Below are positions 1 through 64,000 of a stretch of DNA of 64,000 nt, piece by piece. The number at the start of each line of letters is the position of its first letter. The first letter of the stretch is position 1. The notes below the pieces were generated by a model. That model was given only the letters and a program-made list of their open reading frames with translations. It had not been told where the DNA came from and did no database searches. The stretch is from Numidum massiliense (GTDB lineage Bacteria > Bacillota > Bacilli > Thermoactinomycetales > Novibacillaceae). Both the position numbers and the translations under genes were made by a program. The stretch covers positions 2,349,758 through 2,413,757 of the forward strand of contig NZ_CTDZ01000009.1 of the NCBI RefSeq assembly GCF_001375555.1. Reading direction: 5' to 3'.

Positions 1-1
1 C

Positions 2-349
2 AGTACGACGCGGGATTTTTTGCAATGCCACGAATTGCTGGAGGAGTTGTGGGTAGCAGAAGGACGGCAGCATCTGTTTTATCAAGGGTTACTACAAATC
101 GCGACCGCGCTGCATCATTTTAAGAAAGGGAATCTTAAAGGCGCGCGAAAATTGTTTCGCGTTGGGGCGGAAAAAACAGGGCAGTTCCCCGACGAACATC
201 TCGGCATTGATGTCCAGCAATTAACGAAGGATGCGAAAGAATACTACGCAAAAATAACGGTGTACGAGAAGGAGCCGTTTGACTTTTACGTCTTTGACAT
301 CGTGATCCGCGACCGCGAACTCGAGGCGCTAGTAGCAGCGGTCAAATAA
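2..349 (+). CDS. DUF309 domain protein, 5' end outside window
   Basis: This is the C-terminal part of a small DUF309-family protein; the reading frame is open back to the first bases of the window, so the true start lies upstream. The visible sequence keeps the family hallmark CHELLEELW, followed by an FYQGLLQIATALHHF helix and a basic GARKLF stretch. Family members are small all-helical proteins of unknown biochemical function, common in Bacillales. A TTG at position 20 could serve as a start but would remove residues (RDFLQ) that align with the family, so truncation by the window edge is the better reading. It converges on trpB. Function cannot be stated beyond family membership. Confidence 0.8.
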   Translation, partial: STTRDFLQCHELLEELWVAEGRQHLFYQGLLQIATALHHFKKGNLKGARKLFRVGAEKTGQFPDEHLGIDVQQLTKDAKEYYAKITVYEKEPFDFYVFDIVIRDRELEALVAAVK

Positions 350-370
350 GGACAAATAAGTATACAGATG

Positions 371-399
371 AAAAAACCCCCTCCAATCAACTGAGGGGG
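371..399 (-). terminator. Intrinsic terminator of trpB
   Basis: A seven-base-pair G/C stem (CCCCCTC at 377-383 with GAGGGGG at 393-399) is followed on the minus strand by six T residues (371-376). It lies between the convergent DUF309 gene and trpB and serves trpB. Confidence 0.85.
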
Positions 400-441
400 C
401 AAAACGAACCTTTCATTTATCGTATATTCTCACCCATGTAA

Positions 442-1629
442 TTACCGCTGCACAAGATCAAACACTTGTTGCACATCTTTATCGCCACGGCCGGACAAGT
501 TGACGATGACAATTTGCTCGCGATCCATTTGCGGCGCCACTTTCATCGCGTAAGCGACGGCGTGTGCGCTTTCCAACGCGGGAATAATGCCTTCCGCTTT
601 CGAAAGTACTTGGAACGCGTTTAGCGCCTCTTCGTCTGTCACGGTCACATAGTCCGCGCGGCCGCTCGCTTTGTAGTAACTGTGTTCCGGGCCTACACCG
701 GGATAGTCGAGCCCGGCGGCAATGGAGTGGGTCGGTTGAATTGCCCCGTCATCGTCTTTCATCACGTAACATTTGAAACCGTGGATTTCACCCGGACCAC
801 CGTACGTGATTGGCGCGGCGTGTTCACCGCGTGCACTGCCTCTTCCACCTGGTTCTACACCGACGATTTTGACTGTTTCGTCCTGCACAAACGGGGAAAA
901 TAACCCGATGGCGTTACTGCCGCCGCCGACGCACGCGGTGATGAGGTCCGGTAAACGCCCTTCCTGCTCCAACAGTTGTGTCCGCGCTTCCCGCCCAATT
1001 ATCGATTGGAAGTGGCGGACAATCGTCGGGTAAGGGTGGGGCCCGACGGCCGAACCGAGCAGGTAGAACGTGTTCTCGTAATTCGCCATCAAGTCACCGA
1101 GCGCCGCGTCGACAGCGTCCTTCAATGTGCGTGTCCCTGTAGTAACCGGGACGACTTTCGCGCCGAGAAGTTCCATGCGGAACACGTTCAACGCCTGCCG
1201 CTTTGTGTCCTCTTCACCCATGTAAATGACACAGTCAATGCCGAACATGGCGCATCCCGTCGCCGTCGCGACGCCGTGCTGTCCCGCACCTGTCTCAGCG
1301 ATGATCCGCTTGGCGCCCATCCGTTTGGCCAACAACACTTGCCCCATCACATTGTTTATTTTGTGTGAGCCAGTATGATTTAACTCTTCCCGTTTCAAAT
1401 AAATTTTTGCGCCGCCCAACGCATCTGTTAGGCGCTCGGCGAAATATAACGGGCTCGGTCTCCCGACGAACTCGCGCAAATAGTGGTCTAACTCCTGCCG
1501 AAAGTCAGGATCGTCCTTGTACGTTTGAAACGCCTCGTCTAACCGATCGAGGACTCCCTGCAGTTGTTCCGGGACAAAACTTCCACCAAAATCACCAAAA
1601 AAACCTACTTTAGTCTGTGCCAAGCTCAT
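442..1629 (-). CDS. trpB: Tryptophan synthase beta subunit
   Basis: TrpB catalyses the PLP-dependent condensation of indole with L-serine to tryptophan, normally in an alpha2-beta2 complex with TrpA in the cytoplasm. The 395-residue product has the normal length. The PLP lysine lies in HTGSHKINN (about residue 90), the phosphate-binding loop is GGGSNAIG, and the substrate motif ETGAGQHG is intact. The start ATG has an AGGAGAG Shine-Dalgarno nine bases upstream. It is an isolated gene: no trpA, trpF or trpC lies nearby, so it is either detached from the trp operon or a second copy used to salvage indole. It is of the TrpB1 type by length and motifs. No TRAP-site array or T-box was seen in its leader. 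Confidence 0.93.
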
Positions 1630-2100
1630 CTCAGCTCACTCTCCTCAGCTCGTATAAATTGTACGCTTGCTAGTATATCCTATATATTAGTACAACCGCG
1701 TGACGATTGCTACCTTATTTTTTCGTGTGAATATGCTTCACACTAATTCGTAAAAACATAATACGTAAAACCGGAATACGTACAATGACGAATTACTTTT
1801 TCTTCCATGTTGCAAACAAGCAAGCAATGTAAAACATCGCCACGGGTACGGGTACATAACTGGCAGGAACTTTGACAACAACTATAAATGGATATCACCT
1901 TAAACCCTCGATGTTTAGAAAATGTATAGTTACACATTGTAAAATGGATTTAAGTAACCTCTTGGTAGTAAATATATAGTTTGTAATAACACTTTTAAGT
2001 TCACTATAGTGTACAACTTCATATGAAAAGATCGACATGATGCGTGGTGAAGAGCAGATACCGTCACATATCACAAAATACTAATAGGTGGGATCATATT
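1630..2100. other. Intergenic region between divergent trpB and sinR-like gene
   Basis: This stretch of about 470 bases is AT-rich and holds the upstream regions of two divergent genes. The only supported elements are the trpB ribosome site (about 1639-1646) and the promoter-like element before the SinR-like gene at 1981-2011. A short open frame on the minus strand (1743-1937) has no convincing ribosome site and an odd, Cys-rich composition, so it is not called a gene. Confidence 0.6.
1981..2011 (+). promoter_or_regulatory. Candidate promoter with palindrome over the -10 box
   Basis: TTGTAA (1981-1986) and TATAGT (2005-2010) are separated by 18 bases and resemble a sigma-A promoter. The -10 box sits inside the perfect ten-base palindrome CACTATAGTG (2002-2011), a natural place for autorepression by the helix-turn-helix protein encoded about 90 bases downstream. 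This is a sequence-based inference only. Confidence 0.45.
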
Positions 2101-2448
2101 GTGACACAATCTGTCGGTCAACAAGTAAGAAAACTCCGCGAGCAAAAAAGAATGTCCCTAACCGAGCTATCCGAACGCGCAAATGTCGCCAAATCGTATA
2201 TCAGTTCTTTGGAGCGGGATTTGCAGTCAAACCCATCCATTCAGCTTCTCAAAAAAATTGCGGACGTCCTAAACGTATCGGTCGAGACATTGGTCTATGG
2301 AGATGACGATGGTGGACACTCGCATAGCTCCAGTGAAATTCCAGACGAGTGGAAATATCTTGTCAAGCCCGCAGTCGACTTACAAGTAAGTCCTACTCAA
2401 TTTCTAAGGTTTTTAGAAAAGGAACAGCGGGACGAAGAGCATGAGTAG
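2101..2448 (+). CDS. SinR-like XRE-family transcriptional repressor
   Basis: The 115-residue product matches SinR of Bacillus subtilis in length and layout. SinR represses matrix (eps, tapA) genes and is antagonised by SinI. An N-terminal XRE helix-turn-helix (about residues 7-65) contains ANVAKSYISSLERDLQ, very close to the SinR recognition helix region, followed by NPSIQLLKKIADVLNVSV. The C-terminal segment DEWKYLVKPAVD to FLRFLEKEQ resembles SinR's dimerisation/SinI-binding helices. GTG at 2101 is chosen because AGGTGGG lies eight bases upstream; an in-frame GTG at 2044 has no ribosome site. No sinI lies next to it, so it could equally be an SlrR-like or stand-alone paralogue. The acidic, His/Ser-rich linker after the helix-turn-helix is longer than in SinR. 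Confidence 0.8.
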   Translation: MTQSVGQQVRKLREQKRMSLTELSERANVAKSYISSLERDLQSNPSIQLLKKIADVLNVSVETLVYGDDDGGHSHSSSEIPDEWKYLVKPAVDLQVSPTQFLRFLEKEQRDEEHE

Positions 2449-2553
2449 ACGGCCTAAGACTTGAACAAGAGAACGGCTCGAACGTATGAACAACGATTGA
2501 TCGGAAAAAGAAACAAGGGAAAGAAATGATCTAGGTAGAGGTCGTATTAAAAG

Positions 2554-2585
2554 GTCGACGAGCAGCACCGCTCATCGACTTTTTT
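2554..2585. terminator. Bidirectional intrinsic terminator
   Basis: A ten-base-pair hairpin (2554-2563 with 2570-2579) has one imperfect pair. It is followed by six T on the plus strand and preceded by AAAA, which gives a T run on the minus strand. It separates the convergent sinR-like and SH3 genes and can serve both. Confidence 0.8.
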
Positions 2586-2603
2586 AGATGAAACGCTTTC
2601 TTT

Positions 2604-2945
2604 TCACTCTTTTGTTACAGGCTTAATGAAGGCACAGTTTGCATAAGCTGTTTTCCCATTAAACTTAAAACGATACCAGCCGTTGCTCGTCTTCCCTGTC
2701 ACTTTAATCTTCTTCCCGTAGGTTAGCGTGCCTAGTTCTTCATAAGTTGTGTCAGCACCTGATCGCACCTTAAGAACACCTACCGCCACCGTATACTCGC
2801 CACTCACTTTCCTTGTAGTAACGTTGTTTTCCTCAGATGCTACTTGTACCGACTGCATCGGTAAAGGAATAGTTGCGAGCGACCCTAGTTCGCCACCAAT
2901 AAGGAAAAGGGACGATAGCAATACGACCATACCTTTCGGTTTCAC
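2604..2945 (-). CDS. Secreted bacterial SH3-domain protein
   Basis: The 113-residue protein starts with a Sec-type signal peptide (MKPKG, then a hydrophobic stretch to about residue 25). After a short Ser/Val/Glu-rich linker it carries one bacterial SH3 (SH3b) domain, about residues 50-110, with the typical TVAVGVLKVRSGADT opening, a GTLTYGKKIKVTG strand and a GWYRFKFNGKTAYA core. SH3b domains usually bind peptidoglycan or cell-wall peptides, so a role at the wall is likely. No catalytic domain is attached, so it is a binding module only. The GTG start has AGGGGTG seven to eight bases upstream. Its precise role is unknown. Confidence 0.75.
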   Translation of the reverse strand: MKPKGMVVLLSSLFLIGGELGSLATIPLPMQSVQVASEENNVTTRKVSGEYTVAVGVLKVRSGADTTYEELGTLTYGKKIKVTGKTSNGWYRFKFNGKTAYANCAFIKPVTKE

Positions 2946-3298
2946 AGTAACACCCCTATAATTTCGGTTTCATGTTTAAATGGGTACGACTACTATGTAA
3001 ACTATTTCATACACTATTATCTACTAATCACCCCTACAGTTCTACATAAAACGGAAAAAGTTGAAATTCTGCCACGAAAACGATCTACCTTTGCTACTTG
3101 CAGTATTCTTCCTTAATGGATGACCATATAAAAAGGCCGTCCCCTAGAATATCATACATCTTGGAAACTGGCCTCACTCGTAATCATTCGTTTACTTTTT
3201 CTCTGCACATGAATAATCTGGCAAAAGGGCTAGCAGACCTGCAATCTGGAATTGGTGACTTACTCGCGAAAACAGCCTTGCCTTGGAATGTCTATGTT
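2946..3298. other. Intergenic stretch with no supported gene
   Basis: About 350 bases between the SH3 gene and the end of the truncated response regulator. Short overlapping open frames occur, but none has a ribosome site or recognisable sequence. It probably contains the eroded 3' part of the response-regulator gene, although no effector-domain remnant could be read in any frame. Confidence 0.5.
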
Positions 3299-3841
3299 TT
3301 ACCTCTTCTTCCATTGCTTATACCATTTAGTTATACAATCACTTGGCGGAAACAGCTCCTGTGCCCTTGCCGTTCGCCAACGGATCATTTCTGCGAGTTC
3401 ATTTTCCGCTTGTACCGTTAACTGTCTACATACGTTGACGCGAATCGGTTCATCTTGCGGACGTTGTCTGTTCTTTTTTGTGCGCAGATGTTCTTCAATA
3501 CGTGCAATTGTTTTTCGCAAACGGTCACTGCGGACTGGTTTTACTAAGTAGTCTAACGCGTTGACTTCAAAAGCGTGTACCGCATACTCATCGCACGCCG
3601 TAACAAAGACGACCGTGACATCTGGCTTTCTTGCCAAAATCTGCTCTGCTAGTTGAAGACCATTCATTTTCGGTAAATTAATATCTAAAAAAACAACATC
3701 TACCGCTTTCTCGATAGTTTTTTCTTTCCCGACAAACGGGTCAATATATTTCCCGACAACTTCTATGTTACTGATCTTTGCGAGATGACGTTCTAGGTAA
3801 TCCAAGGCGTGTGGTTCATCGTCTACCAGGATCGCATTCAT
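3299..3841 (-). pseudogene. Response regulator truncated in its DNA-binding domain
   Basis: Residues 1-120 form a complete CheY-type receiver domain: acidic pair in LVDDEPHA, phospho-acceptor Asp in VVFLDINLPKMNG, Thr in VVFVTACDEYA, and Lys in DYLVKPV. After a basic linker, the motif IRWRTARAQELF is characteristic of the start of the winged-helix domain in response regulators that carry a SARP/BTAD-type activator domain, which are usually about 370 residues or more. Here the frame ends about 20 residues later in unrelated sequence, so the DNA-binding and BTAD regions are missing. The start chosen (ATG 3841) has AGGGGCG eight bases upstream. No sensor kinase is adjacent. It could still make a stand-alone receiver protein. 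Confidence 0.6.
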
Positions 3842-3963
3842 TGCCATCGCCCCTAAATAGAAATTTCTCTCTTCTCTGATACTAATTCTGAAACATGTGT
3901 GTCCATTAGTTCACACTCAAGGTGTTATAAAAAAGTTCAAGCCAAAGGAAAGACTCACTACCT

Positions 3964-4390
3964 TCAGCCGGGATGGACGTTTAGCTCAGGAGAATAAACG
4001 ACATCAACATTTTTTACTATTCGAAACCCGAATGGGGCGATAATTGTGTTTATGTTATTGATCCACAAGGTACGCATAAGCGTTACGGATAATACCAAGT
4101 AGCTACACGGGTAACACGTCGACAACGTTAACACTTCTCCCCCACCGACGATCTCCGCCTCACGCATTTCGTATTTAAATTTTGGCTCATTGCCCCTGGG
4201 ATACACGGTCGAAGAATAATGTTCCACACCTTTCTCCAACATTTTCTCTTCCGTTCCTTCGACAATCGGTAACGTTGACGTCCTGTTCGCCCGGCTTTTT
4301 TTGCCCCGAGTTGTTCTGCTTGTGCCAAATATGTTTGATATAGCCTTCTGTCGTATTTTCAATCCGAAAGTGGTCATGAAATTGCCGCAA
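3964..4390 (-). pseudogene. Degenerate coding remnant, unidentified
   Basis: Overlapping minus-strand frames of 60-140 codons switch into one another here (for example one frame reads HDHFRIENTTEGYIKHIW, then another continues), as expected for a decayed gene with indels. None has a ribosome site and no family could be recognised. The call rests only on protein-like composition and on the lack of any intact gene in this stretch. Confidence 0.25.
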
Positions 4391-4569
4391 CGTTTTTCTT
4401 ATGTGATAAATCGTCTGCGACGCCCATGCTGGGCGTTACCACAAAAAGGAGCTACGACAGAAAGTTAATAAAAGCTGACGTTCTGCCGCAGCCCCTGTTC
4501 GAATTCTGTATAGGGGTTTAATTCGCCGTTTTTCGTAAGTGCATAAACAAACGTTGTGCTATTCGTCTA

Positions 4570-5011
4570 TTATTCACCAAGTAATGTCAGTAAGTAGTCC
4601 TTCATGTCGACGAGGCGATTGTGCCGCGGTTTAACCGTTGTACCGCCGACGATGAGCGGAACGACCATCTCTTGCTCCCCCGCGGCTACCGCCCCCGACG
4701 TGCGTCGGCGCTGATTGGTATTTAAATACAAACCCCGGTTTAGCCGTGATGGCGAGGACGGGAATTTGCTGTGCATGGACAGCACCGTAAAGTTGCCGAA
4801 ACACATCGACATATTCCCCGAATACCCACTGCCCGCCTTGTTGCTTCAGATCGAGCAAGTCGGGGTCACCCGTCAGCTCCCAGAATGCAAGATTAAATGC
4901 AACAAGCCTGCAGAAAAGAAGACTTCTTTTTTCCTGCAGGCTTGAGATAGGTCTTGTATCTCGTCCCATATTAAAAGAGTACGTACGGTATACTTGCCGC
5001 GTACGTTGCAT
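4570..5011 (-). pseudogene. Frameshifted gene remnant, unidentified
   Basis: Two minus-strand frames look like parts of one broken protein. The upstream frame contains FWELTGDPDLLDLKQQG and QIPVLAITAKPGFVFKYQ. Near 4700-4730 the sensible reading moves into a second frame ending in EMVVPLIVGGTTVKPRHNRL and MKDYLLTLLGE, a plausible native C terminus. A frameshift near 4720 would join them. The 5' end is interrupted by the 40-base inverted repeat at 4904-4943. The tail loosely resembles those of alkaline-phosphatase-superfamily enzymes, but this is not enough to name a function. Confidence 0.35.
4904..4943. repeat. Long near-perfect inverted repeat
   Basis: AAGCCTGCAG (4904-4913) pairs with CTGCAGGCTT (4934-4943), and the inner arms AAAAGAAG and CTTCTTTT (4914-4921, 4923-4930) extend the stem with a three-base bulge. 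There is no T run outside the stem, so it is not a typical terminator. It sits inside the decayed gene at 4570-5011. Confidence 0.6.
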
Positions 5012-5156
5012 TAATTTAACTTCGGGTTACTGTATGCTACCTATCTTAGAAGTACCCCTCAATTCATCGAGTGAAGAGCATCTCCGTACCAAACAGTTTA
5101 GGTACGCCTCCTCCTCCCACTAATTAGTCTAAGAGCGTCTACTAACCTATTTGCTA

Positions 5157-7451
5157 CTATTGCCTAATGAGTGGCACCTTGACCCCTGCAGCCCGGTTCA
5201 CCTTATACACGCGACCGTCGATCGCTACGTTAAGCCGCTCCCCCTCCACGAGTTGAATGGACATCTCTTTCTCCGTCACGGTTACGCGCAACAAATTCCC
5301 TTCGTACATCAGATTAAAGGCATACGACTGCCATTCGCGCGGTAGCATTGGTGCAAAAGAAATTCCCGTCTCTTTCAGGCGGAGACCAGCGAAACCGAAG
5401 ACGATCGCCAACCACGTCCCGCCCATGTTCGCCATGTGCAGGCCGTCTTTCGTATTGCCGTGCAAATTATCCAAATCGAGGCGTGCCGTTTCCGTAAAGT
5501 AACGATACGCTTTCTCCTCGTAACCGACTTTCGCCGCCATCATGCTGTACACGCACGAGGAGAGGGAGGAATCGTGCGTCGTAATTTGCTCGTAGTAATC
5601 GTACGAGTTTTTGATGACAGCAAAGGGTTGTTCATCTTCCAACAGGAAGTGAGCGAGCACTGTGTCCGCTTGCTTACATACTTGATGGCGGTAAAGCGTC
5701 AACGGATGGTAGTGTAGGAGTAGCGGATAGTTCTCCTTAGGCGTATTGGCAAAATCCCATACCGCCTTTTGCAAAAAGGTATCGTCTTGCGGATTGATGC
5801 CTCGCTCGGGGTCGTACGGTAAATACATCCGTTCTGCCGCCTGCTGCCAGGTGGACACTTCGGCGGGCGTAAGCTTGATCCGCCGAGCCAAGGCGCGTAA
5901 CGGCTCCTCCGCCTTTTCTTGCAAAAGGGCATACACTTTCGCCGCCCACGTCAAATTGTACTTCGCCATTGCATTCGTGTAGTAGTTGTTGTTCACGATA
6001 CACGTGTATTCGTCCGGTCCGGTTACAGCATCAATTTTGAACGCGCCGTCCTGCTCGTGGCCGACGTCGAGCCAGAGGCGCGCCGTCTCAAACAGTACTT
6101 CCGCCCCGTATTTTACTAAAAAATCGACGTCTTTCGTCGCCAAATAATATTGCACATAACTGTAGGCGACATCTCCACTAATGTGGTACTGCGCGCTGCC
6201 AGCCGGATAGTAGGCGGAACATTCGCTGCCGGCGATCGTGCGCCACGGGTAAAGGGCGCCTTGCTTATGCCCCATTTCTCGTGCTCGCGCCCGCGCTGCC
6301 TTGAGAATCGTATGTCGGTATAGGAGCAAATGCTTCGCTAATTCGGGGTTCGTGAGCGAAAAAACGGGTAACATATATATTTCCGTGTCCCAAAAATAAT
6401 GTCCTTCGTACCCTTCGCCGGAGAGGCCTTTAGCCGCGATGTTCGCGTGTCGGTCGCGTCCGACCGCCTGCAGCAAGTGATACAAATTAAAGCGAATTGC
6501 TTCCTGCAACTTGGCCTCGCCGTTAATTTGTACGTCAGTCGTCTGCCAGAAGCGACGCAAGTAAGCTGCCTGCGCCTCAGCCGCCTCTTTAAACGTGTAC
6601 GCCTTCAGCCCGTCCACAAGTTCGCCTGCTCTGGCTAGCGGCTGCTCCCCGTGTCGCAACGTATCAGTGAACACATTTTTTTTCGTAAAAATGACGGTTT
6701 GCGTAAGGTCACACGTAAACACCGCTTGCACGGCAGTGTCCGTCACGGCATCCTCTCGCTCAAAAGGAACACTCAGGTCGCAAGCGACGGCACACGCCGT
6801 CTGCAGTTTCGACCGCTCTGTCACTGCTTCCGCGAACATCGTTCCATTCCTATGTCCCGCGCGCGTCACAGTCAGCCGCTTCGCGTCGCCAGTCGCGACA
6901 CGCGGGTCGTTTTTTGCTGTATAATTTTCTACATCGCCGTTAACTTCTACGGTCAATTGCAAGGTGCCGTAAAAATTGACCGGTTCAACTGTCACTTCTT
7001 GCAGGAACAGCTCCCGCTTCGTAAACGAAACGAGCCGTTTAAACGTTAGCTTCACTTCTTTACCGCGCGGCGAACGCCAATGCAGGCGTCGTTCGCTCAC
7101 CCCTTGGTCCAAGCGCAGCACCCGTTCATACGCGAGCACCTCTCCCGCGAACAGTGACACTTCCTCTGCGCTCTCTTCTTCAACGAGGGCAATCGTAATC
7201 GTTTGCGCATCGATGACGTTGAGTAGTTTTTGCTGTGTCACGGGGTAACCGACAAACTTTTCCCCGTAGGCAATGTCGACGGTGTCGTAAAAGGCGTTAA
7301 TGTATGTGCCGCGAATCGACGCCATGCCGTCGCCGTAACCTTCTTCAAAATTTCCGCGCACCCCGAGGTAGCCGTTCGCGAGGGAAAACAAACTTTCTTC
7401 GTTCAGCAGCGCTTGTGGGGATAAGTCGCGCGAATTAACGGTCCAAGACAT
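5157..7451 (-). CDS. Glycoside hydrolase family 65 disaccharide phosphorylase (kojibiose-phosphorylase-like)
   Basis: GH65 phosphorylases cleave alpha-glucosides with inorganic phosphate and inversion, releasing beta-D-glucose 1-phosphate and the second sugar in the cytoplasm. The 764-residue product has the family length and layout: N-terminal super-beta-sandwich with LANGYLGVRGNFEEGYGD, helical linker, (alpha/alpha)6 barrel with GLSGEGYEGHYFWDTE, and a small C-terminal beta-sheet domain. The general acid is the Glu of TGPDEY (about residue 481); phosphate contacts are expected in HDSSLSSC. The substrate-specificity region around ECSAYYPAGSAQYHI resembles kojibiose-type enzymes rather than maltose phosphorylases, from memory of the family, so the exact substrate is inferred. 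AAGGAG precedes the ATG by eight bases. It is the last gene of the sugar operon, 41 bases after the permease gene. Confidence 0.9.
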   Translation of the reverse strand: MSWTVNSRDLSPQALLNEESLFSLANGYLGVRGNFEEGYGDGMASIRGTYINAFYDTVDIAYGEKFVGYPVTQQKLLNVIDAQTITIALVEEESAEEVSLFAGEVLAYERVLRLDQGVSERRLHWRSPRGKEVKLTFKRLVSFTKRELFLQEVTVEPVNFYGTLQLTVEVNGDVENYTAKNDPRVATGDAKRLTVTRAGHRNGTMFAEAVTERSKLQTACAVACDLSVPFEREDAVTDTAVQAVFTCDLTQTVIFTKKNVFTDTLRHGEQPLARAGELVDGLKAYTFKEAAEAQAAYLRRFWQTTDVQINGEAKLQEAIRFNLYHLLQAVGRDRHANIAAKGLSGEGYEGHYFWDTEIYMLPVFSLTNPELAKHLLLYRHTILKAARARAREMGHKQGALYPWRTIAGSECSAYYPAGSAQYHISGDVAYSYVQYYLATKDVDFLVKYGAEVLFETARLWLDVGHEQDGAFKIDAVTGPDEYTCIVNNNYYTNAMAKYNLTWAAKVYALLQEKAEEPLRALARRIKLTPAEVSTWQQAAERMYLPYDPERGINPQDDTFLQKAVWDFANTPKENYPLLLHYHPLTLYRHQVCKQADTVLAHFLLEDEQPFAVIKNSYDYYEQITTHDSSLSSCVYSMMAAKVGYEEKAYRYFTETARLDLDNLHGNTKDGLHMANMGGTWLAIVFGFAGLRLKETGISFAPMLPREWQSYAFNLMYEGNLLRVTVTEKEMSIQLVEGERLNVAIDGRVYKVNRAAGVKVPLIRQ

Positions 7452-7492
7452 TCAAGCCACTCCTTCGATCCAGAGCCACTCCCAGTTGGCTC

Positions 7493-8326
7493 TTATTTTC
7501 CGCCCGTAAAGGAAATCCCTTTTACAAAGTACTTGTTAAAGAAGGTGTACAGGAGCAGGACGGGCAACGTAAACACCATCGATGCGGCCATAATGTAGTT
7601 CCAATAACTGACGAACTGCCCTTTAAACGTGTTGAGTCCGAGTGGCAACGTGAACATAGACGGATCGGACATGACGATTAGCGGGCGCATAAAATCGTTC
7701 CAAAAACCCATAAACACGAAGATCGTTTGCGCTGCTAACGCCGAGCGAGCCAGGGGCAAGACGACGCGGAAAAACGTGCCGATTCTGCTGAGTCCGTCAA
7801 TCTCCGCCGCTTCTTCTAGTTCTTTCGGAAAATTAATAAAGAACTGCCGCATCATAAAAATAAAGGTGGCGTTAATCATTCCCGGTACGATAATCCCTTG
7901 GTACGTGTTCAGCCACCCGAACAGTTTTAAAATTAAGTAGTTCGGGATCATCGTCACTTGCATCGGAATCATTAGCACCGCTAAAATGACGATAAAAAGC
8001 GATTTCTTCCCAGGAAAACTGAGCCGAGCCAAGGCATAACCCGCCATCGAATTGAACAGTAAATTGAGCCCTGTCCCCACGACGGCAATAATCGTACTGT
8101 TCAACAACCAGCGGGGGAACATCCCCTCTTGCAGGAAGATCTGCATATAGTTCTCAAATGTAAATTGCTTCGGGATAAAGGAGATGGAGCCACTCACAAT
8201 TTCCTCTAACGTTTTAAAGGAGGACGACAAGGCCCACAAAAACGGTACGCAAGTGACGACTGCATATAAACCGAGGATCACGTATAAAATTATTTTTCCA
8301 ATGGAAATTTTTTTCTTCTTCTTCAC
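7493..8326 (-). CDS. ABC sugar transporter permease (MalG/MsmG type)
   Basis: One of two integral-membrane subunits of a carbohydrate-uptake (CUT1) ABC importer. The 277-residue protein starts with a lysine-rich cytoplasmic end, has about six membrane segments, and carries the EAA loop EELEEAAEIDGLSRIGTFFR (about residues 170-190) that docks the ATPase. FNKYFVKGISFTGGK at the end is typical of MalG-like subunits. The GTG start has AGGGGGG six bases upstream. It lies 11 bases after the partner permease gene. No ATPase gene lies in the operon; CUT1 systems of Bacillales usually share one MsmX-like ATPase encoded elsewhere, so this one probably does too. Confidence 0.92.
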   Translation of the reverse strand: MKKKKKISIGKIILYVILGLYAVVTCVPFLWALSSSFKTLEEIVSGSISFIPKQFTFENYMQIFLQEGMFPRWLLNSTIIAVVGTGLNLLFNSMAGYALARLSFPGKKSLFIVILAVLMIPMQVTMIPNYLILKLFGWLNTYQGIIVPGMINATFIFMMRQFFINFPKELEEAAEIDGLSRIGTFFRVVLPLARSALAAQTIFVFMGFWNDFMRPLIVMSDPSMFTLPLGLNTFKGQFVSYWNYIMAASMVFTLPVLLLYTFFNKYFVKGISFTGGK

Positions 8327-8337
8327 GACGATCCCCC

Positions 8338-9243
8338 CTAGTAAAGCGATTCCTCTTTAGATAGTTTCCGCTGAAGCAATGTCGCGATTAAAATGACGAT
8401 CGCCAGCAGCAGTGCAAGTGCAGCCGCGTACCCCATCGTGCCAAGCGATTTAAACGCATATTGGTAAATTAAAAGGACGACGGTTAACGTGGCGTTGTTC
8501 GGACCCCCCGACCCGCCGGAAAAAATATACGACTGGTCAAACAATTGGAACGTGCCGATCAACCCCATAATGACGACAAACGACGTAATCGGCCGCAAAT
8601 TTGGGACAGTAATGTGCCAAAACTTTTGGATGACATTCGCTCCGTCCAAGTCAGCTGCTTCATAGATCGAATCGGGTATTTCTTGCAACGCCGCTAAATA
8701 AATGACCATAAAGTAAGGGGCGGTCGACCAAATGTTCATGATCATAATCGACGTTAGCGCGACGTTCGGATCGCCAATCCAGTTGTACGTCGGTAAACCG
8801 ACGAGGTCTAGCACGTGGTTGATCAAACCGTTTTTGTTATACATCCACATGAAAATTAACGCTAAAACCGCAGAGGAAGTAAGTGTCGGTAAAAAGTAAA
8901 CGATGCGGAAAAATTTTTGTGCCTTTAAACCGGCATTTAAGATCGCTGCCAACACGAGAGCCAATAACGTCTGTATCGGGACGACGATGACGACGTATTT
9001 GAACGTGTTCCAAAGGGCGATAAGTGCGCGCTGATCGTCGGCAATACGCAAAAAGTTGTCCAACCCGACGAACTTGTAACTCGTCGTCCCTAACAATTGT
9101 ACTTTGTGAAACGATAGAAAGACAGCGTATAGCAACGGGCCGATAATGAACATCGCGAGGACAAAAACCGTCGGACTCATAAAGACGTAGCCTTGTGTCG
9201 CCTCCCGCAACGCCTTCCGCGAATATTTCTTCTTGCGCTTCAT
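8338..9243 (-). CDS. ABC sugar transporter permease (MalF/MsmF type)
   Basis: The second membrane subunit of the sugar importer, about 301 residues with six predicted membrane segments. It begins with a very basic N terminus, followed by YVFMSPTVFVLAMFIIGPLL, a common opening of MalF-like permeases. The EAA loop is IPDSIYEAADLDGANVIQKF. The start is set at ATG 9243 because AGGAG lies nine bases upstream; the upstream in-frame ATG at 9252 directly abuts that site. The gene is separated from the binding-protein gene by about 170 bases holding a stem-loop, and is followed within 11 bases by the second permease. Confidence 0.92.
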   Translation of the reverse strand: MKRKKKYSRKALREATQGYVFMSPTVFVLAMFIIGPLLYAVFLSFHKVQLLGTTSYKFVGLDNFLRIADDQRALIALWNTFKYVVIVVPIQTLLALVLAAILNAGLKAQKFFRIVYFLPTLTSSAVLALIFMWMYNKNGLINHVLDLVGLPTYNWIGDPNVALTSIMIMNIWSTAPYFMVIYLAALQEIPDSIYEAADLDGANVIQKFWHITVPNLRPITSFVVIMGLIGTFQLFDQSYIFSGGSGGPNNATLTVVLLIYQYAFKSLGTMGYAAALALLLAIVILIATLLQRKLSKEESLY

Positions 9244-9324
9244 TACTTTCATCTCCTATGGCAAGAGAAAATCAGAATTCGTGTCAATCAACTAAGGCAG
9301 AAAGTAACAACACAATGAAGGGCG

Positions 9325-9359
9325 GAGGACGAATATAGAAACCCTATTCATTCGTCCTC
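9325..9359 (-). promoter_or_regulatory. Intercistronic stem-loop after the binding-protein gene
   Basis: GAGGACGAAT (9325-9334) pairs perfectly with ATTCGTCCTC (9350-9359), leaving a 15-base loop. No T run follows in the direction of transcription. Stem-loops here in binding-protein/permease operons commonly protect the upstream mRNA and favour the abundant binding protein; that role is inferred. Confidence 0.6.
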
Positions 9360-9415
9360 ACTGCCTCGTGCGAATCGATCGCATTAGTCGGTATGCTGAC
9401 CGGTTGCGTTAGTCG

Positions 9416-10690
9416 TTAATTCGATTCGATTTCACTGTTCGCTTGTTTTTGTGCTTCTTTTAGCGCCTTTTCCAAAGATTGCTTGCCGAGGAAGGCGTTA
9501 ACAAACTGGTTGTTAAAGTTATTCGTGATGGTCGGCAAGTTTGTCCCTTCCGCCCAAACGGTCGCATAGGGCGCGCCAGCAACGAGAGCACCGCGCAATT
9601 CATCTTTGTCGTAGCCGAGCTTTTCTGCTACACTTTTGCGCGTCGGTAAAGCATAACCTTTGCTCGTCCACGTTTCCATGCCTTCTTTACCCGTTAAATA
9701 CTCAATCAGTTTCCAAGACGCTTCTTTTTTCTCCGAAGAGGCGTTCATGACATAAGCGACAGTGTAAGCCATCGTCCCTTTTTTTCCGTCGATCGTCGGC
9801 ACTTCAGCTGTTCCGTAGTCGACATCGGGGAACGTATCTTCCAGAAACGGGATGACCCAGTTCCCTTCGATGACCATTGCCGCCTTTTGTTGTCCGAACA
9901 TCTCGCCGCCCCAATCAGCTCCGACTTCGGAAGGTTGGATCGACGTTTTGTCGATGTTGTGTTGGTCAATGATCGGTTGAAGCGATTCTACGACTTCTTT
10001 TGCAGCAAAGTTTGCCTTGTTGTCTTTGACGACTTTTCCACCTTTCGCTTCAGCGATGTAGTACATGCGCGCCAGTTCCGGAGCGACGCCAAAGCCGTAC
10101 ACATCGTCTTTCGTCAATTTTTTCGACGCTTCGCGTAGCTCGTCCCACGTTTTCGGCACGTCGACACCAGCGTCTTTTAACATGTTCTTGTTATAAAACA
10201 ACGCTAACGTGGAATAGTCTTTCGGGAACCCGTACGTGGTACCATCTACCTGAAAAGCTTCTAAAAGCGGTTTTTCAAAATCGGCGACATCAAATGCGTC
10301 CGTCACATACTCGTCCAGCGGCTCGAGTACGCCTGTTTCGATGAGGGCAGGCGCCTCAAACGCATCGAGATAAAAGACGTCTGGACCTTCTCCTCCGATG
10401 AGCCGCGTTTTAATGACATCCATGTACTGGTCAGCAATCACTTCGTGTTTCACTTTAATGTTCGGGTTTTTCTTTTCAAAGTCGGCGATTGTCTGCTTCA
10501 ACAGCTTCGTCTCACTCGGATTGCCGCCCCACCCCGCTAACTTCACCGTTACTTTCTCCGCCTGCTTTTTCTCTGCTTTATCCTCCGCGGGCGAACCGTT
10601 ATCGTTCCCGCTGCAACCTGTCATTACAACGCCCATTAACAAAGAGAAAATAGTGAGCATGATAAGCCATTTTTTTGCCTTCGTTTTCAT
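9416..10690 (-). CDS. Sugar ABC transporter substrate-binding lipoprotein
   Basis: Extracellular solute-binding protein family 1, about 424 residues, that would capture an oligosaccharide outside the membrane and deliver it to the two permeases. The N terminus has a lipoprotein signal peptide ending in the lipobox VVMTGC (Cys near residue 26 from the ATG), followed by a charged Glu/Lys linker. The mature part shows KVTVKLAGWGGN and DVFYLDAFEAPALIETG, typical of this family. ATG 10690 is preferred over TTG 10699, which lies inside the ribosome-binding region. Upstream (10728-10742) the leader has a small GGGG/CCCC hairpin. Its place between beta-phosphoglucomutase and permeases links it to uptake of the GH65 substrates. 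Confidence 0.92.
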   Translation of the reverse strand: MKTKAKKWLIMLTIFSLLMGVVMTGCSGNDNGSPAEDKAEKKQAEKVTVKLAGWGGNPSETKLLKQTIADFEKKNPNIKVKHEVIADQYMDVIKTRLIGGEGPDVFYLDAFEAPALIETGVLEPLDEYVTDAFDVADFEKPLLEAFQVDGTTYGFPKDYSTLALFYNKNMLKDAGVDVPKTWDELREASKKLTKDDVYGFGVAPELARMYYIAEAKGGKVVKDNKANFAAKEVVESLQPIIDQHNIDKTSIQPSEVGADWGGEMFGQQKAAMVIEGNWVIPFLEDTFPDVDYGTAEVPTIDGKKGTMAYTVAYVMNASSEKKEASWKLIEYLTGKEGMETWTSKGYALPTRKSVAEKLGYDKDELRGALVAGAPYATVWAEGTNLPTITNNFNNQFVNAFLGKQSLEKALKEAQKQANSEIESN

Positions 10691-10811
10691 GGACCTCAAT
10701 CCTTTGTGTTAGTTTGTTTTTATAGTAAGGGGCTAACCCCTATAAAAACCACAGTTATTAAATGCGAAGCGGTTTAACTTGCCGGCTGTTTCTATGCCAG
10801 GCAGCTATTCC

Positions 10812-11498
10812 TTAGCTAGCACCGCTAAGCCACGTGCTTTTTTTATCCACTAAAGCCTTCAGCGTCAGTTCATCCGTGCTTTCGACGACGTAATGGGCGT
10901 GAGCGAGTGTCTCCCGGTCGCCGACGCCGACAGCAAACATACCTGCCGCGCGGATCGCGGTCACCCCGGCTGCCGCGTCTTCAATGCCGATACAGCGGTC
11001 GTAAGGAACGCCTAGTGCATCAGCAGCGGCCACGAATATTTCCGGATCGGGTTTACCTTTAGCAATCGTACGCACATCGACGATGTGATCGAAATGATGG
11101 TCGAGCTCCAGCCTTTCGACAATGGCGCGGGCATTTTTACTGGCAGAGGCCAAGGCGGCTTTAATTTTGTTGTCGGCGAGCTCTTGCAACAACGCACGGA
11201 TGCCAGGCAACACGCCCTGTGGCGTTATTTTTTGAATGAGTTGTGTGTAATGGGCGTTTTTTTGCTCTGCCAGCGCCGTTTTTTCCGCGGCGGTATAGGC
11301 GGACGCCTGCCCGCCGCGTGCCAATATTTTTTCCAGCGAATCCATGCGACTAATCCCTTTTAGCTGTTCGTTAAACGGCCGATCAATCGCAATACCTAAT
11401 TGTTCCGCGAGTGTCCGCCATGCAACGTAGTGGTATTCCGCCGTATCGGTAACGACACCGTCGAGGTCGAAAATAACTGCTGCCAGTCTTTCATTCAT
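10812..11498 (-). CDS. pgmB: Beta-phosphoglucomutase
   Basis: This HAD-superfamily enzyme converts beta-D-glucose 1-phosphate, the product of inverting GH65 phosphorylases, to glucose 6-phosphate for glycolysis. The 228-residue protein has the catalytic aspartates in FDLDGVVTDTAEYHY, the phosphate-binding Ser in ALASASKNA, the Lys in KGKPDPEIFVAAA, and the GIEDAAAG loop with the magnesium-binding acid pair. The start ATG 11498 lies ten bases after AAAGGA; an upstream in-frame TTG is less likely. It sits between the two GH65-linked parts of the operon, so product and enzyme are encoded together. Confidence 0.93.
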   Translation of the reverse strand: MNERLAAVIFDLDGVVTDTAEYHYVAWRTLAEQLGIAIDRPFNEQLKGISRMDSLEKILARGGQASAYTAAEKTALAEQKNAHYTQLIQKITPQGVLPGIRALLQELADNKIKAALASASKNARAIVERLELDHHFDHIVDVRTIAKGKPDPEIFVAAADALGVPYDRCIGIEDAAAGVTAIRAAGMFAVGVGDRETLAHAHYVVESTDELTLKALVDKKSTWLSGAS

Positions 11499-11612
11499 AA
11501 GCAATTAGTCCTTTCGCAATTGATGTTGTCAGGAGCGATTTCGGCGGTATTGGATCGAGCCGCGGTCAGCGTACAGACTGACTCCATATTGAAAACTTGC
11601 TACCTTAATCGG

Positions 11613-13976
11613 TCAATCTCCTTTAAGGTCAATCCTCAACTGACGCTCGAGTTCGTATGTGTTGCCTGCGACCTCGAGCGATATAACTTCTCGACTGCTC
11701 GCCGCTTCACCGTTCGTCACTCTTTCGATCTGCAGTGTCGTTTTATCGATCGCGACGACGAGACGTTCACCTTGCCAATAGAGCGGGAACGTTAAGCGCG
11801 ACCACTGTCGCGGCAGTTTCGGATTGAGCCGCAGTTTTCCGTCGAACAGTCGGACACCGCCGAATCCGTTCACGACGCATTGCCACATGCCGCCGATTGA
11901 CGCGGCGTGGATCCCGTGATCGGAGGAATGCATATTTGGCCCCAAGTCGATCCGCGCCGCTCGCGAGAACAAGCTGTACGCCAATTCCGGGTCGTCCATA
12001 TCGGATGCGAGCACCGAGTGGGTCGATAAGCTGAGTGAGGAATCGTGCAACGTTTTTGGCTCGTAATATTCCCAGTTTGCGCGCTTTACGTCTGGAGAAA
12101 ATTTGTGCTCCAGCAAGTAGAACAAGATCATAATGTCCGCCTGTTTCGACACTTGCATCTCGTTCACTTGTTCGAGATTGTAATCTTTAAACAAGCTCCC
12201 CACTTGCTCCTGGTTTTTGTACTTACTGAGGTCAATCACTTTTTTCGTTAAGTACGTGTCGTCTTGCGGAATGACCAAATCCGCTTCTCGCGGCTGCGGC
12301 AAATAAATGAGTGTGAGCTTCTCGCTCCATTCGCGCTCAGCCTCTGTTAAATCCAGTTTGTCGTTCAGCGATGCCCACAGTTCGGGACGGGCTTCTTTCA
12401 ACTCGCGGCTACAGCGGAGTGCCGTGTCAATATTCCAATGCGCCATGTAGTTCGTAAAGGCATTGTTATTCACGTGTTCTTTGTATTCGTCCGGTCCGAT
12501 GACGTCGTTAATGTGGTACTGCTGCTGCGCCTCGTTCCACTCCAAGCGGCTCGCCCAAAAAGTTGCCGTATCAAACAAAATTTCATACCCATAAGCGTCC
12601 ATGAACGATTGGTCGCCGGTAATGGAGTAGTACTGCCACACGGCGTACGCCACGTCACTCGTTATGTGTTGCTCGATAAAGCCGGACCAAATTTTCGTCG
12701 CTTTGCCGGTCACGATGTCGACCGCCCCCCACACTGGGGTCGTTTCATCCCCAGTAAAGGCCGATTCCCAAGCGTACATCGCCCCGCGATAGCCGTTCCC
12801 CCGCGCTTTGCGCCGTGCGCCGGGCAGCGTGTTGTAGCGGTATTCGAGTAGTTGGCGCGCCACTTCCGGGAACGTGTAAATGAAGAACGGGAGAATGAAA
12901 ATTTCGGTATCCCAAAAGGCATGTCCTTTATACCCTTCGCCGGAAAGACCTTTCGCCCCGATGTTAAAGCGATTGTCGTGGCTAGGGGTCATCGCGAGCA
13001 AGTGGTATTGGGCAAAGCGCAGCGCTAATTGGTCATACGATTGCTCACTGTCGATCGTAATCGCCATCTCGTCCCACTTTGCTTGCCACGCAGCGACACT
13101 CTCGGCAAACAAACGCGCATACCCTTTTGCTGCTTCTTCTTTTAAGTTGGCGAGCGCCGCGTCGCGCAACGTTTGCAAGTTATATTGCTCGTTGTCATAC
13201 GCTTTGTCCCTACTCGTAAACACGTTCGAAATTTTTTCGATGGACAATGTCTGCCCTTTTTCTAGCGTAACGTCGTACGCGACAGATACTTGGCGGCGAC
13301 CGATCGCCATTTCCGGCTGTATGGCGACGGGTGTACCGTCAATCGCTAAGCGATGCGTCGTATTTAAGACAAAATCGATGTTTGACTCAGTCGTCTGTTG
13401 CAGTAATTGGATAAACGTTTTATCAAAAATGCGCTTCTCGCCTTCCCTAAAGTGTTGCGTCCCCGAATTCGTCATTTGGGCGTTAATCCCAGAACTTAAC
13501 TTAAGGTGGACCGTTGAATTTAACGGTTCGATGTCAACTTTCGCAGCGAGTAAGTGCAAATTGTGCATCGACACAAAGCGGCGAAAGACGAAGCGATACT
13601 GCTCGCCAGCCTCGTTTTCCCACTCGACGCGCCGCACGAGTTCCCCCGTACGCACGTTTAAGTCGCGGCGGTAAGCGATAATCTTACCTTTTTCCAATGA
13701 AAAGTAGTCATCGTTCAACAGGATATTCATTTCGATTAAGTCAGCGGCGTTCGGTAGTTCTGTCACTTCGTTGTCGGCAAACTGGTTGAACGTCCCGGCG
13801 ACGAACATGTTTCTCGTCTGCCGGTAGTACGGCTCCTCCATCGTGGCACGGATTCCCATATAACCGTTACCGAGCGACATAATCGCTTCGCATTTCCCTA
13901 ACTGCTGTGGATGAAAGGCCGTTTCCGAGACGAGCCAGTTTTTGTTTTCACCGGTTCCTAAATCGTAGCGCAACAA
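11613..13976 (-). CDS. Glycoside hydrolase family 65 phosphorylase (YcjT-like)
   Basis: A second GH65 phosphorylase, distinct from the one at 5157-7451. About 787 residues from the start chosen. It shows MSLGNGYMGIRATMEEPYY in the N-terminal sandwich, GLSGEGYKGHAFWDTEIF at the barrel entrance, the general-acid Glu in IGPDEY (bases 12486-12488), and the phosphate-site HDSSLSLSTH. An insertion between GDETTPVWGAV and FIEQHITSDVAYAV resembles E. coli YcjT, reported as a kojibiose phosphorylase, but specificity here is open (kojibiose, nigerose and glucosyl-glycerol are alternatives). The TTG at 13976 has AAGGAG eight bases upstream; a longer frame to 14018 would start inside the operator. The first structural gene after lacI. 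Confidence 0.9.
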   Translation of the reverse strand: MLRYDLGTGENKNWLVSETAFHPQQLGKCEAIMSLGNGYMGIRATMEEPYYRQTRNMFVAGTFNQFADNEVTELPNAADLIEMNILLNDDYFSLEKGKIIAYRRDLNVRTGELVRRVEWENEAGEQYRFVFRRFVSMHNLHLLAAKVDIEPLNSTVHLKLSSGINAQMTNSGTQHFREGEKRIFDKTFIQLLQQTTESNIDFVLNTTHRLAIDGTPVAIQPEMAIGRRQVSVAYDVTLEKGQTLSIEKISNVFTSRDKAYDNEQYNLQTLRDAALANLKEEAAKGYARLFAESVAAWQAKWDEMAITIDSEQSYDQLALRFAQYHLLAMTPSHDNRFNIGAKGLSGEGYKGHAFWDTEIFILPFFIYTFPEVARQLLEYRYNTLPGARRKARGNGYRGAMYAWESAFTGDETTPVWGAVDIVTGKATKIWSGFIEQHITSDVAYAVWQYYSITGDQSFMDAYGYEILFDTATFWASRLEWNEAQQQYHINDVIGPDEYKEHVNNNAFTNYMAHWNIDTALRCSRELKEARPELWASLNDKLDLTEAEREWSEKLTLIYLPQPREADLVIPQDDTYLTKKVIDLSKYKNQEQVGSLFKDYNLEQVNEMQVSKQADIMILFYLLEHKFSPDVKRANWEYYEPKTLHDSSLSLSTHSVLASDMDDPELAYSLFSRAARIDLGPNMHSSDHGIHAASIGGMWQCVVNGFGGVRLFDGKLRLNPKLPRQWSRLTFPLYWQGERLVVAIDKTTLQIERVTNGEAASSREVISLEVAGNTYELERQLRIDLKGD

Positions 13977-14012
13977 TGCGATCGCTCCTTGCATCACATG
14001 AATTAAATCATC

Positions 14013-14030
14013 ATCCAAAACGTTTTGGAT
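14013..14030. promoter_or_regulatory. Palindromic LacI-family operator (structural genes)
   Basis: ATCCAAAACGTTTTGGAT is a perfect 18-base palindrome with the central CG typical of LacI-family sites. It lies 36 bases before the inferred start of the GH65 gene and shares its 16-base core with the site before lacI. Confidence 0.85.
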
Positions 14031-14037
14031 AGTGAAG

Positions 14038-14068
14038 AAAAAAATAAGCGGTTTAAACCAGCTTATTT
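14038..14068 (-). terminator. Intrinsic terminator overlapping the lacI stop codon
   Basis: On the minus strand AAATAAGC (14061-14068) pairs with GCTTATTT (14042-14049), with GGTTTAAACC in the loop, followed by more T residues. The lacI stop codon (14063-14065) lies in the stem. It separates lacI from the structural genes, which implies an internal start or regulated read-through at the downstream operator. Confidence 0.75.
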
Positions 14069-15088
14069 TCCTCTTTTTCGCGGTTCACTCGTCGATTCGC
14101 GTACAATCAGTTCTGTGTCGATTGAAATGACGTGGGACTCGTCGGTCCCTTCTAACATGCGGATCAACAAGTTAGCCGCTTGGTAACCCATCTCAACCTT
14201 GTTTTGCGCAATCGTCGTCAGCTTCGGAGTCGCATATGAAGCGAGTAAAATATCGTCATAACCGACGACTGACAAATCATCGGGAATGTGGCGCCCGAGC
14301 TTTTTCGCTGCTGCTATTACCCCTAAGGCCATTAAGTCACTCGCGCAAAAAATCGCAGTAATGTCGGGGGTTGCCGTTAACAGCGCCGTTGCGACCGTTT
14401 CCGCCTGTTTCTCTTCAAACGCACCGTTCACGATCCAGTCCCAGTTGACTGACAGGTTCGCCTCTTTCAGCGCTTCCATGTAGCCTTGCAAGCGCTTCTG
14501 ACTGACGAACGCTAAGTTGTGGCCGTTCATCATAGCGATGTTCGTATGCCCTTGTTCGACTAAGTGCGCCACCGCTTTTTTCGCGCCGAGTACGTTGTCT
14601 GTCGTCACGTAGCCGACAGTCGACGACTCGATGGGAATGTCGATCAGGACGCACGGAATGTCACTTTCGACAACTTCCCTGAGGTACGGATCGTCCGTTT
14701 TGATGCCTTGAAGGATGACCCCGTCTACCTTGCGCTCGCGACACAACTGCGAATACGTCTTCTCGCGCTGCTTTGTCGAATCGGCGTTGAATAAAATGAG
14801 GTCATAGTCCGTTTGCGCGACGTATTTGTTTATACCTGCCAGCACTTCGACCATAAAGTTATCTTTAACCATTCCAGTGCTGAAATCGGATACGAGCAAG
14901 CCGATCGTCTGTGAGCGGTTCATCACTAAACTGCGCGCGAGTGTATTCGGACTGTAATCGAGCTCCGCGGCGATCTTCTCTACCTTTCTTCGCGTCTTTT
15001 CACTAACGTCCGCGTAACCGTTTAATGCTCTGGAAACAGTCGTCACGGAAACACCAGCGACTTTCGCGATGTCTTTAATCGTCGTCAT
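14063..15088 (-). CDS. LacI-family repressor of the alpha-glucobiose operon
   Basis: A 341-residue regulator with an N-terminal LacI helix-turn-helix (TTIKDIAKVAGVSVTTVSRA), the hinge helix SPNTLARSL, and a periplasmic-binding-protein-like sensor domain (about residues 60-335). It should bind the two identical palindromes that flank the gene and release them on binding a sugar or sugar phosphate. ATG 15088 has GGAGGAAG upstream, and that ribosome site directly abuts the operator, so binding could block both transcription and translation. It heads the operon, a common layout for sugar-specific LacI proteins. It is unlikely to be CcpA because of its position and dedicated operator. Confidence 0.92.
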   Translation of the reverse strand: MTTIKDIAKVAGVSVTTVSRALNGYADVSEKTRRKVEKIAAELDYSPNTLARSLVMNRSQTIGLLVSDFSTGMVKDNFMVEVLAGINKYVAQTDYDLILFNADSTKQREKTYSQLCRERKVDGVILQGIKTDDPYLREVVESDIPCVLIDIPIESSTVGYVTTDNVLGAKKAVAHLVEQGHTNIAMMNGHNLAFVSQKRLQGYMEALKEANLSVNWDWIVNGAFEEKQAETVATALLTATPDITAIFCASDLMALGVIAAAKKLGRHIPDDLSVVGYDDILLASYATPKLTTIAQNKVEMGYQAANLLIRMLEGTDESHVISIDTELIVRESTSEPRKRGK

Positions 15089-15096
15089 TTACTTCC

Positions 15097-15112
15097 TCCA
15101 AAACGTTTTGGA
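15097..15112. promoter_or_regulatory. Palindromic LacI-family operator (autoregulation)
   Basis: TCCAAAACGTTTTGGA is identical to the core of the site at 14013-14030. It lies between the lacI promoter and start codon and overlaps the start of its Shine-Dalgarno sequence, as expected for autorepression. Confidence 0.85.
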
Positions 15113-15126
15113 TCGTTTATACTTTT

Positions 15127-15155
15127 ACTGTATCTTTGAACGATACACCTGTCAA
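15127..15155 (-). promoter_or_regulatory. Sigma-A promoter of lacI and the sugar operon
   Basis: On the minus strand a perfect -35 TTGACA (15150-15155) is followed after 17 bases by TACAGT (15127-15132). The operator at 15097-15112 lies about 10-25 bases downstream of the expected transcription start. Confidence 0.8.
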
Positions 15156-15167
15156 GAAGCTACGGAC

Positions 15168-15196
15168 AAAAAAAAGGCGAACTTATGAAAACGCCT
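15168..15196 (-). terminator. Probable terminator of ycgQ
   Basis: A weak five-base-pair stem (AGGCG 15175-15179, CGCCT 15192-15196) is followed on the minus strand by eight T residues. The stem is short but the U tract is strong. It would end the ycgR-ycgQ transcript. Confidence 0.45.
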
Positions 15197-15207
15197 CGTC
15201 CGCCGTC

Positions 15208-16320
15208 TCAAAACGGATATACATAAGGTGTTTCGGGCGCTTCGACCTCCCGCCACTCGGTAACATGTACATATGGAAGTTCCACGTCGTCCACAAACGT
15301 CGTCTCAAGGCTGCCTTCGATCTCGAGCCACGTATCGGCAGCAATCTCTTGGGCTTCAGGAATTTGAGATAAGAAACCGAGGACACTGGAGTCGGCGATA
15401 CAGCACGTAACGGCAAAGCGACCGACGACTAGTTCGTCTGCTGCCATCCCCTCTTCTTTGTAGACGAAGCCAGTCAGTTTGATCTTTTTCCCCACGAATT
15501 CATCCGGGTAGATCGACATTACGCTGTAATGTTGCACGAAATCTTCTTCAGTGAATACGATGACGTCTTGTTTTTTCAATTCGTCTCGCATCTTTCCGTA
15601 ATACTCGTCCGGTCCGTCGTCAACGATGATCTCGTCTCCGGGCGCTTCCTCGTCGTCGTATGCATCGATGGCGTTATTTGTGTACAAATCGTCAGTTGCT
15701 TCCGCTGCGGTTGTCCCACCTGCTTCCTCGCTCGCTGCTCCGCCGCCTTCCTCGGTTGTGCCGTTTTCGCCAGGGCGATCACCTTCCTCTTGTGTACCTA
15801 CTCCATTACCCTGGTCAGCGCTTTGCCCTTGTGCCGCGAATGGCATCATCCCTTTTTTCGTAGCGATTTCCGCGTTAAGCGTTTGGATCGGCAGCAAAAA
15901 ACCAGTCAGTAGCGGAATGGCGATAATCACATACGATAGAAACTGTTTCAGCGACCACTTGCCGCTAAACCCGTGATCAGCGTCGCAACAGGCCTCTTGT
16001 TCCATCGCATTATTTACCGCCTGATGAGGATCACAGCGCACGTGATGGCTGCAGTCTTCGCTACGCACGGCACCGTGATCGGTCACACCGCACGCACCCG
16101 TCGTTTGGCGCTGCCTACCTTCCTCCCGTTGCCCGCTAAAGAGACGTTGCAGTTGAATGACGAACAAAAACACTAACAGAAGTGCTGCGAGTTGACTAAG
16201 CGTCACGAACTGTGAATTAATGTACTTACTAATCTCACCTGTATAAGACAGCTTGAACAAAAACCCGGCAAAAGACAGCAAAATGAGCGCTTTTAACAAC
16301 TGCTGAAAGAAATTTCCCAC
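15208..16320 (-). CDS. ycgQ: YcgQ/TIGR03943 (DUF1980) membrane-anchored protein
   Basis: YcgQ proteins pair with the YcgR permease; their biochemical function is unknown. From the GTG start the protein has about 370 residues. It has two N-terminal membrane segments (about 8-65), a Cys/His-rich loop (CGVTDHG, CSHHVRCDPH, CCDADHG) that looks metal-binding, another membrane segment (SYVIIAIPLLTGFLLP), a Gly/Glu/Ala-rich linker, and a C-terminal beta-rich domain with an OB-like pattern (YPDEFVGKKIKLTGFVY; DTWLEIEGSLET). GTG 16320 is chosen because AGGGGG lies nine bases upstream; the longer frame to 16395 runs into repeat DNA. It is in the same orientation as ycgR, which lies behind a Zur box, so a zinc-linked role is inferred. 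Confidence 0.8.
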   Translation of the reverse strand: MGNFFQQLLKALILLSFAGFLFKLSYTGEISKYINSQFVTLSQLAALLLVFLFVIQLQRLFSGQREEGRQRQTTGACGVTDHGAVRSEDCSHHVRCDPHQAVNNAMEQEACCDADHGFSGKWSLKQFLSYVIIAIPLLTGFLLPIQTLNAEIATKKGMMPFAAQGQSADQGNGVGTQEEGDRPGENGTTEEGGGAASEEAGGTTAAEATDDLYTNNAIDAYDDEEAPGDEIIVDDGPDEYYGKMRDELKKQDVIVFTEEDFVQHYSVMSIYPDEFVGKKIKLTGFVYKEEGMAADELVVGRFAVTCCIADSSVLGFLSQIPEAQEIAADTWLEIEGSLETTFVDDVELPYVHVTEWREVEAPETPYVYPF

Positions 16321-16426
16321 CTTATCTTTCCCCCTAACACTCAATCGACACTCATCGACCTTCATGCCCTCTACATCCCATCCATACAAAAACACTCAAC
16401 CTGGATTTAGCCTCCACACCATCTAT

Positions 16427-16505
16427 ATCCAATCTAGGTTCACCCTTCAACGCCATCCACATCCAATCTAGGTTCACCTTCAATGCTATCCACATCCCAC
16501 CTTGG
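16427..16505. repeat. Short 33-34-base direct repeats between ycgR and ycgQ
   Basis: ATCCAATCTAGG occurs at 16427-16438 and 16461-16472, and a variant ATCCCACCTTGG at 16494-16505. The intervening sequence (GGTTCACC, TTCAA, ATCCAC) is also repeated. Weaker traces extend on both sides. It looks like a small degenerate minisatellite filling the roughly 240 bases between the two genes. Confidence 0.7.
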
Positions 16506-16558
16506 TTCATCATGCCACCTGCACCCCACCTCCATGACTTTTCTCATCCAACTTCCGT

Positions 16559-17590
16559 TCACCCGATCCAAACTTGTGCGAGCATGATGCCGCCAAAGAC
16601 AGTCACTGTCGTCACGATGGCAAATACGAGCACAAATTTCGTCCGGAACACGCCTAACATCATGATCGTATTTTTCAAATCGAGCATCGGTCCGTAAATT
16701 AAAAAGGCGAGTAGTGCACTTGTTGGAAACACATGTTGGAACGAAGCAGCGACAAACGCATCCGCTTCGGAACATAGCGACAGTAGGTAGGCCAGTCCCA
16801 TCATGACGAGCGACGAACTCGCTGAACCTGAAGCGAGCGACGTCAACGTACTAGAAGCGACGTACGTTTGCACGATTGCCGCTAAAAAAGCGCCCATAAT
16901 CAAAAATTTACTGACGTAAAAAAACTCGTCAATCGCGTGTACTAACATGTGTTCCACGCGTTCACGCAACGGGGGGCGGGTAGGAGTAGTTATAACGGTC
17001 CCTAGTGACGGGTCACGTTTTAATTGCGAGCCTTTAAATAGGAGGCTGATGACGCACGCGATCGCAACTGCAACAAAGAAGCCGACGACAGCGCGCAACG
17101 TCGTCATGCGCCAATCGTGTCCGAAGGCCATGTACGTCGAAAAGACAACAATCGGGTTGATGAGCGGTCCAGTCAACAAAAAAGCAATGGCGGCGTAAAT
17201 CGGCACACCTTTCGCCACTAGGCGACGCGTGATCGGGACAATCCCGCATTCACACGCCGGAAACAGCGCGCCTAACAGGGCACTCATGCCGACCGCCAGT
17301 ATTTTGTTGTTTGGAATCAAGCGACGCATGTGATCTTCGGTGACGAACACTTGAATCCCTCCTGCAATCAGCACGCCGAGTAGTACAAACGGTAACGCCT
17401 CGATTAAAATACTGAGGAAGATCGTATTCAGTGTAAGGAATGACGAAGGTACGGTCACCCACTGACTCGTCCAAGTTGTCAGATCGGTAAAAACGAGAAA
17501 TGTTACGAATAACATGATCGCAATACCGACAATGTTAACAGTGGAAGACTGAATCCATTTGGCCGTTCTCACAGCTATTATCAACTCCAT
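16559..17590 (-). CDS. ycgR: YcgR/DUF318-family permease
   Basis: A 343-residue integral-membrane protein of the DUF318/ArsP-like permease family with about eight to ten membrane segments. Diagnostic motifs are LGALFPACECGIVPITRRL, with the conserved Cys pair, GPLINPIVV, and LCSEADAFVA in the second half; the two halves look like inverted repeats. Relatives move metalloids or are linked to metal supply. It lies upstream of ycgQ in the same direction, separated by repeats. The ATG at 17590 has no clear ribosome site; an in-frame GTG at 17572 lies 12 bases after GGAG and is a good alternative. The Zur-type palindrome at 17647-17665 suggests induction by zinc starvation. Confidence 0.82.
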   Translation of the reverse strand: MELIIAVRTAKWIQSSTVNIVGIAIMLFVTFLVFTDLTTWTSQWVTVPSSFLTLNTIFLSILIEALPFVLLGVLIAGGIQVFVTEDHMRRLIPNNKILAVGMSALLGALFPACECGIVPITRRLVAKGVPIYAAIAFLLTGPLINPIVVFSTYMAFGHDWRMTTLRAVVGFFVAVAIACVISLLFKGSQLKRDPSLGTVITTPTRPPLRERVEHMLVHAIDEFFYVSKFLIMGAFLAAIVQTYVASSTLTSLASGSASSSLVMMGLAYLLSLCSEADAFVAASFQHVFPTSALLAFLIYGPMLDLKNTIMMLGVFRTKFVLVFAIVTTVTVFGGIMLAQVWIG

Positions 17591-17646
17591 TTGATAACTT
17601 TACGTATGTAAAACCGACGTGTTTAAGCGGCAATCCATATGACGAT

Positions 17647-17665
17647 AAACGTAATTATTACGTTT
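17647..17665. promoter_or_regulatory. Zur box upstream of ycgR
   Basis: AAACGTAATTATTACGTTT is a perfect 9-1-9 inverted repeat. It agrees closely with the known Bacillus Zur operator, whose core is CGTAAT-N-ATTACG. It lies 57 bases before the ycgR start and could control ycgR-ycgQ; the rpsD promoter is more than 120 bases away on the other side. Confidence 0.8.
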
Positions 17666-17787
17666 TATTAGCCCATTTTACACGAACGTTTTCTCCAGCG
17701 CAACATTTTTTTGTGTTTTGTTTAAAGTTGCTTGCAAGCGTACCGTGCAGACGTAAGGCTAAAACACGCAGCAAAACGCGGCAATCG

Positions 17788-17816
17788 TTGACATGACTAC
17801 AGCAGTAAGATATAAT
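17788..17816 (+). promoter_or_regulatory. Consensus sigma-A promoter of rpsD
   Basis: TTGACA (17788-17793) and TATAAT (17811-17816), both perfect consensus, are separated by 17 bases. Transcription would start near 17823, leaving a leader of about 200 bases before rpsD. Confidence 0.92.
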
Positions 17817-17822
17817 TCGTTT

Positions 17823-18026
17823 GTGCAACACGGGTTGTACGAGTTGGATCGAGGATAGCAAACGTATGGTGATGTGATCACCCTCACTGATTAGGTTCGT
17901 TACCGCGGCATTTATGGGCGAGCCGCTTCACAGACCTGTGCTATCCAGGCTGTGTGAGAAATCAGGCACATCCCATCATTTGTTGCTCCTAATCAAACAA
18001 ATGATGTGAAGGAGATTGATGACCAA
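17823..18026 (+). promoter_or_regulatory. Structured rpsD leader, probable S4 autoregulatory site
   Basis: In B. subtilis, S4 represses its own translation by binding a structured rpsD leader. Here the leader holds several hairpins: GTGCAAC/GTTGTAC near 17822-17839, GCGGC/GCCGC near 17912-17933, and a perfect 11-base-pair stem CATCATTTGTT/AACAAATGATG (17974-17984, 17996-18006) just before the Shine-Dalgarno. The loop of the last contains GCTCCT, complementary to the AAGGAG ribosome site at about 18009-18014, so a pseudoknot or sequestering fold is possible. Confidence 0.65.
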
Positions 18027-18626
18027 ATGGCACGTTACACTGGACCAAAGTGGAAATTAAGCCGCCGTTTAGGCATTTCGTTAAGCGGCACGGGTAAAGA
18101 ACTGAAGCGGCCGTACCCGCCGGGACAACACGGCGCGAACCAACGCCGCAAAATGAGTGACTACGGCGTACAGCTACAAGAAAAACAAAAACTGCGCCAC
18201 ATGTACGGCATGAACGAAAAGCAATTCCGCAGCTTGTTTGACAAAGCGGGCAAAATGCAAGGGATTCACGGGGAAACCTTCATGATCCTGTTGGAATCGC
18301 GGTTGGATAACCTCGTCTATCGCCTCGGCTTAGGCCGTACGCGGGCACAAGCTCGGCAACTCGTCACGCACGGTCACATTACCGTTAACGGTAAAAAAGT
18401 TGACCGCCCGTCTTACCAAGTAAAACCTGGCGATACGATCAGCTTGAAAGAAAAAAGCCTCAACTTGAACATCGTCAAAGATGCGCTCGAGACGAGAAAC
18501 TTCTTGCCGGAATACTTGACGTTCGACGATAACACAAAAGTTGGCACGTACACGCGGTTACCGGAACGGGCCGAGCTTCCGTCGGAAATTGACGAAACAC
18601 TCATCGTTGAATTTTACTCCCGTTAA
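18027..18626 (+). CDS. rpsD: 30S ribosomal protein S4
   Basis: S4 is a primary 16S rRNA-binding protein that nucleates 30S assembly and, in many bacteria, also regulates its own synthesis. The 199-residue product begins [19 protein letters not shown], the usual Firmicutes S4 N terminus without the zinc-binding Cys motif, and contains the S4 RNA-binding domain (about 90-155: [20 protein letters not shown] and [14 protein letters not shown]). AAGGAG lies 12 bases before ATG 18027; an in-frame codon at 18006 would add residues not found in the family. As in other Bacillales, tyrS lies next to it in convergent orientation. Confidence 0.97.
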
Positions 18627-18648
18627 TAGTGAAAAAACGGCAAAAACA

Positions 18649-18677
18649 AAGCACCCCTTCAGCGGGGTGCTTTTTTG
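18649..18677. terminator. Bidirectional terminator between rpsD and tyrS
   Basis: AAGCACCCC and GGGGTGCTT form a nine-base-pair stem (18649-18657 with 18664-18672) around a six-base loop, with TTTTTT after it on the plus strand and an A-rich flank on the other side. It serves both convergent genes. Confidence 0.9.
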
Positions 18678-20024
18678 TTACTTTTCTAATTTGACGCGGG
18701 CAAATTTGCGTTTGCCGACTTGGGCGACGAGTCCGTCTGTCACCGCGACATCGACGTCGGCCGCAGGCATTTTTTGCTCATTCAGTTTGACCGCCCCTTG
18801 TTGGATCATCCGCCGCGCCTCTCCGTTCGAGGCAACGAGCCCGAGATGGGTGAGCAGTTTCACGATCCACATTTTCCCATCATCTAAGTCCACTGCGCGC
18901 ACAGATACTTCCGCAATGTCTTCCGGGAGTGCCTGCTGCTGGAACACTGTCTTAAAGCGTTCTTCTGCCTCGGCGGCCGCTTCCTCTCCGTGGTACATGC
19001 GGACGAAGGTGTGCGCGAGTAACATTTTTGCATCGCGCGGGTGCATCGTGCCTTCCGTTAATTGCTGCTTTAACGTCTCGAACTGTTCCAGCGACAAGTC
19101 GGTTGCCAGTTCGAAGTACTTTAGCATCAACGCGTCAGGGACGGACATCGCTTTACCGTACATGTCGCCCGGCTCGTCGTCGATGCCGATGTAGTTACCG
19201 AGACTCTTGCTCATTTTCTTTTCCCCGTCTAGGCCTTCGAGGAGCGGTAGTGTCATTGCCACTTGCTCTTTTTTCCCGAATTCGCGCTGTAACTGCCGGC
19301 CCATAAGGACGTTGAACGTTTGGTCCGTCCCGCCTAGCTCGACATCACTTTCGAGCGCGACCGAGTCGTACCCTTGCATGAGCGGATAAAAAAATTCGTG
19401 CACGCCGATGGGGTGATTCGCTTTGTACCGCTTCTCAAAATCGTCGCGCTCCAACATGCGAGCGACGGTCATTTGCGACGCTAACGACAATACTTCGGAA
19501 AACGAAAGCTTGGCCAACCATTCACTGTTAAAGTGGATTTCCGTCAGTTTCGGATCCAAAATTTTAAACACTTGCTCCTGGTACGTCCGTGCATTAGCTA
19601 GCACTTGTTCTTCGGAGAGCGGTTTACGCGTTTCCGACCGCCCGCTCGGGTCGCCGATCCGTCCCGTAAAGTCGCCGATTAACAGTTGCACTTTGTGCCC
19701 CAGCTGTTGAAACTGCCGCAGCTTGTGGATGACGACCGTATGTCCGATATGAATGTCAGGTGCGGACGGGTCTATGCCTAATTTTACGTTAAGCGGTCGT
19801 TTCTCCTTGATCGATTCCCGCACTTTTTCCGCCAATGCGGCTTCCGGGACGACGTCCACGACACCGCGGCGCAAAATTTTTAGCTGCCGCGCAACTTCTC
19901 GTTCTAATTGTTCATTTACCTGATCGGTCTGTTCCTCGTTTACCTGATCTGTTTGTTCCTCATTTAATGGTTTGTGCTCTAATTTTTGCTGCTGTACACC
20001 TTTTTGTCCGTTTGCGTCTGTCAC
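18678..20024 (-). CDS. tyrS: Tyrosyl-tRNA synthetase
   Basis: Charges tRNA-Tyr in the cytoplasm. The class I catalytic core carries the HIGH signature as HIGH in [11 protein letters not shown] and the KMSKS loop as KKMSKS; the tyrosine-binding region has [21 protein letters not shown]-terminal S4-like RNA-binding domain follows (about 385-448). The sequence is of the TyrZ subtype. At 448 residues it exceeds the usual roughly 410-420: the first 35-40 residues are an extra hydrophilic Gln/Glu/Asn segment with a tandem octapeptide repeat (NEEQTDQV twice). GTG 20024 has AAAGGAG about ten bases upstream, so the extension appears to be translated, although an internal start cannot be excluded. Controlled by the upstream T-box. 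Confidence 0.95.
19914..19961. repeat. 24-base tandem duplication in the tyrS N terminus
   Basis: Two adjacent 24-base units (19914-19937 and 19938-19961) differ at only a few positions and encode the octapeptide NEEQTDQV twice, followed by a partial third copy (NEQ). The unit length keeps the frame. Confidence 0.85.
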
Positions 20025-20094
20025 TTTCTTTAGATCTCCTTTCAGCTAGTTCAGCCTGTGTATCTCATACGGCTGTATACACATTTGTTTTGAC

Positions 20095-20345
20095 AAATAA
20101 AAAAACTGTTCCAGCAAGGGGCGGATGTTTCACATCCACGGTACCACCCTTGTGAAGAACAGTTGTCACTTCGCTTCGTTACGGTTAACGGCGTCACCCG
20201 GTGTCAAGCACAAGCTCCTAAGTTGTAATTCGTCTCCAGCGAATTCATCGGTTTGCACCAACCACCGACTCTCTGGCGAGACTTGCGCCTCTCGAAGGGT
20301 CGCTTGGACTACTAGCACTTATTCAACGCTATGGCGTATGGTTTT
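20095..20345 (-). ncRNA. T-box riboswitch, tyrosine
   Basis: The leader of tyrS has all main T-box landmarks on the minus strand. The antiterminator bulge sequence AAGGGTGGTACCGTG lies at 20137-20151. The Stem I distal element CCAGAGAGTCGGTGGTTGG lies around 20255-20275. A specifier loop GAATTACAACTT contains TAC (20225-20227), a tyrosine codon. The terminator is formed by AACTGTTC and GAACAGTT followed by seven T residues (about 20098-20105). Uncharged tRNA-Tyr should stabilise the antiterminator and turn on tyrS. Confidence 0.95.
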
Positions 20346-20358
20346 TTAGTTACCCTCA

Positions 20359-20388
20359 TATATACCATGCTGCTACGACCATTGTCAA
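20359..20388 (-). promoter_or_regulatory. Sigma-A promoter of the T-box/tyrS transcript
   Basis: On the minus strand a perfect TTGACA (20383-20388) is followed after 18 bases by TATATA (20359-20364). Transcription starting near 20352 would include the whole T-box. Confidence 0.8.
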
Positions 20389-20650
20389 TGCAATGCCACT
20401 CCAATTTGCTATACATCGCGCTCCAGACGCAACCTATTAGGACCGTTCTGCCCATTTTTACGCCATACAGATCCCGCCCGCATAATTGCCACAAAAAAAA
20501 ACGGCATAGCGCCTCGCTCTCTTCATATGAATATAAACGAAAAAGATCTCGCTTGCCGCAACTTTTTATGCACATTATACGTCTATATCAATGTAGGATC
20601 ATACCTCGCAGCGTGACCGGAAAAATTTGTATGGTAGACTTGCTTTACTA

Positions 20651-20659
20651 TGGTATAAT
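20651..20659 (+). promoter_or_regulatory. Extended -10 promoter of the penicillin-binding protein gene
   Basis: TGGTATAAT (20651-20659) combines a perfect -10 hexamer with the TG of an extended -10 element. No good -35 box is present at the usual distance, which fits an extended -10 promoter. It lies about 27 bases before the start codon. Confidence 0.6.
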
Positions 20660-20685
20660 GTTAGCTGAAATAAGGAGGGGCGAAT

Positions 20686-23600
20686 ATGGCAGAAACACCG
20701 GACAAAGCACCTGAAACACCGCATACGCCTAAACCGCGTTACCGGAAAAAGCCTTTATGGTTTCGTTTATGTAAATATTTCATGGTGTTCGTCTTAACAA
20801 TTGTTATAGTAGGGCTTTTGGCTGGTTTTATTGGCTTCGGGACGGTTGCCGGACTGGTCGCATCTCTCGTGAAAGACCAGCCCATTCCGAGTAAAGAAGA
20901 AATGGCTGCCGACATAATGGAATCGTGGCAAACGAGTTACATATACGATCGCAACGGAAAACCAATCGGCTCTGGGGAGCTCCGCACCGCGAACGATCGC
21001 GTACTCGTCGAACTTAAAAACGTATCGCCATACATTATTGACGCATTTATATCCACCGAAGACAAAGAGTTTTACGAACACGATGGCATTGTGCCACGCT
21101 CGCTCATGCGCGCTGCCGCCCAAGACCTCGCGGGAAGCGCGGTGTCGACCGGCGGAAGTACGATTACACAGCAACTCGTGAAACTCGCTGTTTTGAAAGA
21201 CACCGATCAAACATACTCGCGTAAAGCAAAAGAAATTTTCCTCGCCTTGCGACTAGACCGCCTGTTCGAGAAAGAGGACATTCTTAAATCGTATTTAAAC
21301 CAGATTTATTTCGGGCAAGGAGCGAGCAAGGAACATATGTACGGCATCGAAGCAGCCGCAAAAGGAATTTTTGGCGTCAGTGCGAAAGACGTCAACATTG
21401 CGCAAGCGGCTTACTTAGCCGGGATGCCGCAGCAGCCGAACGGTTACAACCCGTTTAAAGAAGATACGTTAAAAGAAGGCCTGAAGCGGCAACGAACCGT
21501 GCTCGACCGCATGCTCGCCAACGGCAAACTTACGGCAAAACAATACGAAGAAGCGAAAGCGTTCAATATTAAGAAGTCGCTTACGAAAGCTAAACCGTAC
21601 GTTTACGAGCAGTACCCTTACCTTTATGAGGCAATTCAACTGCGCGTAGCGGAGAAGCTGATGGAGCTGGACGGTTACAAGCTTAAAGAGCTGGAACCGG
21701 AGAAGTACAATGAGCTGCTGGAGCAATACAAAACGCGTGCTGCCGAAGGCGGGTACCGCGTGCATACGACGGTCGATCTGAAGCTGCACGACGCGATCAA
21801 TAAGTCTGTGGAAACGTACGAACACTACAAACCCGAAATGAAGGTATCTGTGCCAGGAATTAAAGGAAAACTATCGGCAAAAGAGCAAATCGGCTCTGTC
21901 GTCGTCGAGAATAAATCGGGTGCCATTCTCGCCTTCGTCGGCGGCCGGGACAAGAAAAACATTCAAAACCGCGCCCTCGACTCGCGCAAGCAACCCGGTT
22001 CGACGATGAAGCCGCTGCTTGCCTATGCACCGGCACTCGACGCTGGTGTGCTGCAGCCGGGCTCGGTCTTAGAAGACAACGCGAAAGCCGCTCAAGTAAC
22101 ATCGGGGTATAGGGTGAACAACTTCGATTACAGTTTTTCCGCAGGGGGACGCACGACAGTCCGGAGAGCTTTAGAGTGGTCGCTTAACATACCAGCTGTC
22201 GACGCGTTTTACCGCAAACTCGGGGTGGAGAACGGCTATAAGTTTCTGGCCAAGCTGAACATGCCCGTGCCACCAGAAGAACAAGTCATCTCCGGCGTAC
22301 TAGGTTCAAACGTCTTTACACCAGAGCAAATGGCTGGGGCGTACGCCACGTTCGGCAACAACGGCAAATTTCATAAGACGTTCCTCATCTCGCGCATCGA
22401 AAATGCGGAAGGAAAAGTGATTTACGAGCATACAGTTAAAGGGGAGCAAGTGATGTCTCCGTCGGCTTCTTATATGCTCACCGACATGTTGCGCGGTGTC
22501 GTACGCAAAGGTACAGCTTCTGGCACGGTCGGTCCAAACGTTAGTGGCTCTTTCGACGTCGCCGGGAAAACGGGGACAGCCGAATATGAAAAAGATGTGT
22601 ATTTCGTCGGTTACACGCCCGAAATCACGATTAGCGTCTGGGCTGGTTATGATTATGAGAAGTCAGATCCTTTCTTAAAACCTGACCAAAATTTAGCGAT
22701 GATTATGTGGACGCGGTTCTTCCACGCGATTCAAAAAACGCAGCCAAAATTGTCTCCACCCGGTTCGCGTTTTGTGCACCCGCGCGATCTCGTCAGTGTC
22801 GAGATTTGTAAAATTTCCGGTAAACGGGCCACCGCCGCTTGCCGCTCGCACAAAGCAACAATGACTGAACTGTTCCAGGTGGGGCAAGTGCCTAAGGAAG
22901 AATGTGACTACCACAATAAGAAGGAAAAGGGGCGCACCGTTAAATTCAAGGGCAGTACGTACATTGCCAACGACAAAACACCGGATGACATGGTCATTCG
23001 CGGCGACGTGAGCGATCCCGACATAAAAGAAGATCCGCGCACGAGTGAAGGTACGCCACGAGCGCCGCGCATAAGTGGAAGTGGCGGCTCGGTCAGCTGG
23101 GGACACACAGGGCAAGAGAGCGTCGTCGGCTACCGCGTATACCGTTCGACCGACGGACAAAAATTTTCCAAAGTGGCCAGCATCCGCCTCGATCAATCGA
23201 CCGGTTATTCTGGTGATGCTAATGCGAAATACCTCGTTAAAGCGGTCGACGTCGTGGGGATCGAATCGGCACCTTCTAACGTCGTCGGGAATATCTCACA
23301 AAAGCCACCTAAAGAAGAGAAGCCGGACAAGCCAGACAAGCCGGGAAAACCGGATAAGCCGAATAAACCCGCCAAACCGTCGGCACCTATTGGGCTGAGC
23401 GGCCAATTTACTGGCAACAGTGTCAACTTGCGGTGGCAACCATCGGGTAGCGGTAGCGTCAACCAATACCTTATCTTTATGAACGACGGCAGCGGCTTTA
23501 AGCAAATTGCCGCCGTCGGCGGTACGGGTTATACGCACGCCGGCAGCTTTACCGGAACACGCTCCTATTATGTCGTCGCAGCCAATGATACGGGGCGATC

Positions 23601-23811
23601 CGGGCAGTCGAATACGATCCAAGTGACGGGCAAGCAACAACAAGCACCGCCACCGCCAGACAAAGACAATAAAGACAAGAAGGACGGTGCACCGCCTAAA
23701 AAGGATAAGGACGGTGCATCCAGCGATAAAGATAAACAGGCTAGCAGTAACACTGCGTACTTGAATTTTCCGCGGGAATTGTTCCTGATCGCGTTACTGC
23801 TACAGCTTTAA
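20686..23811 (+). CDS. Class A penicillin-binding protein with two fibronectin type III-like domains
   Basis: A bifunctional peptidoglycan synthase of 1041 residues. After a basic cytoplasmic tail and one membrane anchor (about 30-57) comes the GT51 glycosyltransferase domain with catalytic Glu in STEDKEFYEHDG (Glu125) and STITQQLVKLA. The transpeptidase domain has the acyl-enzyme Ser in GSTMKPL (Ser439), SLN (499-501) and KTGTAE (628). A C-terminal extension holds two fibronectin III-like modules (about 785-860 and 900-985), separated by a Lys/Pro/Asp-rich linker, and ends in a charged Lys/Asp tail with a short hydrophobic end (LFLIALLLQL). It resembles PBP1a/1b-type enzymes of Bacillales. 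AAGGAGGGG precedes the ATG. The hydrophobic tail is odd and could be a late frame change. Confidence 0.95.
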   Translation: MAETPDKAPETPHTPKPRYRKKPLWFRLCKYFMVFVLTIVIVGLLAGFIGFGTVAGLVASLVKDQPIPSKEEMAADIMESWQTSYIYDRNGKPIGSGELRTANDRVLVELKNVSPYIIDAFISTEDKEFYEHDGIVPRSLMRAAAQDLAGSAVSTGGSTITQQLVKLAVLKDTDQTYSRKAKEIFLALRLDRLFEKEDILKSYLNQIYFGQGASKEHMYGIEAAAKGIFGVSAKDVNIAQAAYLAGMPQQPNGYNPFKEDTLKEGLKRQRTVLDRMLANGKLTAKQYEEAKAFNIKKSLTKAKPYVYEQYPYLYEAIQLRVAEKLMELDGYKLKELEPEKYNELLEQYKTRAAEGGYRVHTTVDLKLHDAINKSVETYEHYKPEMKVSVPGIKGKLSAKEQIGSVVVENKSGAILAFVGGRDKKNIQNRALDSRKQPGSTMKPLLAYAPALDAGVLQPGSVLEDNAKAAQVTSGYRVNNFDYSFSAGGRTTVRRALEWSLNIPAVDAFYRKLGVENGYKFLAKLNMPVPPEEQVISGVLGSNVFTPEQMAGAYATFGNNGKFHKTFLISRIENAEGKVIYEHTVKGEQVMSPSASYMLTDMLRGVVRKGTASGTVGPNVSGSFDVAGKTGTAEYEKDVYFVGYTPEITISVWAGYDYEKSDPFLKPDQNLAMIMWTRFFHAIQKTQPKLSPPGSRFVHPRDLVSVEICKISGKRATAACRSHKATMTELFQVGQVPKEECDYHNKKEKGRTVKFKGSTYIANDKTPDDMVIRGDVSDPDIKEDPRTSEGTPRAPRISGSGGSVSWGHTGQESVVGYRVYRSTDGQKFSKVASIRLDQSTGYSGDANAKYLVKAVDVVGIESAPSNVVGNISQKPPKEEKPDKPDKPGKPDKPNKPAKPSAPIGLSGQFTGNSVNLRWQPSGSGSVNQYLIFMNDGSGFKQIAAVGGTGYTHAGSFTGTRSYYVVAANDTGRSGQSNTIQVTGKQQQAPPPPDKDNKDKKDGAPPKKDKDGASSDKDKQASSNTAYLNFPRELFLIALLLQL

Positions 23812-23820
23812 GTCACATTA

Positions 23821-23860
23821 AAAGCCTTGCAATGGGGGATTTCCCTTGCAAGGCTTTTTT
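23821..23860. terminator. Bidirectional terminator between the PBP gene and acsA
   Basis: AAAGCCTTGCAA (23821-23832) pairs perfectly with TTGCAAGGCTTT (23846-23857), followed by a T run on the plus strand. It ends the PBP transcript and can also stop acsA transcription. Confidence 0.9.
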
Positions 23861-23968
23861 TACGGTGCATGCACGATATGCGAATAACGTTCTGCGCGAC
23901 AAACTAACGAGGGGCTAGCTAGGCCCGCTAATTTCCCCACACTAGTTACGTGACACTAGTTCTGTGGC

Positions 23969-25687
23969 CTAGTCTTCTAACGTGGACAAGTCGCCCGCCG
24001 GCAAATCCAGCTCCCACGCCTTCAGCACGCGGCGCATAATTTTCCCGCTGCGCGTCTTCGGCAGCTTGTCTTTAAACTCGATTTCACGCGGCGCAGCGTG
24101 AGCAGCCAAGCCTTTTTTCACGAACGTGCGGATTTCTTCCTTCAGTTCATCTGTCTGCTCGTAGTCGCTGCGCAAAGCGATAAACGCCTTAATGATTTCC
24201 CCACGTACCGGGTCAGGTTTCCCGATGACCCCGGCTTCGGCTACTGCCGGATGTTCGACGAGTTTACTTTCCACTTCGAAGGGCCCGACGCGCTCGCCAG
24301 ACGTAATAATGACATCGTCCACGCGGCCTTGGAACCAGAAATACCCGTCCTCGTCCATGTGTGCCGTATCACCGGAAATATACCAGCCATCCGCTTGGAA
24401 GTAACTTTTAAACTTTGGCTCGTTGTTCCAAACGGCGCGCATCATCGCTGGCCATCCCGCCTTAATCGCTAAGTTGCCCATCCTGTTCGGAGGGAGAACA
24501 TTGCCCGCGTCGTCGACAATCGCCGCTTCAATCCCGGGAAACGGCTTGCCCATCGAACCAGGCTTAATGTCCATACACGGATAGTTAGAAATAATGATTG
24601 CCCCCGTCTCCGTCATCCACCAGTTATCGTGAATGCGCTTCCCATAAGCTTTTTCACCCCAGCGGACGACTTCGGGGTTTAGCGGCTCCCCGACACTGAG
24701 AATGTGACGCACTGAGGAAAGGTCGTATTTTCGCACCACTTCTTCGCCCGCCCCCATTAACATACGGAAGGCGGTCGGCGCGCTGTACCAAACGGTGACG
24801 CGGTACTTCTCTAACGTCGCATACCAATCGTCGGGACTAAAACGGCCGCCGCGGACGACGCTCGTCACGCCATTCAACCACGGCCCCCAAATACCGTACG
24901 ACGTTCCCGTCACCCAGCCCGGGTCAGCCGTACACCAATAAACATCGTCTTCCTGAAAATCGAGAATCCACTTCGCCGTCTGGTACTGCTGGATCATCGC
25001 GTTGTGGACGTGGTACACGCCCTTCGGCTTCCCCGTCGAACCTGACGTATAGTGGAGAATCATCCCGTCTTCGCGATCGACCCATTCGATGTCTAACTCC
25101 TTGGAAGCGTTCTCCATCACGTCCGCATAACGGTAATACCCTTCCGGCAAGTCACCCTCCCCACCGACGAGAATGACGTGTTTGAGCGCTGGCAAATCGT
25201 CCGTCGGTACCCGGTCAAGTAGCTCTGGCGTCGTTACGATAGCGCACGCTTCACTATTTTCTAAACGGTCGCGGACAGCTCCTTCCATAAACGCTTCAAA
25301 AAGCGGGCCGGCGATTGCCCCTATTTTTACAATGCCCAATAAACTAAAATATAACTCCGGCGAACGGGGCATGAAAATAAAGACGCGATCTCCTTTCCCG
25401 ATCCCGATGTTGCGGAGCGCGTTGCCAAACTGGTTCGAGCGTTCCTTAAGATCGGTGAACGTATATTGTTCCTCGCGTTTGGCATCGCTAAAGTAAAGGG
25501 CGATTTTGTCGCGGCGCTCGCCTTCGGCGTGTCGGTCGATGGCCTCGTAGGCAATGTTCACCTTACCCGTCTCATACCAGGAAAATGCTTTTTCAACCTC
25601 TTTCCAATCAAAATTGCGGTAGGCTTCTTCGTAATTGGTCAAGTTATGCTTCTCCGGATCTACTGTACGGATGACTTCCGTTTGCAC
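23969..25687 (-). CDS. acsA: Acetyl-CoA synthetase
   Basis: Activates acetate to acetyl-CoA through an acetyl-AMP intermediate in the cytoplasm. The 572-residue ANL-superfamily enzyme has the P-loop-like YTSGSTGKPKGVYH, the A5/A7 motifs WWMTETGA and YISGDTAHMDEDGY, and the C-terminal SGKIMRR. The lysine of that last motif is residue 549 counted from the start chosen, the same position as the Lys acetylated by AcuA in B. subtilis AcsA. GTG 25687 is chosen because GGAGG lies seven bases upstream; an in-frame TTG at 25693 would overlap the ribosome site. It faces acuABC across about 230 bases, the same arrangement as in B. subtilis. Confidence 0.96.
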   Translation of the reverse strand: MQTEVIRTVDPEKHNLTNYEEAYRNFDWKEVEKAFSWYETGKVNIAYEAIDRHAEGERRDKIALYFSDAKREEQYTFTDLKERSNQFGNALRNIGIGKGDRVFIFMPRSPELYFSLLGIVKIGAIAGPLFEAFMEGAVRDRLENSEACAIVTTPELLDRVPTDDLPALKHVILVGGEGDLPEGYYRYADVMENASKELDIEWVDREDGMILHYTSGSTGKPKGVYHVHNAMIQQYQTAKWILDFQEDDVYWCTADPGWVTGTSYGIWGPWLNGVTSVVRGGRFSPDDWYATLEKYRVTVWYSAPTAFRMLMGAGEEVVRKYDLSSVRHILSVGEPLNPEVVRWGEKAYGKRIHDNWWMTETGAIIISNYPCMDIKPGSMGKPFPGIEAAIVDDAGNVLPPNRMGNLAIKAGWPAMMRAVWNNEPKFKSYFQADGWYISGDTAHMDEDGYFWFQGRVDDVIITSGERVGPFEVESKLVEHPAVAEAGVIGKPDPVRGEIIKAFIALRSDYEQTDELKEEIRTFVKKGLAAHAAPREIEFKDKLPKTRSGKIMRRVLKAWELDLPAGDLSTLED

Positions 25688-25711
25688 AAGCAAACCTCCT
25701 CTTAATAAATG

Positions 25712-25725
25712 TGTAAGCGGTTAAA
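25712..25725. promoter_or_regulatory. Candidate CcpA (cre) site between acsA and acuA
   Basis: TGTAAGCGGTTAAA matches the cre consensus TGWAARCGYTWNCW at 12 of 14 positions. acsA and acuABC are under CcpA control in B. subtilis, which makes the site plausible. Here it lies just upstream of the acsA ribosome site. Confidence 0.55.
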
Positions 25726-25918
25726 CAAACCTCTACTCTTTGGATACTTTATATACTTTCTTGTTCTTTATTATAGCATAGTGTTAATAATGCGCAATGT
25801 CGATTTAGGAGATGGCAACCATTAACAACTCAACAATTTCGCCATACAATTAATTCAAAAAAGGAGTGAAACTCGTGTATAATAGGGGAAAACGCCTTAA
25901 GACAATAAGGGGACAGCG

Positions 25919-26560
25919 ATGGAACACATTAAAACGGTGTACGAACAAAAAGTTGATGCAGGAGCGCAGGGGGGGCGGGTGCTCACTGTTAGGGGACCCG
26001 TAACTGGAGAAGAAGTATTGCAACTACCGTTTCACCCCGGGTTAGTCGCCTTCCGGCCGCCCGCCGAACAACAGCGCGCCATTGCCGAAATTGCCGATTT
26101 ACCAGAAGGACGCATTATTCAAGCGACCGATGGCAAAAACGTCGTCGCCTACGTGACGTTTTTGTATCCCGATCCACTCGAACGCTGGTCGGAAGGAAAG
26201 CAGGTCGATTTGCTAGAATTAGGGGCAATTGAAGTCGCACCGCCTTTCCGTGCCCTCGGTCTCGGAAAAAGGCTGCTGCAAACCGCCTACATGGACGATT
26301 ACATGGAAAACTACATCGTCTTGACGACCGAGTACTACTGGCACTGGGATCTTAAAGGCACGGGACTCTCCGTCTGGGAGTACCGCAAAGTGATGGAAAA
26401 AGTGATGGGCAGCATCGGCATGGAAGTTTACGCGACGGACGATCCGGAAATAACTGCTCATCCGGCCAACTGTTTAATGGTGCGCATCGGAAAAAACGTA
26501 CCACAGGAGTCGATCGAGCAGTTCAACGAAATCCGCTTTCAGCGTCGCTACATGTACTAA
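25919..26560 (+). CDS. acuA: AcuA protein acetyltransferase
   Basis: AcuA is a GNAT-family acetyltransferase that inactivates AcsA by acetylating its catalytic lysine. The 213-residue product has family length (about 210) and the GNAT core with IEVAPPFRALGLGKRLLQTA as the acetyl-CoA pyrophosphate-binding motif (about 101-120) and a conserved YYWHWDLKGTGLSVWEYRK segment. AAGGGG lies six bases before the ATG. A TATAAT at 25878-25883 gives a probable promoter, with a weak -35. First gene of acuABC, divergent from its target acsA. Confidence 0.95.
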   Translation: MEHIKTVYEQKVDAGAQGGRVLTVRGPVTGEEVLQLPFHPGLVAFRPPAEQQRAIAEIADLPEGRIIQATDGKNVVAYVTFLYPDPLERWSEGKQVDLLELGAIEVAPPFRALGLGKRLLQTAYMDDYMENYIVLTTEYYWHWDLKGTGLSVWEYRKVMEKVMGSIGMEVYATDDPEITAHPANCLMVRIGKNVPQESIEQFNEIRFQRRYMY

Positions 26561-26735
26561 GGAGGCGCTCGTCTATTAGGGGATGCGTTGGATGCGTTGC
26601 TATTGGAAGGCACGCTGCGCCGCGCCTTCTCCTTCGTCGCTGCATCTAAATGGCACTTGTTATTGACGTTCACAACGCTGCTATTCGCACTCATGCATCG
26701 TATAAACTACTCTGTAATGTTAGAAGGGATGCGTA

Positions 26736-27380
26736 ATGTTAGTAGAGAGAATCATGAAGACAGACGTCAAAACGGTCCATCCGACTGACGCGATCCGTAC
26801 GGCGGTACAAATCATTGAAAAATACAACATTCGCCATTTGCCTGTCGTCGAACAAGACAGTCTCGTCGGCGTCGTCACTGATCGCGATTTGCGCGCGGCG
26901 CTCCCGTCCACTCTGGAACGCCAGGACGATACGCGCATTTTGGCGCAGCCGGTCTCATCGATCATGACTAAGGAAGTCATTACGGCGCACCCACGCGATT
27001 TTATTGAAGACGCCGCACTGCTTTTGTACGAAAACAGAGTCGGTTGTCTACCGGTCGTGCGGCTTAACAAAGTCGTCGGTATGATTACAAAAAAAGATAT
27101 TCTCCGCACGTTAATCGAACTGATGGGCGTCAATATTCCGAGCCAGCGGGTTGAAATCGCCCTACCCGATCGTCCGGGATTACTAGCAGATGTGGCGGTC
27201 GTTTTAAAGGCGTTTAAAATTAACGTGACGAGTGTGCTCATCTTTCCAAGACAAACGGAAGGCGTCAAGCATTTGGTGATGCGCGTGCAGACGATCGATA
27301 CGCGCAAACTCGTCGACCGTTTGCAAGAGAAAGGATTCAATGTCTTGTGGCCGTCGAAGGAGCCGGACGATTGGTTATGA
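26736..27380 (+). CDS. acuB: AcuB, CBS-pair and ACT domain protein
   Basis: AcuB belongs to the acetoin/acetate utilisation operon; its biochemical role is not settled, but the domains suggest ligand sensing, probably adenylates at the CBS pair and an amino acid or other small molecule at the ACT domain. The 214-residue protein has two CBS motifs (about residues 7-60, containing RHLPVVEQDSLVGVVTDRDL, and 76-132, containing CLPVVRLNKVVGMITKKDIL) and a C-terminal ACT-like domain (137-205, ALPDRPGLLADVAVVLK). AGAAGGG lies about eight bases before ATG 26736. The stop codon overlaps the acuC start. A 175-base gap after acuA holds no convincing gene. Confidence 0.94.
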   Translation: MLVERIMKTDVKTVHPTDAIRTAVQIIEKYNIRHLPVVEQDSLVGVVTDRDLRAALPSTLERQDDTRILAQPVSSIMTKEVITAHPRDFIEDAALLLYENRVGCLPVVRLNKVVGMITKKDILRTLIELMGVNIPSQRVEIALPDRPGLLADVAVVLKAFKINVTSVLIFPRQTEGVKHLVMRVQTIDTRKLVDRLQEKGFNVLWPSKEPDDWL

Positions 27381-28531
27381 AAAAACGCGAGTCGCGCTTC
27401 GTCTACTCCGACGCCTTTACCCGCTACCACTTTCACGACGACCACCCGTTCAATCAACAGCGAGTCCAGCTTACGTACAGCTTAATGCGGGCATTGGATA
27501 TTATCGCAGACGAGCAATTGCTCGCACCTCGGCGCGCAACCGACGACGAATTGGCGCTCGTACATAACCGCTCGTACATCGACCTCATCAAAAAATGCTC
27601 TGGCAACGATTATGCGGAAGATGATCTAGCTGAAGCGGGGTTAGATACGGAAGATACGCCTGTCTTCCCCGGCGTTCACGAAGCGACAGCGCGAATCGTC
27701 GGCGGCACGTTAGCCGCGATCGACGAAGTTGTAAGCGGTGACAGCTCCCATGCACTCAATTTGGCGGGTGGCCTGCACCACGCGATGAGCGGCAAGGCGT
27801 CGGGCTTTTGCATTTACAACGACGCTTCCGTCGGCATTGCCTATTTGCAGCAGCGCTTTCCGGACATGCGCGTTTTGTACATCGATACAGACGCCCATCA
27901 CGGCGATGGGGTGCAGTGGTCGTTTTACGACGATCCCTTAGTGTGTACGTTCTCGATCCACGAAACGGGGCGCTACTTGTTTCCTGGCACGGGAGATGTG
28001 ACCGAGCGGGGCGCTGGCAAAGGGTATGGCTTAAAAATTAACGTGCCGCTAGATGCGTTTACCGAGGACGATTCTTACTTAGTAACGCTCGAGGCCGTAT
28101 TGCCCAAACTCGTCGCTGGATTCCGGCCCGACTTCATTATCTCCCAACACGGCTGCGACGCCCACCGCTATGACCCGCTCACCCACCTCGCGGCGAGTAT
28201 GCGCATTTACCGGGAAATCCCGCGTCTCGTCCACGAGCTGGCCCATGCGTACTGTGACGGACGTTGGGTCGCCTTAGGCGGTGGCGGTTACGACCGCTGG
28301 CGCGTCGTGCCACGTGCGTGGACACTGTTGTGGGCGGAAATGAATGACCGCCATGTAGGCAACGTCGCCTTGCCAGAAGCGTGGGTAAACGAGTGGCAGC
28401 CGAAGAGCCCCGTTAAGCTCCCACCGTCAATGTTTGACCCCGTAGAATTGTGGCAACCGATTCCGCGCCGTGCTGAAATAACGGAGAAAAACGAGCGCAC
28501 CGTGGCGCGCGTGCTCTCTTTCCTACCGTAA
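27377..28531 (+). CDS. acuC: AcuC protein deacetylase
   Basis: AcuC is a zinc-dependent deacetylase of the histone-deacetylase fold that can reverse acetylation of AcsA. The 384-residue product shows the classical motifs: GGLHHAMSGKASGFCIYND, YIDTDAHHGDGVQWSFY with metal ligands Asp and His, and SQHGCDAHRYDPLTH. The start is ATG 27377, which shares bases with the acuB stop (ATGA), implying translational coupling; a longer frame beginning within acuB is not needed. Together with acuA it forms an acetylation switch on acetate activation. Confidence 0.95.
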   Translation: MKKRESRFVYSDAFTRYHFHDDHPFNQQRVQLTYSLMRALDIIADEQLLAPRRATDDELALVHNRSYIDLIKKCSGNDYAEDDLAEAGLDTEDTPVFPGVHEATARIVGGTLAAIDEVVSGDSSHALNLAGGLHHAMSGKASGFCIYNDASVGIAYLQQRFPDMRVLYIDTDAHHGDGVQWSFYDDPLVCTFSIHETGRYLFPGTGDVTERGAGKGYGLKINVPLDAFTEDDSYLVTLEAVLPKLVAGFRPDFIISQHGCDAHRYDPLTHLAASMRIYREIPRLVHELAHAYCDGRWVALGGGGYDRWRVVPRAWTLLWAEMNDRHVGNVALPEAWVNEWQPKSPVKLPPSMFDPVELWQPIPRRAEITEKNERTVARVLSFLP

Positions 28532-28649
28532 GCGAGGACATCCACGGGTGTCCCCGTCCTCGGATGGGTCGTGCGACGCCCCACTTGAACGGGTTTCGAT
28601 TGGTTTCTATCGCAGTTGCCGCAGTTACGGCAGTTACCCTTAATCGACA

Positions 28650-28687
28650 AGCAGCCATTCCTGCCGGATCGCGGCGGAATGGCTGCT
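28650..28687. repeat. 12-base-pair inverted repeat downstream of acuC and cimA
   Basis: AGCAGCCATTCC (28650-28661) pairs perfectly with GGAATGGCTGCT (28676-28687). No T run adjoins it on either strand. It lies between convergent acuC and cimA and may be a Rho-type or mRNA-stabilising structure. Nearby, a 9-base motif GCAGTTRCS is repeated three times (about 28611-28637). Confidence 0.55.
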
Positions 28688-28720
28688 GTATCGTTGGGCG
28701 AATGAAAGACAATAGGCCCC

Positions 28721-30346
28721 TTAGTGGTTAAGCACGCCGATCCGCTCTTCTCGCGCCTGGCGAGAGACGAGTTCGATCTCGTCTTCGCGCTTCGATAAAA
28801 AGTAGCGGAAGCTGTCGAACAGCGCGTACCAGCTCGCCTCAATGACGTTTGCGGACACACCGATCGTGCTCCACTGCTCTTTTCCGTCGGACGAGACGAT
28901 CAACACGCGGACGGTGGACGCCGTCGCATCCGTCTCGTCCAACACGCGCACTTTGTAGTCGGCGAGATACATCTCTTTAATGAGCGGAAAGTACGATTCG
29001 AGCGCTTTGCGCAGCGCATTGTCAAGCGCGTTAACCGGCCCGTTCCCCTCGGCGACCGTGTGCACGACTTCCCCGTTAATGCGCAACTTCACGACCGCCT
29101 CTGTGAGCAACCGTTCCGCATCGTCCCGTTCCATAAAAATTTTGAACTGCTCCAGCTGGAAAAAGTGTTTGACTGTACCAAGCCCTTCGCGCACCATTAA
29201 CTCGAACGACGCTTCGGCTGCTTCATACTGGTATCCAGCGTGCTCTTTTTCCTTTATTTTTTCAATAATTTTTCGCGACTGCGGATTTTTCTTGTTTAAG
29301 TCGATGTCCCACTCTTGCGCCTTAAACAGTAAATTGCTCTGCCCCGACAGTTCAGACACTAACACGCGACGCGCGTTGCCGATCGACTCCGGCGCGATAT
29401 GTTCATACGTTTCCGGATGCTTTAATATCGCACTTACGTGCATGCCACCTTTGTGGGCGAAAGCGCTACGCCCGACGAAGGGCTGATTGTTCGGCGGAAC
29501 TTGATTCGCCACTTCGTGAACGTATTTTGCCACCGAGGCGAGCGACGGTAAGGCACTGTCAGCGACGCACTTTAGGCCAAGCTTCATCTGTAAATTAGGG
29601 ATGACAGAGACGAGGTTTGCATTGCCACACCGCTCACCGTAACCGTTAATCGTCCCCTGCACGTGCTGTGCACCGGCCTGCACGGCAGCGAGCGAATTGG
29701 CAACGGCTAACTCACAATCGTTGTGACAGTGAATCCCGACTGGGATCGACAACTCGCGCACGACATCCTTAACGATGGCCGATACTTCGTGCGGCAGCGT
29801 CCCCCCGTTCGTATCGCACAAGACGACGCAGTCCGCACCTGCTGCTTCCGCTTTTTTTACCGCTGCAAACGCATAGTCCCGATTGCTTTTAAAACCGTCA
29901 AAAAAATGCTCGGCATCAAATATAACTTCCAATCCGGCCTGTTTTAAAAACTTTACGGAGTCAAAAATCATGTGTAAGTTTTCTTCCAGCGTCGTCTTTA
30001 ATGCTTCCGTGGCGTGAAAGTCCCATGTCTTCCCAAAAATCGCGACCGCCTTCACGCCACTTTCTAAAATTCGCTGCAAATTCTCATCGGCAGCCGCTGG
30101 AGTTCCGGCGCGCCGCGTACTGCCGAACGCCGTAATCGTCGCCTGTTTCAATGACAATTGTTGGGCTTGCAGGAAAAATTCCATGTCTTTCGGGTTACTG
30201 CCTGGCCATCCACCCTCAATGTAATGGATCCCAAGTTCATCCAGCTTCTTCGCGATTTTTAATTTGTCATCGACGGACAAACTGATCCCCTCACCTTGTG
30301 TCCCGTCTCTAAGAGTTGTGTCGTACAGTAACACCTGTTGTTTCAA
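28721..30346 (-). CDS. cimA: (R)-citramalate synthase
   Basis: Condenses pyruvate and acetyl-CoA to citramalate, the threonine-independent entry into isoleucine synthesis. The 541-residue product has the DRE-TIM metallolyase signature LLYDTTLRDGTQGEG, the metal-binding HCHNDCELAVANSLAA, and a C-terminal LeuA-like regulatory domain (about 400-525, containing YKVRVLDETDATASTVRV), matching the long citramalate synthase family (TIGR00977) rather than 2-isopropylmalate synthase. TTG 30346 is chosen because GGGAGG lies nine bases upstream; the frame stays open another 21 codons without a ribosome site. Later steps would use LeuCD, encoded at 45.5-47.5 kb, or separate enzymes. It is not in an ilv-leu operon here. 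Confidence 0.92.
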   Translation of the reverse strand: MKQQVLLYDTTLRDGTQGEGISLSVDDKLKIAKKLDELGIHYIEGGWPGSNPKDMEFFLQAQQLSLKQATITAFGSTRRAGTPAAADENLQRILESGVKAVAIFGKTWDFHATEALKTTLEENLHMIFDSVKFLKQAGLEVIFDAEHFFDGFKSNRDYAFAAVKKAEAAGADCVVLCDTNGGTLPHEVSAIVKDVVRELSIPVGIHCHNDCELAVANSLAAVQAGAQHVQGTINGYGERCGNANLVSVIPNLQMKLGLKCVADSALPSLASVAKYVHEVANQVPPNNQPFVGRSAFAHKGGMHVSAILKHPETYEHIAPESIGNARRVLVSELSGQSNLLFKAQEWDIDLNKKNPQSRKIIEKIKEKEHAGYQYEAAEASFELMVREGLGTVKHFFQLEQFKIFMERDDAERLLTEAVVKLRINGEVVHTVAEGNGPVNALDNALRKALESYFPLIKEMYLADYKVRVLDETDATASTVRVLIVSSDGKEQWSTIGVSANVIEASWYALFDSFRYFLSKREDEIELVSRQAREERIGVLNH

Positions 30347-30609
30347 CGTAACATACCTCCCACTAAAGAAAAAACAATAATTTCGATAATTATTACGAGT
30401 ATAGCACACATCCGTTAACGAATTAAAGCGTTAATTTGTGACAAGGTCGCCGTTGGCCTCGCCTCTGTCACATATTCGTCATATTTACATAAACCTGTGT
30501 CACTTCATATGACAATCATTAGTTATTTTTGCTACTGTATATGTAAGGGCGTCAACTGTCAAGTACCATTTATTTAAATTAAGAAAGAACAATGGAGGGA
30601 GCAGTTACT

Positions 30610-31713
30610 GTGACCAAAACGAATACTTCAACTCAAACGCGCTTACTCTTTGAACCGACGAAAATAAAAGACGTGACCTTTAAAAATCGCATTGCCGTTT
30701 CACCGATGTGTCAATATTCGTCCGTCGACGGGTTGGCGAACGACTGGCACCTCGTGCACCTCGGCAACCGTGCAGTCGGCGGTGCGGGTCTCATCATTGC
30801 AGAGGCGACCGCTGTCGAAGCGCGCGGCCGCATTTCCCCCGCCGATGTCGGACTATGGCGTGATGACCAAGTCACACCGTGGAAAAAAATTACCCGCTTT
30901 CTCAAAGAACAAGGGACTGTACCAGGTATTCAGCTCGCGCACGCCGGACGCAAAGCGAGCACGTACGCACCGCACGAAGGCCGCGGCTTCCTTAGTGAAG
31001 CAGACGGGGGATGGCAAGTCGTCTCCGCGAGTGCCCAGCCGTACAACGACAGTGCCCCAGTGCCACAAGCACTTACCCAAGAACAAATAGCTGATGTCGT
31101 CCGCCACTTTCGCGACGCCGCAGCGCGGGCTCTAGCGGCCGGATTTGAACTCATTGAAATCCACGCAGCACACGGTTACTTGCTGCACCAGTTTTTGTCC
31201 CCACACAGTAACCGCCGCGACGACGCATACGGTGGGACGTTGAATAACCGTAGCCGCATGCTCATGCAAGTCATCGCCGCTGTAAAATCGGTTTGGCCTG
31301 AAAAATACCCGCTCTGGGTTCGCATTTCGGCTACCGATTGGTTGGAACACACTAATGAACCTTCGTGGACGTTGGCACAATCGGTTGCCTTAGCCAAGGC
31401 GCTTAGGACGGCTGGCGTCGACGTGATCGACGTTTCTTCCGGTGGCCTTTCTCCCGCCCAAGAAATCACCGTCAGTCCCGGTTACCAAGTACCCGCTGCG
31501 GCGACAATTAAAAATGAAGCCAACATCCAAACGGCTGCTGTCGGTTTAATTACTGAACCGGAACAAGCGGAAGAAATATTGCAGAAAGGCCGCGCTGATT
31601 TCATCGCGTTAGGTCGGGAGCTTCTTCGCAACCCTTACTGGCCGCTGCATGCAGCAAAAGCGCTCGGTGTCACAACGCCTTGGCCAGTACAGTACGCGCG
31701 CGCGGTAAAATAA
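30610..31713 (+). CDS. YqjM/NamA-like ene-reductase (old yellow enzyme family)
   Basis: An FMN- and NAD(P)H-dependent reductase of activated C=C bonds and related electrophiles. The 367-residue TIM-barrel has the YqjM-type flavin-tuning Cys in AVSPMCQYS (Cys34 here), the substrate-binding His pair in EIHAAHGYLLHQFLSPHSN, and late FMN-phosphate motifs AVGLITEPEQA and FIALGRELLRNPYWP. The GTG at 30610 has GGAGGGA upstream; an ATG at 30592 overlaps that ribosome site. It is a single gene divergent from cimA. In B. subtilis the orthologue responds to oxidative and electrophile stress; no regulatory site for that was recognised here. Confidence 0.92.
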   Translation: MTKTNTSTQTRLLFEPTKIKDVTFKNRIAVSPMCQYSSVDGLANDWHLVHLGNRAVGGAGLIIAEATAVEARGRISPADVGLWRDDQVTPWKKITRFLKEQGTVPGIQLAHAGRKASTYAPHEGRGFLSEADGGWQVVSASAQPYNDSAPVPQALTQEQIADVVRHFRDAAARALAAGFELIEIHAAHGYLLHQFLSPHSNRRDDAYGGTLNNRSRMLMQVIAAVKSVWPEKYPLWVRISATDWLEHTNEPSWTLAQSVALAKALRTAGVDVIDVSSGGLSPAQEITVSPGYQVPAAATIKNEANIQTAAVGLITEPEQAEEILQKGRADFIALGRELLRNPYWPLHAAKALGVTTPWPVQYARAVK

Positions 31714-31807
31714 TGGTCGCTTTTTCCAGTATTTACACGTGAGCATGAATACATGATTGCCACCAATTGGTACACATTATAGGGTACAAAGTGGAGGTGA
31801 GCATAAC

Positions 31808-32017
31808 ATGCCAGATAGTCGTACTACGAATCAACTTCTAGCACCTCAAGCACGTCAAGCGCTTGATCAAATGAAATTCGAAATCGCCCAGGAATTTGGC
31901 GTGCACCTCGGCCCGGACACGACCTCGCGCGCAAACGGTTCTGTCGGAGGAGAAATAACGAAACGCCTAGTGGCGATGGCAGAACAACAACTGAGCGGTG
32001 GTTTTCCGCAAGTGTAA
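31808..32017 (+). CDS. Small acid-soluble spore protein, alpha/beta type
   Basis: A 69-residue DNA-binding protein that coats the spore chromosome. It shows the family signature [20 protein letters not shown] and the germination-protease recognition region [19 protein letters not shown] precedes ATG 31808. CATTATA at 31775-31781 matches the sigma-G -10 pattern CATNNTA, as expected for forespore expression, although no clear -35 was found at the right distance. It is monocistronic and followed by a terminator. Which member of the family (SspA-D-like) cannot be decided. Confidence 0.95.
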
Positions 32018-32065
32018 GCGCGTATACTTAAGTTAAGAAAAGCCTGCTGGTACACTTTGCAAGCC

Positions 32066-32104
32066 AAGGGGCACCTGCTTTCATGCGCAGTGTGCCCCTT
32101 TTGT
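32066..32104 (+). terminator. Terminator of the spore protein gene
   Basis: AAGGGGCAC (32066-32074) pairs with GTGCCCCTT (32092-32100) and is followed by TTGTT on the plus strand. Confidence 0.8.
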
Positions 32105-32150
32105 TATACTATGCAAATATACTATGCGTTCAACTGCACAATGCAGTTTT

Positions 32151-32240
32151 GTGCTATGTTATGCGGATGTGCTATGGTATGCAGATGTGTATGCGATGCA
32201 GTTGTGCTATGTTATGCAGATGTGCTATGCGATGCACATA
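32151..32240. repeat. Imperfect ATG-rich direct repeats
   Basis: GTGCTATGTTATGC occurs at 32151-32164 and again at 32203-32216, 52 bases apart. The space between is filled with related 12-14-base units (ATGTGCTATG, GTATGCAGATG, GTATGCGATGCAG). The array sits between the SASP terminator and the 3' end of the DUF402 gene and has no open frame with a ribosome site. Confidence 0.7.
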
Positions 32241-32241
32241 T

Positions 32242-32760
32242 TCAACGAGCAGGCGTGTCGACCCCGGTGATTTTCCCCTCGCCAATTAATCGGTTCGTCT
32301 CCACTGTTACGTAAGAAATGACATCCGCCAACTGCAGAAGTAACTGCTGTAAGTCGCGATTCACACGTCCGTCTTCAAATGTATCTAGCGGCAGCGGCAG
32401 CTCATCCAAGTCGAGCACGTGAGACGTACCGTCTGGAAATACGAGCACGTCGACTATGAGGTCCGTGTAAGAGACACATTCTTCCGCAATGACCGTATCC
32501 CGCACGATATTGACGTACGATCCTAAATACTCTCCTTGCGGGGAACGCCAGTGGTAGACGTTGTACGGGCGGTCTTCCCAATAAAATGCAATCGTATATG
32601 TCAAAGCTGGAATGTGCATCGTCCGATCGTCCACACAGACGTCGAACGGTTCCGGAATCTCGTATTGTAGGACAAGTTCGTCGCCTTGTCTCCGTACAAA
32701 CAAACAGTCGTAAGACACGACCGTCCGGTCGTAACGCGTTTTCTTCTCTGTTATTTTCAT
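32242..32760 (-). CDS. DUF402 family protein (nucleoside tri-/diphosphate phosphatase-like)
   Basis: The 172-residue product belongs to the DUF402/FomD-like family, whose Bacillus and Staphylococcus members of similar size (Ntdp) hydrolyse nucleoside di- and triphosphates with divalent metal. The beta-barrel core contains YNVYHWRSPQGEYLGSYVN, DLIVDVLVFPDGTSHVLD and LDELP, with the conserved Tyr/Asp/Glu residues of the active site. ATG 32760 is chosen because AGGTGG lies five bases upstream; a GTG at 32769 falls inside that site. It follows ctaA on the same strand by 39 bases and may be co-transcribed. Confidence 0.82.
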   Translation of the reverse strand: MKITEKKTRYDRTVVSYDCLFVRRQGDELVLQYEIPEPFDVCVDDRTMHIPALTYTIAFYWEDRPYNVYHWRSPQGEYLGSYVNIVRDTVIAEECVSYTDLIVDVLVFPDGTSHVLDLDELPLPLDTFEDGRVNRDLQQLLLQLADVISYVTVETNRLIGEGKITGVDTPAR

Positions 32761-32799
32761 ACTGCCCACCTTTTACACCCTGTTTATTATCACCCGCTG

Positions 32800-33756
32800 C
32801 TATACAGATGCTTTGTTCACTTTTACTGGCGGGATCGTTTGTCCACGAAGCTCATGCGACGGTTGCCACACTTGCACTGACAAATAACTGAGGGCGCCGA
32901 ACACGAACGTCGCAAACGTCGTGTGCGTTAAGGAGGTCATTAACGTAATTTTCATCCAGACGGACAGTGCGCCACTAACTATTTGTAAGATGATGAGCGC
33001 GAACGAAAGGATACTCGCCCAGTAGACGTCTTTCCGTTCCTTGTAATCGCGCACCGCAATATAAGCGATAACGGCAATCAATAGAAACGCGAGCGTCGCA
33101 GCCGCGCGGTGCATAAACTGTACCCCAGCCGCGCCGGTCAGCGGCGGAATGAGCTGCCCATTGCAGAGCGGGAAATCTGCGCAACCCAAGCCCGACTTCG
33201 TATGGCGCACATAGGCGCCAGTGTAGACGACTGCGTACGTGTAAATCGTCGTCCCCCACACTAAATTGCGGAATCCGGACGACACTTGTCGCGTCCGTTT
33301 ATAAGCGAGAGGCGCGCGACCCGCTTTAAACACTTGCGCGGTCAATAGCAACACCGAACTGAAACAGAGCATGGCAAAACCGAAGTGAAGCGCTAACACG
33401 GCGTCCGATTGTCCCCACACGACTGCCATCGCCCCGAGCGCTCCTTGTAAAACGATAAAAAACACGCTGAGGGAAGCAAACGAGCGAACAGCCCGCGTGC
33501 GCAGAGCGACAACTGCCCAAACCGCAAAAGCGACGACAATAACGCCGACAATTCCGGAGACGATGCGGTGACTGTATTCGATAAACGTTTCGATACTTAC
33601 TGAATCCGGCAAAAGCACGCCGTGACACAACGGCCACGATTTCCCACAACCTTCACCCGAACCGGTCACAGTTACGAGTGCCCCCATGATTAAAATGACA
33701 TAAGCGCCGAATGTCGCAAGAAGACCTAATGCCTTAAGCTTTCCTAATTTGCGCAT
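32800..33756 (-). CDS. ctaA: Heme A synthase
   Basis: CtaA oxidises the methyl group of heme O to make heme A for aa3-type terminal oxidases, working in the cytoplasmic membrane. The 318-residue protein has eight predicted membrane segments in two similar four-helix halves. Heme-ligand histidines are seen in EYSHRI, LHFGFA, FMHRA and LTHTT. Conserved Cys pairs lie in the extracellular loops: GCGKSWPLC and GCADFPLC. ATG 33756 follows AGGTG by seven bases; an upstream frame adds an unlikely Cys-rich stretch. ctaB and oxidase genes are not adjacent in the visible part. The gene implies an aerobic organism with an aa3-type oxidase. Confidence 0.96.
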   Translation of the reverse strand: MRKLGKLKALGLLATFGAYVILIMGALVTVTGSGEGCGKSWPLCHGVLLPDSVSIETFIEYSHRIVSGIVGVIVVAFAVWAVVALRTRAVRSFASLSVFFIVLQGALGAMAVVWGQSDAVLALHFGFAMLCFSSVLLLTAQVFKAGRAPLAYKRTRQVSSGFRNLVWGTTIYTYAVVYTGAYVRHTKSGLGCADFPLCNGQLIPPLTGAAGVQFMHRAAATLAFLLIAVIAYIAVRDYKERKDVYWASILSFALIILQIVSGALSVWMKITLMTSLTHTTFATFVFGALSYLSVQVWQPSHELRGQTIPPVKVNKASV

Positions 33757-33848
33757 ATAATAACACCTACACTTATTCATATTCAATGTGTGTCTATTTT
33801 AATATACCACACGGAGGCACAGCAATTATTGCGAAATGGTGACAAACC

Positions 33849-35768
33849 TTAAGCATCGAGCCACGCCTCCAGCTCGGCAATCAACTCCTTGCGACCGACA
33901 ATGTCGCCTTCCGCGCCGCGGTCTGTCGCGGGATAGAGCTGTAACATAAACCCGTAAGAAAACGGGAATACGATGTCCTTCTGCTCGGCCCCCGGGTAAA
34001 CACAGATGATCTTTTTGATCGGATGGTGGTTATAGTTGCCAGCCCTACTAATGTAATTAATAGAAGTATAACCAGCCAGTTGCTCCATCGCCGCCGTTTC
34101 CCCTTTTCCCGGGGGATTCCAAATGTTATACAGCGGACTATATTTAACTTCAAAAATGATGGAGGAGCTGTACACCCATTCCGCCCCCACCTGGCAATAC
34201 TGATCGACTCGAATGTCAGGCTCCCGGTGCTCACTCATGCTGTAAAAGTATGAATCCTTTTCTAGCGCGAGCTTTTCGTTCGGCTGAATATACTCGTTGT
34301 ATACGACGTCAATGCGTTTATTTTCTTTTATCAATGTCACCTTGGTACCTTCTTCTAACCGTCCGCGACTGTAGAAGCTACTCAGCTGCTCTGACAAGTT
34401 GCCCCCAGGCGGTGTAAACCCAACCTCACTGAACGCTTCGATTAGTACAAAAAAGACGTAGTACTCATACAACAAATACGTCGGTTTAAACACTGGAAAG
34501 GGCATCGCTTGCATGTCGTTCACTTCGTTAAAAAGCCGCTCAGATTGCTCCCACAACCGGTTGAACAACTCGTATCCGGATCCGGCGCTCGCTCTAGTCC
34601 AACCGACACTTGCGCTCGTATCGTTTTTTGCGGGAACAGCGGCGACCGCACCCCAAAAAGGGGTGCTGATCGTCGCCACTAAACTCTTTTTATACGTACT
34701 AATTTGTTCCGCCAGCTGCTTCAAGCTGTCAATCGTTTCCTCGACCTTCTCTAATTTCTTTTCTTTGCCGAGCAATGCGTGTCGCAACCGCATCAATGAG
34801 CTTTCCGTCGTGTTCTTTTGATTTCGAATCACTGTCATGTCGTTCTGTAGATCATCGTGGTCGGCTAGTAAATGATCGCGTTCCTCTTGGTGGTTTGTCA
34901 TAACTTCCCTTAAAAAAACTGTTGCCGATGTCATGTACCGCACTATTTTGTTGACGCGATATTTAACTAGGCGGTTCGCCGCCGTATCCCAGTCTTCGTC
35001 TAGGCGCCGATTTATAAACCTTACATCCTGGTAAATACCCCCTTTAAACGAATGCTGCAGCCGCACACTGTGACGGTCGATCCGGCGCGGCTCTTTTTGC
35101 ACGACATACGTCCTTTTCCGTTGTATCCTGCTGTGCTGTTCGATAAGGTTAAGTGCTTGGAGTATGAGCCGCTCCTGCTGCGCGTACCATTGAAAGTAAC
35201 GCCAATAGCTGTACCGATCGGCGTCGCCAAGTGTCGCAACTGTTTTTTTGTAACTAAGGTCATCTTCTGTCAGGCCCAATACGTACGAATTAATGTACTC
35301 GCGAATGTGCTCTAGCTGCGCCGTAGTGACGTTTTTCGGAACGATGGTAAACCCGCCAAAGTAACTCCTCCCGTCGTAAACGACTTCGAAGTGATACGAG
35401 CCGCAGCGCCAGGGATAACTGTTATCGTCCTGATTTGCACCATTTTCATACAACGTTACCAACGACTTGTCGCTACTTAGGTGATAGACTTGATTTCCCT
35501 CGCTGCGCCCGTAAACATACACCTTATTCCAAATGAGCGCGACGTCGACGCGTACACCTTCTTTCCCGACCAGCTCGATTTTTAAGTCTTTTAATTCCGT
35601 GATCGTGTACATATATTGTTTTAGCTTATAGGTGAACTCTGTCAGGCGATCGATCGTCACGCTATCGATTTGTCTCCCTTTGCCGACGATTAAACGCAGA
35701 CAGAAGGGTAATTCGTATGTATCGTCGACGCGGATCCCCTCTGTCGCAAGGCTAGCGAACAAAGCCAT
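33849..35768 (-). CDS. DUF2357/McrC-like PD-(D/E)XK nuclease of a three-gene defence module
   Basis: A 639-residue protein with an N-terminal beta-rich DUF2357-like region, a helical/coiled-coil middle (about 300-365) and a C-terminal restriction-endonuclease-fold domain. The nuclease motif is visible: Asp in REPDIRVDQ (Asp518), then IIFEVKYS (Glu540-x-Lys542), then MEQLAGYTSINY as the Q-containing helix typical of McrC/DUF2357 nucleases. By analogy with McrC it should cut DNA or another nucleic acid when driven by the partner ATPase. The start ATG overlaps the end of the ATPase gene by 17 bases, so translation is probably coupled. It is the last gene of the module. Exact subfamily assignment needs profile searches. 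Confidence 0.75.
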   Translation of the reverse strand: MALFASLATEGIRVDDTYELPFCLRLIVGKGRQIDSVTIDRLTEFTYKLKQYMYTITELKDLKIELVGKEGVRVDVALIWNKVYVYGRSEGNQVYHLSSDKSLVTLYENGANQDDNSYPWRCGSYHFEVVYDGRSYFGGFTIVPKNVTTAQLEHIREYINSYVLGLTEDDLSYKKTVATLGDADRYSYWRYFQWYAQQERLILQALNLIEQHSRIQRKRTYVVQKEPRRIDRHSVRLQHSFKGGIYQDVRFINRRLDEDWDTAANRLVKYRVNKIVRYMTSATVFLREVMTNHQEERDHLLADHDDLQNDMTVIRNQKNTTESSLMRLRHALLGKEKKLEKVEETIDSLKQLAEQISTYKKSLVATISTPFWGAVAAVPAKNDTSASVGWTRASAGSGYELFNRLWEQSERLFNEVNDMQAMPFPVFKPTYLLYEYYVFFVLIEAFSEVGFTPPGGNLSEQLSSFYSRGRLEEGTKVTLIKENKRIDVVYNEYIQPNEKLALEKDSYFYSMSEHREPDIRVDQYCQVGAEWVYSSSIIFEVKYSPLYNIWNPPGKGETAAMEQLAGYTSINYISRAGNYNHHPIKKIICVYPGAEQKDIVFPFSYGFMLQLYPATDRGAEGDIVGRKELIAELEAWLDA

Positions 35769-37932
35769 TAGCGATCAACTCTTTTCTCTTCCGCTCCAGA
35801 AGCGCTAGCGATTTATGAAATGGGGACACTTGCTGCACCTCGGAGCTTTGTAAATACGTTACGAGAGATCCTTCGTCGTGTGCATTGCCGACGAGTGGCG
35901 CTAAAACAGTTTCTGTACCTTGTATTTTCGTTATAATTCTTTGAGCGACTTGCAAGTCGAACGCTACAGCGCGCGATAGTAGCGGTTCTCCCATGTCACA
36001 CAGCGGAATGTTCGCCATAAACTTGGCCATCGCTCGTGCCACGCGAAAGGAGACCCCTTTTTTTTGGTCTGCCTCGTGCAAGTATTCGTGCAATCTGTCG
36101 AGGATGGCAATTTCCTCCGGACTAAAGAACGTTAGCCCATCTTGTCCCGTCGCCCAGTCACAGCGATACGTTTCAGTCGTTATGTCGCTCCAGGCACCGG
36201 CAACTAGCTTGTCCTCTCTCTCTTCACCCTCTAGATCGCCGAACTGTTTACCGCTTTGGATACTTAGTTGCAGTGCCTCTGCAAACGACATCTTACCTGG
36301 GATAATCACGTTCGTACGGTCGAGTAAGCGATCGGAAAATCGCGTCGACGTCTCATCAAAATTGACGGTTCCAACAAAAATAATGTTACTGCCTATTTTG
36401 ATCGTCGCTTTGTACGGTTGATTCAAGCAGTGGTTGTTTTTGCTAAATAACGTTAAGTACCGTTCGTCTTCATCCACTTCGAGTAAAGAAATAAACGGAC
36501 TAAACCAGTGTTCCACTTGCGATAAATTCATTTCGTCAAACAGACACATATACATTTTTTCCGGATTGCTTTCCGCTGCGAGCAGTAAACTGACTAACTC
36601 GGTCTCGCTTTCGTAATAAATGCCTGTCGTCGGATTTAAGTACCCTAGTAAATCGTGCGGCTCTTGGTAGGACGGCGACATCGGGACCATGAGGAAATCC
36701 TTGCCTTTCGTAAGCCCCATCGTTTCGGCGTACAGTTGCACCAAATGCGATTTACCCGTTCCGGACATGCCTCCGACAATCGTAATTAAGTTCGTCTTCG
36801 CACTGACGTGGAACGATACGAGATCTTCTTCAGCGTAATAAAGGCCTCTTCGGGCCGCTTGTACCTTAAGTCGCTCGATAAACTGCCACTCGCTCGCGTG
36901 AACGTGTGGAAGCTCGCCAGGCGACGGCGACGTTTGAGTGGACATCGTCGATCGTACGGCCAGCGTACCGGTAGCTGCAGTTCCCGACGAGGCATCGCAC
37001 CCTGCTGTGTTTGTCGTCGAGGCGGTCGATGCAACGGCTGTTGAAGACGATGCAGCGGACACTCTGCTTGGAGCTGAGGCTGGCGCTGGTGCGTGGGGTG
37101 CCGCCTCGCTCGTGTACGCCGCCGCAGCCTCACTTTCCGCCTGCACGCACTCGTTGTGCGCATGTAAGCTAACACCTTTTTTTTGCATGTCGTCCCTAAT
37201 CATTTCTAATTTGTCGTTCGGGATGAAATACAAGTGATCGTCGATCCGCGCATCGACCCATTCACTAAACCGATCGGCAACGTCCCGCGCGACGATTTCC
37301 CCCCGGTCTTCTTGGACATACTGTGTATGTCCTCCGGCAGAAGTTAAAGAAACGCTATATAACTTCCCGTCGTAATGGACAAATTCGGGCGGAGCGAAAA
37401 GGTTCGGATATTTTGGCAAGGTAAACCGCCTCGTGGAGCTAATAAGTTTCTTTTCAAAGTCATCCCGTTTTTCATGCAGCCCTAACTGTGGGCTCGGTAT
37501 AATGCCGTAACCTCCCGAAAAAGGGTAAACGTTTTCAACTTTATGAATTTCCACATACACATACGATGGGGTCGGATTGAGAGAAAAAACGATAAGTTTA
37601 TTCGCTAGCAGCTGTTCAATCTGTTCTTTTTTTTCGTGGTGTGCGAGACGCTCGTAATTTATGAGTTCGTTGAATTTCCTTACGTTGTTGTAACTCCTTG
37701 TTCCCCCAATTAAGATTTGATTCGAATAGGCGAAGTTATCCGCGATCGCTGGCGGAATGGGGGATAAACATCTAATCATAAAACGAATATCCACACTGAA
37801 TTCGTCGTGGAAATATACCGGCTCTTGAAAGGGCGTTTCTCGTAAATCTTCCTCTGTCACTAACCGGCCGACGAAGACGGTATCCTCCAGTTTACGCCGC
37901 GTGATCGGATCAAAGCCTTCTTTTAATCTCAT
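35752..37932 (-). CDS. McrB-like AAA+ ATPase/GTPase of the defence module
   Basis: A 726-residue motor protein. Residues 1 to about 260 form an uncharacterised N-terminal region, probably target- or partner-binding. Residues about 262-345 are an Ala/Ser/Thr/Pro-rich low-complexity linker, and 350-726 carry a McrB-family AAA+ domain. Motifs: Walker A GGMSGTGKS (387-395), Walker B MCLFDEMNLS (462-471), sensor-like GTVNFDETS (521) and FSDRLLDRTNVI. The VNFDE segment corresponds to the MNxxDR-type signature that marks McrB enzymes, which use GTP. ATG 37932 follows GGAAGGAG; only one base separates it from the stop of the coiled-coil gene. The linker's composition and GC-rich codons differ from its neighbours. 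Confidence 0.85.
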   Translation of the reverse strand: MRLKEGFDPITRRKLEDTVFVGRLVTEEDLRETPFQEPVYFHDEFSVDIRFMIRCLSPIPPAIADNFAYSNQILIGGTRSYNNVRKFNELINYERLAHHEKKEQIEQLLANKLIVFSLNPTPSYVYVEIHKVENVYPFSGGYGIIPSPQLGLHEKRDDFEKKLISSTRRFTLPKYPNLFAPPEFVHYDGKLYSVSLTSAGGHTQYVQEDRGEIVARDVADRFSEWVDARIDDHLYFIPNDKLEMIRDDMQKKGVSLHAHNECVQAESEAAAAYTSEAAPHAPAPASAPSRVSAASSSTAVASTASTTNTAGCDASSGTAATGTLAVRSTMSTQTSPSPGELPHVHASEWQFIERLKVQAARRGLYYAEEDLVSFHVSAKTNLITIVGGMSGTGKSHLVQLYAETMGLTKGKDFLMVPMSPSYQEPHDLLGYLNPTTGIYYESETELVSLLLAAESNPEKMYMCLFDEMNLSQVEHWFSPFISLLEVDEDERYLTLFSKNNHCLNQPYKATIKIGSNIIFVGTVNFDETSTRFSDRLLDRTNVIIPGKMSFAEALQLSIQSGKQFGDLEGEEREDKLVAGAWSDITTETYRCDWATGQDGLTFFSPEEIAILDRLHEYLHEADQKKGVSFRVARAMAKFMANIPLCDMGEPLLSRAVAFDLQVAQRIITKIQGTETVLAPLVGNAHDEGSLVTYLQSSEVQQVSPFHKSLALLERKRKELIANGFVR

Positions 37933-37933
37933 A

Positions 37934-39388
37934 TTATGCATCTCCTTCCAAACAATAATTGATCGTGTTAACGATGCGCGCCGCACCACCACTCACAAAT
38001 TGATACGACCTGTTCAGCCCCTCCTCTAACGCGAACATATCTTTCGTCGATAGGCTGTCGGTGTCAATAAATAAAAACCTGCTATCACCTTTTTCTTCTA
38101 GTGTATTGATAAAGTTCTGCATCCCTACTAAATCTTCTAACGAAATATACTGCTCTTCGGTAAATAACAACCGATACAAAGGGTCGTCACGACAGCTGAG
38201 AAAGTAAAATTGCCTGTCTGCAAACAGTGCCATTTGCTGCAGCTGTTTGGGGTCCACCTGCATACGGTCCCTTTCCCCGAGCTGTTTGTCGCGTTCACGC
38301 TGTAGCTGTTCTTCCTGCTGTGCAACGACTTGCTCTAGCGCCGCTAGTTTCTGCTCCAATTGTTCATTCGTTCGCACAACGCCGTCATTCGCCAATTGCA
38401 GCTCCTCTTTTTTACACTTTAGCATGTCGTTCGCTCGTTGTAACTCCTCGTTTGCTTCCGTTAGTTCCCTATTTGCACGCGTTAGCTGTTCATTCGCCAG
38501 CTCCTGTTTTTTTACTAGCTCGTTCGCTTTCGTCTCTTGTTGCCTCACCCGCTTCTGTCGTTGTAAGTAGTTGTCCTTTTCCTTCTGTAGGGCGCGGTTG
38601 AGCGTTTCGGTCTCTCGCTTAAGGTCGTCTTGCAACTTGCTCATCCGTTCTAAGTGATCGCAGGCCGCTTTATACAGCGCGAGTGCATCCAGCAATGCCA
38701 ATTTCACGAGGGGCAGTTGATCCCCCGCCTCCCACTCCGTCCAGTCATCTCTGTACATACAGACGAGGTGAATGTACGCGCCTGTCAGTGGATCCGGCAA
38801 TTGGTCGGCAAGTCGATCCGTTAAAGCGCGCTGTGCATCCGCTTGTTGAACCGTGTCCGTTACAGGTGGTAGCGGATATTTGTTGGCGATTCCCGCCATT
38901 AGCTCGTCGGCAATTTCTTCGTGTAGGTCTAATAATGTCGTTAGTTTCACAGCGAGCGGCGGTGTCTCGGACAACAGTCCAGTAAACGGATCCATCTCTT
39001 CCGCGATGTTTTTAGTAATGGCCTCCCTGTGCTGCTCATAAAAGTCGGGGTATTTCAAGACTAACATACTTAGCCGACGCGCTGGTGAAAGTGCGGAGTC
39101 GAGCCCGGCCTGAAGCAAAAACTGCTCAACTGTTAAACGGTCATACTGATCTAAATGACCCGCTGTAGCCAACTGCTCGATGATGAACGTCGGCGGCTTG
39201 CGCTTAAGTTTTTGCTTCATAAATTTCTTTAGTAGACTTGGCGGCGCTTTGCTAATGTTTTTGGCGGAAAAACCGTGTACGTTCACTTGCAACAGTTTGA
39301 CGAATAAGATGCACTCCCTTTTGTCTAGCAACTCGATGACATCGTTTACAGCTTCTAGTTGCGTGTCATAATCTAAGTTAATTGCCAA
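37934..39388 (-). CDS. Coiled-coil protein, first gene of the McrBC-like module
   Basis: A 484-residue protein of unknown family. The N-terminal half (about 1-240) is predicted helical. Residues about 245-385 form a long coiled coil with heptad-like Leu/Ala and Glu/Gln/Asn-rich repeats (ELVKKQELANEQLTRANREL and similar). The last 100 residues change to an alpha/beta-like pattern (FYFLSCRDDPLYRLLF, SRFLFIDTDSLSTKD). TTG 39388 lies eight bases after GGGGGG; no better start was found. It is packed against the ATPase gene, so it is probably a subunit or sensor of the module. Known coiled-coil/McrBC tandems (CoCoNuT-type systems) offer a parallel, but homology could not be tested. Confidence 0.7.
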   Translation of the reverse strand: MAINLDYDTQLEAVNDVIELLDKRECILFVKLLQVNVHGFSAKNISKAPPSLLKKFMKQKLKRKPPTFIIEQLATAGHLDQYDRLTVEQFLLQAGLDSALSPARRLSMLVLKYPDFYEQHREAITKNIAEEMDPFTGLLSETPPLAVKLTTLLDLHEEIADELMAGIANKYPLPPVTDTVQQADAQRALTDRLADQLPDPLTGAYIHLVCMYRDDWTEWEAGDQLPLVKLALLDALALYKAACDHLERMSKLQDDLKRETETLNRALQKEKDNYLQRQKRVRQQETKANELVKKQELANEQLTRANRELTEANEELQRANDMLKCKKEELQLANDGVVRTNEQLEQKLAALEQVVAQQEEQLQRERDKQLGERDRMQVDPKQLQQMALFADRQFYFLSCRDDPLYRLLFTEEQYISLEDLVGMQNFINTLEEKGDSRFLFIDTDSLSTKDMFALEEGLNRSYQFVSGGAARIVNTINYCLEGDA

Positions 39389-39702
39389 TGGCGCATCCCC
39401 CCTTCATCACGACGCGTCCCAGCCGTGTACAGCAGGATAGTTTAAAACCGTTTATATATTCCTATTGTACATTAGACCGTGTTTTTTTTCACCGTTTGCA
39501 TAGTTGTACGAATGTTTAGGTTGTATCCTGCCCCTTATGCATGAACTGTTTGACAACATCTTGTCGGCGAACGTAAATTGTTACGACATGTTTCCCCTCA
39601 TTTTCGACGGATTTTTTTCGACGTTCTTTTCGTCTTACTGTCACACCCGCGCCATTCGCCCATATATTATGAAGAGAACGCCACGGATCGCGAGGTGATG
39701 CT

Positions 39703-40125
39703 ATGGCACGAATTAGTGCTAGACAGCAAGACGTACGCTTGTTAGCACAGTTAATGCGGGCCGAAGCCGAAGGCGATTTAGATCAAGGCATGCTTATGGT
39801 CGGTAACGTCGGTGTGAATCGCGTCGTCGCAGACTGTCTCGACTTCGTTGACATTCGCACAATCGAACAGATGATTTACCAGACGCCTGGCGGTTTTGAG
39901 GCGGTGCAAAAATCGTACTTTTACCAGTCCCCGCGTAGCCAAGATATCAGGCTGGCAGAGCGTGTCATTCGCGGTGAGCGCTTGTATCCCGCGACGAACG
40001 CATTGTGGTTTTACCGACCTGTCGGCGCGTGTCCAGCTACTTGGTACGGACAGCAAAACAGCGGGCGCTTTAAAAGCCACTGTTTTTTCGTTCCGACGAC
40101 ACAAGAGTGCCCCGAAGTATATTAA
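39703..40125 (+). CDS. cwlJ: Spore cortex-lytic cell wall hydrolase
   Basis: CwlJ degrades spore-cortex peptidoglycan during germination. The 140-residue protein is a compact SleB/CwlJ hydrolase_2 domain without signal peptide, as expected for CwlJ, with the catalytic-region motif LAQLMRAEAEGD (putative catalytic Glu), NVGVNRVV and ALWFYRP near the C terminus. GAGGTG lies seven bases before ATG 39703. It is followed after 34 bases by gerQ, the same pair as in B. subtilis, where GerQ is needed for CwlJ function. The upstream ATATATTATG is compatible with a mother-cell promoter -10 but is not proof. Confidence 0.93.
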   Translation: MARISARQQDVRLLAQLMRAEAEGDLDQGMLMVGNVGVNRVVADCLDFVDIRTIEQMIYQTPGGFEAVQKSYFYQSPRSQDIRLAERVIRGERLYPATNALWFYRPVGACPATWYGQQNSGRFKSHCFFVPTTQECPEVY

Positions 40126-40159
40126 CAGCGACCAATCCCATCAAAAAGGAGGCGACAGC

Positions 40160-40498
40160 ATGTACGATTATTACGGTGCGTATCCAACCCCGTACTTTGG
40201 ATACTTAGCGGCTAATACGAATGCAAAACTTAATCAACGGCAGGAAGAATCGTATATCGAAAACATTTTGCGCATGAACATCGGAAAAGTAATGACCATT
40301 TACTTGACGTATGAAAACAATCGCGAGTGGAATGCGAAAGTCGTTACTGGCACACTTCGAGCAGTTGGGCGCGACTACTTGCTCTTACGCGATCGCGAGT
40401 CGGGTAAAGACTACTTATTCCGTATGATTAACGTCGACTACTTCGTGTTCGAAGAAATCGCCTTCTCTCCGCCCAATCAGCGGGAGACGCGACGGTAA
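40160..40498 (+). CDS. gerQ: Spore coat protein GerQ
   Basis: GerQ is a spore-coat protein required for CwlJ localisation and cross-linked by transglutaminase during maturation. The 112-residue product has a short Tyr/Pro/Gly-rich N terminus (MYDYYGAYPTPYFGY) and the conserved core NIGKVMTIYLTYENNREWN and RDYLLLRDRESGKDYLFRM. ATG 40160 has AAAGGAGG seven bases upstream. It is shorter than the B. subtilis protein (about 180 residues), mainly through a shorter N-terminal region. Confidence 0.93.
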   Translation: MYDYYGAYPTPYFGYLAANTNAKLNQRQEESYIENILRMNIGKVMTIYLTYENNREWNAKVVTGTLRAVGRDYLLLRDRESGKDYLFRMINVDYFVFEEIAFSPPNQRETRR

Positions 40499-40706
40499 CA
40501 GAGACAGATAACCGCCCCACTATTTCGCCTTCAATGTTCCCCATCTGATACACTTGCGAATACGCTTTGGTGGTGAAGGCAATGTCGGTGCTCAGCGCGG
40601 CGCGCGCCGTCGATACACATACGCTACGCCGATCTCCTTTCGTAGATCGACTGTAGAAATTCATCGACGGCGTGCTCTAGTTTAAAATTTTTTCGATAAT
40701 GGCGAC

Positions 40707-40732
40707 AAAAAAACCCCGCAAGATGCGAGGGG
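40707..40732 (-). terminator. Terminator of the aldehyde dehydrogenase gene
   Basis: On the minus strand a CCCC-T-CGCA / TGCGGGG stem with one bulge (40714-40732) is followed by seven T residues. A second inverted repeat, CCACTGTGGGAA/TTCCCAAGTGG (about 40738-40760), lies between it and the gene. Confidence 0.8.
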
Positions 40733-40795
40733 CGTTCCACTGTGGGAAATTCCCAAGTGGAAGCTAGTGGAAGCAGGTTGTATTTTCTCTTTTGG

Positions 40796-42295
40796 TCACT
40801 TCATATTTATCCACACACTCTTCACTTCCGTGTACATGTCGAGCGCATAGCTACCCATTTCCCGCCCGATGCCGCTTTCCTTGTAACCGCCGAACGGGGA
40901 AGCGGCGTCGAATACGTTGTAGCAGTTCACCCACACAGTACCTGCCTTTAAGCCGTGTGCGACGCGGTGAGCGATGCCGATGTCGCGCGTCCACACGCCA
41001 GCGGCTAATCCGTAATTCGTATCGTTGGCCCGCGCAATAATGTCGTCGATGTCGTCAAAGGGCATGGCGGAGACGACCGGCCCAAAAATTTCTTCACGCG
41101 CAATCGTCATTTCGTCTTGCACATCGGCGAAGACGGTCGGTTGCACGAAATAGCCGTTAGCTAGTTCCCCTTCGCCCCTTTTGCCGCCGACAGCGACTTT
41201 CGCCCCTTCGTCGATCCCTTTTTCAATATAGGAAGTGACACGGCCGAACTGTTCGTCGGAGACGAGCGGGCCGATTTCCGTATCGGGCGCCAATCCGGGA
41301 CCTTGCTTCAGCTCCGAAGCGTAAGACACCATGTCGCTAAGGACGTTATCGTACGATTTTTTATGGATGTACAGCCGCGAGCCGGCGCAGCACACTTGCC
41401 CTTGGTTGAAGAAAATACCGCTCACTGCCCCCGGAATGGCACGGGAAAAGTCGGCGTCCGGGAAGATGATATTCGGTGACTTGCCGCCGAGTTCGAGCGA
41501 CACTTTCTTAATGTTACTCGCCGCACCGCGCATAATCGCCCGCCCGACTTCCGTAGACCCCGTAAAGGCGATTTTGTCGACGCCGGGGTGGTTGACGAGC
41601 GGCGCACCGGCGGTTTCCCCGAATCCAGGGAGGATGTTCACGACGCCTTCCGGAAAGCCAGCTTCCATAATGAGTTCACCGAGGCGGAGCGCACTGAGTG
41701 GCGTCTGTTCCGCCGGTTTCAGCACGACTGTGTTGCCGGTGGCGAGCGCGGCCCCTAACTTCCACGCCGCCATCAACAGCGGGAAGTTCCACGGAATAAT
41801 TTGCCCGACGACCCCGATCGGCTCGTGCCGCGTGTAGTTAAAGTGTCCGGGTACGGAAACGGGGATGGTCTGCCCGTAAATTTTCGTCGCCCAGCCCGCG
41901 TAATAGCGAAAATGCTCGGCCGTTAGCGGTACGTCGCCGCGACTCGTTTCACGGATCGGCTTCCCGTTGTCTAACGTTTCTAGCTCGGCGAGTTCCTCCG
42001 CGTTCGCTTCAATGAGATCCGCCAGCTTGTTCAGTAGCTTGCCACGGTTCGCGGGTGTGATTTTGCTCCACGGACCTTCGAACGCTTTGCGGGCCGCTTG
42101 CACAGCTTTATCTACATCTGGTTCGGTTGCTTCGGCAACTTCGCACAACACTTCGCCATTCGCCGGGTTGACGGTGGCAAACGTCTTTCCTTCCGTCGCC
42201 TCAACCCACTCACCTTTAATTAACAATTGCTTCGGCTTGGCGAGAAAATCTCTTACCTTATCCGAGATTTGATATTCCTGTACAGAATGCGACAT
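40796..42295 (-). CDS. NAD-dependent aldehyde dehydrogenase (DhaS-like)
   Basis: Oxidises aldehydes to carboxylic acids with NAD(P)+. The 499-residue protein has family length, with the cofactor motif FTGSTEVGRAIM, the catalytic Glu in SLELGGKSPN, the catalytic Cys in GQVCCAGSRLY, and the C-terminal PFGGYKESGIGREMG. It is closest in feel to the Bacillus DhaS/ALDH1-type group; substrate unknown. ATG 42295 has GAGGAGGG upstream. It is transcribed alone, behind a strong cre-like palindrome at 42416-42435, so carbon-catabolite control is likely. Dimer or tetramer in the cytoplasm, as in the family. Confidence 0.92.
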   Translation of the reverse strand: MSHSVQEYQISDKVRDFLAKPKQLLIKGEWVEATEGKTFATVNPANGEVLCEVAEATEPDVDKAVQAARKAFEGPWSKITPANRGKLLNKLADLIEANAEELAELETLDNGKPIRETSRGDVPLTAEHFRYYAGWATKIYGQTIPVSVPGHFNYTRHEPIGVVGQIIPWNFPLLMAAWKLGAALATGNTVVLKPAEQTPLSALRLGELIMEAGFPEGVVNILPGFGETAGAPLVNHPGVDKIAFTGSTEVGRAIMRGAASNIKKVSLELGGKSPNIIFPDADFSRAIPGAVSGIFFNQGQVCCAGSRLYIHKKSYDNVLSDMVSYASELKQGPGLAPDTEIGPLVSDEQFGRVTSYIEKGIDEGAKVAVGGKRGEGELANGYFVQPTVFADVQDEMTIAREEIFGPVVSAMPFDDIDDIIARANDTNYGLAAGVWTRDIGIAHRVAHGLKAGTVWVNCYNVFDAASPFGGYKESGIGREMGSYALDMYTEVKSVWINMK

Positions 42296-42415
42296 GAACA
42301 GACCCTCCTCAAGTAGTGTCAGTTATTAATAAGCGACATAAGTAACAATTATGACTCTGAGTTACTTTTCCAAGACAAACCGCCTATTAAACGTATAATA
42401 AACTATATTCCCCTC

Positions 42416-42435
42416 AATTGCAACCGCTTGCAATT
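42416..42435. promoter_or_regulatory. cre-like palindrome upstream of the aldehyde dehydrogenase gene
   Basis: AATTGCAACCGCTTGCAATT has perfect eight-base arms around CCGC. Its core TGCAACCGCTTGCA fits the CcpA cre consensus at 13 of 14 positions. It lies about 120 bases before the gene in a 280-base intergenic region that holds no other supported feature. Confidence 0.7.
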
Positions 42436-42578
42436 AGTAGATGATATAATTTATTGGATATGGTGCCATATTTATACTACATTCTCTTGCGTTTTATCCA
42501 TACCTGTACGTCTCGATCTATATCCCAATCTTTACTTCCTATGCCCGTACCCCGCACCGTTTGCTAGTTAACACTTCC

Positions 42579-43859
42579 CTACGGTTTATGCGGCGAGAGC
42601 GCACTCGCTTCGACAAAACGGTGCAACCGTTCCGCGAGCGGCGGGTGCGTGTAGCGCCACCATTTTATAAATGCCGGTGGATACGTTTCTGAGCGCCCCG
42701 TACGAGCGAGCTCTTGAAAACCGCTCACCCCGGCCTGTGGCTGCTCGACGATATGTAGCGCATACTCGTCAGCCGCGCTTTCCATGATGCGCGAAATGCC
42801 CGAAACGAATGGTGTGCTCACAAAACTCGTTACCGATAGAATCGCGATGAGGAGTGGCAAAGCCAACAACCGTGCGGGCGATTCAAACCCCCACATCCAC
42901 CCAAAGTAGCGAATCGCCCACTTGGAGACAACAAACATAATAAACAGCGTGACAAACGCCCCCGCGATCGCAAGCCAGGTCCCCCACCAGACGTGTTTCA
43001 TTTTGTAATGACCCATTTCGTGCGCCATCGTAAACAGTATTTCGTCTTTTGACATTTGGTTTAACATCGTATCCCACAACACGATGCGCGTGTTTGTACC
43101 GATCCCGGTCACATAAGCGTTCAGTGCATTCGTGCGCCGCGACATGTTCACCTCGTACACCCGGTCCGCGGGAATGTCCGCCTTTGCCGCTAAGGCGAGA
43201 ATATCGCGTTTCAGTTCGGATTCCTTAAGCAGCTCGTAGTCGTTAAACAGCGGGTCCAACAAGACTGGCTGAATGAACGTCGAAAACAAAATGAGCGGGA
43301 CGACTAATAGGCCTGCCCACAGCCACCACCGTTTGGCACTGTTGCGAATGAGTAAAAAAAGTACAAGCAAAACCGGTAACGTAATCGCCGTCGACACGAA
43401 AAATGACTTCAAATGGTCGGTGAGCCAAAACGACACGTTCATGTTTGAAATCCCGTAAGCCCGTGATAACGCATAACTAGCGACTGAAAAAGGGAGTTCG
43501 ACGAGTTCCAAAAACGCGAGCAGCAGCGCGACAAACGCTACGCCGGACAACAAGCGCCACTTCAAACGGCGGTCGAGCCACCTTTTCCAATAAAAAAACC
43601 AACCGCGAAACAAGCCGATAAACAGGAGCAACCACTCGAAGGGCGCTTCCAAAAAGTAAAGAAAATCGCGTAAGCGAGCGTAAAATGCATTGTCCTGGAG
43701 CTCAGCCGCAGACATAAACGTCGCTGGATCAGCAGGTGTACCAATCCAGGACCCCGGAACGGGGATTGGGCGCGGAAGATTAAACAAGTAAAGCGCGACG
43801 ACGATTGTATACAAAACGAATATTAGCGACAACAGGCGGACTGGTTTATTGAACGGCAC
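42579..43859 (-). CDS. M48-family membrane metallopeptidase (CAAX-protease-like)
   Basis: A membrane-embedded zinc protease related to Ste24/HtpX. About 426 residues, with an N-terminal anchor and several further membrane segments, DRVYEVNMSRRTNALNAYVT before the active site, the zinc-binding helix TMAHEMGHYKMKH, and the third-ligand region ESAADEYAL. The substrate is unknown; bacterial relatives take part in membrane-protein quality control. GTG 43859 lies seven bases after AAGGAGAGG; the frame continues 14 codons upstream without a ribosome site. A single gene divergent from the phosphodiesterase-fold hydrolase. Confidence 0.88.
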   Translation of the reverse strand: MPFNKPVRLLSLIFVLYTIVVALYLFNLPRPIPVPGSWIGTPADPATFMSAAELQDNAFYARLRDFLYFLEAPFEWLLLFIGLFRGWFFYWKRWLDRRLKWRLLSGVAFVALLLAFLELVELPFSVASYALSRAYGISNMNVSFWLTDHLKSFFVSTAITLPVLLVLFLLIRNSAKRWWLWAGLLVVPLILFSTFIQPVLLDPLFNDYELLKESELKRDILALAAKADIPADRVYEVNMSRRTNALNAYVTGIGTNTRIVLWDTMLNQMSKDEILFTMAHEMGHYKMKHVWWGTWLAIAGAFVTLFIMFVVSKWAIRYFGWMWGFESPARLLALPLLIAILSVTSFVSTPFVSGISRIMESAADEYALHIVEQPQAGVSGFQELARTGRSETYPPAFIKWWRYTHPPLAERLHRFVEASALSPHKP

Positions 43860-44157
43860 GGCATTTCCTCTCCTTAATGAGACGATGTGACGACTAGGCA
43901 AGGTGGTTGAACGAAGGATCTATCCATCCTTATCGTATGCTTGGCTTCGCTTATCATACACGCGATGTGTTTGTTGTACCTATAGAAGACAACTCACATA
44001 TACTCGCGCAAAGCGTATACCATATTAGGGATTAGTCGCTTAGAAGAGCCATGCAGATCGGGAAAAAGTCGGGAACAATATCACAATAGTGGAGCTAGAT
44101 CAGCGGTCCTAAGCCTTAGACGACACATGCGTGAGGACCGCGAGGAGGAGATGTCGT

Positions 44158-44922
44158 TTGCAATTAAAAACAATGACGTTCAACATTCACCACGGCCGCG
44201 GCACCGACGGTGTACTCGATTTAAATCGCATCGCCGCAGTCATCGAAGCGAGCGGAGCCGATCTCGTCGCCCTCAACGAAGTCGATCGCCATTACGCGCG
44301 ACGCAGTCAATACGTCGATCAAGCGTCTTGGCTAGCGGAAACGTTGCACATGCACGTCGCTTACGGTGCCGCCATCTCCCTCGCTTCGCCCGCGTCTCCG
44401 CAACAGCGGCAGTACGGTAATGCGCTATTATCCCGCTATCCAATTGTCGCCAAAGAAAACTACTGTTTTCGCTTTAGTTACGTGGAAAACCGCTCCTTGT
44501 TGGAAGTGATGCTGGCTCATAAGGACACGCCATTTAAAACGTACGTCACCCACCTTAGTTTAGAACCTTTTACGCATAAAAAGCAGACAAATTTTATTAT
44601 CGATAAAATACAACAGGAGCAATACCCTGTCCTCCTGTTAGGGGACTGGAATATGAAGCCGGGCGCGTCTGCGTGGAAAAAGCTTGGACGGTATATGCAG
44701 GACGCTTGGGCCGTCTGTGGGGAGGGACGTGGTTGTACATATCCGTCACACGTACCAAAATCCCGTATCGACTACATCTTTGCGAGCCACCACTTCCGCA
44801 TCCTCAGCACAGAAGTGTACAGCGACGTCCCAGCTGCCTCCGACCACTTGCCGTTAGTGGCAACCGTGGAACTCGAAGGGGAAGAGGGGACAGATTCAAG
44901 GCATGATTCGCCGGAAAAATAG
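44158..44922 (+). CDS. Endonuclease/exonuclease/phosphatase family hydrolase
   Basis: A metal-dependent phosphodiesterase or phosphatase of the EEP (DNase I-like) fold, about 254 residues and apparently cytoplasmic. Motifs: TFNIHHGRGTDG at the start, the metal-binding Glu in VALNEVDRHYARRS, LGDWNMKPG, SRIDYIFAS, and ASDHLPLVA with the catalytic Asp-His pair. Substrate is unknown; relatives act on DNA, sphingolipids or phosphoinositides. TTG 44158 is chosen because GAGGAGGAG lies about seven bases upstream; ATG 44173 (TMTFNIHH) is an alternative. Not part of an operon. Confidence 0.82.
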   Translation: MQLKTMTFNIHHGRGTDGVLDLNRIAAVIEASGADLVALNEVDRHYARRSQYVDQASWLAETLHMHVAYGAAISLASPASPQQRQYGNALLSRYPIVAKENYCFRFSYVENRSLLEVMLAHKDTPFKTYVTHLSLEPFTHKKQTNFIIDKIQQEQYPVLLLGDWNMKPGASAWKKLGRYMQDAWAVCGEGRGCTYPSHVPKSRIDYIFASHHFRILSTEVYSDVPAASDHLPLVATVELEGEEGTDSRHDSPEK

Positions 44923-45011
44923 TAACAAAGACGTACCGTGTGACGCCAAAAGCACACAAAAGTGAAAAAGTGCTGCATGTTTTGCAAAAATGTGCGCAGT
45001 GGAACCAAAAG

Positions 45012-45050
45012 AAGGGGACACGTACTGCATCTGCATACGCGTCCCCCTTT
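45012..45050 (+). terminator. Terminator-like stem-loop after the EEP hydrolase gene
   Basis: GGGGAC-A-CGTA (45014-45024) pairs with TACG-C-GTCCCC (45036-45046), followed by CTTTCC on the plus strand and preceded by AAAAGAA, so it could work in either direction. The U tract is weak. Confidence 0.55.
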
Positions 45051-45152
45051 CCATCGCCGCTAATCTTCCTCCTCCTTCGAAACAGCCGTCGTCGTTGCTG
45101 TCTTTGGTGCAGACCGTTGTTCTTCCGAGGGATCCTCATTGCTTCTGTACGT

Positions 45153-45358
45153 CACGATGCGTACAGCAGCGCCCACGTCACAGCGGCTATCCCTAAGGTA
45201 AGGTTGCCCCACAAGTAACTGCCTCCTCCCGAGCCGAGCCCGATGACGATGACGACCCCGAACGTCGCCGCAAGGACGGAAAGCACTTTTTTCAGCGTGA
45301 GACTCTCGTGTAACAACCAGAAGGCAAACACTAGCGTCAGCGCCGGAGAGGCGGACGT
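45153..45358 (-). pseudogene. EamA/DMT-type transporter fragment
   Basis: An open minus-strand segment of 68 codons without start codon reads TSASPALTLVFAFWLLHESL, then VLSVLAATFGVVIVIGLG and LGIAAVTWALLYAS. This is the end of a first EamA domain and the start of the second. In-frame stops border both sides (TAA just upstream, TGA at 45153). The remaining parts of a roughly 300-residue transporter are absent, so this is a relic. Confidence 0.7.
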
Positions 45359-45481
45359 TTATAAGGGCGCCATATGCGCGTTGGACAGCGCCCCCCCTGA
45401 ACTGTGCCCCGACGGACACGAAATAGCCAGCAGGCTACATTACCAGGCTACGTTACTTTGTGGCTATGCGGTCCGGCAACG

Positions 45482-46090
45482 TTACTTTGCTGCGATACGA
45501 TAATAACTCGGGTACTTCGCCTCGTACGCCTTAATTCTATCTTCGTGAGCGAGCGTGACGCCGATGTCGTCCAACCCGCGCAACAAACATTCGCGGCGGT
45601 ATGGATCGACATTGAATGCGACGCGGAACTCGTCACCGTCGGACAACATACACGCTTCGAGGTCGACGACTAATTCATAGACTGCCTCTTCCGCCTTTTG
45701 GAACAACTCGTCAACCGTCTCCTCCGGTAACTTCAACGGCAAAATGCCGTTTTTAAAGCAGTTGTTATAAAAAATATCGGCAAAGGACGGGGCGATAATC
45801 ACTTTGAACCCGTAATCTAACAGTGCCCACGGTGCGTGTTCGCGCGAAGAGCCGCAACCGAAGTTGCTGCGGGCGAGTAAAATGCTCGCCCCTTTATATT
45901 GAGGCTCATTCAACTTAAACGACGCGTTTTCCTTTCCCGCTTCGTCAAAGCGCCAATCGTAAAACAAAAACTGTCCAAAGCCAGTACGCTCAATGCGCTT
46001 CAAAAACTGTTTCGGAATGATCGCATCTGTGTCGACATTGGCCCGATCTAACGGAGCGACTATGCCGGTGTGTCGTTTAAACGGCTCCAT
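45482..46090 (-). CDS. leuD: 3-isopropylmalate dehydratase small subunit
   Basis: Swivelling-domain subunit of isopropylmalate isomerase, which with LeuC converts 2- to 3-isopropylmalate in leucine synthesis and can also isomerise citramalate. The 202-residue product has [37 protein letters not shown] and [10 protein letters not shown], all typical of LeuD. ATG 46090 overlaps the end of leuC by 14 bases and follows AGAGGTGG within it, so the two are translationally coupled. Residues of the longer upstream frame belong to leuC sequence out of frame. Confidence 0.96.
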
Positions 46091-47516
46091 GTCCCGCCAC
46101 CTCTTCCTCTGTGAATTCCCACTCCCGCACATCGACGAATCTACCGGCAATCGCTGCCGCGGCAGCCATCATCGGACTGACGAGATGCGTGCGCCCGCCG
46201 CGCCCTTGCCGTCCCTCGAAGTTGCGGTTCGACGTCGACGCACACCGTTCGCCCGGGTCAAGGATGTCCGGGTTCATCCCGAGACACATACTACAACCCG
46301 ATTCGCGCCACTCAAATCCGGCCGCCTTAAACACTTCATCTAGTCCTTCTCTTTCAGCCTGTAATTTCACTTGCTGTGACCCTGGAACGACCATCGCGCG
46401 CACAGTCGGCGCTACTTGCCGACCCCGCACCACTTTCGCCGCGTTGCGCAAATCTTCGATGCGTCCGTTCGTGCACGAACCGATAAACACGCGGTCGACA
46501 GCGATGTCAGTCAGCGGCGTCCCCGGGTTAAGTCCCATGTACTCAAGCGCCAATTCAGTCGTGCGGCGCTCCGTTTCATCTCTGGCGTCTTTAGGATTGG
46601 GAACGACGCCGTTAATGTCAGTCCCCATCCCCGGACTCGTCCCCCACGTCACTTGCGGCGCAACTTCTGCCGCATCGATTTCCACGCGGGCGTCGAACAC
46701 GGCCCCTTCGTCGGTACAGAGCTTCTGCCACTCAGCGACTGCGTGCTCAAACGCCTCGCCTTGTGGGGCGTGTTCACGTCCTTTTATATAGGCGAATGTC
46801 GTTTCGTCTGGGGCGATCATGCCAGCGCGGGCGCCCGCCTCGATCGACATATTACAAATCGTCATCCGCTCTTCCATAGACATTTTTTTCAGCGCATCAC
46901 CGGTATACTCGATCACGTAACCGGTGGCAAAGTCGGTCCCATACTTCGCGATTATCGCTAAAATTAAGTCTTTTGCTTGGACGCCTGGTTTTAAATCCCC
47001 TTTAATGTGCACTTCTAACGTCTTCGGCTTCGACTGCTGCAAACATTGTGTCGCCAGCACGTGCTCCACTTCACTCGTGCCAATCCCAAAGGCGAGAGCG
47101 CCGAAGGCACCGTGCGTCGACGTGTGACTGTCGCCGCAGACGATCGTCTTTCCGGGCAGTGTCAACCCGAGTTCCGGCCCGATCACATGTACAATTCCTC
47201 GCCGCGCACTTTGAAAGTCTGCGAGCGGTACGCCAAACTCCGCGCAGTTCTCCGATAGAGTCTCCATCTGCTTAGCAGAAATTTTGTCGGCGACGCCTAA
47301 GCTCGGGTCTGTCGTCGGTACATTGTGATCCATCGTTGCGAATGTCAAATCTGGCCGCCGCACCTTGCGTCCCGCGAGGCGCAGTCCTTCGAACGCCTGC
47401 GGTGACGTTACCTCGTGCACAAGATGCAAATCGATGTACAGGACACTCGGTTTGTCTGTCTCCTCGTAAATGACGTGATTGTCCCAAATTTTTTCAAACA
47501 TTGTCCTCGGTTTCAT
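46077..47516 (-). CDS. leuC: 3-isopropylmalate dehydratase large subunit
   Basis: The aconitase-like catalytic subunit with a 4Fe-4S cluster; 479 residues, normal for bacterial LeuC. Cluster ligands are seen in FIGSCTNGR and [43 protein letters not shown] and [18 protein letters not shown] are family signatures. ATG 47516 has AGGTGGG upstream and gives an N terminus ([12 protein letters not shown]) matching the Bacillus protein. leuA and leuB are not adjacent, unlike the ilv-leu operon of B. subtilis. The pair could serve both leucine synthesis and the citramalate route begun by cimA in this window. No T-box was found in the short leader. Confidence 0.97.
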
Positions 47517-47691
47517 CTGTTCTCATCCCACCTATCTATTCTCAGCAATGTTCCCTTAAAATAATTAACATCCATCTTATCAATTTTCCGGCAAAAATAA
47601 AAGTACTTTTTTTGTAGGGATTTTTATCCACCGCACGATATACGGCTGTAGGGGCAAACGATTAACGTATGCCCCGACAAGTCTTCGCTAG

Positions 47692-47722
47692 AAAAGGCAG
47701 GCGCCGGACAGCGCCTGTTGCC
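47692..47722 (-). terminator. Terminator of pepF
   Basis: On the minus strand GGC-AA-CAGGCGC pairs with GCGCCTG-CC (47711-47722 with 47696-47704), followed by TTTTC. It lies between pepF and the leuC leader. Confidence 0.75.
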
Positions 47723-47780
47723 AGTAAGCTGCCAGTCTTTATGCTAGCGGCGCTCAACTGCTGATGAATCTACTAGCCCT

Positions 47781-49550
47781 TTACTCCGTCAGCTGCAAAA
47801 ACTGCTCTGCATCGCGCACGGACAAATCGACTGCCTGCTGCCAGAAGTCCGGCTTCGTCAAGTCGACGCCGAGGTGGCGCTGCGCTAGGTTTTCCACGGT
47901 CATGCTCCCCGTATCGCGCAACAAATGCACGTATTTCTGCGCAAACCCTTTACCTTCCGCTTGTGCCCGCGCGTACACGCCGGAGCTGAAGAGGAAGCCA
48001 AACGTGTACGGGAAGTTGTAGAAAGGCTGTCCCGTAATGTAAAAGTGCAATTTCGAGGCCCAAAAATGCGGGTGGTATGACCCGAGACTGTCGGCAAAGG
48101 CCTCTTTTTGCGCTTCAACCATCAATTCGTTTAACGCCTCGACACTAACCGGACCTTGTTTGCGCACGTCGTAAAACCGCGTTTCAAACAAAAAGCGCGC
48201 GTGAATGTTCATGAAAAAGGCGATCGCCCGTTTCGCTTTATCGTCGAGCAACGCTAAGCGTTCGTCTTTTGTCTCCGCTTGTGTGAGCGAAGCGTCGGCG
48301 ACGATCATTTCCGCGAAAGTAGATGCCGTCTCGGCTACGTTCATCGCATAATCCCGCGCAAACATCGGCAAGTCGTTCATCACGTGGGAATGGTAGGCGT
48401 GCCCGAGTTCGTGTGCCAACGTGGCGACGTTGTCGAGCGACCCTTCAAACGTCATAAAAATACGCGATTCGTTGTGAGCAGCAAAGGAGGTACAAAAGCC
48501 ACCCGGGCGCTTCCCGGGCCGATCTTCTGCTTCAATCCAACGGTTTTCAAAAGCGTGCTGTGCAAAGTCGGCCATATCCGGGCTAAAGCTGCGGAAATGT
48601 TCGACGATAAACTGTGCCGCCTCGTCGTACGTCATCGTTTTCGTTACGTTGCCGAGCGGGGCGTCGACGTCGTGCCAAGCGAGTGCGTCGACACCGAGCA
48701 CTTTTGCTTTTCGCTGCAAATAGCGTTTGAAAATGTCCTTATTGCGCGATACAGCGTCCCACATCGCTTCTAACGTCTCCCGCTGCATGCGGTTCTCCGC
48801 CAGCGGTTCTTTGAGTATGTCATCCCAGCCGCGCTGCCGGTACAAGTTAATCCGGTACCCCGCCAGGTGGTTGAGCGCCGTCGCACACAAATCTGCTTCT
48901 CCTTGCCACGCCTGTTCCCATTTGCCCATCATTTCTTCGCGCACCGCACGGTCCTCACTGTACAACTTGTTGTGCGCTTGCCCGACGGACAAGTCAGCCG
49001 TCTCGCCTTTCTCGGTAAACGGGATTTTCATCCGCCCGACAACTGTGTCGTACAACTCTTCCCAGGCGTGGTAACCGTCGACAGACAAGTCGTTGACGAG
49101 GACTTCTTGCTCCGGAGGTAACATCTCTTTTGCCTGCTGGCGCCGTTCTTCTAAGTAAAAGGAAACTGCTTGTAACTCGTCGTTTTGTAACAGCCGCTGC
49201 CATTCATCGTCAGCAATGCTCGAGAGCAACGCGTTAAAGCGCGTCAACGCTGATTGGGTTGTAGCGATCAACTGCAACATTTGCCCGTTGAGTAACTTCG
49301 CCTTTTCATCGGTCACATCTTGTGCGGTCAAACAGCCGATAAAAGCGTAAGCACTTATTAACCGCTGTTCAAATTGCTGGATACCGTTAACGATCGCTGG
49401 CAACTCGCCGCTGTCGCCACGGACGATCGCCTCGTTTAGCTCCTCGAGAAGACCTTTAAGCGCCTCAATTTCTTTACGGTGCGTGTCCGAGCTACTCCCC
49501 CCCGGAAAAAACACGTCTAAATCCCACGTCGGGTTTAATTTTTGGGACAT
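47781..49550 (-). CDS. M3B-family oligoendopeptidase F
   Basis: A cytoplasmic zinc peptidase that trims peptides; 589 residues, consistent with the pepF/M3 clade. The zinc helix is LAHELGHAYHSHVM (about residues 380-395), with the downstream Glu ligand in NVAETASTFAEM. The N-terminal helical region (1-200) matches the oligoendopeptidase F family domain. ATG 49550 has AAGGAG seven bases upstream. It appears to be transcribed alone and ends at a terminator before leuC. Confidence 0.94.
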   Translation of the reverse strand: MSQKLNPTWDLDVFFPGGSSSDTHRKEIEALKGLLEELNEAIVRGDSGELPAIVNGIQQFEQRLISAYAFIGCLTAQDVTDEKAKLLNGQMLQLIATTQSALTRFNALLSSIADDEWQRLLQNDELQAVSFYLEERRQQAKEMLPPEQEVLVNDLSVDGYHAWEELYDTVVGRMKIPFTEKGETADLSVGQAHNKLYSEDRAVREEMMGKWEQAWQGEADLCATALNHLAGYRINLYRQRGWDDILKEPLAENRMQRETLEAMWDAVSRNKDIFKRYLQRKAKVLGVDALAWHDVDAPLGNVTKTMTYDEAAQFIVEHFRSFSPDMADFAQHAFENRWIEAEDRPGKRPGGFCTSFAAHNESRIFMTFEGSLDNVATLAHELGHAYHSHVMNDLPMFARDYAMNVAETASTFAEMIVADASLTQAETKDERLALLDDKAKRAIAFFMNIHARFLFETRFYDVRKQGPVSVEALNELMVEAQKEAFADSLGSYHPHFWASKLHFYITGQPFYNFPYTFGFLFSSGVYARAQAEGKGFAQKYVHLLRDTGSMTVENLAQRHLGVDLTKPDFWQQAVDLSVRDAEQFLQLTE

Positions 49551-49809
49551 GCTGTCAACTCCTTAAGAAGATTATGTAATTGCTATAAAAAAGATTCTAT
49601 TCCTCACGCATATCCTCGCGTTTGAACGGCCGTAAGTAAAGTATGACATACCGGCAAAAAAAGAAAAAGACCCACCGCAATGATACAGGGTACATGCCGG
49701 AATTCCCCAGCGCAAAAACTGTGTATTCACTGCCGCCATAGTTGGAACGGCACCAGATTTATCGTATAATTGAAATATATCGCGATAACCCCGTGAGGAG
49801 AGGAGTCCT

Positions 49810-50391
49810 TTGTCGTCCCATAAAGCAAACAAAAAGGAACCGTCACGCATAAAGGAACAGCAGCAACCGTACGAGTCCGAGCCGTACGAACGGTACGAAA
49901 TTATTAACAACGTGCGCTTTGACTTAAAACCGGCACCGACGGTTAACCACCAACACCTCGTGGTCAACTTAGCATTTTTTATGAAATTGAGTTGCCGTGA
50001 AAATGGTATCATCCTCGTCTCGCCGCTCGATGTGTACCTCGACGAAGCGAACCAGTTCCAACCAGACCTCGTGTTCATTTTGCACGAGCACCAGGAGATT
50101 GTTAAACCTGCTCGCATAGAAGGGGCGCCCGACCTCGTGGCAGAAGTCCTTTCACCGAGCACGGGCAAAAACGACAAAATTTCCAAAAAGGTGCAGTACG
50201 AACGATTCGGCGTACAAGAGTATTGGCTCGTCGACCCGGTGCATTGGATTGTTGAACAATTTATCTTACGGCAAGAGAAATTTGACCTATACGCCACGTA
50301 TGCCGCGGAAGGCACGCTAACATCACCGCTTTTTTCGTGTATCGCGATCGATCTACAAAAACTGTTTGCACCGCTCCAGCCTCACGCCTAA
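49810..50391 (+). CDS. Uma2-family (DUF820) putative endonuclease
   Basis: A 193-residue member of the Uma2 family, which has a PD-(D/E)XK restriction-endonuclease fold and is often scattered in genomes without a known target. Motifs: YEIINNVRFDL, HLVVNLAFFM, the acidic FQPDLVFIL, then DLVAEVLSPST, which supplies the Glu of the D...ExV/K pattern, followed by KKVQYERFGVQEYWLVDP. In many Uma2 proteins the final Lys is displaced to the following helix, as appears here. The TTG start has GAGGAGAGGAG upstream. The stop overlaps the convergent mug-like gene by four bases. Confidence 0.8.
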   Translation: MSSHKANKKEPSRIKEQQQPYESEPYERYEIINNVRFDLKPAPTVNHQHLVVNLAFFMKLSCRENGIILVSPLDVYLDEANQFQPDLVFILHEHQEIVKPARIEGAPDLVAEVLSPSTGKNDKISKKVQYERFGVQEYWLVDPVHWIVEQFILRQEKFDLYATYAAEGTLTSPLFSCIAIDLQKLFAPLQPHA

Positions 50392-50921
50392 CGATCGGTT
50401 GCACCACTTTTCGTCTGTTCTGTCAAAAACCGGGCCAACTCCGCATAAATGGCCACTTGTTCGGCTAGCTTCATTCGCACGAGGCCGCTACTCGACGGTC
50501 CGACGAAATCGCGTACACCTGCAACGACACCTTCACGTTGAAACCCCCACAGTACATCGCTGCCCCTTTTGCGCGCAAACTGCGTATACACCCCTTTTCC
50601 GACGAAACAGGCGACAGTCGGCTGAAACTGTTCTAGCTTTTCGCACAACAACCGCCGCCCAACGTCGTATTCTTCCGGCCTAATGTCTGCTGCTCGCTTC
50701 GTCGGACGGGAAACGATGTTCGTAAACCCGTAACCGACATCAATCAAATGCGGACTTTCTTCCGGACGGTACAAGCGATCTGTTAACCCCGTCTCATACA
50801 AAATGCGATAAAAGCGGTTGTTACGCCCAGCGTAATTGTAGCCGCGCGCATACGACGTGAGCGACGGATTGAACCCGATAAAAATAACTTTAAGCCCTGG
50901 CTGTAACCTTTCTGTAATCAC
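50388..50921 (-). CDS. Mug-like G:T/U mismatch-specific DNA glycosylase
   Basis: Removes uracil or thymine opposite guanine and some alkylated cytosines in base-excision repair. The 177-residue protein aligns by motif with E. coli Mug (168 residues): LQPGLKVIFIGFNPSLTSYA (active-site region, with Asn in GFNPS), NRFYRILYETGLTDR, VGYGFTNIVSRPT and the DNA-wedge motif PSSSGLVRMKL. GTG 50921 has GAGGTG five bases upstream. It is convergent with the Uma2 gene, sharing four bases at their ends. Confidence 0.88.
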   Translation of the reverse strand: MITERLQPGLKVIFIGFNPSLTSYARGYNYAGRNNRFYRILYETGLTDRLYRPEESPHLIDVGYGFTNIVSRPTKRAADIRPEEYDVGRRLLCEKLEQFQPTVACFVGKGVYTQFARKRGSDVLWGFQREGVVAGVRDFVGPSSSGLVRMKLAEQVAIYAELARFLTEQTKSGATDR

Positions 50922-51000
50922 AACGGCACCTCATAGATAACAATTACTTTGACGACAATTATTTCATAAGCAATCGAGGACCAAGTAGCGGACCTTATCC

Positions 51001-51795
51001 CTACTGCAACACGTACCGATCCTCGGCAAACGCTTCTCCCCGTACATCTTCAAACGCATGTAGCAAATCGGCGACATCCATCTTGCACTTCTTTTCCTCC
51101 GACAGATCGAGCACGATCCGTCCTTCGTGCATCATGATGAGACGGTTCCCTAACTGTAGCGCCTGTTCCATGTTATGTGTCACCATAAGTGTCGTTAACT
51201 GGGCGTTTTTCACAATTTCTTCGGTCAGCTTCGTAATTGAAGCGACGCGTTTCGGGTCAAGAGCTGCGGTGTGCTCATCTAAGAGCAAAATGTTCGGCTC
51301 AGTAAATGTCGCCATGAGCAGGGATAACGCTTGGCGTTGCCCCCCTGAGAGCAAACCGACCTTCATTTTCAGCCGATCCTCAAGTCCGAGGTCGAGCACA
51401 GCGAGCTGTTCGCGGAAAAAACGGCGCCGCTCTCCTGTGACCCCGATGGATAAGCCGCGGCGTTTCCCCCGTCTGTAGGCGAGAGCTAAATTTTCTTCAA
51501 TCGTCATACTCGGCGACGTGCCGGCGAGCGGGTCTTGAAAAACGCGTCCGACATAACGCGCCCGCTGATGCTCGCGTAACCGCGTCACGTCGTCGCCGGC
51601 AATCGATACCGAACCGACATCCGGCTTTAATCGTCCAGCCACAATGTTGAGCAGTGTCGATTTGCCGGCCCCGTTGCTGCCAATCACCGTGACGAAGTCG
51701 CCCGGCTTAAGACGTAAGTCGATACCCGTGAGCGCAACTTTTTCATTCACTGTACCAGCAAAAAACGTTTTGTGTACCCCTTGCACGCGTAACAT
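51001..51795 (-). CDS. ABC transporter ATPase, TrpXYZ-type
   Basis: The nucleotide-binding subunit of an importer, 264 residues. Walker A is GSNGAGKST, the signature LSGGQRQAL, Walker B ILLLDEHTAALDP (His instead of the usual Pro after DE) and the switch His lies in MVTHNMEQA. Sequence and context (adjacent permease and COG2984 binding protein) fit the TrpXYZ family, reported to carry tryptophan or tyrosine in streptococci. The ATG overlaps the permease stop codon (TAATG) after GGAGGTGAG, so translation is coupled. Last gene of a three-gene operon. Confidence 0.92.
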   Translation of the reverse strand: MLRVQGVHKTFFAGTVNEKVALTGIDLRLKPGDFVTVIGSNGAGKSTLLNIVAGRLKPDVGSVSIAGDDVTRLREHQRARYVGRVFQDPLAGTSPSMTIEENLALAYRRGKRRGLSIGVTGERRRFFREQLAVLDLGLEDRLKMKVGLLSGGQRQALSLLMATFTEPNILLLDEHTAALDPKRVASITKLTEEIVKNAQLTTLMVTHNMEQALQLGNRLIMMHEGRIVLDLSEEKKCKMDVADLLHAFEDVRGEAFAEDRYVLQ

Positions 51796-52700
51796 TACTG
51801 CTCACCTCCTCCTGACCGCACCGCGGCGCCGCCATTTACGCGTGGCTGGCGGCGAAAGACGGACCACTGCGGCACAATTAATGCAATAATGACGAGAACA
51901 GCTGAGACGAGCTTCATATCCGACGGGTCAAACCATTCGATGTCGAGGGCAAACTTAATGACGATGCGGTAAAGAACTGCACCGACGATGACGGCAAAAG
52001 TGGCAATAACGATCTTGTTGCTGCGGAAAATCGCTTGCCCAATAATGACCGACGCGAGCCCGACGAGAATGAGACCGATCCCCATACCGATATCGGCGTA
52101 CCCTTGGTATTGGGCAATCATCGCTCCGCTCAAACCGACGAGCCCGTTTGAAATGCTTAAGCCCCAAATTTTCGTATGGTCCGTATTGACCCCGAGGCTT
52201 CTGATCATCTCTTGGTTGTCTCCTGTCGCTTGAATACTCAAGCCAATTTCCGTATGCAAAAACCAATCGATAACGAGTTTGACGACAATCGCGACCGCGG
52301 CCAACAGTAAGATCGACTGCGTCGTGCCCAACAGTCCGGACGATTGCATCGTAGAAAAAAGCGTCTCTTCCCGCAGCAACGGCAAATTCGCTTTTTCCAT
52401 GATGCGCAAGTTAATCGAGTACAGGGCGATCATCGTTAAAATCCCAGCCAACAACCCGTTAATATTACCTTTCGTGTGCAACAGGCCGGTAATAAAACCG
52501 GCCAGCGCACCGGCGACGATTGCCGCACCCGTCGCCAAAAGCGGGGAGTAGCCGCTAACGATTAGTTTCGTAGCGACCGCTGCCCCTGTCGTAAAACTCC
52601 CGTCGACCGTCAAGTCGGGCAGATCGAGTATCCTGAAGGTTAAGAATACACCAAGTGCGGTAATGGCATAGATTAAGCCTAAATCAATGGCCGTACCCAT
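51795..52700 (-). CDS. ABC transporter permease, TrpXYZ-type
   Basis: A 301-residue integral-membrane subunit of the branched-chain-amino-acid/sugar (LivH-like) permease superfamily with about eight membrane segments. Visible motifs include FLTFRILDLPDLTVDGSFTT near the start and LIVGLASVIIGQAIF-like sequence later (ILVGLASVIIGQAIFRSNKI). ATG 52700 is chosen because GAGGTGG lies six bases upstream; the frame extends five codons further without purpose. It couples directly to the ATPase gene. Confidence 0.9.
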   Translation of the reverse strand: MGTAIDLGLIYAITALGVFLTFRILDLPDLTVDGSFTTGAAVATKLIVSGYSPLLATGAAIVAGALAGFITGLLHTKGNINGLLAGILTMIALYSINLRIMEKANLPLLREETLFSTMQSSGLLGTTQSILLLAAVAIVVKLVIDWFLHTEIGLSIQATGDNQEMIRSLGVNTDHTKIWGLSISNGLVGLSGAMIAQYQGYADIGMGIGLILVGLASVIIGQAIFRSNKIVIATFAVIVGAVLYRIVIKFALDIEWFDPSDMKLVSAVLVIIALIVPQWSVFRRQPRVNGGAAVRSGGGEQ

Positions 52701-52759
52701 AGTTATCCACCTCAAATGTTGTCACGACTAATGCTGTAATTAGTTTCCGCTCCCTCCAT

Positions 52760-53809
52760 TTAATCAAAGACTTGATCGGCTTTCTTTAACAGCTCTTCGG
52801 GTAATTTGACTCCCATGCGCTCAGCAGCGCCTTTGTTAATTTTCAGCTCAATCGCCTCTAGCGTTTCGACTGGCATTTTCGCCGGGTCTTCGCCTTTCAG
52901 AATTTTAAGCGCCATTTCACCCGTTTGGTATCCGAGCTTCTCATAATCGATCCCCCACGTCGCGAGGCCACCCCTTTTCACACTGTCGCCTTCGCCGACG
53001 ATGAGCGGCAGTTTCTCCTTCTCGGCAATTTGAATCATCGATTCTAGCGCATCGACGACAGCATTGTCTGTCGGTACGTATAACGCGTCCACTTTTCCGA
53101 CGAGGGACTGCGCCGCTTGCAACACTTCGTTTTTATTCGTCACTGTTTTCAACTCGAGTTTAAGTCCAAGCTCTTCCGCAGCTTCCTTCGCGATCTTTAC
53201 TTGCGCTTCCGAATTAATCTCCCCTGAATTGTACACAATGCCGACCGTTTTTGCTTTTGGTGCAACTTCCGGGACGAGACCGAGTTGTTCCTTCACCGGG
53301 TTTAAGTCGCTCGTTCCCGTCACATTACTGCCCGGTGCTTCCCAGCTGTCGACGAGTCCAGCCTCAGCCGGTTCGGTCACCGCCGTAAACAGCACGGGAA
53401 TATCCGTTAAAGCTTGCGCCGTCGCCTGCGCCGACGGTGTGGCAATCGCCAGCACTAAATCGACTTTACTCGCAAACTTACTGGCGATCGATGTCGCTGT
53501 CGCTTGTTCGCCTTGCGCATTTTGAATATCGAACGTGACGTTTTCGCCTTCTTTATAGCCGTTGTCAGCGAACGCCTGCAAAAACCCTTCGCGTGCGGCG
53601 TCGAGTGACGGGTGTTCCACAAGCTGGTTAATGCCGATCGTCACTTTCTTTTGATCGCCGTCCTTAGCCTTGTCCCCGCCTTTCGACTCGTTTTTCGCCC
53701 CTGAGTTGCTACTATCTCCCTGTTTGGCTCCGTCTTGCTGTCCACAAGCGGCGATAATGAGAACACACGCTAACAAAACAAGTGAAAAATAAGACCACTT
53801 TTTCTGCAT
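52760..53809 (-). CDS. ABC substrate-binding lipoprotein (COG2984, TrpX-like)
   Basis: A 349-residue binding protein of the ABC_sub_bind family. The N terminus is a lipoprotein signal (SLVLLACVLIIAAC, lipid-anchored Cys at residue 22), followed by a Gly/Lys/Asp-rich linker. The two-lobed domain opens with VTIGINQLVEHPSLDAAREG, typical of TrpX-like proteins, and later has ALYVPTDNAVVDALES. Aromatic amino acids are a known cargo for this group; for this protein it is only inferred. AAAGGG precedes the ATG by about ten bases. An inverted repeat lies just upstream at 53834-53861. Confidence 0.9.
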   Translation of the reverse strand: MQKKWSYFSLVLLACVLIIAACGQQDGAKQGDSSNSGAKNESKGGDKAKDGDQKKVTIGINQLVEHPSLDAAREGFLQAFADNGYKEGENVTFDIQNAQGEQATATSIASKFASKVDLVLAIATPSAQATAQALTDIPVLFTAVTEPAEAGLVDSWEAPGSNVTGTSDLNPVKEQLGLVPEVAPKAKTVGIVYNSGEINSEAQVKIAKEAAEELGLKLELKTVTNKNEVLQAAQSLVGKVDALYVPTDNAVVDALESMIQIAEKEKLPLIVGEGDSVKRGGLATWGIDYEKLGYQTGEMALKILKGEDPAKMPVETLEAIELKINKGAAERMGVKLPEELLKKADQVFD

Positions 53810-54294
53810 CTGTCAATAACACCCTTTCCATTTCGCATTAACGCGAATGCGCTGTAATGCGTTAAAGTGTACTAGCTTTATCCTTATCCTAACACAACAT
53901 AGAACCGTTCGTCACTAAAGTACTACGAGACTTTGACGCCAAAATCACTCGCTTCTACGGCAACATCCCTCTACCATTCGCATGCACATAACGACTGACG
54001 CCCGGCGATGCGCTCTGCTCCAACCGGCTTGCAGCACATCCTTTATTAAGCCCCATTTTTGCTGTGCGACGCATGCCTTAGACAGCGTTCAATACCCCTT
54101 GATATAAAAAGTTTCCTACGGGCAAAATATCTATAGACAGAGATAGCCGTTAATGTGCTAAACTTTAGGAAGGACCTTTTTTAGTACGACGTCTTATACT
54201 GTAGCGACGGCGATTAGTTAAACGGTATGTGCAAAATAGAACTGCCATTCCTCGCACATACTTACGTGAAGATAAGAAAGGGAGATATGTCCGC
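53810..54294. other. Intergenic region between divergent ABC operon and map
   Basis: About 480 bases with no convincing gene. It holds the inverted repeat at 53834-53861 upstream of the binding-protein gene and the ribosome site of map (AAGGGAG). No T-box, S-box or other recognisable riboswitch was found on either strand. Frames running over 54165-54294 are upstream extensions of map or its antisense. Confidence 0.6.
53834..53861. promoter_or_regulatory. Inverted repeat in the leader of the TrpXYZ-type operon
   Basis: CGCATTA (53834-53840) and TAATGCG (53855-53861) flank a GC-rich centre that itself contains overlapping CGCGAATGCG-type symmetry. It lies 25-52 bases before the start codon and could be an operator or mRNA hairpin. 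Confidence 0.4.
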
Positions 54295-55044
54295 ATGATT
54301 ATCTTAAAGACAAAAAAAGACATCGAACATATGGCTAAGGCCGGCAAGCTATTAGCGTCCTGCCACCGCGAAATTGCTAAACGCATTCGCCCTGGGGTCA
54401 CGACGTGGGAGATCGACCAATTCGTGGAACGATACTTAGAAAAACACGGTGCCACACCAGAACAAAAAGGGTACCATGGCTTTCCGTTTGCCACGTGTGC
54501 TTCCGTCAACGACGTCATCTGCCACGGTTTTCCAAACAAACAGCCTTTAAAATCAGGCGACATCGTCACGATCGACATGGTCGTCAATTTGAACGGTGGT
54601 TTAGCCGATTCCGCGTGGTCGTACGCCGTCGGCAATGTCTCCCCTACCGCCGAGCGCCTCCTCAAGGTGACGAAGGAATCGCTTTATAAAGGGATTGAAC
54701 AGGCCGTCGTCGGCAATCGTATCGGCGATATTTCCCACGCCGTGCAAACACATGCCGAAGCACACGGCTTCTCCGTCGTAAGACAATTTATCGGGCACGG
54801 CATTGGTAAAAATATGCACGAGGCGCCCGATGTCCCGCACTTCGGCCCTCCCGGACGCGGACCGCGCCTGCGAGAAGGAATGGTCATTACGATTGAACCG
54901 ATGCTCAACGTCGGCTCATTCCACGCCAAAGTCGACGACGACAACTGGACGGCGCGCACCGTAGACGGCAGTTTGTCCGCCCAGTACGAGCACACGCTCG
55001 CGATCACGAAAGACGGTCCGCGCATTCTTACGGAACAATCGTAA
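54295..55044 (+). CDS. map: Methionine aminopeptidase, type I
   Basis: Removes the initiator methionine from new proteins. The 249-residue product has the pita-bread fold motifs and all five metal ligands: Asp in TIDMVVN, Asp in LADSAW, His in FIGHGIGKNMHEAPD, Glu in ITIEPMLNVG and Glu in QYEHTLAI. ATG 54295 follows AAGGGAG by about nine bases; earlier in-frame codons lack a site. It is a stand-alone copy, not the one beside secY-infA, so a second map may exist elsewhere; it resembles the B. subtilis MapB/YflG type by context, not proven. Confidence 0.95.
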   Translation: MIILKTKKDIEHMAKAGKLLASCHREIAKRIRPGVTTWEIDQFVERYLEKHGATPEQKGYHGFPFATCASVNDVICHGFPNKQPLKSGDIVTIDMVVNLNGGLADSAWSYAVGNVSPTAERLLKVTKESLYKGIEQAVVGNRIGDISHAVQTHAEAHGFSVVRQFIGHGIGKNMHEAPDVPHFGPPGRGPRLREGMVITIEPMLNVGSFHAKVDDDNWTARTVDGSLSAQYEHTLAITKDGPRILTEQS

Positions 55045-55414
55045 CCGCACCGACGAATATAATCGAAACGGTACAACCGAGTAATGATCGTCACCTGCCT
55101 CCCCTTTTGCTGGTGGGGGCTTTTTTTAAAACTCCGTTTTCTCTTTCATTTAATCATATATTAACAAATGACCGTCTATTTAGGCAAGGGAAAGATCGCA
55201 TGAAGGAGTCATTGGCATCGTGAGCGCGACACGGTGAGCGCGACTCCGTGATGGCAGCCCCGCGTAGCGGCTCACTGGCTCGCCGATGATGTTCACGTCT
55301 TGTTGCGCAACCCTAGAGGTCATACCTTATAATAGAAAAGATAATCGCTACTACTTAACAGGCGTTTCTTAATAGCGGTTCTTAATAGCAGTTCCAAATA
55401 GGAGAGGATTTACC
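55045..55414. other. Intergenic region before the M42 peptidase gene
   Basis: It holds the map terminator (55097-55127), a 12-base direct repeat GTGAGCGCGAC (about 55220-55243), and a TATAAT at 55328-55333 that may be the -10 box of the M42 peptidase gene, with no good -35. No gene is seen. Confidence 0.55.
55097..55127 (+). terminator. Terminator of map
   Basis: GCC-T-CCCC (55097-55104) pairs with GGGGGC (55115-55120) with one bulge, followed by seven T residues. Confidence 0.8.
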
Positions 55415-56470
55415 GTGAAAACGACACCTACCGACGCCATCGTCGACACGCTACTCGCACTCGTGAACATACCGAGCCCGACGGGAAGGACTCACCGTGC
55501 CATCCAATACATCGTGGCGCGCATGAACGATTTGGGTGGCGAAAACATGACGGTACAACGGACGAACAAAGGTGGCCTTAACGTCACCGTTCCCGGGCGC
55601 GACAGGGCGACACAGCGCGTGTTGACAGCTCACGTCGATACGTTAGGCGCCATGGTAAAAGAAATAAAAGAAGACGGACGCTTGAAACTGTCGCAGCTCG
55701 GCGGTTACTCTTGGCATTCGGTCGACGGCGAATACTGCACCGTCGAGACGGGGAACGGACAAACGATTAGTGGGACGATTTTGGCAACCCATACGTCCGT
55801 TCACGTATACGCCGATGCGCGCGAACAAGCACGCACAGAAGAAAATATGGAAGTACGCCTCGACGCACCCGTAAAAAGTGAGGCCGACGTGCACGCCCTG
55901 GGCATTAACGTCGGTGACTTTGTCTCGTTCGATGCCCGCGCAGAAAAGACGGCGCACGGTTTTGTAAAAAGCCGTCACTTGGACGACAAAGCGAGTACTG
56001 CCATCTTAGTGGAACTCATTCGATACCTAGTGAAAACGAACACTGAACTGCCGTATACGACTCACTTTATGTTCAGCACGTTCGAAGAAGTCGGCTTCGG
56101 CGCTAATTCCGGCATCCCGGAGGGCGTCCGCGAATATTTGGCCGTCGATATGGGCGCCATAGGCGAAGGTCAAGCGACCGACGAGTACTGCGTCTCGATT
56201 TGTGCGAAAGATAGCAGCGGTCCGTACAACTATGACTTGCGGCAAAAACTGGTCGCCTTAGCGGAGCAGCACGACATTTATTATCAAGTGGACATTTACC
56301 CGTTTTACGGTTCTGACGCCAGCGCAGCGGTAGAGGCGGGAGCCGATCTCATACACGGATTAGTCGGTCCGGGCATCGATGCCTCCCACGCGTACGAGCG
56401 CACGCACGAGGACGCACTGTCTAACACGTTCCGCTTGTTATACCACTACGTGCTGTCCCCTTCGCTGTAA
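55415..56470 (+). CDS. M42-family metallopeptidase
   Basis: A dinuclear-metal aminopeptidase of the glutamyl-aminopeptidase/cellulase M42 family, 351 residues, usually forming large cytoplasmic tetrahedral assemblies. Metal ligands are visible as His in LTAHVDTLGA, the bridging Asp in SRHLDDKAST, Glu in FEEVGFGANSG, Asp in AVDMGAIG and the late His in IDASHAYERTH. GGAGAGG lies about eight bases before the ATG. Likely role is trimming peptides for recycling; it resembles Bacillus YsdC/YtoP proteins, which cannot be told apart here. Confidence 0.93.
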   Translation: MKTTPTDAIVDTLLALVNIPSPTGRTHRAIQYIVARMNDLGGENMTVQRTNKGGLNVTVPGRDRATQRVLTAHVDTLGAMVKEIKEDGRLKLSQLGGYSWHSVDGEYCTVETGNGQTISGTILATHTSVHVYADAREQARTEENMEVRLDAPVKSEADVHALGINVGDFVSFDARAEKTAHGFVKSRHLDDKASTAILVELIRYLVKTNTELPYTTHFMFSTFEEVGFGANSGIPEGVREYLAVDMGAIGEGQATDEYCVSICAKDSSGPYNYDLRQKLVALAEQHDIYYQVDIYPFYGSDASAAVEAGADLIHGLVGPGIDASHAYERTHEDALSNTFRLLYHYVLSPSL

Positions 56471-56581
56471 AAAAGCGGCAACATCCATTCACTGACCTCC
56501 GTATACCCCTTACCGTATTTTGCGGTTTGTAGTACAATGGTGTTGAACGCCGTATAGGAAATATAAAGGAGGGAGCCTTCC

Positions 56582-56764
56582 ATGCCACTGTACGACTTCC
56601 GCTGCTTATCGTGCGGGAAAGAATACGAAGAGATCACTTCATACGACAGTATCGATCGCGTGCAATGCCCGGCGTGTAACGACACGAAAAAAGAACGTAT
56701 TTTTAAAGTGACGGTGAAAGGTCCAGTCGCCGGATGCGGCCCGGCGAACTCCGGCTTTACCTGA
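56582..56764 (+). CDS. FmdB-family zinc-ribbon protein
   Basis: A 60-residue protein with one zinc ribbon built from CLSCG and CPACN, opening with the family's MPLYDFRCLSCG. FmdB proteins are putative regulatory or adaptor zinc ribbons of unknown partner. AAAGGAGGGAG lies immediately upstream of ATG 56582. The C terminus is short and Gly/Pro-rich. TACAAT at about 56534-56539 is a possible -10 box. It lies 111 bases after the M42 peptidase gene on the same strand but probably has its own promoter. Confidence 0.88.
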   Translation: MPLYDFRCLSCGKEYEEITSYDSIDRVQCPACNDTKKERIFKVTVKGPVAGCGPANSGFT

Positions 56765-56814
56765 GGATAATGTTTATACGATGCGGAAACCGGGCGTTTC
56801 CGCCACACAAATCG

Positions 56815-56848
56815 GGCTGACGCAAACGTAACGCGTCAGCCATCCTTT
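56815..56848 (+). terminator. Terminator of the FmdB gene
   Basis: GGCTGACGC (56815-56823) pairs perfectly with GCGTCAGCC (56833-56841), followed by ATCCTTTTC. A second hairpin, GCGGAAACCGGGCGTTTCCGC (56783-56803), lies just upstream. Confidence 0.75.
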
Positions 56849-56913
56849 TCTATCGCCATTTCGCACCGTCCGGTTTTCCGGTTTTATCGAAAAACTTACA
56901 CGTCTTAGTGTCC

Positions 56914-58482
56914 TTAATTGTTGTCTTCTAAACTTTTCTCCACTAACTCCTCTAACTTTTTTAGTCGCAACTTTTCCCGTCGCCGCTCCTTAATGAGTTC
57001 ACCTTTTAACGTCCGGTTGAGCCCGATCATCATCAGTAACATAACAAAGGCAAACGGGAGAGCCGCCATAAAGGAAGCCGTTTGTAGTCCCTTTAAGCCA
57101 CCGCTCAACAGTAACACGGCCGCGATGCCCGAAATGAGTACGCCCCAAATGACTTTGATGTACGTTTTCGGGTTTAATGAACCACCTTTGGACGTTAACG
57201 TGCCGAGGACAAACGTCGCCGAATCAGCAGACGTGACAAAAAAAGTGACAATTAACAACGTCGCCAGTACGGTTAGCACGGAACTGAACGGAAACTGCTT
57301 AAGGAGCATAAAAAGTGCCGATTCGACATTCTCATCCACTACTTTCGTCAGTTGCATACCATATTCCGTTTCAAAAAAGAGTCCTGATCCGCCGAAGGCT
57401 GCAAACCAGAGACATCCGAGCAGCGTCGGCAAAACTAACACGGTCAACACGAACTCGCGAATCGTCCGCCCTTTCGACACACGGGCAATAAACGTGCCGA
57501 CAAACGGAGCCCAAGCGATCCACCACGCCCAATACAGTAACGTCCAATTGCCGATCCACTCTCCTGTCCCAAACGGGGTGAGGCGGAAGCTCATCGGAAT
57601 GATTTTCCCGACGTAATTGCCGAAAGTCGTCGTAAACGTTTCGAGGAGAAAAATGGTTGGGCCCGCGAACAGGACGAAAGCGAGCAACAACGTAGCCAAA
57701 CCGAGGTTGACGTTGCTCAATATTTTAATCCCTTTATCTAAGCCGGAGATCGCCGACATCATAAAGAGCACCGTGACGACAGCAATAATCGTCAACTGTG
57801 ACCACGCGTTGTTCGGCATGTTTAACATGTCTGACAAGCCACCGTTAATTTGCATCGCACCGAGTCCGAGCGACGTCGCAACGCCGGCCGCAGTCGCAAT
57901 CGCCGCTAAAACGTCAATCGTTTTCCCGATCGGTCCGCGCACGCGGTCTCCTAATAGTGGGCGAAAGGTGGAACTAATGAGTCCAGGTTCGTCTTTGCGA
58001 TATTGGAAATAAGCGAGTGACATGCCGACAACGGCGTAAATCGCCCACGGATGGAGCCCCCAGTGGAAAAAAGAGTAGCGCAGCGACGCCTCTGCTGCCG
58101 CTACCGTCTCCGGCTTAATCCCTTCCGGCGGGTCGACATAATGCATGAGCGGTTCGGCGACTCCCCAAAACATCAACCCGATCCCCATCCCGGCAGAAAA
58201 CAGCATGGCTAGCCACGAAACGAAAGAATACTCCGGTTCATCGTCCGGTTTCCCCAATTTAATTCTGCCGTACGGGCCAAATGCGGCATACAGTGAAAAG
58301 GCCAAAAACATAAACGTCACAATTAAATAAACCCAGCCAAACGATTGCGTAATATAATTAAATGCATGATTAGTGAAGCTCTCTAAATGGTACGGAAAAA
58401 ATACCCCCCAGAGGACGAATAAAGCGACAATGGCGACAGATATGTAGAAGACGACACCGACTTTACCTGAGCGTTTTCGCAA
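56914..58482 (-). CDS. BCCT-family betaine/choline/carnitine transporter
   Basis: A sodium- or proton-coupled carrier for compatible solutes such as glycine betaine, similar to Bacillus OpuD. About 522 residues with 12 membrane segments. The family signature helix is seen as LLYWAWWIAWAPFVGTFIAR, with the aromatic substrate box formed by its Trp residues; GMGIGLMFWGVAEPLMHY is the TM3 glycine-rich motif. The charged C-terminal tail (RRREKLRLKKLEELVEKS) resembles osmosensing tails of BetP-type carriers. TTG 58482 lies six bases after AAGGAAG; TTG 58488 is too close to that site. The exact substrate is inferred from family only. Confidence 0.92.
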   Translation of the reverse strand: MRKRSGKVGVVFYISVAIVALFVLWGVFFPYHLESFTNHAFNYITQSFGWVYLIVTFMFLAFSLYAAFGPYGRIKLGKPDDEPEYSFVSWLAMLFSAGMGIGLMFWGVAEPLMHYVDPPEGIKPETVAAAEASLRYSFFHWGLHPWAIYAVVGMSLAYFQYRKDEPGLISSTFRPLLGDRVRGPIGKTIDVLAAIATAAGVATSLGLGAMQINGGLSDMLNMPNNAWSQLTIIAVVTVLFMMSAISGLDKGIKILSNVNLGLATLLLAFVLFAGPTIFLLETFTTTFGNYVGKIIPMSFRLTPFGTGEWIGNWTLLYWAWWIAWAPFVGTFIARVSKGRTIREFVLTVLVLPTLLGCLWFAAFGGSGLFFETEYGMQLTKVVDENVESALFMLLKQFPFSSVLTVLATLLIVTFFVTSADSATFVLGTLTSKGGSLNPKTYIKVIWGVLISGIAAVLLLSGGLKGLQTASFMAALPFAFVMLLMMIGLNRTLKGELIKERRREKLRLKKLEELVEKSLEDNN

Positions 58483-58748
58483 AAACAACTTCCTTTCTCA
58501 TATATGATAAAACGTCTATGAAAACCGTACAAACGCACAATTTAGAATGGTAACATTACCGCATGACTAATTTCAAGATAACCGATGAAGATTGACATAA
58601 ATTCGTGAAGCGGTTAAGAAAAAACAGTGACAATTCCTCACGATGTAGTTTGCGCTTATTGCATTTATTTAAACCTGATCGCACGGGTAACGTTTCGCTA
58701 ATTGTAACAGTGTTAACGGTAATTCGTCATGTAAGGGATTAACATAAA

Positions 58749-58795
58749 TAAAAAAACGGCGTTAGCACAGTCAACGTCTGTCTAGCACCGTCGTT
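58749..58795 (-). terminator. Terminator-like hairpin, bidirectional
   Basis: AACGGCGTTAGCACAG and CTGTCTAGCACCGTCGTT form a long stem with small internal mismatches. T runs are present on the minus strand (58749-58756) and, weaker, on the plus strand. It would stop transcription entering from the small-ORF region before the BCCT gene. Confidence 0.65.
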
Positions 58796-58862
58796 TTAAT
58801 GGCAGCGTATCATATAACAATTTCAAAATTTGTCCGTGTATCCTGCTACGCATGCGAACCGT

Positions 58863-58930
58863 ACGGACTGGAACCATAAGGACCGGAAGCGTAAGGACTG
58901 GAAGCGTAAGGACTGGAAGCGTAAGGACTG
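58863..58930. repeat. 15-base tandem repeat array
   Basis: Four to five copies of AAGGACTGGAAGCGT occur in tandem: two exact copies (58893-58907, 58908-58922) flanked by one-mismatch (58878-58892), more diverged (58863-58877) and partial (58923-58930) copies. Confidence 0.9.
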
Positions 58931-58988
58931 TGCGTACGCTGGGCATCCGTGGAGTTTTTGATTCAACCGCTCAATGGGGGGTGGGAAT

Positions 58989-59144
58989 ATGTGGTTGTAC
59001 GGCTTTTTACTGCCTTTTTTAATTGGGCCAGCCATTACGATCTGCGTCTTCGTCATTATTATTTTGTTCTTTTTATTTTTCGGCTTCTTTTTCTTCCGTT
59101 GGGTTGCTGTTCCACTGGGCCGTTTTAAAAAGGGGAAACATTAA
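58989..59144 (+). CDS. Small single-pass membrane protein, unknown
   Basis: A 51-codon open frame starting MWLYGFLLPFLIGPA, almost entirely hydrophobic (Phe/Ile/Leu-rich over residues 5-40) and ending in a basic tail (GRFKKGKH). GGGGGGTGGG lies immediately before the ATG, spaced for initiation. The pattern (one membrane helix, positive C terminus) is typical of small membrane proteins and of some type I toxins, but no family was recognised. It overlaps the end of the convergent small ORF at 59125-59337. Confidence 0.5.
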   Translation: MWLYGFLLPFLIGPAITICVFVIIILFFLFFGFFFFRWVAVPLGRFKKGKH

Positions 59145-59337
59145 TGATCCGCCTCTTCTCGGAGTATTCGGCCTCGGGAAAACAGGCGTATTTGTGATGG
59201 TATACTTCAGACAATGCGTCTTCGCCCATCTGCGCGTAAATTTCCTTTAACAGTCGATAAAAACTGCCTCTGTAATAGAAAATGTCGTGTTTCTTTAGTT
59301 CCCAATACGAAAAATGAAGTTGCAAATTAACCGCCAT
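59125..59337 (-). CDS. Small hypothetical protein
   Basis: A 70-codon open frame (MAVNLQLHFSYWELKKHDIF to NVSPF) with protein-like composition: an aromatic and charged N-terminal half (FYYRGSFYRLLKEIYAQMG) and an acidic/aromatic tail. No clear Shine-Dalgarno precedes the ATG (only GCGAAAAA), which lowers confidence. No family was recognised. The terminator at 58749-58795 could serve it. Confidence 0.4.
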   Translation of the reverse strand: MAVNLQLHFSYWELKKHDIFYYRGSFYRLLKEIYAQMGEDALSEVYHHKYACFPEAEYSEKRRIINVSPF

Positions 59338-59552
59338 TTTTTCGCCAGCGCTTGTTACTCACTATTCATATATATCTTTACAAAAATTATATTATAGCAA
59401 CATATGCATAAATAATTGTTTACGTTTACAATTTGTTGTTATAGTATTAAGTTACCAAAAGTTGATTTGCGACAACAAGGAGCATAAAGGTATTGTACCA
59501 AGAAAGGGGTCTTATATGGAAGGATATTAAATATTGATGTTATCTCGCATAA

Positions 59553-59762
59553 TCGTATCGGTGGACATGGCCTCCTAACTTTAAAAGCGGCGCAAGCGCT
59601 AAATGGGATTGGTATACTTCGGGTAAAGGAGGAACAGGCCGATCCAACCTGATGGTGAAATTCACCTTTGGCGTTCCTACTCCTTGGGGGCCTATCGGAT
59701 CTAACTATTCTAGTCGTGTACTTACCGTTGTTAAGTCTAACGGCTCTCACTACGCTAACTGA
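59553..59762 (+). pseudogene. Possible remnant of an exported peptide gene before an ABC exporter
   Basis: A 69-codon open segment without start codon reads, in part, RWTWPPNFKSGASAKWDWYT, SGKGGTGRSNLMVKFTFGVP and GPIGSNYSSRVLTVV, ending HYAN. The composition is Gly/Ser/Trp/Tyr-rich with alternating hydrophobics, like a mature secreted peptide or small beta-sheet protein. An in-frame TAA at 59550 cuts it from an upstream region that has a promoter-like TTACGT-16-TAGTAT (about 59420-59450) and good ribosome sites, so a signal sequence may have been lost by frameshift. It ends 28 bases before an ABC ATPase gene. No family was recognised; coding status is uncertain. Confidence 0.35.
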
Positions 59763-59790
59763 CCTTTGTTCATAAAAGGGGATTAGATAA

Positions 59791-60705
59791 ATGGAACAGA
59801 AAAATGTTATCGAGTGCCGTCACCTCGTGCAAACATACGGCACGAATGAAATCCTCAAAGGGCTTAGTTTCAAAGCTCAGCCCTTTGAGATCACTTTTTT
59901 AGCCGGTAAAAACGGGGCCGGTAAGACGACCTTCTTTCGCATTGCGACAGGGCTACAAAAGCCGACAAGCGGTTCGGTCACTTTTGCGGGGAAAAGCAGT
60001 GGCGAGATTAGAGATCAACTGGCTGTCGTCTTCGATCATGCACCTTTCTACCCGTCGCTCAACGGATATAGTAATATAAAAATCTTGTCAGGGATACATA
60101 AAGTAGATAAAGAGTGGCAATCCTTCGTTTTCCACACGTTACATTTGAACGACACGTTACTCAAACAGAAGACCAAAAAATTGTCATTCGGACAGCGACA
60201 CCGCCTAGCTGTAGCCATTGCTCTGTTGAGGAAGCCAAACTTTTTACTGTTGGACGAGCCTTCAATCGGACTCGATCCCTCTTCGTGGCAAGCTGTTAAA
60301 AATAGCCTCCACCACTGTACGAAACTAGGTGCAGCAATTATTATCACCGGACAAAATTTTTCTGACGTTGAAGGATTTGCTAATCGAATGGTCGTGATTA
60401 ATGACGGTACTGCCGTTTTTTCCGGTTCACCCCGGGAACTGATCAAACGTCAACCGCATACTGTCGTCATAAAATCGCAAGAAACAAAAAAAATCACAGC
60501 TCTGTATCCTCAAGCTGTAAGAGATGACAGTGGTCAATGGATAGAAATCGCCTGTGCCACTCTTGAAGAGGCAGAAACAGTCATCCATCGTATACAGTCC
60601 AGTCGCATTCGTTTTCGTGAAATATTTATTCGTAAAGCTAGTCTCGAACAAGCCTTTCAAACGATGATGCATCATCGGACGTTACCAAATCGTAAAATAG
60701 GGTGA
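59791..60705 (+). CDS. ABC transporter ATPase with variant signature and H-loop
   Basis: A 304-residue nucleotide-binding subunit of a drug/peptide-exporter-type (CcmA/BcrA-like) ABC system. Walker A is GKNGAGKTT and Walker B FLLLDEPSIGLDP. The signature is LSFGQRHRL, with Phe for the usual Gly, and the position of the switch histidine is occupied by Gln (IIITGQNFSD), which may reduce hydrolysis. A C-terminal extension (about 220-290) resembles regulatory tails of BcrA-like ATPases. The ATG lies about ten bases after AAAGGGG. The permease gene follows within five bases. Possible self-protection or export for the peptide remnant just upstream. Confidence 0.88.
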   Translation: MEQKNVIECRHLVQTYGTNEILKGLSFKAQPFEITFLAGKNGAGKTTFFRIATGLQKPTSGSVTFAGKSSGEIRDQLAVVFDHAPFYPSLNGYSNIKILSGIHKVDKEWQSFVFHTLHLNDTLLKQKTKKLSFGQRHRLAVAIALLRKPNFLLLDEPSIGLDPSSWQAVKNSLHHCTKLGAAIIITGQNFSDVEGFANRMVVINDGTAVFSGSPRELIKRQPHTVVIKSQETKKITALYPQAVRDDSGQWIEIACATLEEAETVIHRIQSSRIRFREIFIRKASLEQAFQTMMHHRTLPNRKIG

Positions 60706-60710
60706 TTATT

Positions 60711-61613
60711 ATGAGGATTATTCACTGCCTGTTCCGAGAAAATCATGTCATGTTACGAAGTCGGTTAGTGCAATGTACGTTGATCCTGCTACTTGCAGTT
60801 CTTCTGCTTGGCTTTGTCGCTTCTTTCTCGCAAGTGCAGACAGCGGAACAACACCTAAACCGTGTCAGCAAAGATCTATCTGCTACAACAAGTGATGAAT
60901 ACAGCGAAACGGTAACAATTGATATGAAAGAGAGTATAGAATTAGTGCAATCACTATATGAAAGCTTGCATCCAGACGTTGCGCCAAATTATACGTTGCT
61001 CATCATCGCTTATCTTGGAGTTATATTAGTAACGATTATTGGTGCGCATCTTACCGGTCAAGAGTTTTCTCATCGGACGGCAGCGATTCGTGCCGCGCAC
61101 GACGGATGGAGCAAAATATTGGCCACGAAGCTCGTTCTTCTCGTCGCAATATGTGTATTCCTGAGCGTTGTTGGATTTGTGATTGGACGGCTAGGTGGTT
61201 ATATCTCTTGGCCGATTGCCCAAGAACAATCACCACTCGCACAGGCGCTTAAAGGTTTTCCTACAACCATTTCTTATTGGCAACAAATTTTGTTCGTCAG
61301 TTTAGGTCTGTCATTTTACGGATTACTAGGGATGCTCATTGCGTTAATTACACGTAGCCGCCTAGCCGGTATGCTAATCGGCATCGCAATACCGTATGTC
61401 GAGATGTTTATACCAACGTGGTGGATCCCCTACACGTCGTATGCCAATCTACTCACTCAGTTATTTAGGTATAATGGCGCTAGCATTGTTGGCGAACCGA
61501 ATCAAGTCGTCGTTACGATTTCTGCTAATTTGGCTTGGCTCATGTTAAGTATGTGGTTTGCCGTCCTAGCCGCAACTTTACTTTTAGTTGCGAAACGACA
61601 AACTGTTAGGTAG
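60711..61613 (+). CDS. ABC-2-type membrane subunit
   Basis: A 300-residue permease partner of the preceding ATPase with about six membrane segments: one near the N terminus (LILLLAVLLLGFVASF), a long extracytoplasmic loop (about 45-95), then five more. LTGQEFSHRTAAIRAAHDG is the cytoplasmic coupling region seen in ABC-2 permeases. ATG 60711 follows AGGGTG by six bases; a GTG at 60702 lies inside that site. Cargo is unknown. Confidence 0.85.
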   Translation: MRIIHCLFRENHVMLRSRLVQCTLILLLAVLLLGFVASFSQVQTAEQHLNRVSKDLSATTSDEYSETVTIDMKESIELVQSLYESLHPDVAPNYTLLIIAYLGVILVTIIGAHLTGQEFSHRTAAIRAAHDGWSKILATKLVLLVAICVFLSVVGFVIGRLGGYISWPIAQEQSPLAQALKGFPTTISYWQQILFVSLGLSFYGLLGMLIALITRSRLAGMLIGIAIPYVEMFIPTWWIPYTSYANLLTQLFRYNGASIVGEPNQVVVTISANLAWLMLSMWFAVLAATLLLVAKRQTVR

Positions 61614-61636
61614 TCGTACAGTTTTATAAAGCAGGC

Positions 61637-62074
61637 TCAATCGGATTTGTTAATGGCTACGGCTCCGTCGGTCTCAAGGCATCCCCTCGGGACGTCTAAA
61701 TGAGAGAGAACGCTACGTTCGATGCCACCACCACCAGCGTCAATAGTGTCTCCCTCCAGGATAATTCCATACCCCGGAACATTAACGCCACGCCGATTCT
61801 TGTCCATGACAGGCGTCGTGCCCTTAGGCCAGATCGGTGTGGAAAAACCGGGGGCATCCGCATGGGTGCTTTTGAGGTGAAGGCACTTACTATCCTTGTC
61901 GTATTCTACTGTGCCGAGGATCTGCATATCCATGCCACCCTCGAGATCGTGAATGAGGATAACTGGGTCTTCCCCCATAAAATAGTATGGCCTATGTTGT
62001 ATCGATGTACTTTGACAGCCGATCAGTACCGATACGCATAACATAACGACGAGCCAGCTCACTTTCCTCCGCAT
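61637..62074 (-). CDS. Hypothetical lipoprotein
   Basis: A 145-residue protein with a clear lipoprotein signal peptide: basic start, hydrophobic core, and lipobox VLIGC (Cys20), then a polar mature part with YYFMGEDPVILIHDL and a Gly-rich GDTIDAGGGGIERS. No family was recognised. GGGGGAAG lies four bases before the ATG. It converges on the ABC exporter. The mature domain is compact and probably beta-rich; role unknown. Confidence 0.7.
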   Translation of the reverse strand: MRRKVSWLVVMLCVSVLIGCQSTSIQHRPYYFMGEDPVILIHDLEGGMDMQILGTVEYDKDSKCLHLKSTHADAPGFSTPIWPKGTTPVMDKNRRGVNVPGYGIILEGDTIDAGGGGIERSVLSHLDVPRGCLETDGAVAINKSD

Positions 62075-62215
62075 GCCGCTTCCCCCAAGATCAATTCCCT
62101 TCCTATGCGTTCAACCTAGCAAATTAATATGTGACATTCAATAGGCATTGACGATCGTTCACACGTGGTTTCCTACAACTTTTACCTAATCGCCATTCCT
62201 CCCTCTTAATTAACC

Positions 62216-63154
62216 CTAGCTGCCTGTTAGTTCAACACTCAGCTTCCATATGCGGTCTACATTCTCGGGATTGGCGGCATAACTAGGATAAGTTCCCGAA
62301 CCGAAAATATTTTTAAATTGTGCAAAGCCTTCTTCATTAGCCGCTATCTGTACAACCTCTCTCTTATGATTGATTAACTGTCCAGTAACATGCTTGAATT
62401 CATGCGAGGTGCATATATGAAAATAGTTTTCTGCCATGCCTGAAGGCGGGGGATTGATCACATTTTGAGCCCGTGCTAATATTCTCCAGTAGGAACGCAT
62501 TTTTTGAATGGTCTCTTTCGACAACTTTACTCGGTTAACTTGCAAAGCATTAATCTTGATTCCCCGTTCTTTATATTCTTCTGCCATTTTGAAGCTCAGC
62601 ATCAACAATGCCATTTTTGAGTCGCCATACATTTTGTAGACACTGTAAGGCCGTGAATCACGGAATTCACCGCGCAAATTGTCAAATTCGATTGTCCTTC
62701 TCGGATCGAAAAAATGTTTGATATTTGTCGTGCACACATTTAGGATTCTCGGATCCGGCGATTTTTCGAGATGGTCTGCTAATAGACGTGTCAATAAAAA
62801 TGGACCGAAAGTATTCGTCGCAAACGTCAATTCGATATGATCGGGGCTGAGTTTATATTCGTCTTCCCCGTGATTCAAGTAGGCGGCATTATGAATCAAA
62901 ATGTCCAGCCGCGGATACTTGGTTTTTAATGACGCGCAAAATGTACGGATCGACCCGAAAGAAGAGACATCCAGTTTCATTAAATCGACGTTGTCATTGT
63001 TGGCTGTTGCCGCAATTTCGCGCTGTACGCGTTGGCTGATCTCCATATTACGGCAAGCCATGATCACATGATACCCTTCTATCGCAAACTTGAGTGCCGC
63101 CGCTTTGCCAATTCCAGAATTTGCTCCCGTAATGACCACGAATTTATCCTTCAT
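62216..63154 (-). CDS. Short-chain dehydrogenase/reductase
   Basis: An NAD(P)-dependent oxidoreductase of the SDR superfamily, 312 residues, somewhat long (classical about 250) and similar in layout to WW-domain oxidoreductase/retinol-dehydrogenase-like SDRs. Rossmann motif TGANSGIGKAAA, then MKLDVSS, the structural NAA in ILIHNAAYL, and catalytic YGDSK (Tyr-x3-Lys) are present. The usual catalytic Ser is replaced by Thr-rich CTTNI, so activity may be altered. AAGGAG immediately precedes the ATG. Substrate unknown; no operon partners. Confidence 0.88.
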   Translation of the reverse strand: MKDKFVVITGANSGIGKAAALKFAIEGYHVIMACRNMEISQRVQREIAATANNDNVDLMKLDVSSFGSIRTFCASLKTKYPRLDILIHNAAYLNHGEDEYKLSPDHIELTFATNTFGPFLLTRLLADHLEKSPDPRILNVCTTNIKHFFDPRRTIEFDNLRGEFRDSRPYSVYKMYGDSKMALLMLSFKMAEEYKERGIKINALQVNRVKLSKETIQKMRSYWRILARAQNVINPPPSGMAENYFHICTSHEFKHVTGQLINHKREVVQIAANEEGFAQFKNIFGSGTYPSYAANPENVDRIWKLSVELTGS

Positions 63155-63356
63155 TAGCTCCTTCCCCTTTCCGGTACGAACTATTTATGACCCTAATAAT
63201 TAGAAATTATATGTGTTTCACTCGGCAACTATAAGAGTCCAGAGGATGATTTTATATAGGACGAAAGGCGGAGAACAAACAATCGCTTCCATCAACGGTT
63301 ATCCAGTCTTTCACCTAACAGCCTTCGACCTATGGAATATAATAGAAAAGAAAAAA

Positions 63357-63376
63357 AGCCCTTAGTGCAAGGGCTT
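63357..63376 (-). terminator. Terminator of bioY
   Basis: On the minus strand AAGCCCTT (63369-63376) pairs with AAGGGCTT (63357-63364) around a four-base loop, followed by a run of seven T residues. It lies about 145 bases after the bioY stop codon. Confidence 0.8.
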
Positions 63377-63521
63377 ATGTGTACCAAGGACACTTGGCGT
63401 GTCCATCAGGCCTCCCCAGGTAAGAACGCAGTCTTCCCCTCCACCTATCCGCCTCATTTACTTGGTATGGCCTTTGGCAGAAAGGACTTTGTATGGAGTC
63501 AGCGAACAGCGAGCACTTCCT

Positions 63522-64000
63522 TCACTTCGTCAGCCCCAACCGCGACAAGCGACGATGCAAGACGACCCCGATCGATGCGGCGAGGAACGATTTAACAACG
63601 GCACCGAGAATAAACGGCACAAACCCGCCAAAAAATGCCTGCTGCCACGAAAACCCGGAAACGAACTTTAACTGTACAGTTCCCGCTATCAAAATAATGA
63701 CCGTACCGAGGACGTTAGCGACAAACGCCCACAGGATTCCCGGTTGCTCGCGCCGTTCCATTAACCACCCGATCAAAAATGCGGCGAATGCAAAGGCTAT
63801 AATATAGCCACCTGTCGGACCGACGATGACGTGCATCCCGCCACTAAGTCCGGCAAAGACGCGCATCCCGACGGCCCCGAGTAACACGTAAATCGCCGCA
63901 GACAGGGCACCGTACCTCGAACCGAGAAGGATTGCCGCTAGTCCGAGACCGACCGTTTGCCCCGTCTCCGGCACAGGAGTAAACGGAAGAGGAATATGTA
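63522..64000 (-). CDS. bioY: Biotin transporter BioY, 5' end outside window
   Basis: Substrate-binding membrane subunit (S component) of an ECF-type biotin importer. About 160 C-terminal residues are visible with five membrane segments. The frame is open to the window edge with IPLPFTPVPETGQT, the conserved opening loop of BioY, so only the first 20-30 residues are missing. GMHVIVGPTGGYIIAFAFAA is the family signature. It should work with shared EcfA/A'/T subunits encoded elsewhere. No BirA-type operator is visible because the promoter lies outside the window. Confidence 0.92.
   Translation of the reverse strand, partial: HIPLPFTPVPETGQTVGLGLAAILLGSRYGALSAAIYVLLGAVGMRVFAGLSGGMHVIVGPTGGYIIAFAFAAFLIGWLMERREQPGILWAFVANVLGTVIILIAGTVQLKFVSGFSWQQAFFGGFVPFILGAVVKSFLAASIGVVLHRRLSRLGLTK

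Follow-up and report, generated by a model that had tools for sequence, protein, structure and literature searches.

Among described defence systems, those closest to the operon reported here are the CoCoNuTs of Type I-B, which, in the sections of Bell et al. (2024, PMC11090510) consulted, occur mainly in Bacillota and are laid out with a separate CnuA gene and a CnuB protein without a fused coiled coil. According to the same sections, Type I-B CnuA comprises an N-terminal PYD/CARD-like helical domain and a C-terminal REC domain, a CSD, in many cases accompanied by a YTH-like domain, is placed in the N-terminal region of CnuB, and an IG-like N-terminal beta-sandwich is a feature of Type I-B CnuC; a helical insert between Walker B and the NxD motif is the mark of Type I-A. 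CnuA-less Bacillus copies are proposed there as a pseudo-Type I-B or stress-response module. A literature search, with most subscription papers beyond its reach, turned up no experimental work on Type I-B systems.

Here, a three-gene operon was analysed in a 64,000-nucleotide stretch of Numidum massiliense DNA (contig NZ_CTDZ01000009.1), referred to below as the window. Its features are as follows.

37934..39388, minus strand: cnuA-like gene, 484 aa, TTG start
CnuA domains: helical N-terminal domain, ~1-130; long helix, 225-369; small alpha/beta C-terminal domain, ~384-484
37933..37933, minus strand: one-base gap between cnuA and cnuB, from ORF coordinates
GGAAGGAG: Shine-Dalgarno-like sequence inside the 3' end of cnuA, ahead of cnuB
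35752..37932, minus strand: cnuB gene, McrB-like NxD GTPase, 726 aa from ATG
CnuB regions: residues 1-262, N-terminal; 263-344, linker rich in Ala, Ser, Thr and Pro; ~345 onwards, AAA+ GTPase and C-terminal part
35779..35784, minus strand: AAAGAG, Shine-Dalgarno-like, spelled by the Lys and Glu codons of KEL in cnuB; the cnuC ATG follows after 10 nt
35752..35768, minus strand: cnuB/cnuC overlap, 17 nt
33849..35768, minus strand: cnuC gene, McrC-like DUF2357/PD-(D/E)xK nuclease, 639 aa

The operon is read as an intact Type I-B CoCoNuT (CnuABC), a Type IV, McrBC-derived restriction system operating by the mechanism proposed below, with a probability of about 0.75. The assignment to Type I-B fits the gene layout, the motifs and the modelled McrB-like fold, and makes the operon one further member of a known system. 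As Type I-B is portrayed in the sections consulted, the operon resembles it in having a separate coiled-coil CnuA gene, an NxD CnuB with neither a fused coiled coil nor a helical insert between Walker B and NxD, a CnuC of the DUF2357-type family with PD-(D/E)xK residues, and a host in Bacillota. It differs in the long, Ala/Ser/Thr/Pro-rich CnuB linker (82 residues, against a median of 22 in the 33 aligned proteins) and in the phosphoacceptor Asp of the REC-like domain, which is not conserved in the CnuA family.

ORF coordinates bore out every detail of the arrangement given in the earlier, sequence-only reading, namely three minus-strand genes with a one-base gap and a 17-base overlap; the cnuB frame is also open further upstream, and would encode 746 aa from a GTG at 37992. 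Profile searches identified the flanking genes as ctaA (COX15-CtaA, 1.5e-44) and a cell-wall hydrolase gene (Hydrolase_2, 4.4e-16), and the interval between ctaA and cwlJ holds cnuA, cnuB and cnuC only. The proposal that the module is a small insert at this site was upheld by the one further genome of the family among those searched, in which the ctaA-cwlJ site is empty. No word of 8 or more bases, direct or inverted, was common to both flanks, and a scan for promoters and terminators returned about shuffle level (9 vs 6.9 and 9 vs 7.2).

The McrB-like AAA+ motifs ascribed to CnuB (GGMSGTGKS, LFDEMN and GTVNFDE) were confirmed. N524 and D526 of GTVNFDE, which form the NxD signature, are invariant in 33/33 aligned proteins, indicating that the motif positions are family-wide and not due to chance; the NxD motif is likewise invariant in all 17 CnuB proteins of the first alignment. 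Between 52 and 58 residues separate the Walker B Asn from that of NxD in all 33 proteins, which leaves no helical insert. The predicted CnuB model (mean pLDDT 84.4) superposes on E. coli McrB (6ut6_D) with Z 18.2 and an rmsd of 2.8 over 187 residues, and the family profile matches McrB 6hz4 at E 1.3e-5. In the model, the linker is of low confidence over residues 275-338 and no long helix precedes the GTPase. PADLOC's candidate-defence model PDC-M26A matches the window CnuB (9e-30) as well as every one of the 33 aligned proteins, linking the system to candidate PDC-M26; the window CnuC, however, fits neither of the PDC-M26B models for the partner nuclease, of which one fits 2/32 CnuC proteins and the other 1/32.

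The N-terminal region of CnuB, approximately 260 residues, is beta-rich and confidently modelled (block pLDDT 82-95). Comparison of this region with PDB profiles gave no significant match that would confirm the CSD and YTH-like folds, and the matches of a fold search with the CnuB model were all taken up by the AAA+ domain. An EVE profile, built from 13 of 15 matches after alignment, did not match the CnuB N-terminus (probability 0.24, vs 0.15 for a CnuC control). Since CnuB retains this N-terminal region of its own, the earlier suggestion of a coiled-coil protein standing in for the recognition subunit is unsupported.

The dedicated 484-residue coiled-coil protein was borne out by the separate cnuA gene and by the predicted model, in which residues 225-369 form one long helix, taken as the coiled coil. 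The N-terminal helical domain (1-130) is also confidently modelled; it had no significant match among PDB profiles that would confirm a PYD/CARD-like fold, and a Foldseek search with CnuA returned no hit within an E-value cut-off of 0.001. The alignment underlying the model (A4) included L145 and L146, two loci whose apparent upstream ORFs are the front halves of broken cnuB copies. A profile of the N-terminal domain matched 18 of the 48 upstream ORFs of independent loci, as against 1 of 391 control ORFs, with the other 30 of this named set being called CnuA-like only by place, length and a proxy for composition. The C-terminal domain is less well modelled (block pLDDT 44-70, best structure match Z 7.2), and its likeness to Balon, archaeal and human release factors, RuvC and PPX/GppA (Z of 7.2 or less) is not relied on here and did not confirm a REC fold; these structure matches presumably share the RNase H-like fold. 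The domain was suspected by us to be DUF2325. Pfam lists DUF2325 for none of 10 pieces of it, and a search of 26 genomes for DUF2325 yielded 3 matches, too few for a profile. Asp is present at the end of the third strand of the receiver-like domain in only 2 of 36 members; the lack of a conserved phosphoacceptor speaks against control by phosphorylation.

The nuclease residues proposed for CnuC (P517, D518, E540, K542 and Q563) were all found in place. P517, D518 and K542 are invariant in 32/32 aligned proteins, and hence family-wide as opposed to chance occurrences, while position 540 is D in 24 and E in 8, and position 563 is Q in 31 of the 32. A single-protein profile search with the window CnuC matched no DUF2357 model; within an alignment of 16 CnuC members (A3), DUF2357 was matched in 13/16 and PDDEXK_7 in 12/16, the window copy being in neither count. 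A weak coiled-coil match lies at ~286-366, and the N-terminal region had no significant match among PDB profiles that would confirm the IG-like beta-sandwich. Single-protein Pfam, PADLOC and NCBIfam scans of CnuA and CnuC yielded mostly coiled-coil noise. Taken together with the separate CnuA and the NxD motif, the invariant nuclease residues sustain the earlier description of an intact, McrBC-derived operon of CoCoNuT type.

A single-protein scan of genome contigs confirmed no relatives; an alignment scan gave at least 571, of which the best 80 were retained. Co-occurrence of the three genes elsewhere, as anticipated, is indicated by a long ORF upstream of cnuB at 86 of 99 testable junctions, or 84 of 97 once the broken cnuB copies L145 and L146 are set aside. 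Of six plasmid copies opened, four have genes in their vicinity with the annotations ABC-three component, HEPN, phage abortive infection or type I restriction subunit. It is on family knowledge and context of this kind that a defence function for the window copy would rest.

The operon could instead be a pseudo-Type I-B or stress-response module as opposed to an anti-phage system. In the CnuB tree, a starred group of 19 rows holds the window copy together with the CnuA-less Bacillus/Gottfriedia copies L214, L218, L222 and L273, four likely members of pseudo-Type I-B, whose CnuB/CnuC pair has the ATG at the same 17-nt place, and both genes directly flanking the window copy are housekeeping genes. 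However, the window copy carries the cnuA that pseudo-Type I-B copies lack, and a long ORF likewise lies upstream in its nearest rows of the tree (L124, L209, L210 and L211), such that this explanation is considered unlikely.

At the cnuB/cnuC junction of the operon, the cnuC ATG straddles two cnuB codons, taking its A and T from the end of an Asn codon, AAT, and its G from the start of the Gly codon that follows. Loci were selected by CnuB similarity and not by junction: 112 loci scoring at least 397 bits, including the window, the 40 first relatives and others of the best 80 from the at least 571, less 6 duplicates, gave 106 non-redundant junctions. A cnuC start was counted if its frame ran without a stop for 100 codons or as far as the stored sequence extended. 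On this basis, cnuC begins within cnuB, at exactly 17 nt from its end, in 98 of the 106. Four exceptions, from one clade (three Paenibacillus), have AAC at this place and an ATG 6 nt later; the other four comprise a CTG in L252 and the broken or cut loci L214, L270 and L277. Left out of the 106 were ten lower-scoring loci of the alignment scan (overlaps of 26, 26, 23, 29, 23, -9, -6, -6, -6 and -12) and ten more distant loci (L047-L056), none of which has a usable start at 17 nt. By eye, several of the latter have an ATG elsewhere in the same CnuB region, for example at 20 nt in L048 and L053.

The fixed junction might simply mirror conservation of the CnuB protein (KAKEL...NGYT), with no selection on cnuC translation. 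Indeed, the first 17 CnuB proteins all carry the K, E and L of the tail, which, like the Gly, are near-invariant in 33. The Shine-Dalgarno-like sequence ahead of cnuC is written in CnuB Lys/Arg-Glu codons, and the bias in the Glu codon is slightly weaker in the larger set (GAG 84/97, GAA 13/97) than in the first 41 loci. In those 41 loci, however, GAG accounts for 38/40 Glu codons, where the same genes would predict 14.7, and 40/41 start-site codons end in AT, where 26.3 would be predicted, although these expectations ignore the relatedness of the loci and the tree count is safer. The residue over the start varies between Y, N, H, D, S, F and T while the third base of its codon is always T, the exceptions to this pattern being AAC in the four loci of one clade and AAA and CGT in two damaged loci. 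On a FastTree tree with 29 open forks, from which L145, L146, L231, L270 and L277 had been dropped beforehand, the residue changed approximately 20 times and the T was lost once. It seems, on these tree counts, that selection holds the cnuC start codon and not the CnuB residue above it, which makes protein conservation an improbable explanation on its own. A canonical McrBC that cleaves modified DNA and merely neighbours an unrelated coiled-coil gene shares the McrB fold and the intact PD-(D/E)xK residues, but is very improbable given NxD in place of NxxD in 33/33 proteins, which already weakens it, the additional coiled-coil protein with a long upstream ORF at most junctions, and the overlap of 1 nt, not 17, between E. 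coli K-12 mcrB and mcrC.

The 17-nt junction goes beyond the parts of Bell et al. (PMC11090510) examined. It is reasonably probable that Type I-B CoCoNuTs combine a double-coded translational switch, conserved deeply and setting the CnuB:CnuC ratio, with a CnuA C-terminal domain that is unphosphorylated in most members. The CnuB tail, KAKEL-x2-(N/Y/H/D)-G-(Y/F), would then do three things at once, encoding protein while supplying cnuC with both its ribosome-binding site and its start codon, and the switch with its fixed overlap would be a signature of the clade. Under the same joint reading, if in most members the CnuA domain does not act as a phosphorylated receiver, then the trigger must be something else.

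In the mechanism considered most likely, CnuB would assemble as an AAA+ GTPase ring and recognise foreign or modified nucleic acid via its own N-terminal region, with CnuA serving as a coiled-coil scaffold or sensor. CnuC would dock on the ring, stimulate GTP hydrolysis and cleave the target, whether RNA or DNA, with its PD-(D/E)xK site, in what is presumably an anti-phage role. The location of the cnuC start inside cnuB would couple CnuC to CnuB at the level of translation, and the coupling would render CnuC scarce relative to the CnuB ring; the E. coli stoichiometry is McrB(6):McrC (PMC12707154).

The operon adds one genome to a described defence type, and the junction offers a simple way to recognise the clade from sequence and, if the proposed coupling is correct, a rule for how the ring-to-nuclease ratio may be set. 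Additionally, with the phosphoacceptor absent, one of the routes of control that have been proposed becomes less likely, and attention shifts to the N-terminal region of CnuB or to assembly of CnuA as the trigger.

The three genes that a sequence-only reading had described as a McrBC-like module with its own coiled-coil protein were recovered in an ORF check of the window, with their places, one-base gap, 17-base overlap and motifs all as described. The relevant features are as follows.

33849-35768, minus strand: cnuC, McrC-like DUF2357/PD-(D/E)xK nuclease, 639 aa
35752-37932, minus strand: cnuB, McrB-like NxD GTPase, 726 aa
37934-39388, minus strand: cnuA, coiled-coil protein, 484 aa
35779-35784, minus strand: Shine-Dalgarno-like sequence AAAGAG, 10 nt before the cnuC ATG
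36901-37146, minus strand: Ala/Ser/Thr/Pro-rich linker, CnuB residues 263-344

The CnuB start is the ATG at 37932, the same ORF remaining open farther upstream from a GTG, while cnuA starts with a TTG preceded by a purine run. The GC content of the module (48.6%) is close to that of the window (50.1%). In profile scans CnuB matched AAA_5 (2.5e-5) and the PADLOC model PDC-M26A (9e-30), and the CnuB family profile matched E. coli McrB (1.3e-5). Its predicted model (mean pLDDT 84.4) aligned over 187 residues with the McrB subunit in the E. coli McrBC complex (Z 18.2, rmsd 2.8). The GTPase motif NxD (GTVNFDE), invariant in 33/33 aligned CnuB proteins, defines a branch in Bell et al. (2024; PMC11090510), within which Type I-B comprises a separate coiled-coil CnuA, a CnuB without coiled coil, and CnuC, mainly in Bacillota. 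The window shows every Type I-B feature that could be tested; for the fold-based domain assignments of that paper (CSD, YTH-like, IG, PYD/CARD and REC) the searches gave no clear answer either way. The proposed McrBC/CoCoNuT identity holds, and membership of the family is secure as far as the tested features go. The CnuB linker is unusually long, at 82 residues versus a median of 22 among the 33 aligned proteins; one relative, L123, likewise has 82. Two other loci, L145 and L146, have cnuB split into two ORFs, with the P-loop on the front half.

Comparison of ctaA-cwlJ spacing with a relative lacking the module revealed an empty site. In G001, which alone among the genomes searched belongs to the same taxonomic family, ctaA lies next to a cwlJ-type gene in divergent orientation. 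The matched blocks there are 170 bp apart (574736-574905), with the match to ctaA starting at residue 16, whereas 5,916 bp separate the two genes in the window. Genome searches found no CnuB match in G001, and no repeats were found at the module borders in the window.

CnuB matches at E 0.001 or better were present in 24/151 genomes, own genome counted. With the family profile, CnuB was found in 5/42 genomes of the order, and at class level near-full-length matches with E below 1e-140 occurred in 25/398 genomes (own counted), followed by a gap and then partial matches at 5e-80; a phylum sample had 13/398 genomes with a match at E 1e-100 or better, including two partial ones. In the genome of relative L122 (G205), a nearly complete Type I-B-like CnuB is accompanied, ~5 kb away, by another CnuB match that is partial (G205:C1:771509-773443 and 778083-779255). 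Among 265 plasmid records with a CnuB match, six of the seven best were inspected; all six have the same three-gene order, bearing out the expected co-occurrence, and four have annotated defence-type genes nearby. Two phage records had short, weak matches. A relative on the 120-kb viral contig IMGVR_UViG_2910903598_000004, possibly a prophage or plasmid, shares the 17-nt junction and has an ORF of ~337 aa upstream. Four copies from Bacillus sp. and Gottfriedia (L214, L218, L222 and L273) are without a long upstream ORF, have GAT over the cnuC start and look like the CnuA-less Pseudo-Type I-B group; in L214 the cnuC frame is closed after 20 codons.

CnuA evolves fast, with G39 alone nearly invariant in alignments. 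In its predicted model, a helical domain at the N-terminus is followed by a helix at 225-369 and, at the C-terminus, a small domain of low confidence. This last domain is named REC in PMC11090510, in a passage suggesting phosphorylation as a possible control. In a C-terminal alignment of 36 rows (L145, L146 and one duplicate removed), the third strand ends in Asp in 2/36, the window being one of the two, and in an acidic residue in 6/36 if a one-column shift is allowed, which argues that a phosphoacceptor is not a feature of the CnuA family, unless the third strand is misplaced.

In the window, cnuC opens with an ATG inside cnuB, 17 nt from the end of that gene. The ATG stands at exactly this place in 39 of the first 40 relatives, and 6 nt later in L122. 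Across 106 junctions (first and named loci, duplicates removed), 98 carry a start codon at this position (ATG in 96, GTG in one and TTG in one). Each start straddles two CnuB codons: its first two letters are the second and third bases of the earlier codon, and its third letter opens the later one. The earlier codon is TAT (43), AAT (38), CAT (12), GAT (4), AAC (4), AGT, TTT or ACT (1 each), or, in two damaged loci, AAA and CGT. It thus encodes seven amino acids with the T constant, AAC and damaged loci aside, and GTG and TTG starts occur exactly where it is AGT or TTT. Mapped on a tree that excluded the CnuB tail (101 ingroup and 5 outgroup rows), the residue over the start requires at least 20 changes, its T at least 1 and the 17-nt start position at least 2. 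The upstream Shine-Dalgarno-like sequence sits in the Lys/Arg-Glu codons of the CnuB tail motif KAKEL, where the Lys/Arg position is Lys in 30, Arg in 9 and other in 2 (n=41), and the Glu codon is GAG in 38/40 against 14.7 expected from the same genes (84 GAG and 13 GAA in a larger set). No usable start was found at 17 nt in ten more distant loci (0/10; L047-L056) or in a separate set of low-scoring loci (0/10), and outside the clade the cnuC start is placed elsewhere; E. coli K-12 mcrB and mcrC overlap by 1 nt, as opposed to 17 nt here.

The mechanism proposed for the module follows from what is known of the family. Among systems that protected PAO1 against at least one phage, PMC12735699 lists a related type, a Type II CoCoNuT cloned from P. 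aeruginosa; a three-gene system of an S. aureus island has been classed as Type I-B by homology, its RNA target being stated as not established (PMC12554148), and a fourth CoCoNuT group has been added among Druantia systems (PMC12458937). The open-access literature searched yielded no experiment on the function of a Type I-B system. The main text of PMC11090510 uses "overlap" twice, for HEPN or other nuclease partners and for CnuH/CnuE, and does not mention cnuB/cnuC under that word; for mcrB/mcrC translational coupling only a review surfaced (PMC12707154), its passage concerning another kind of system. Two features go beyond the consulted parts of Bell et al.: the double coding at the junction and the lack of a conserved phosphoacceptor in CnuA. 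Translational coupling, as we infer it, would hold the level of CnuC below that of CnuB, which agrees with the McrB(6):McrC complex cited in the review on mcrB/mcrC.
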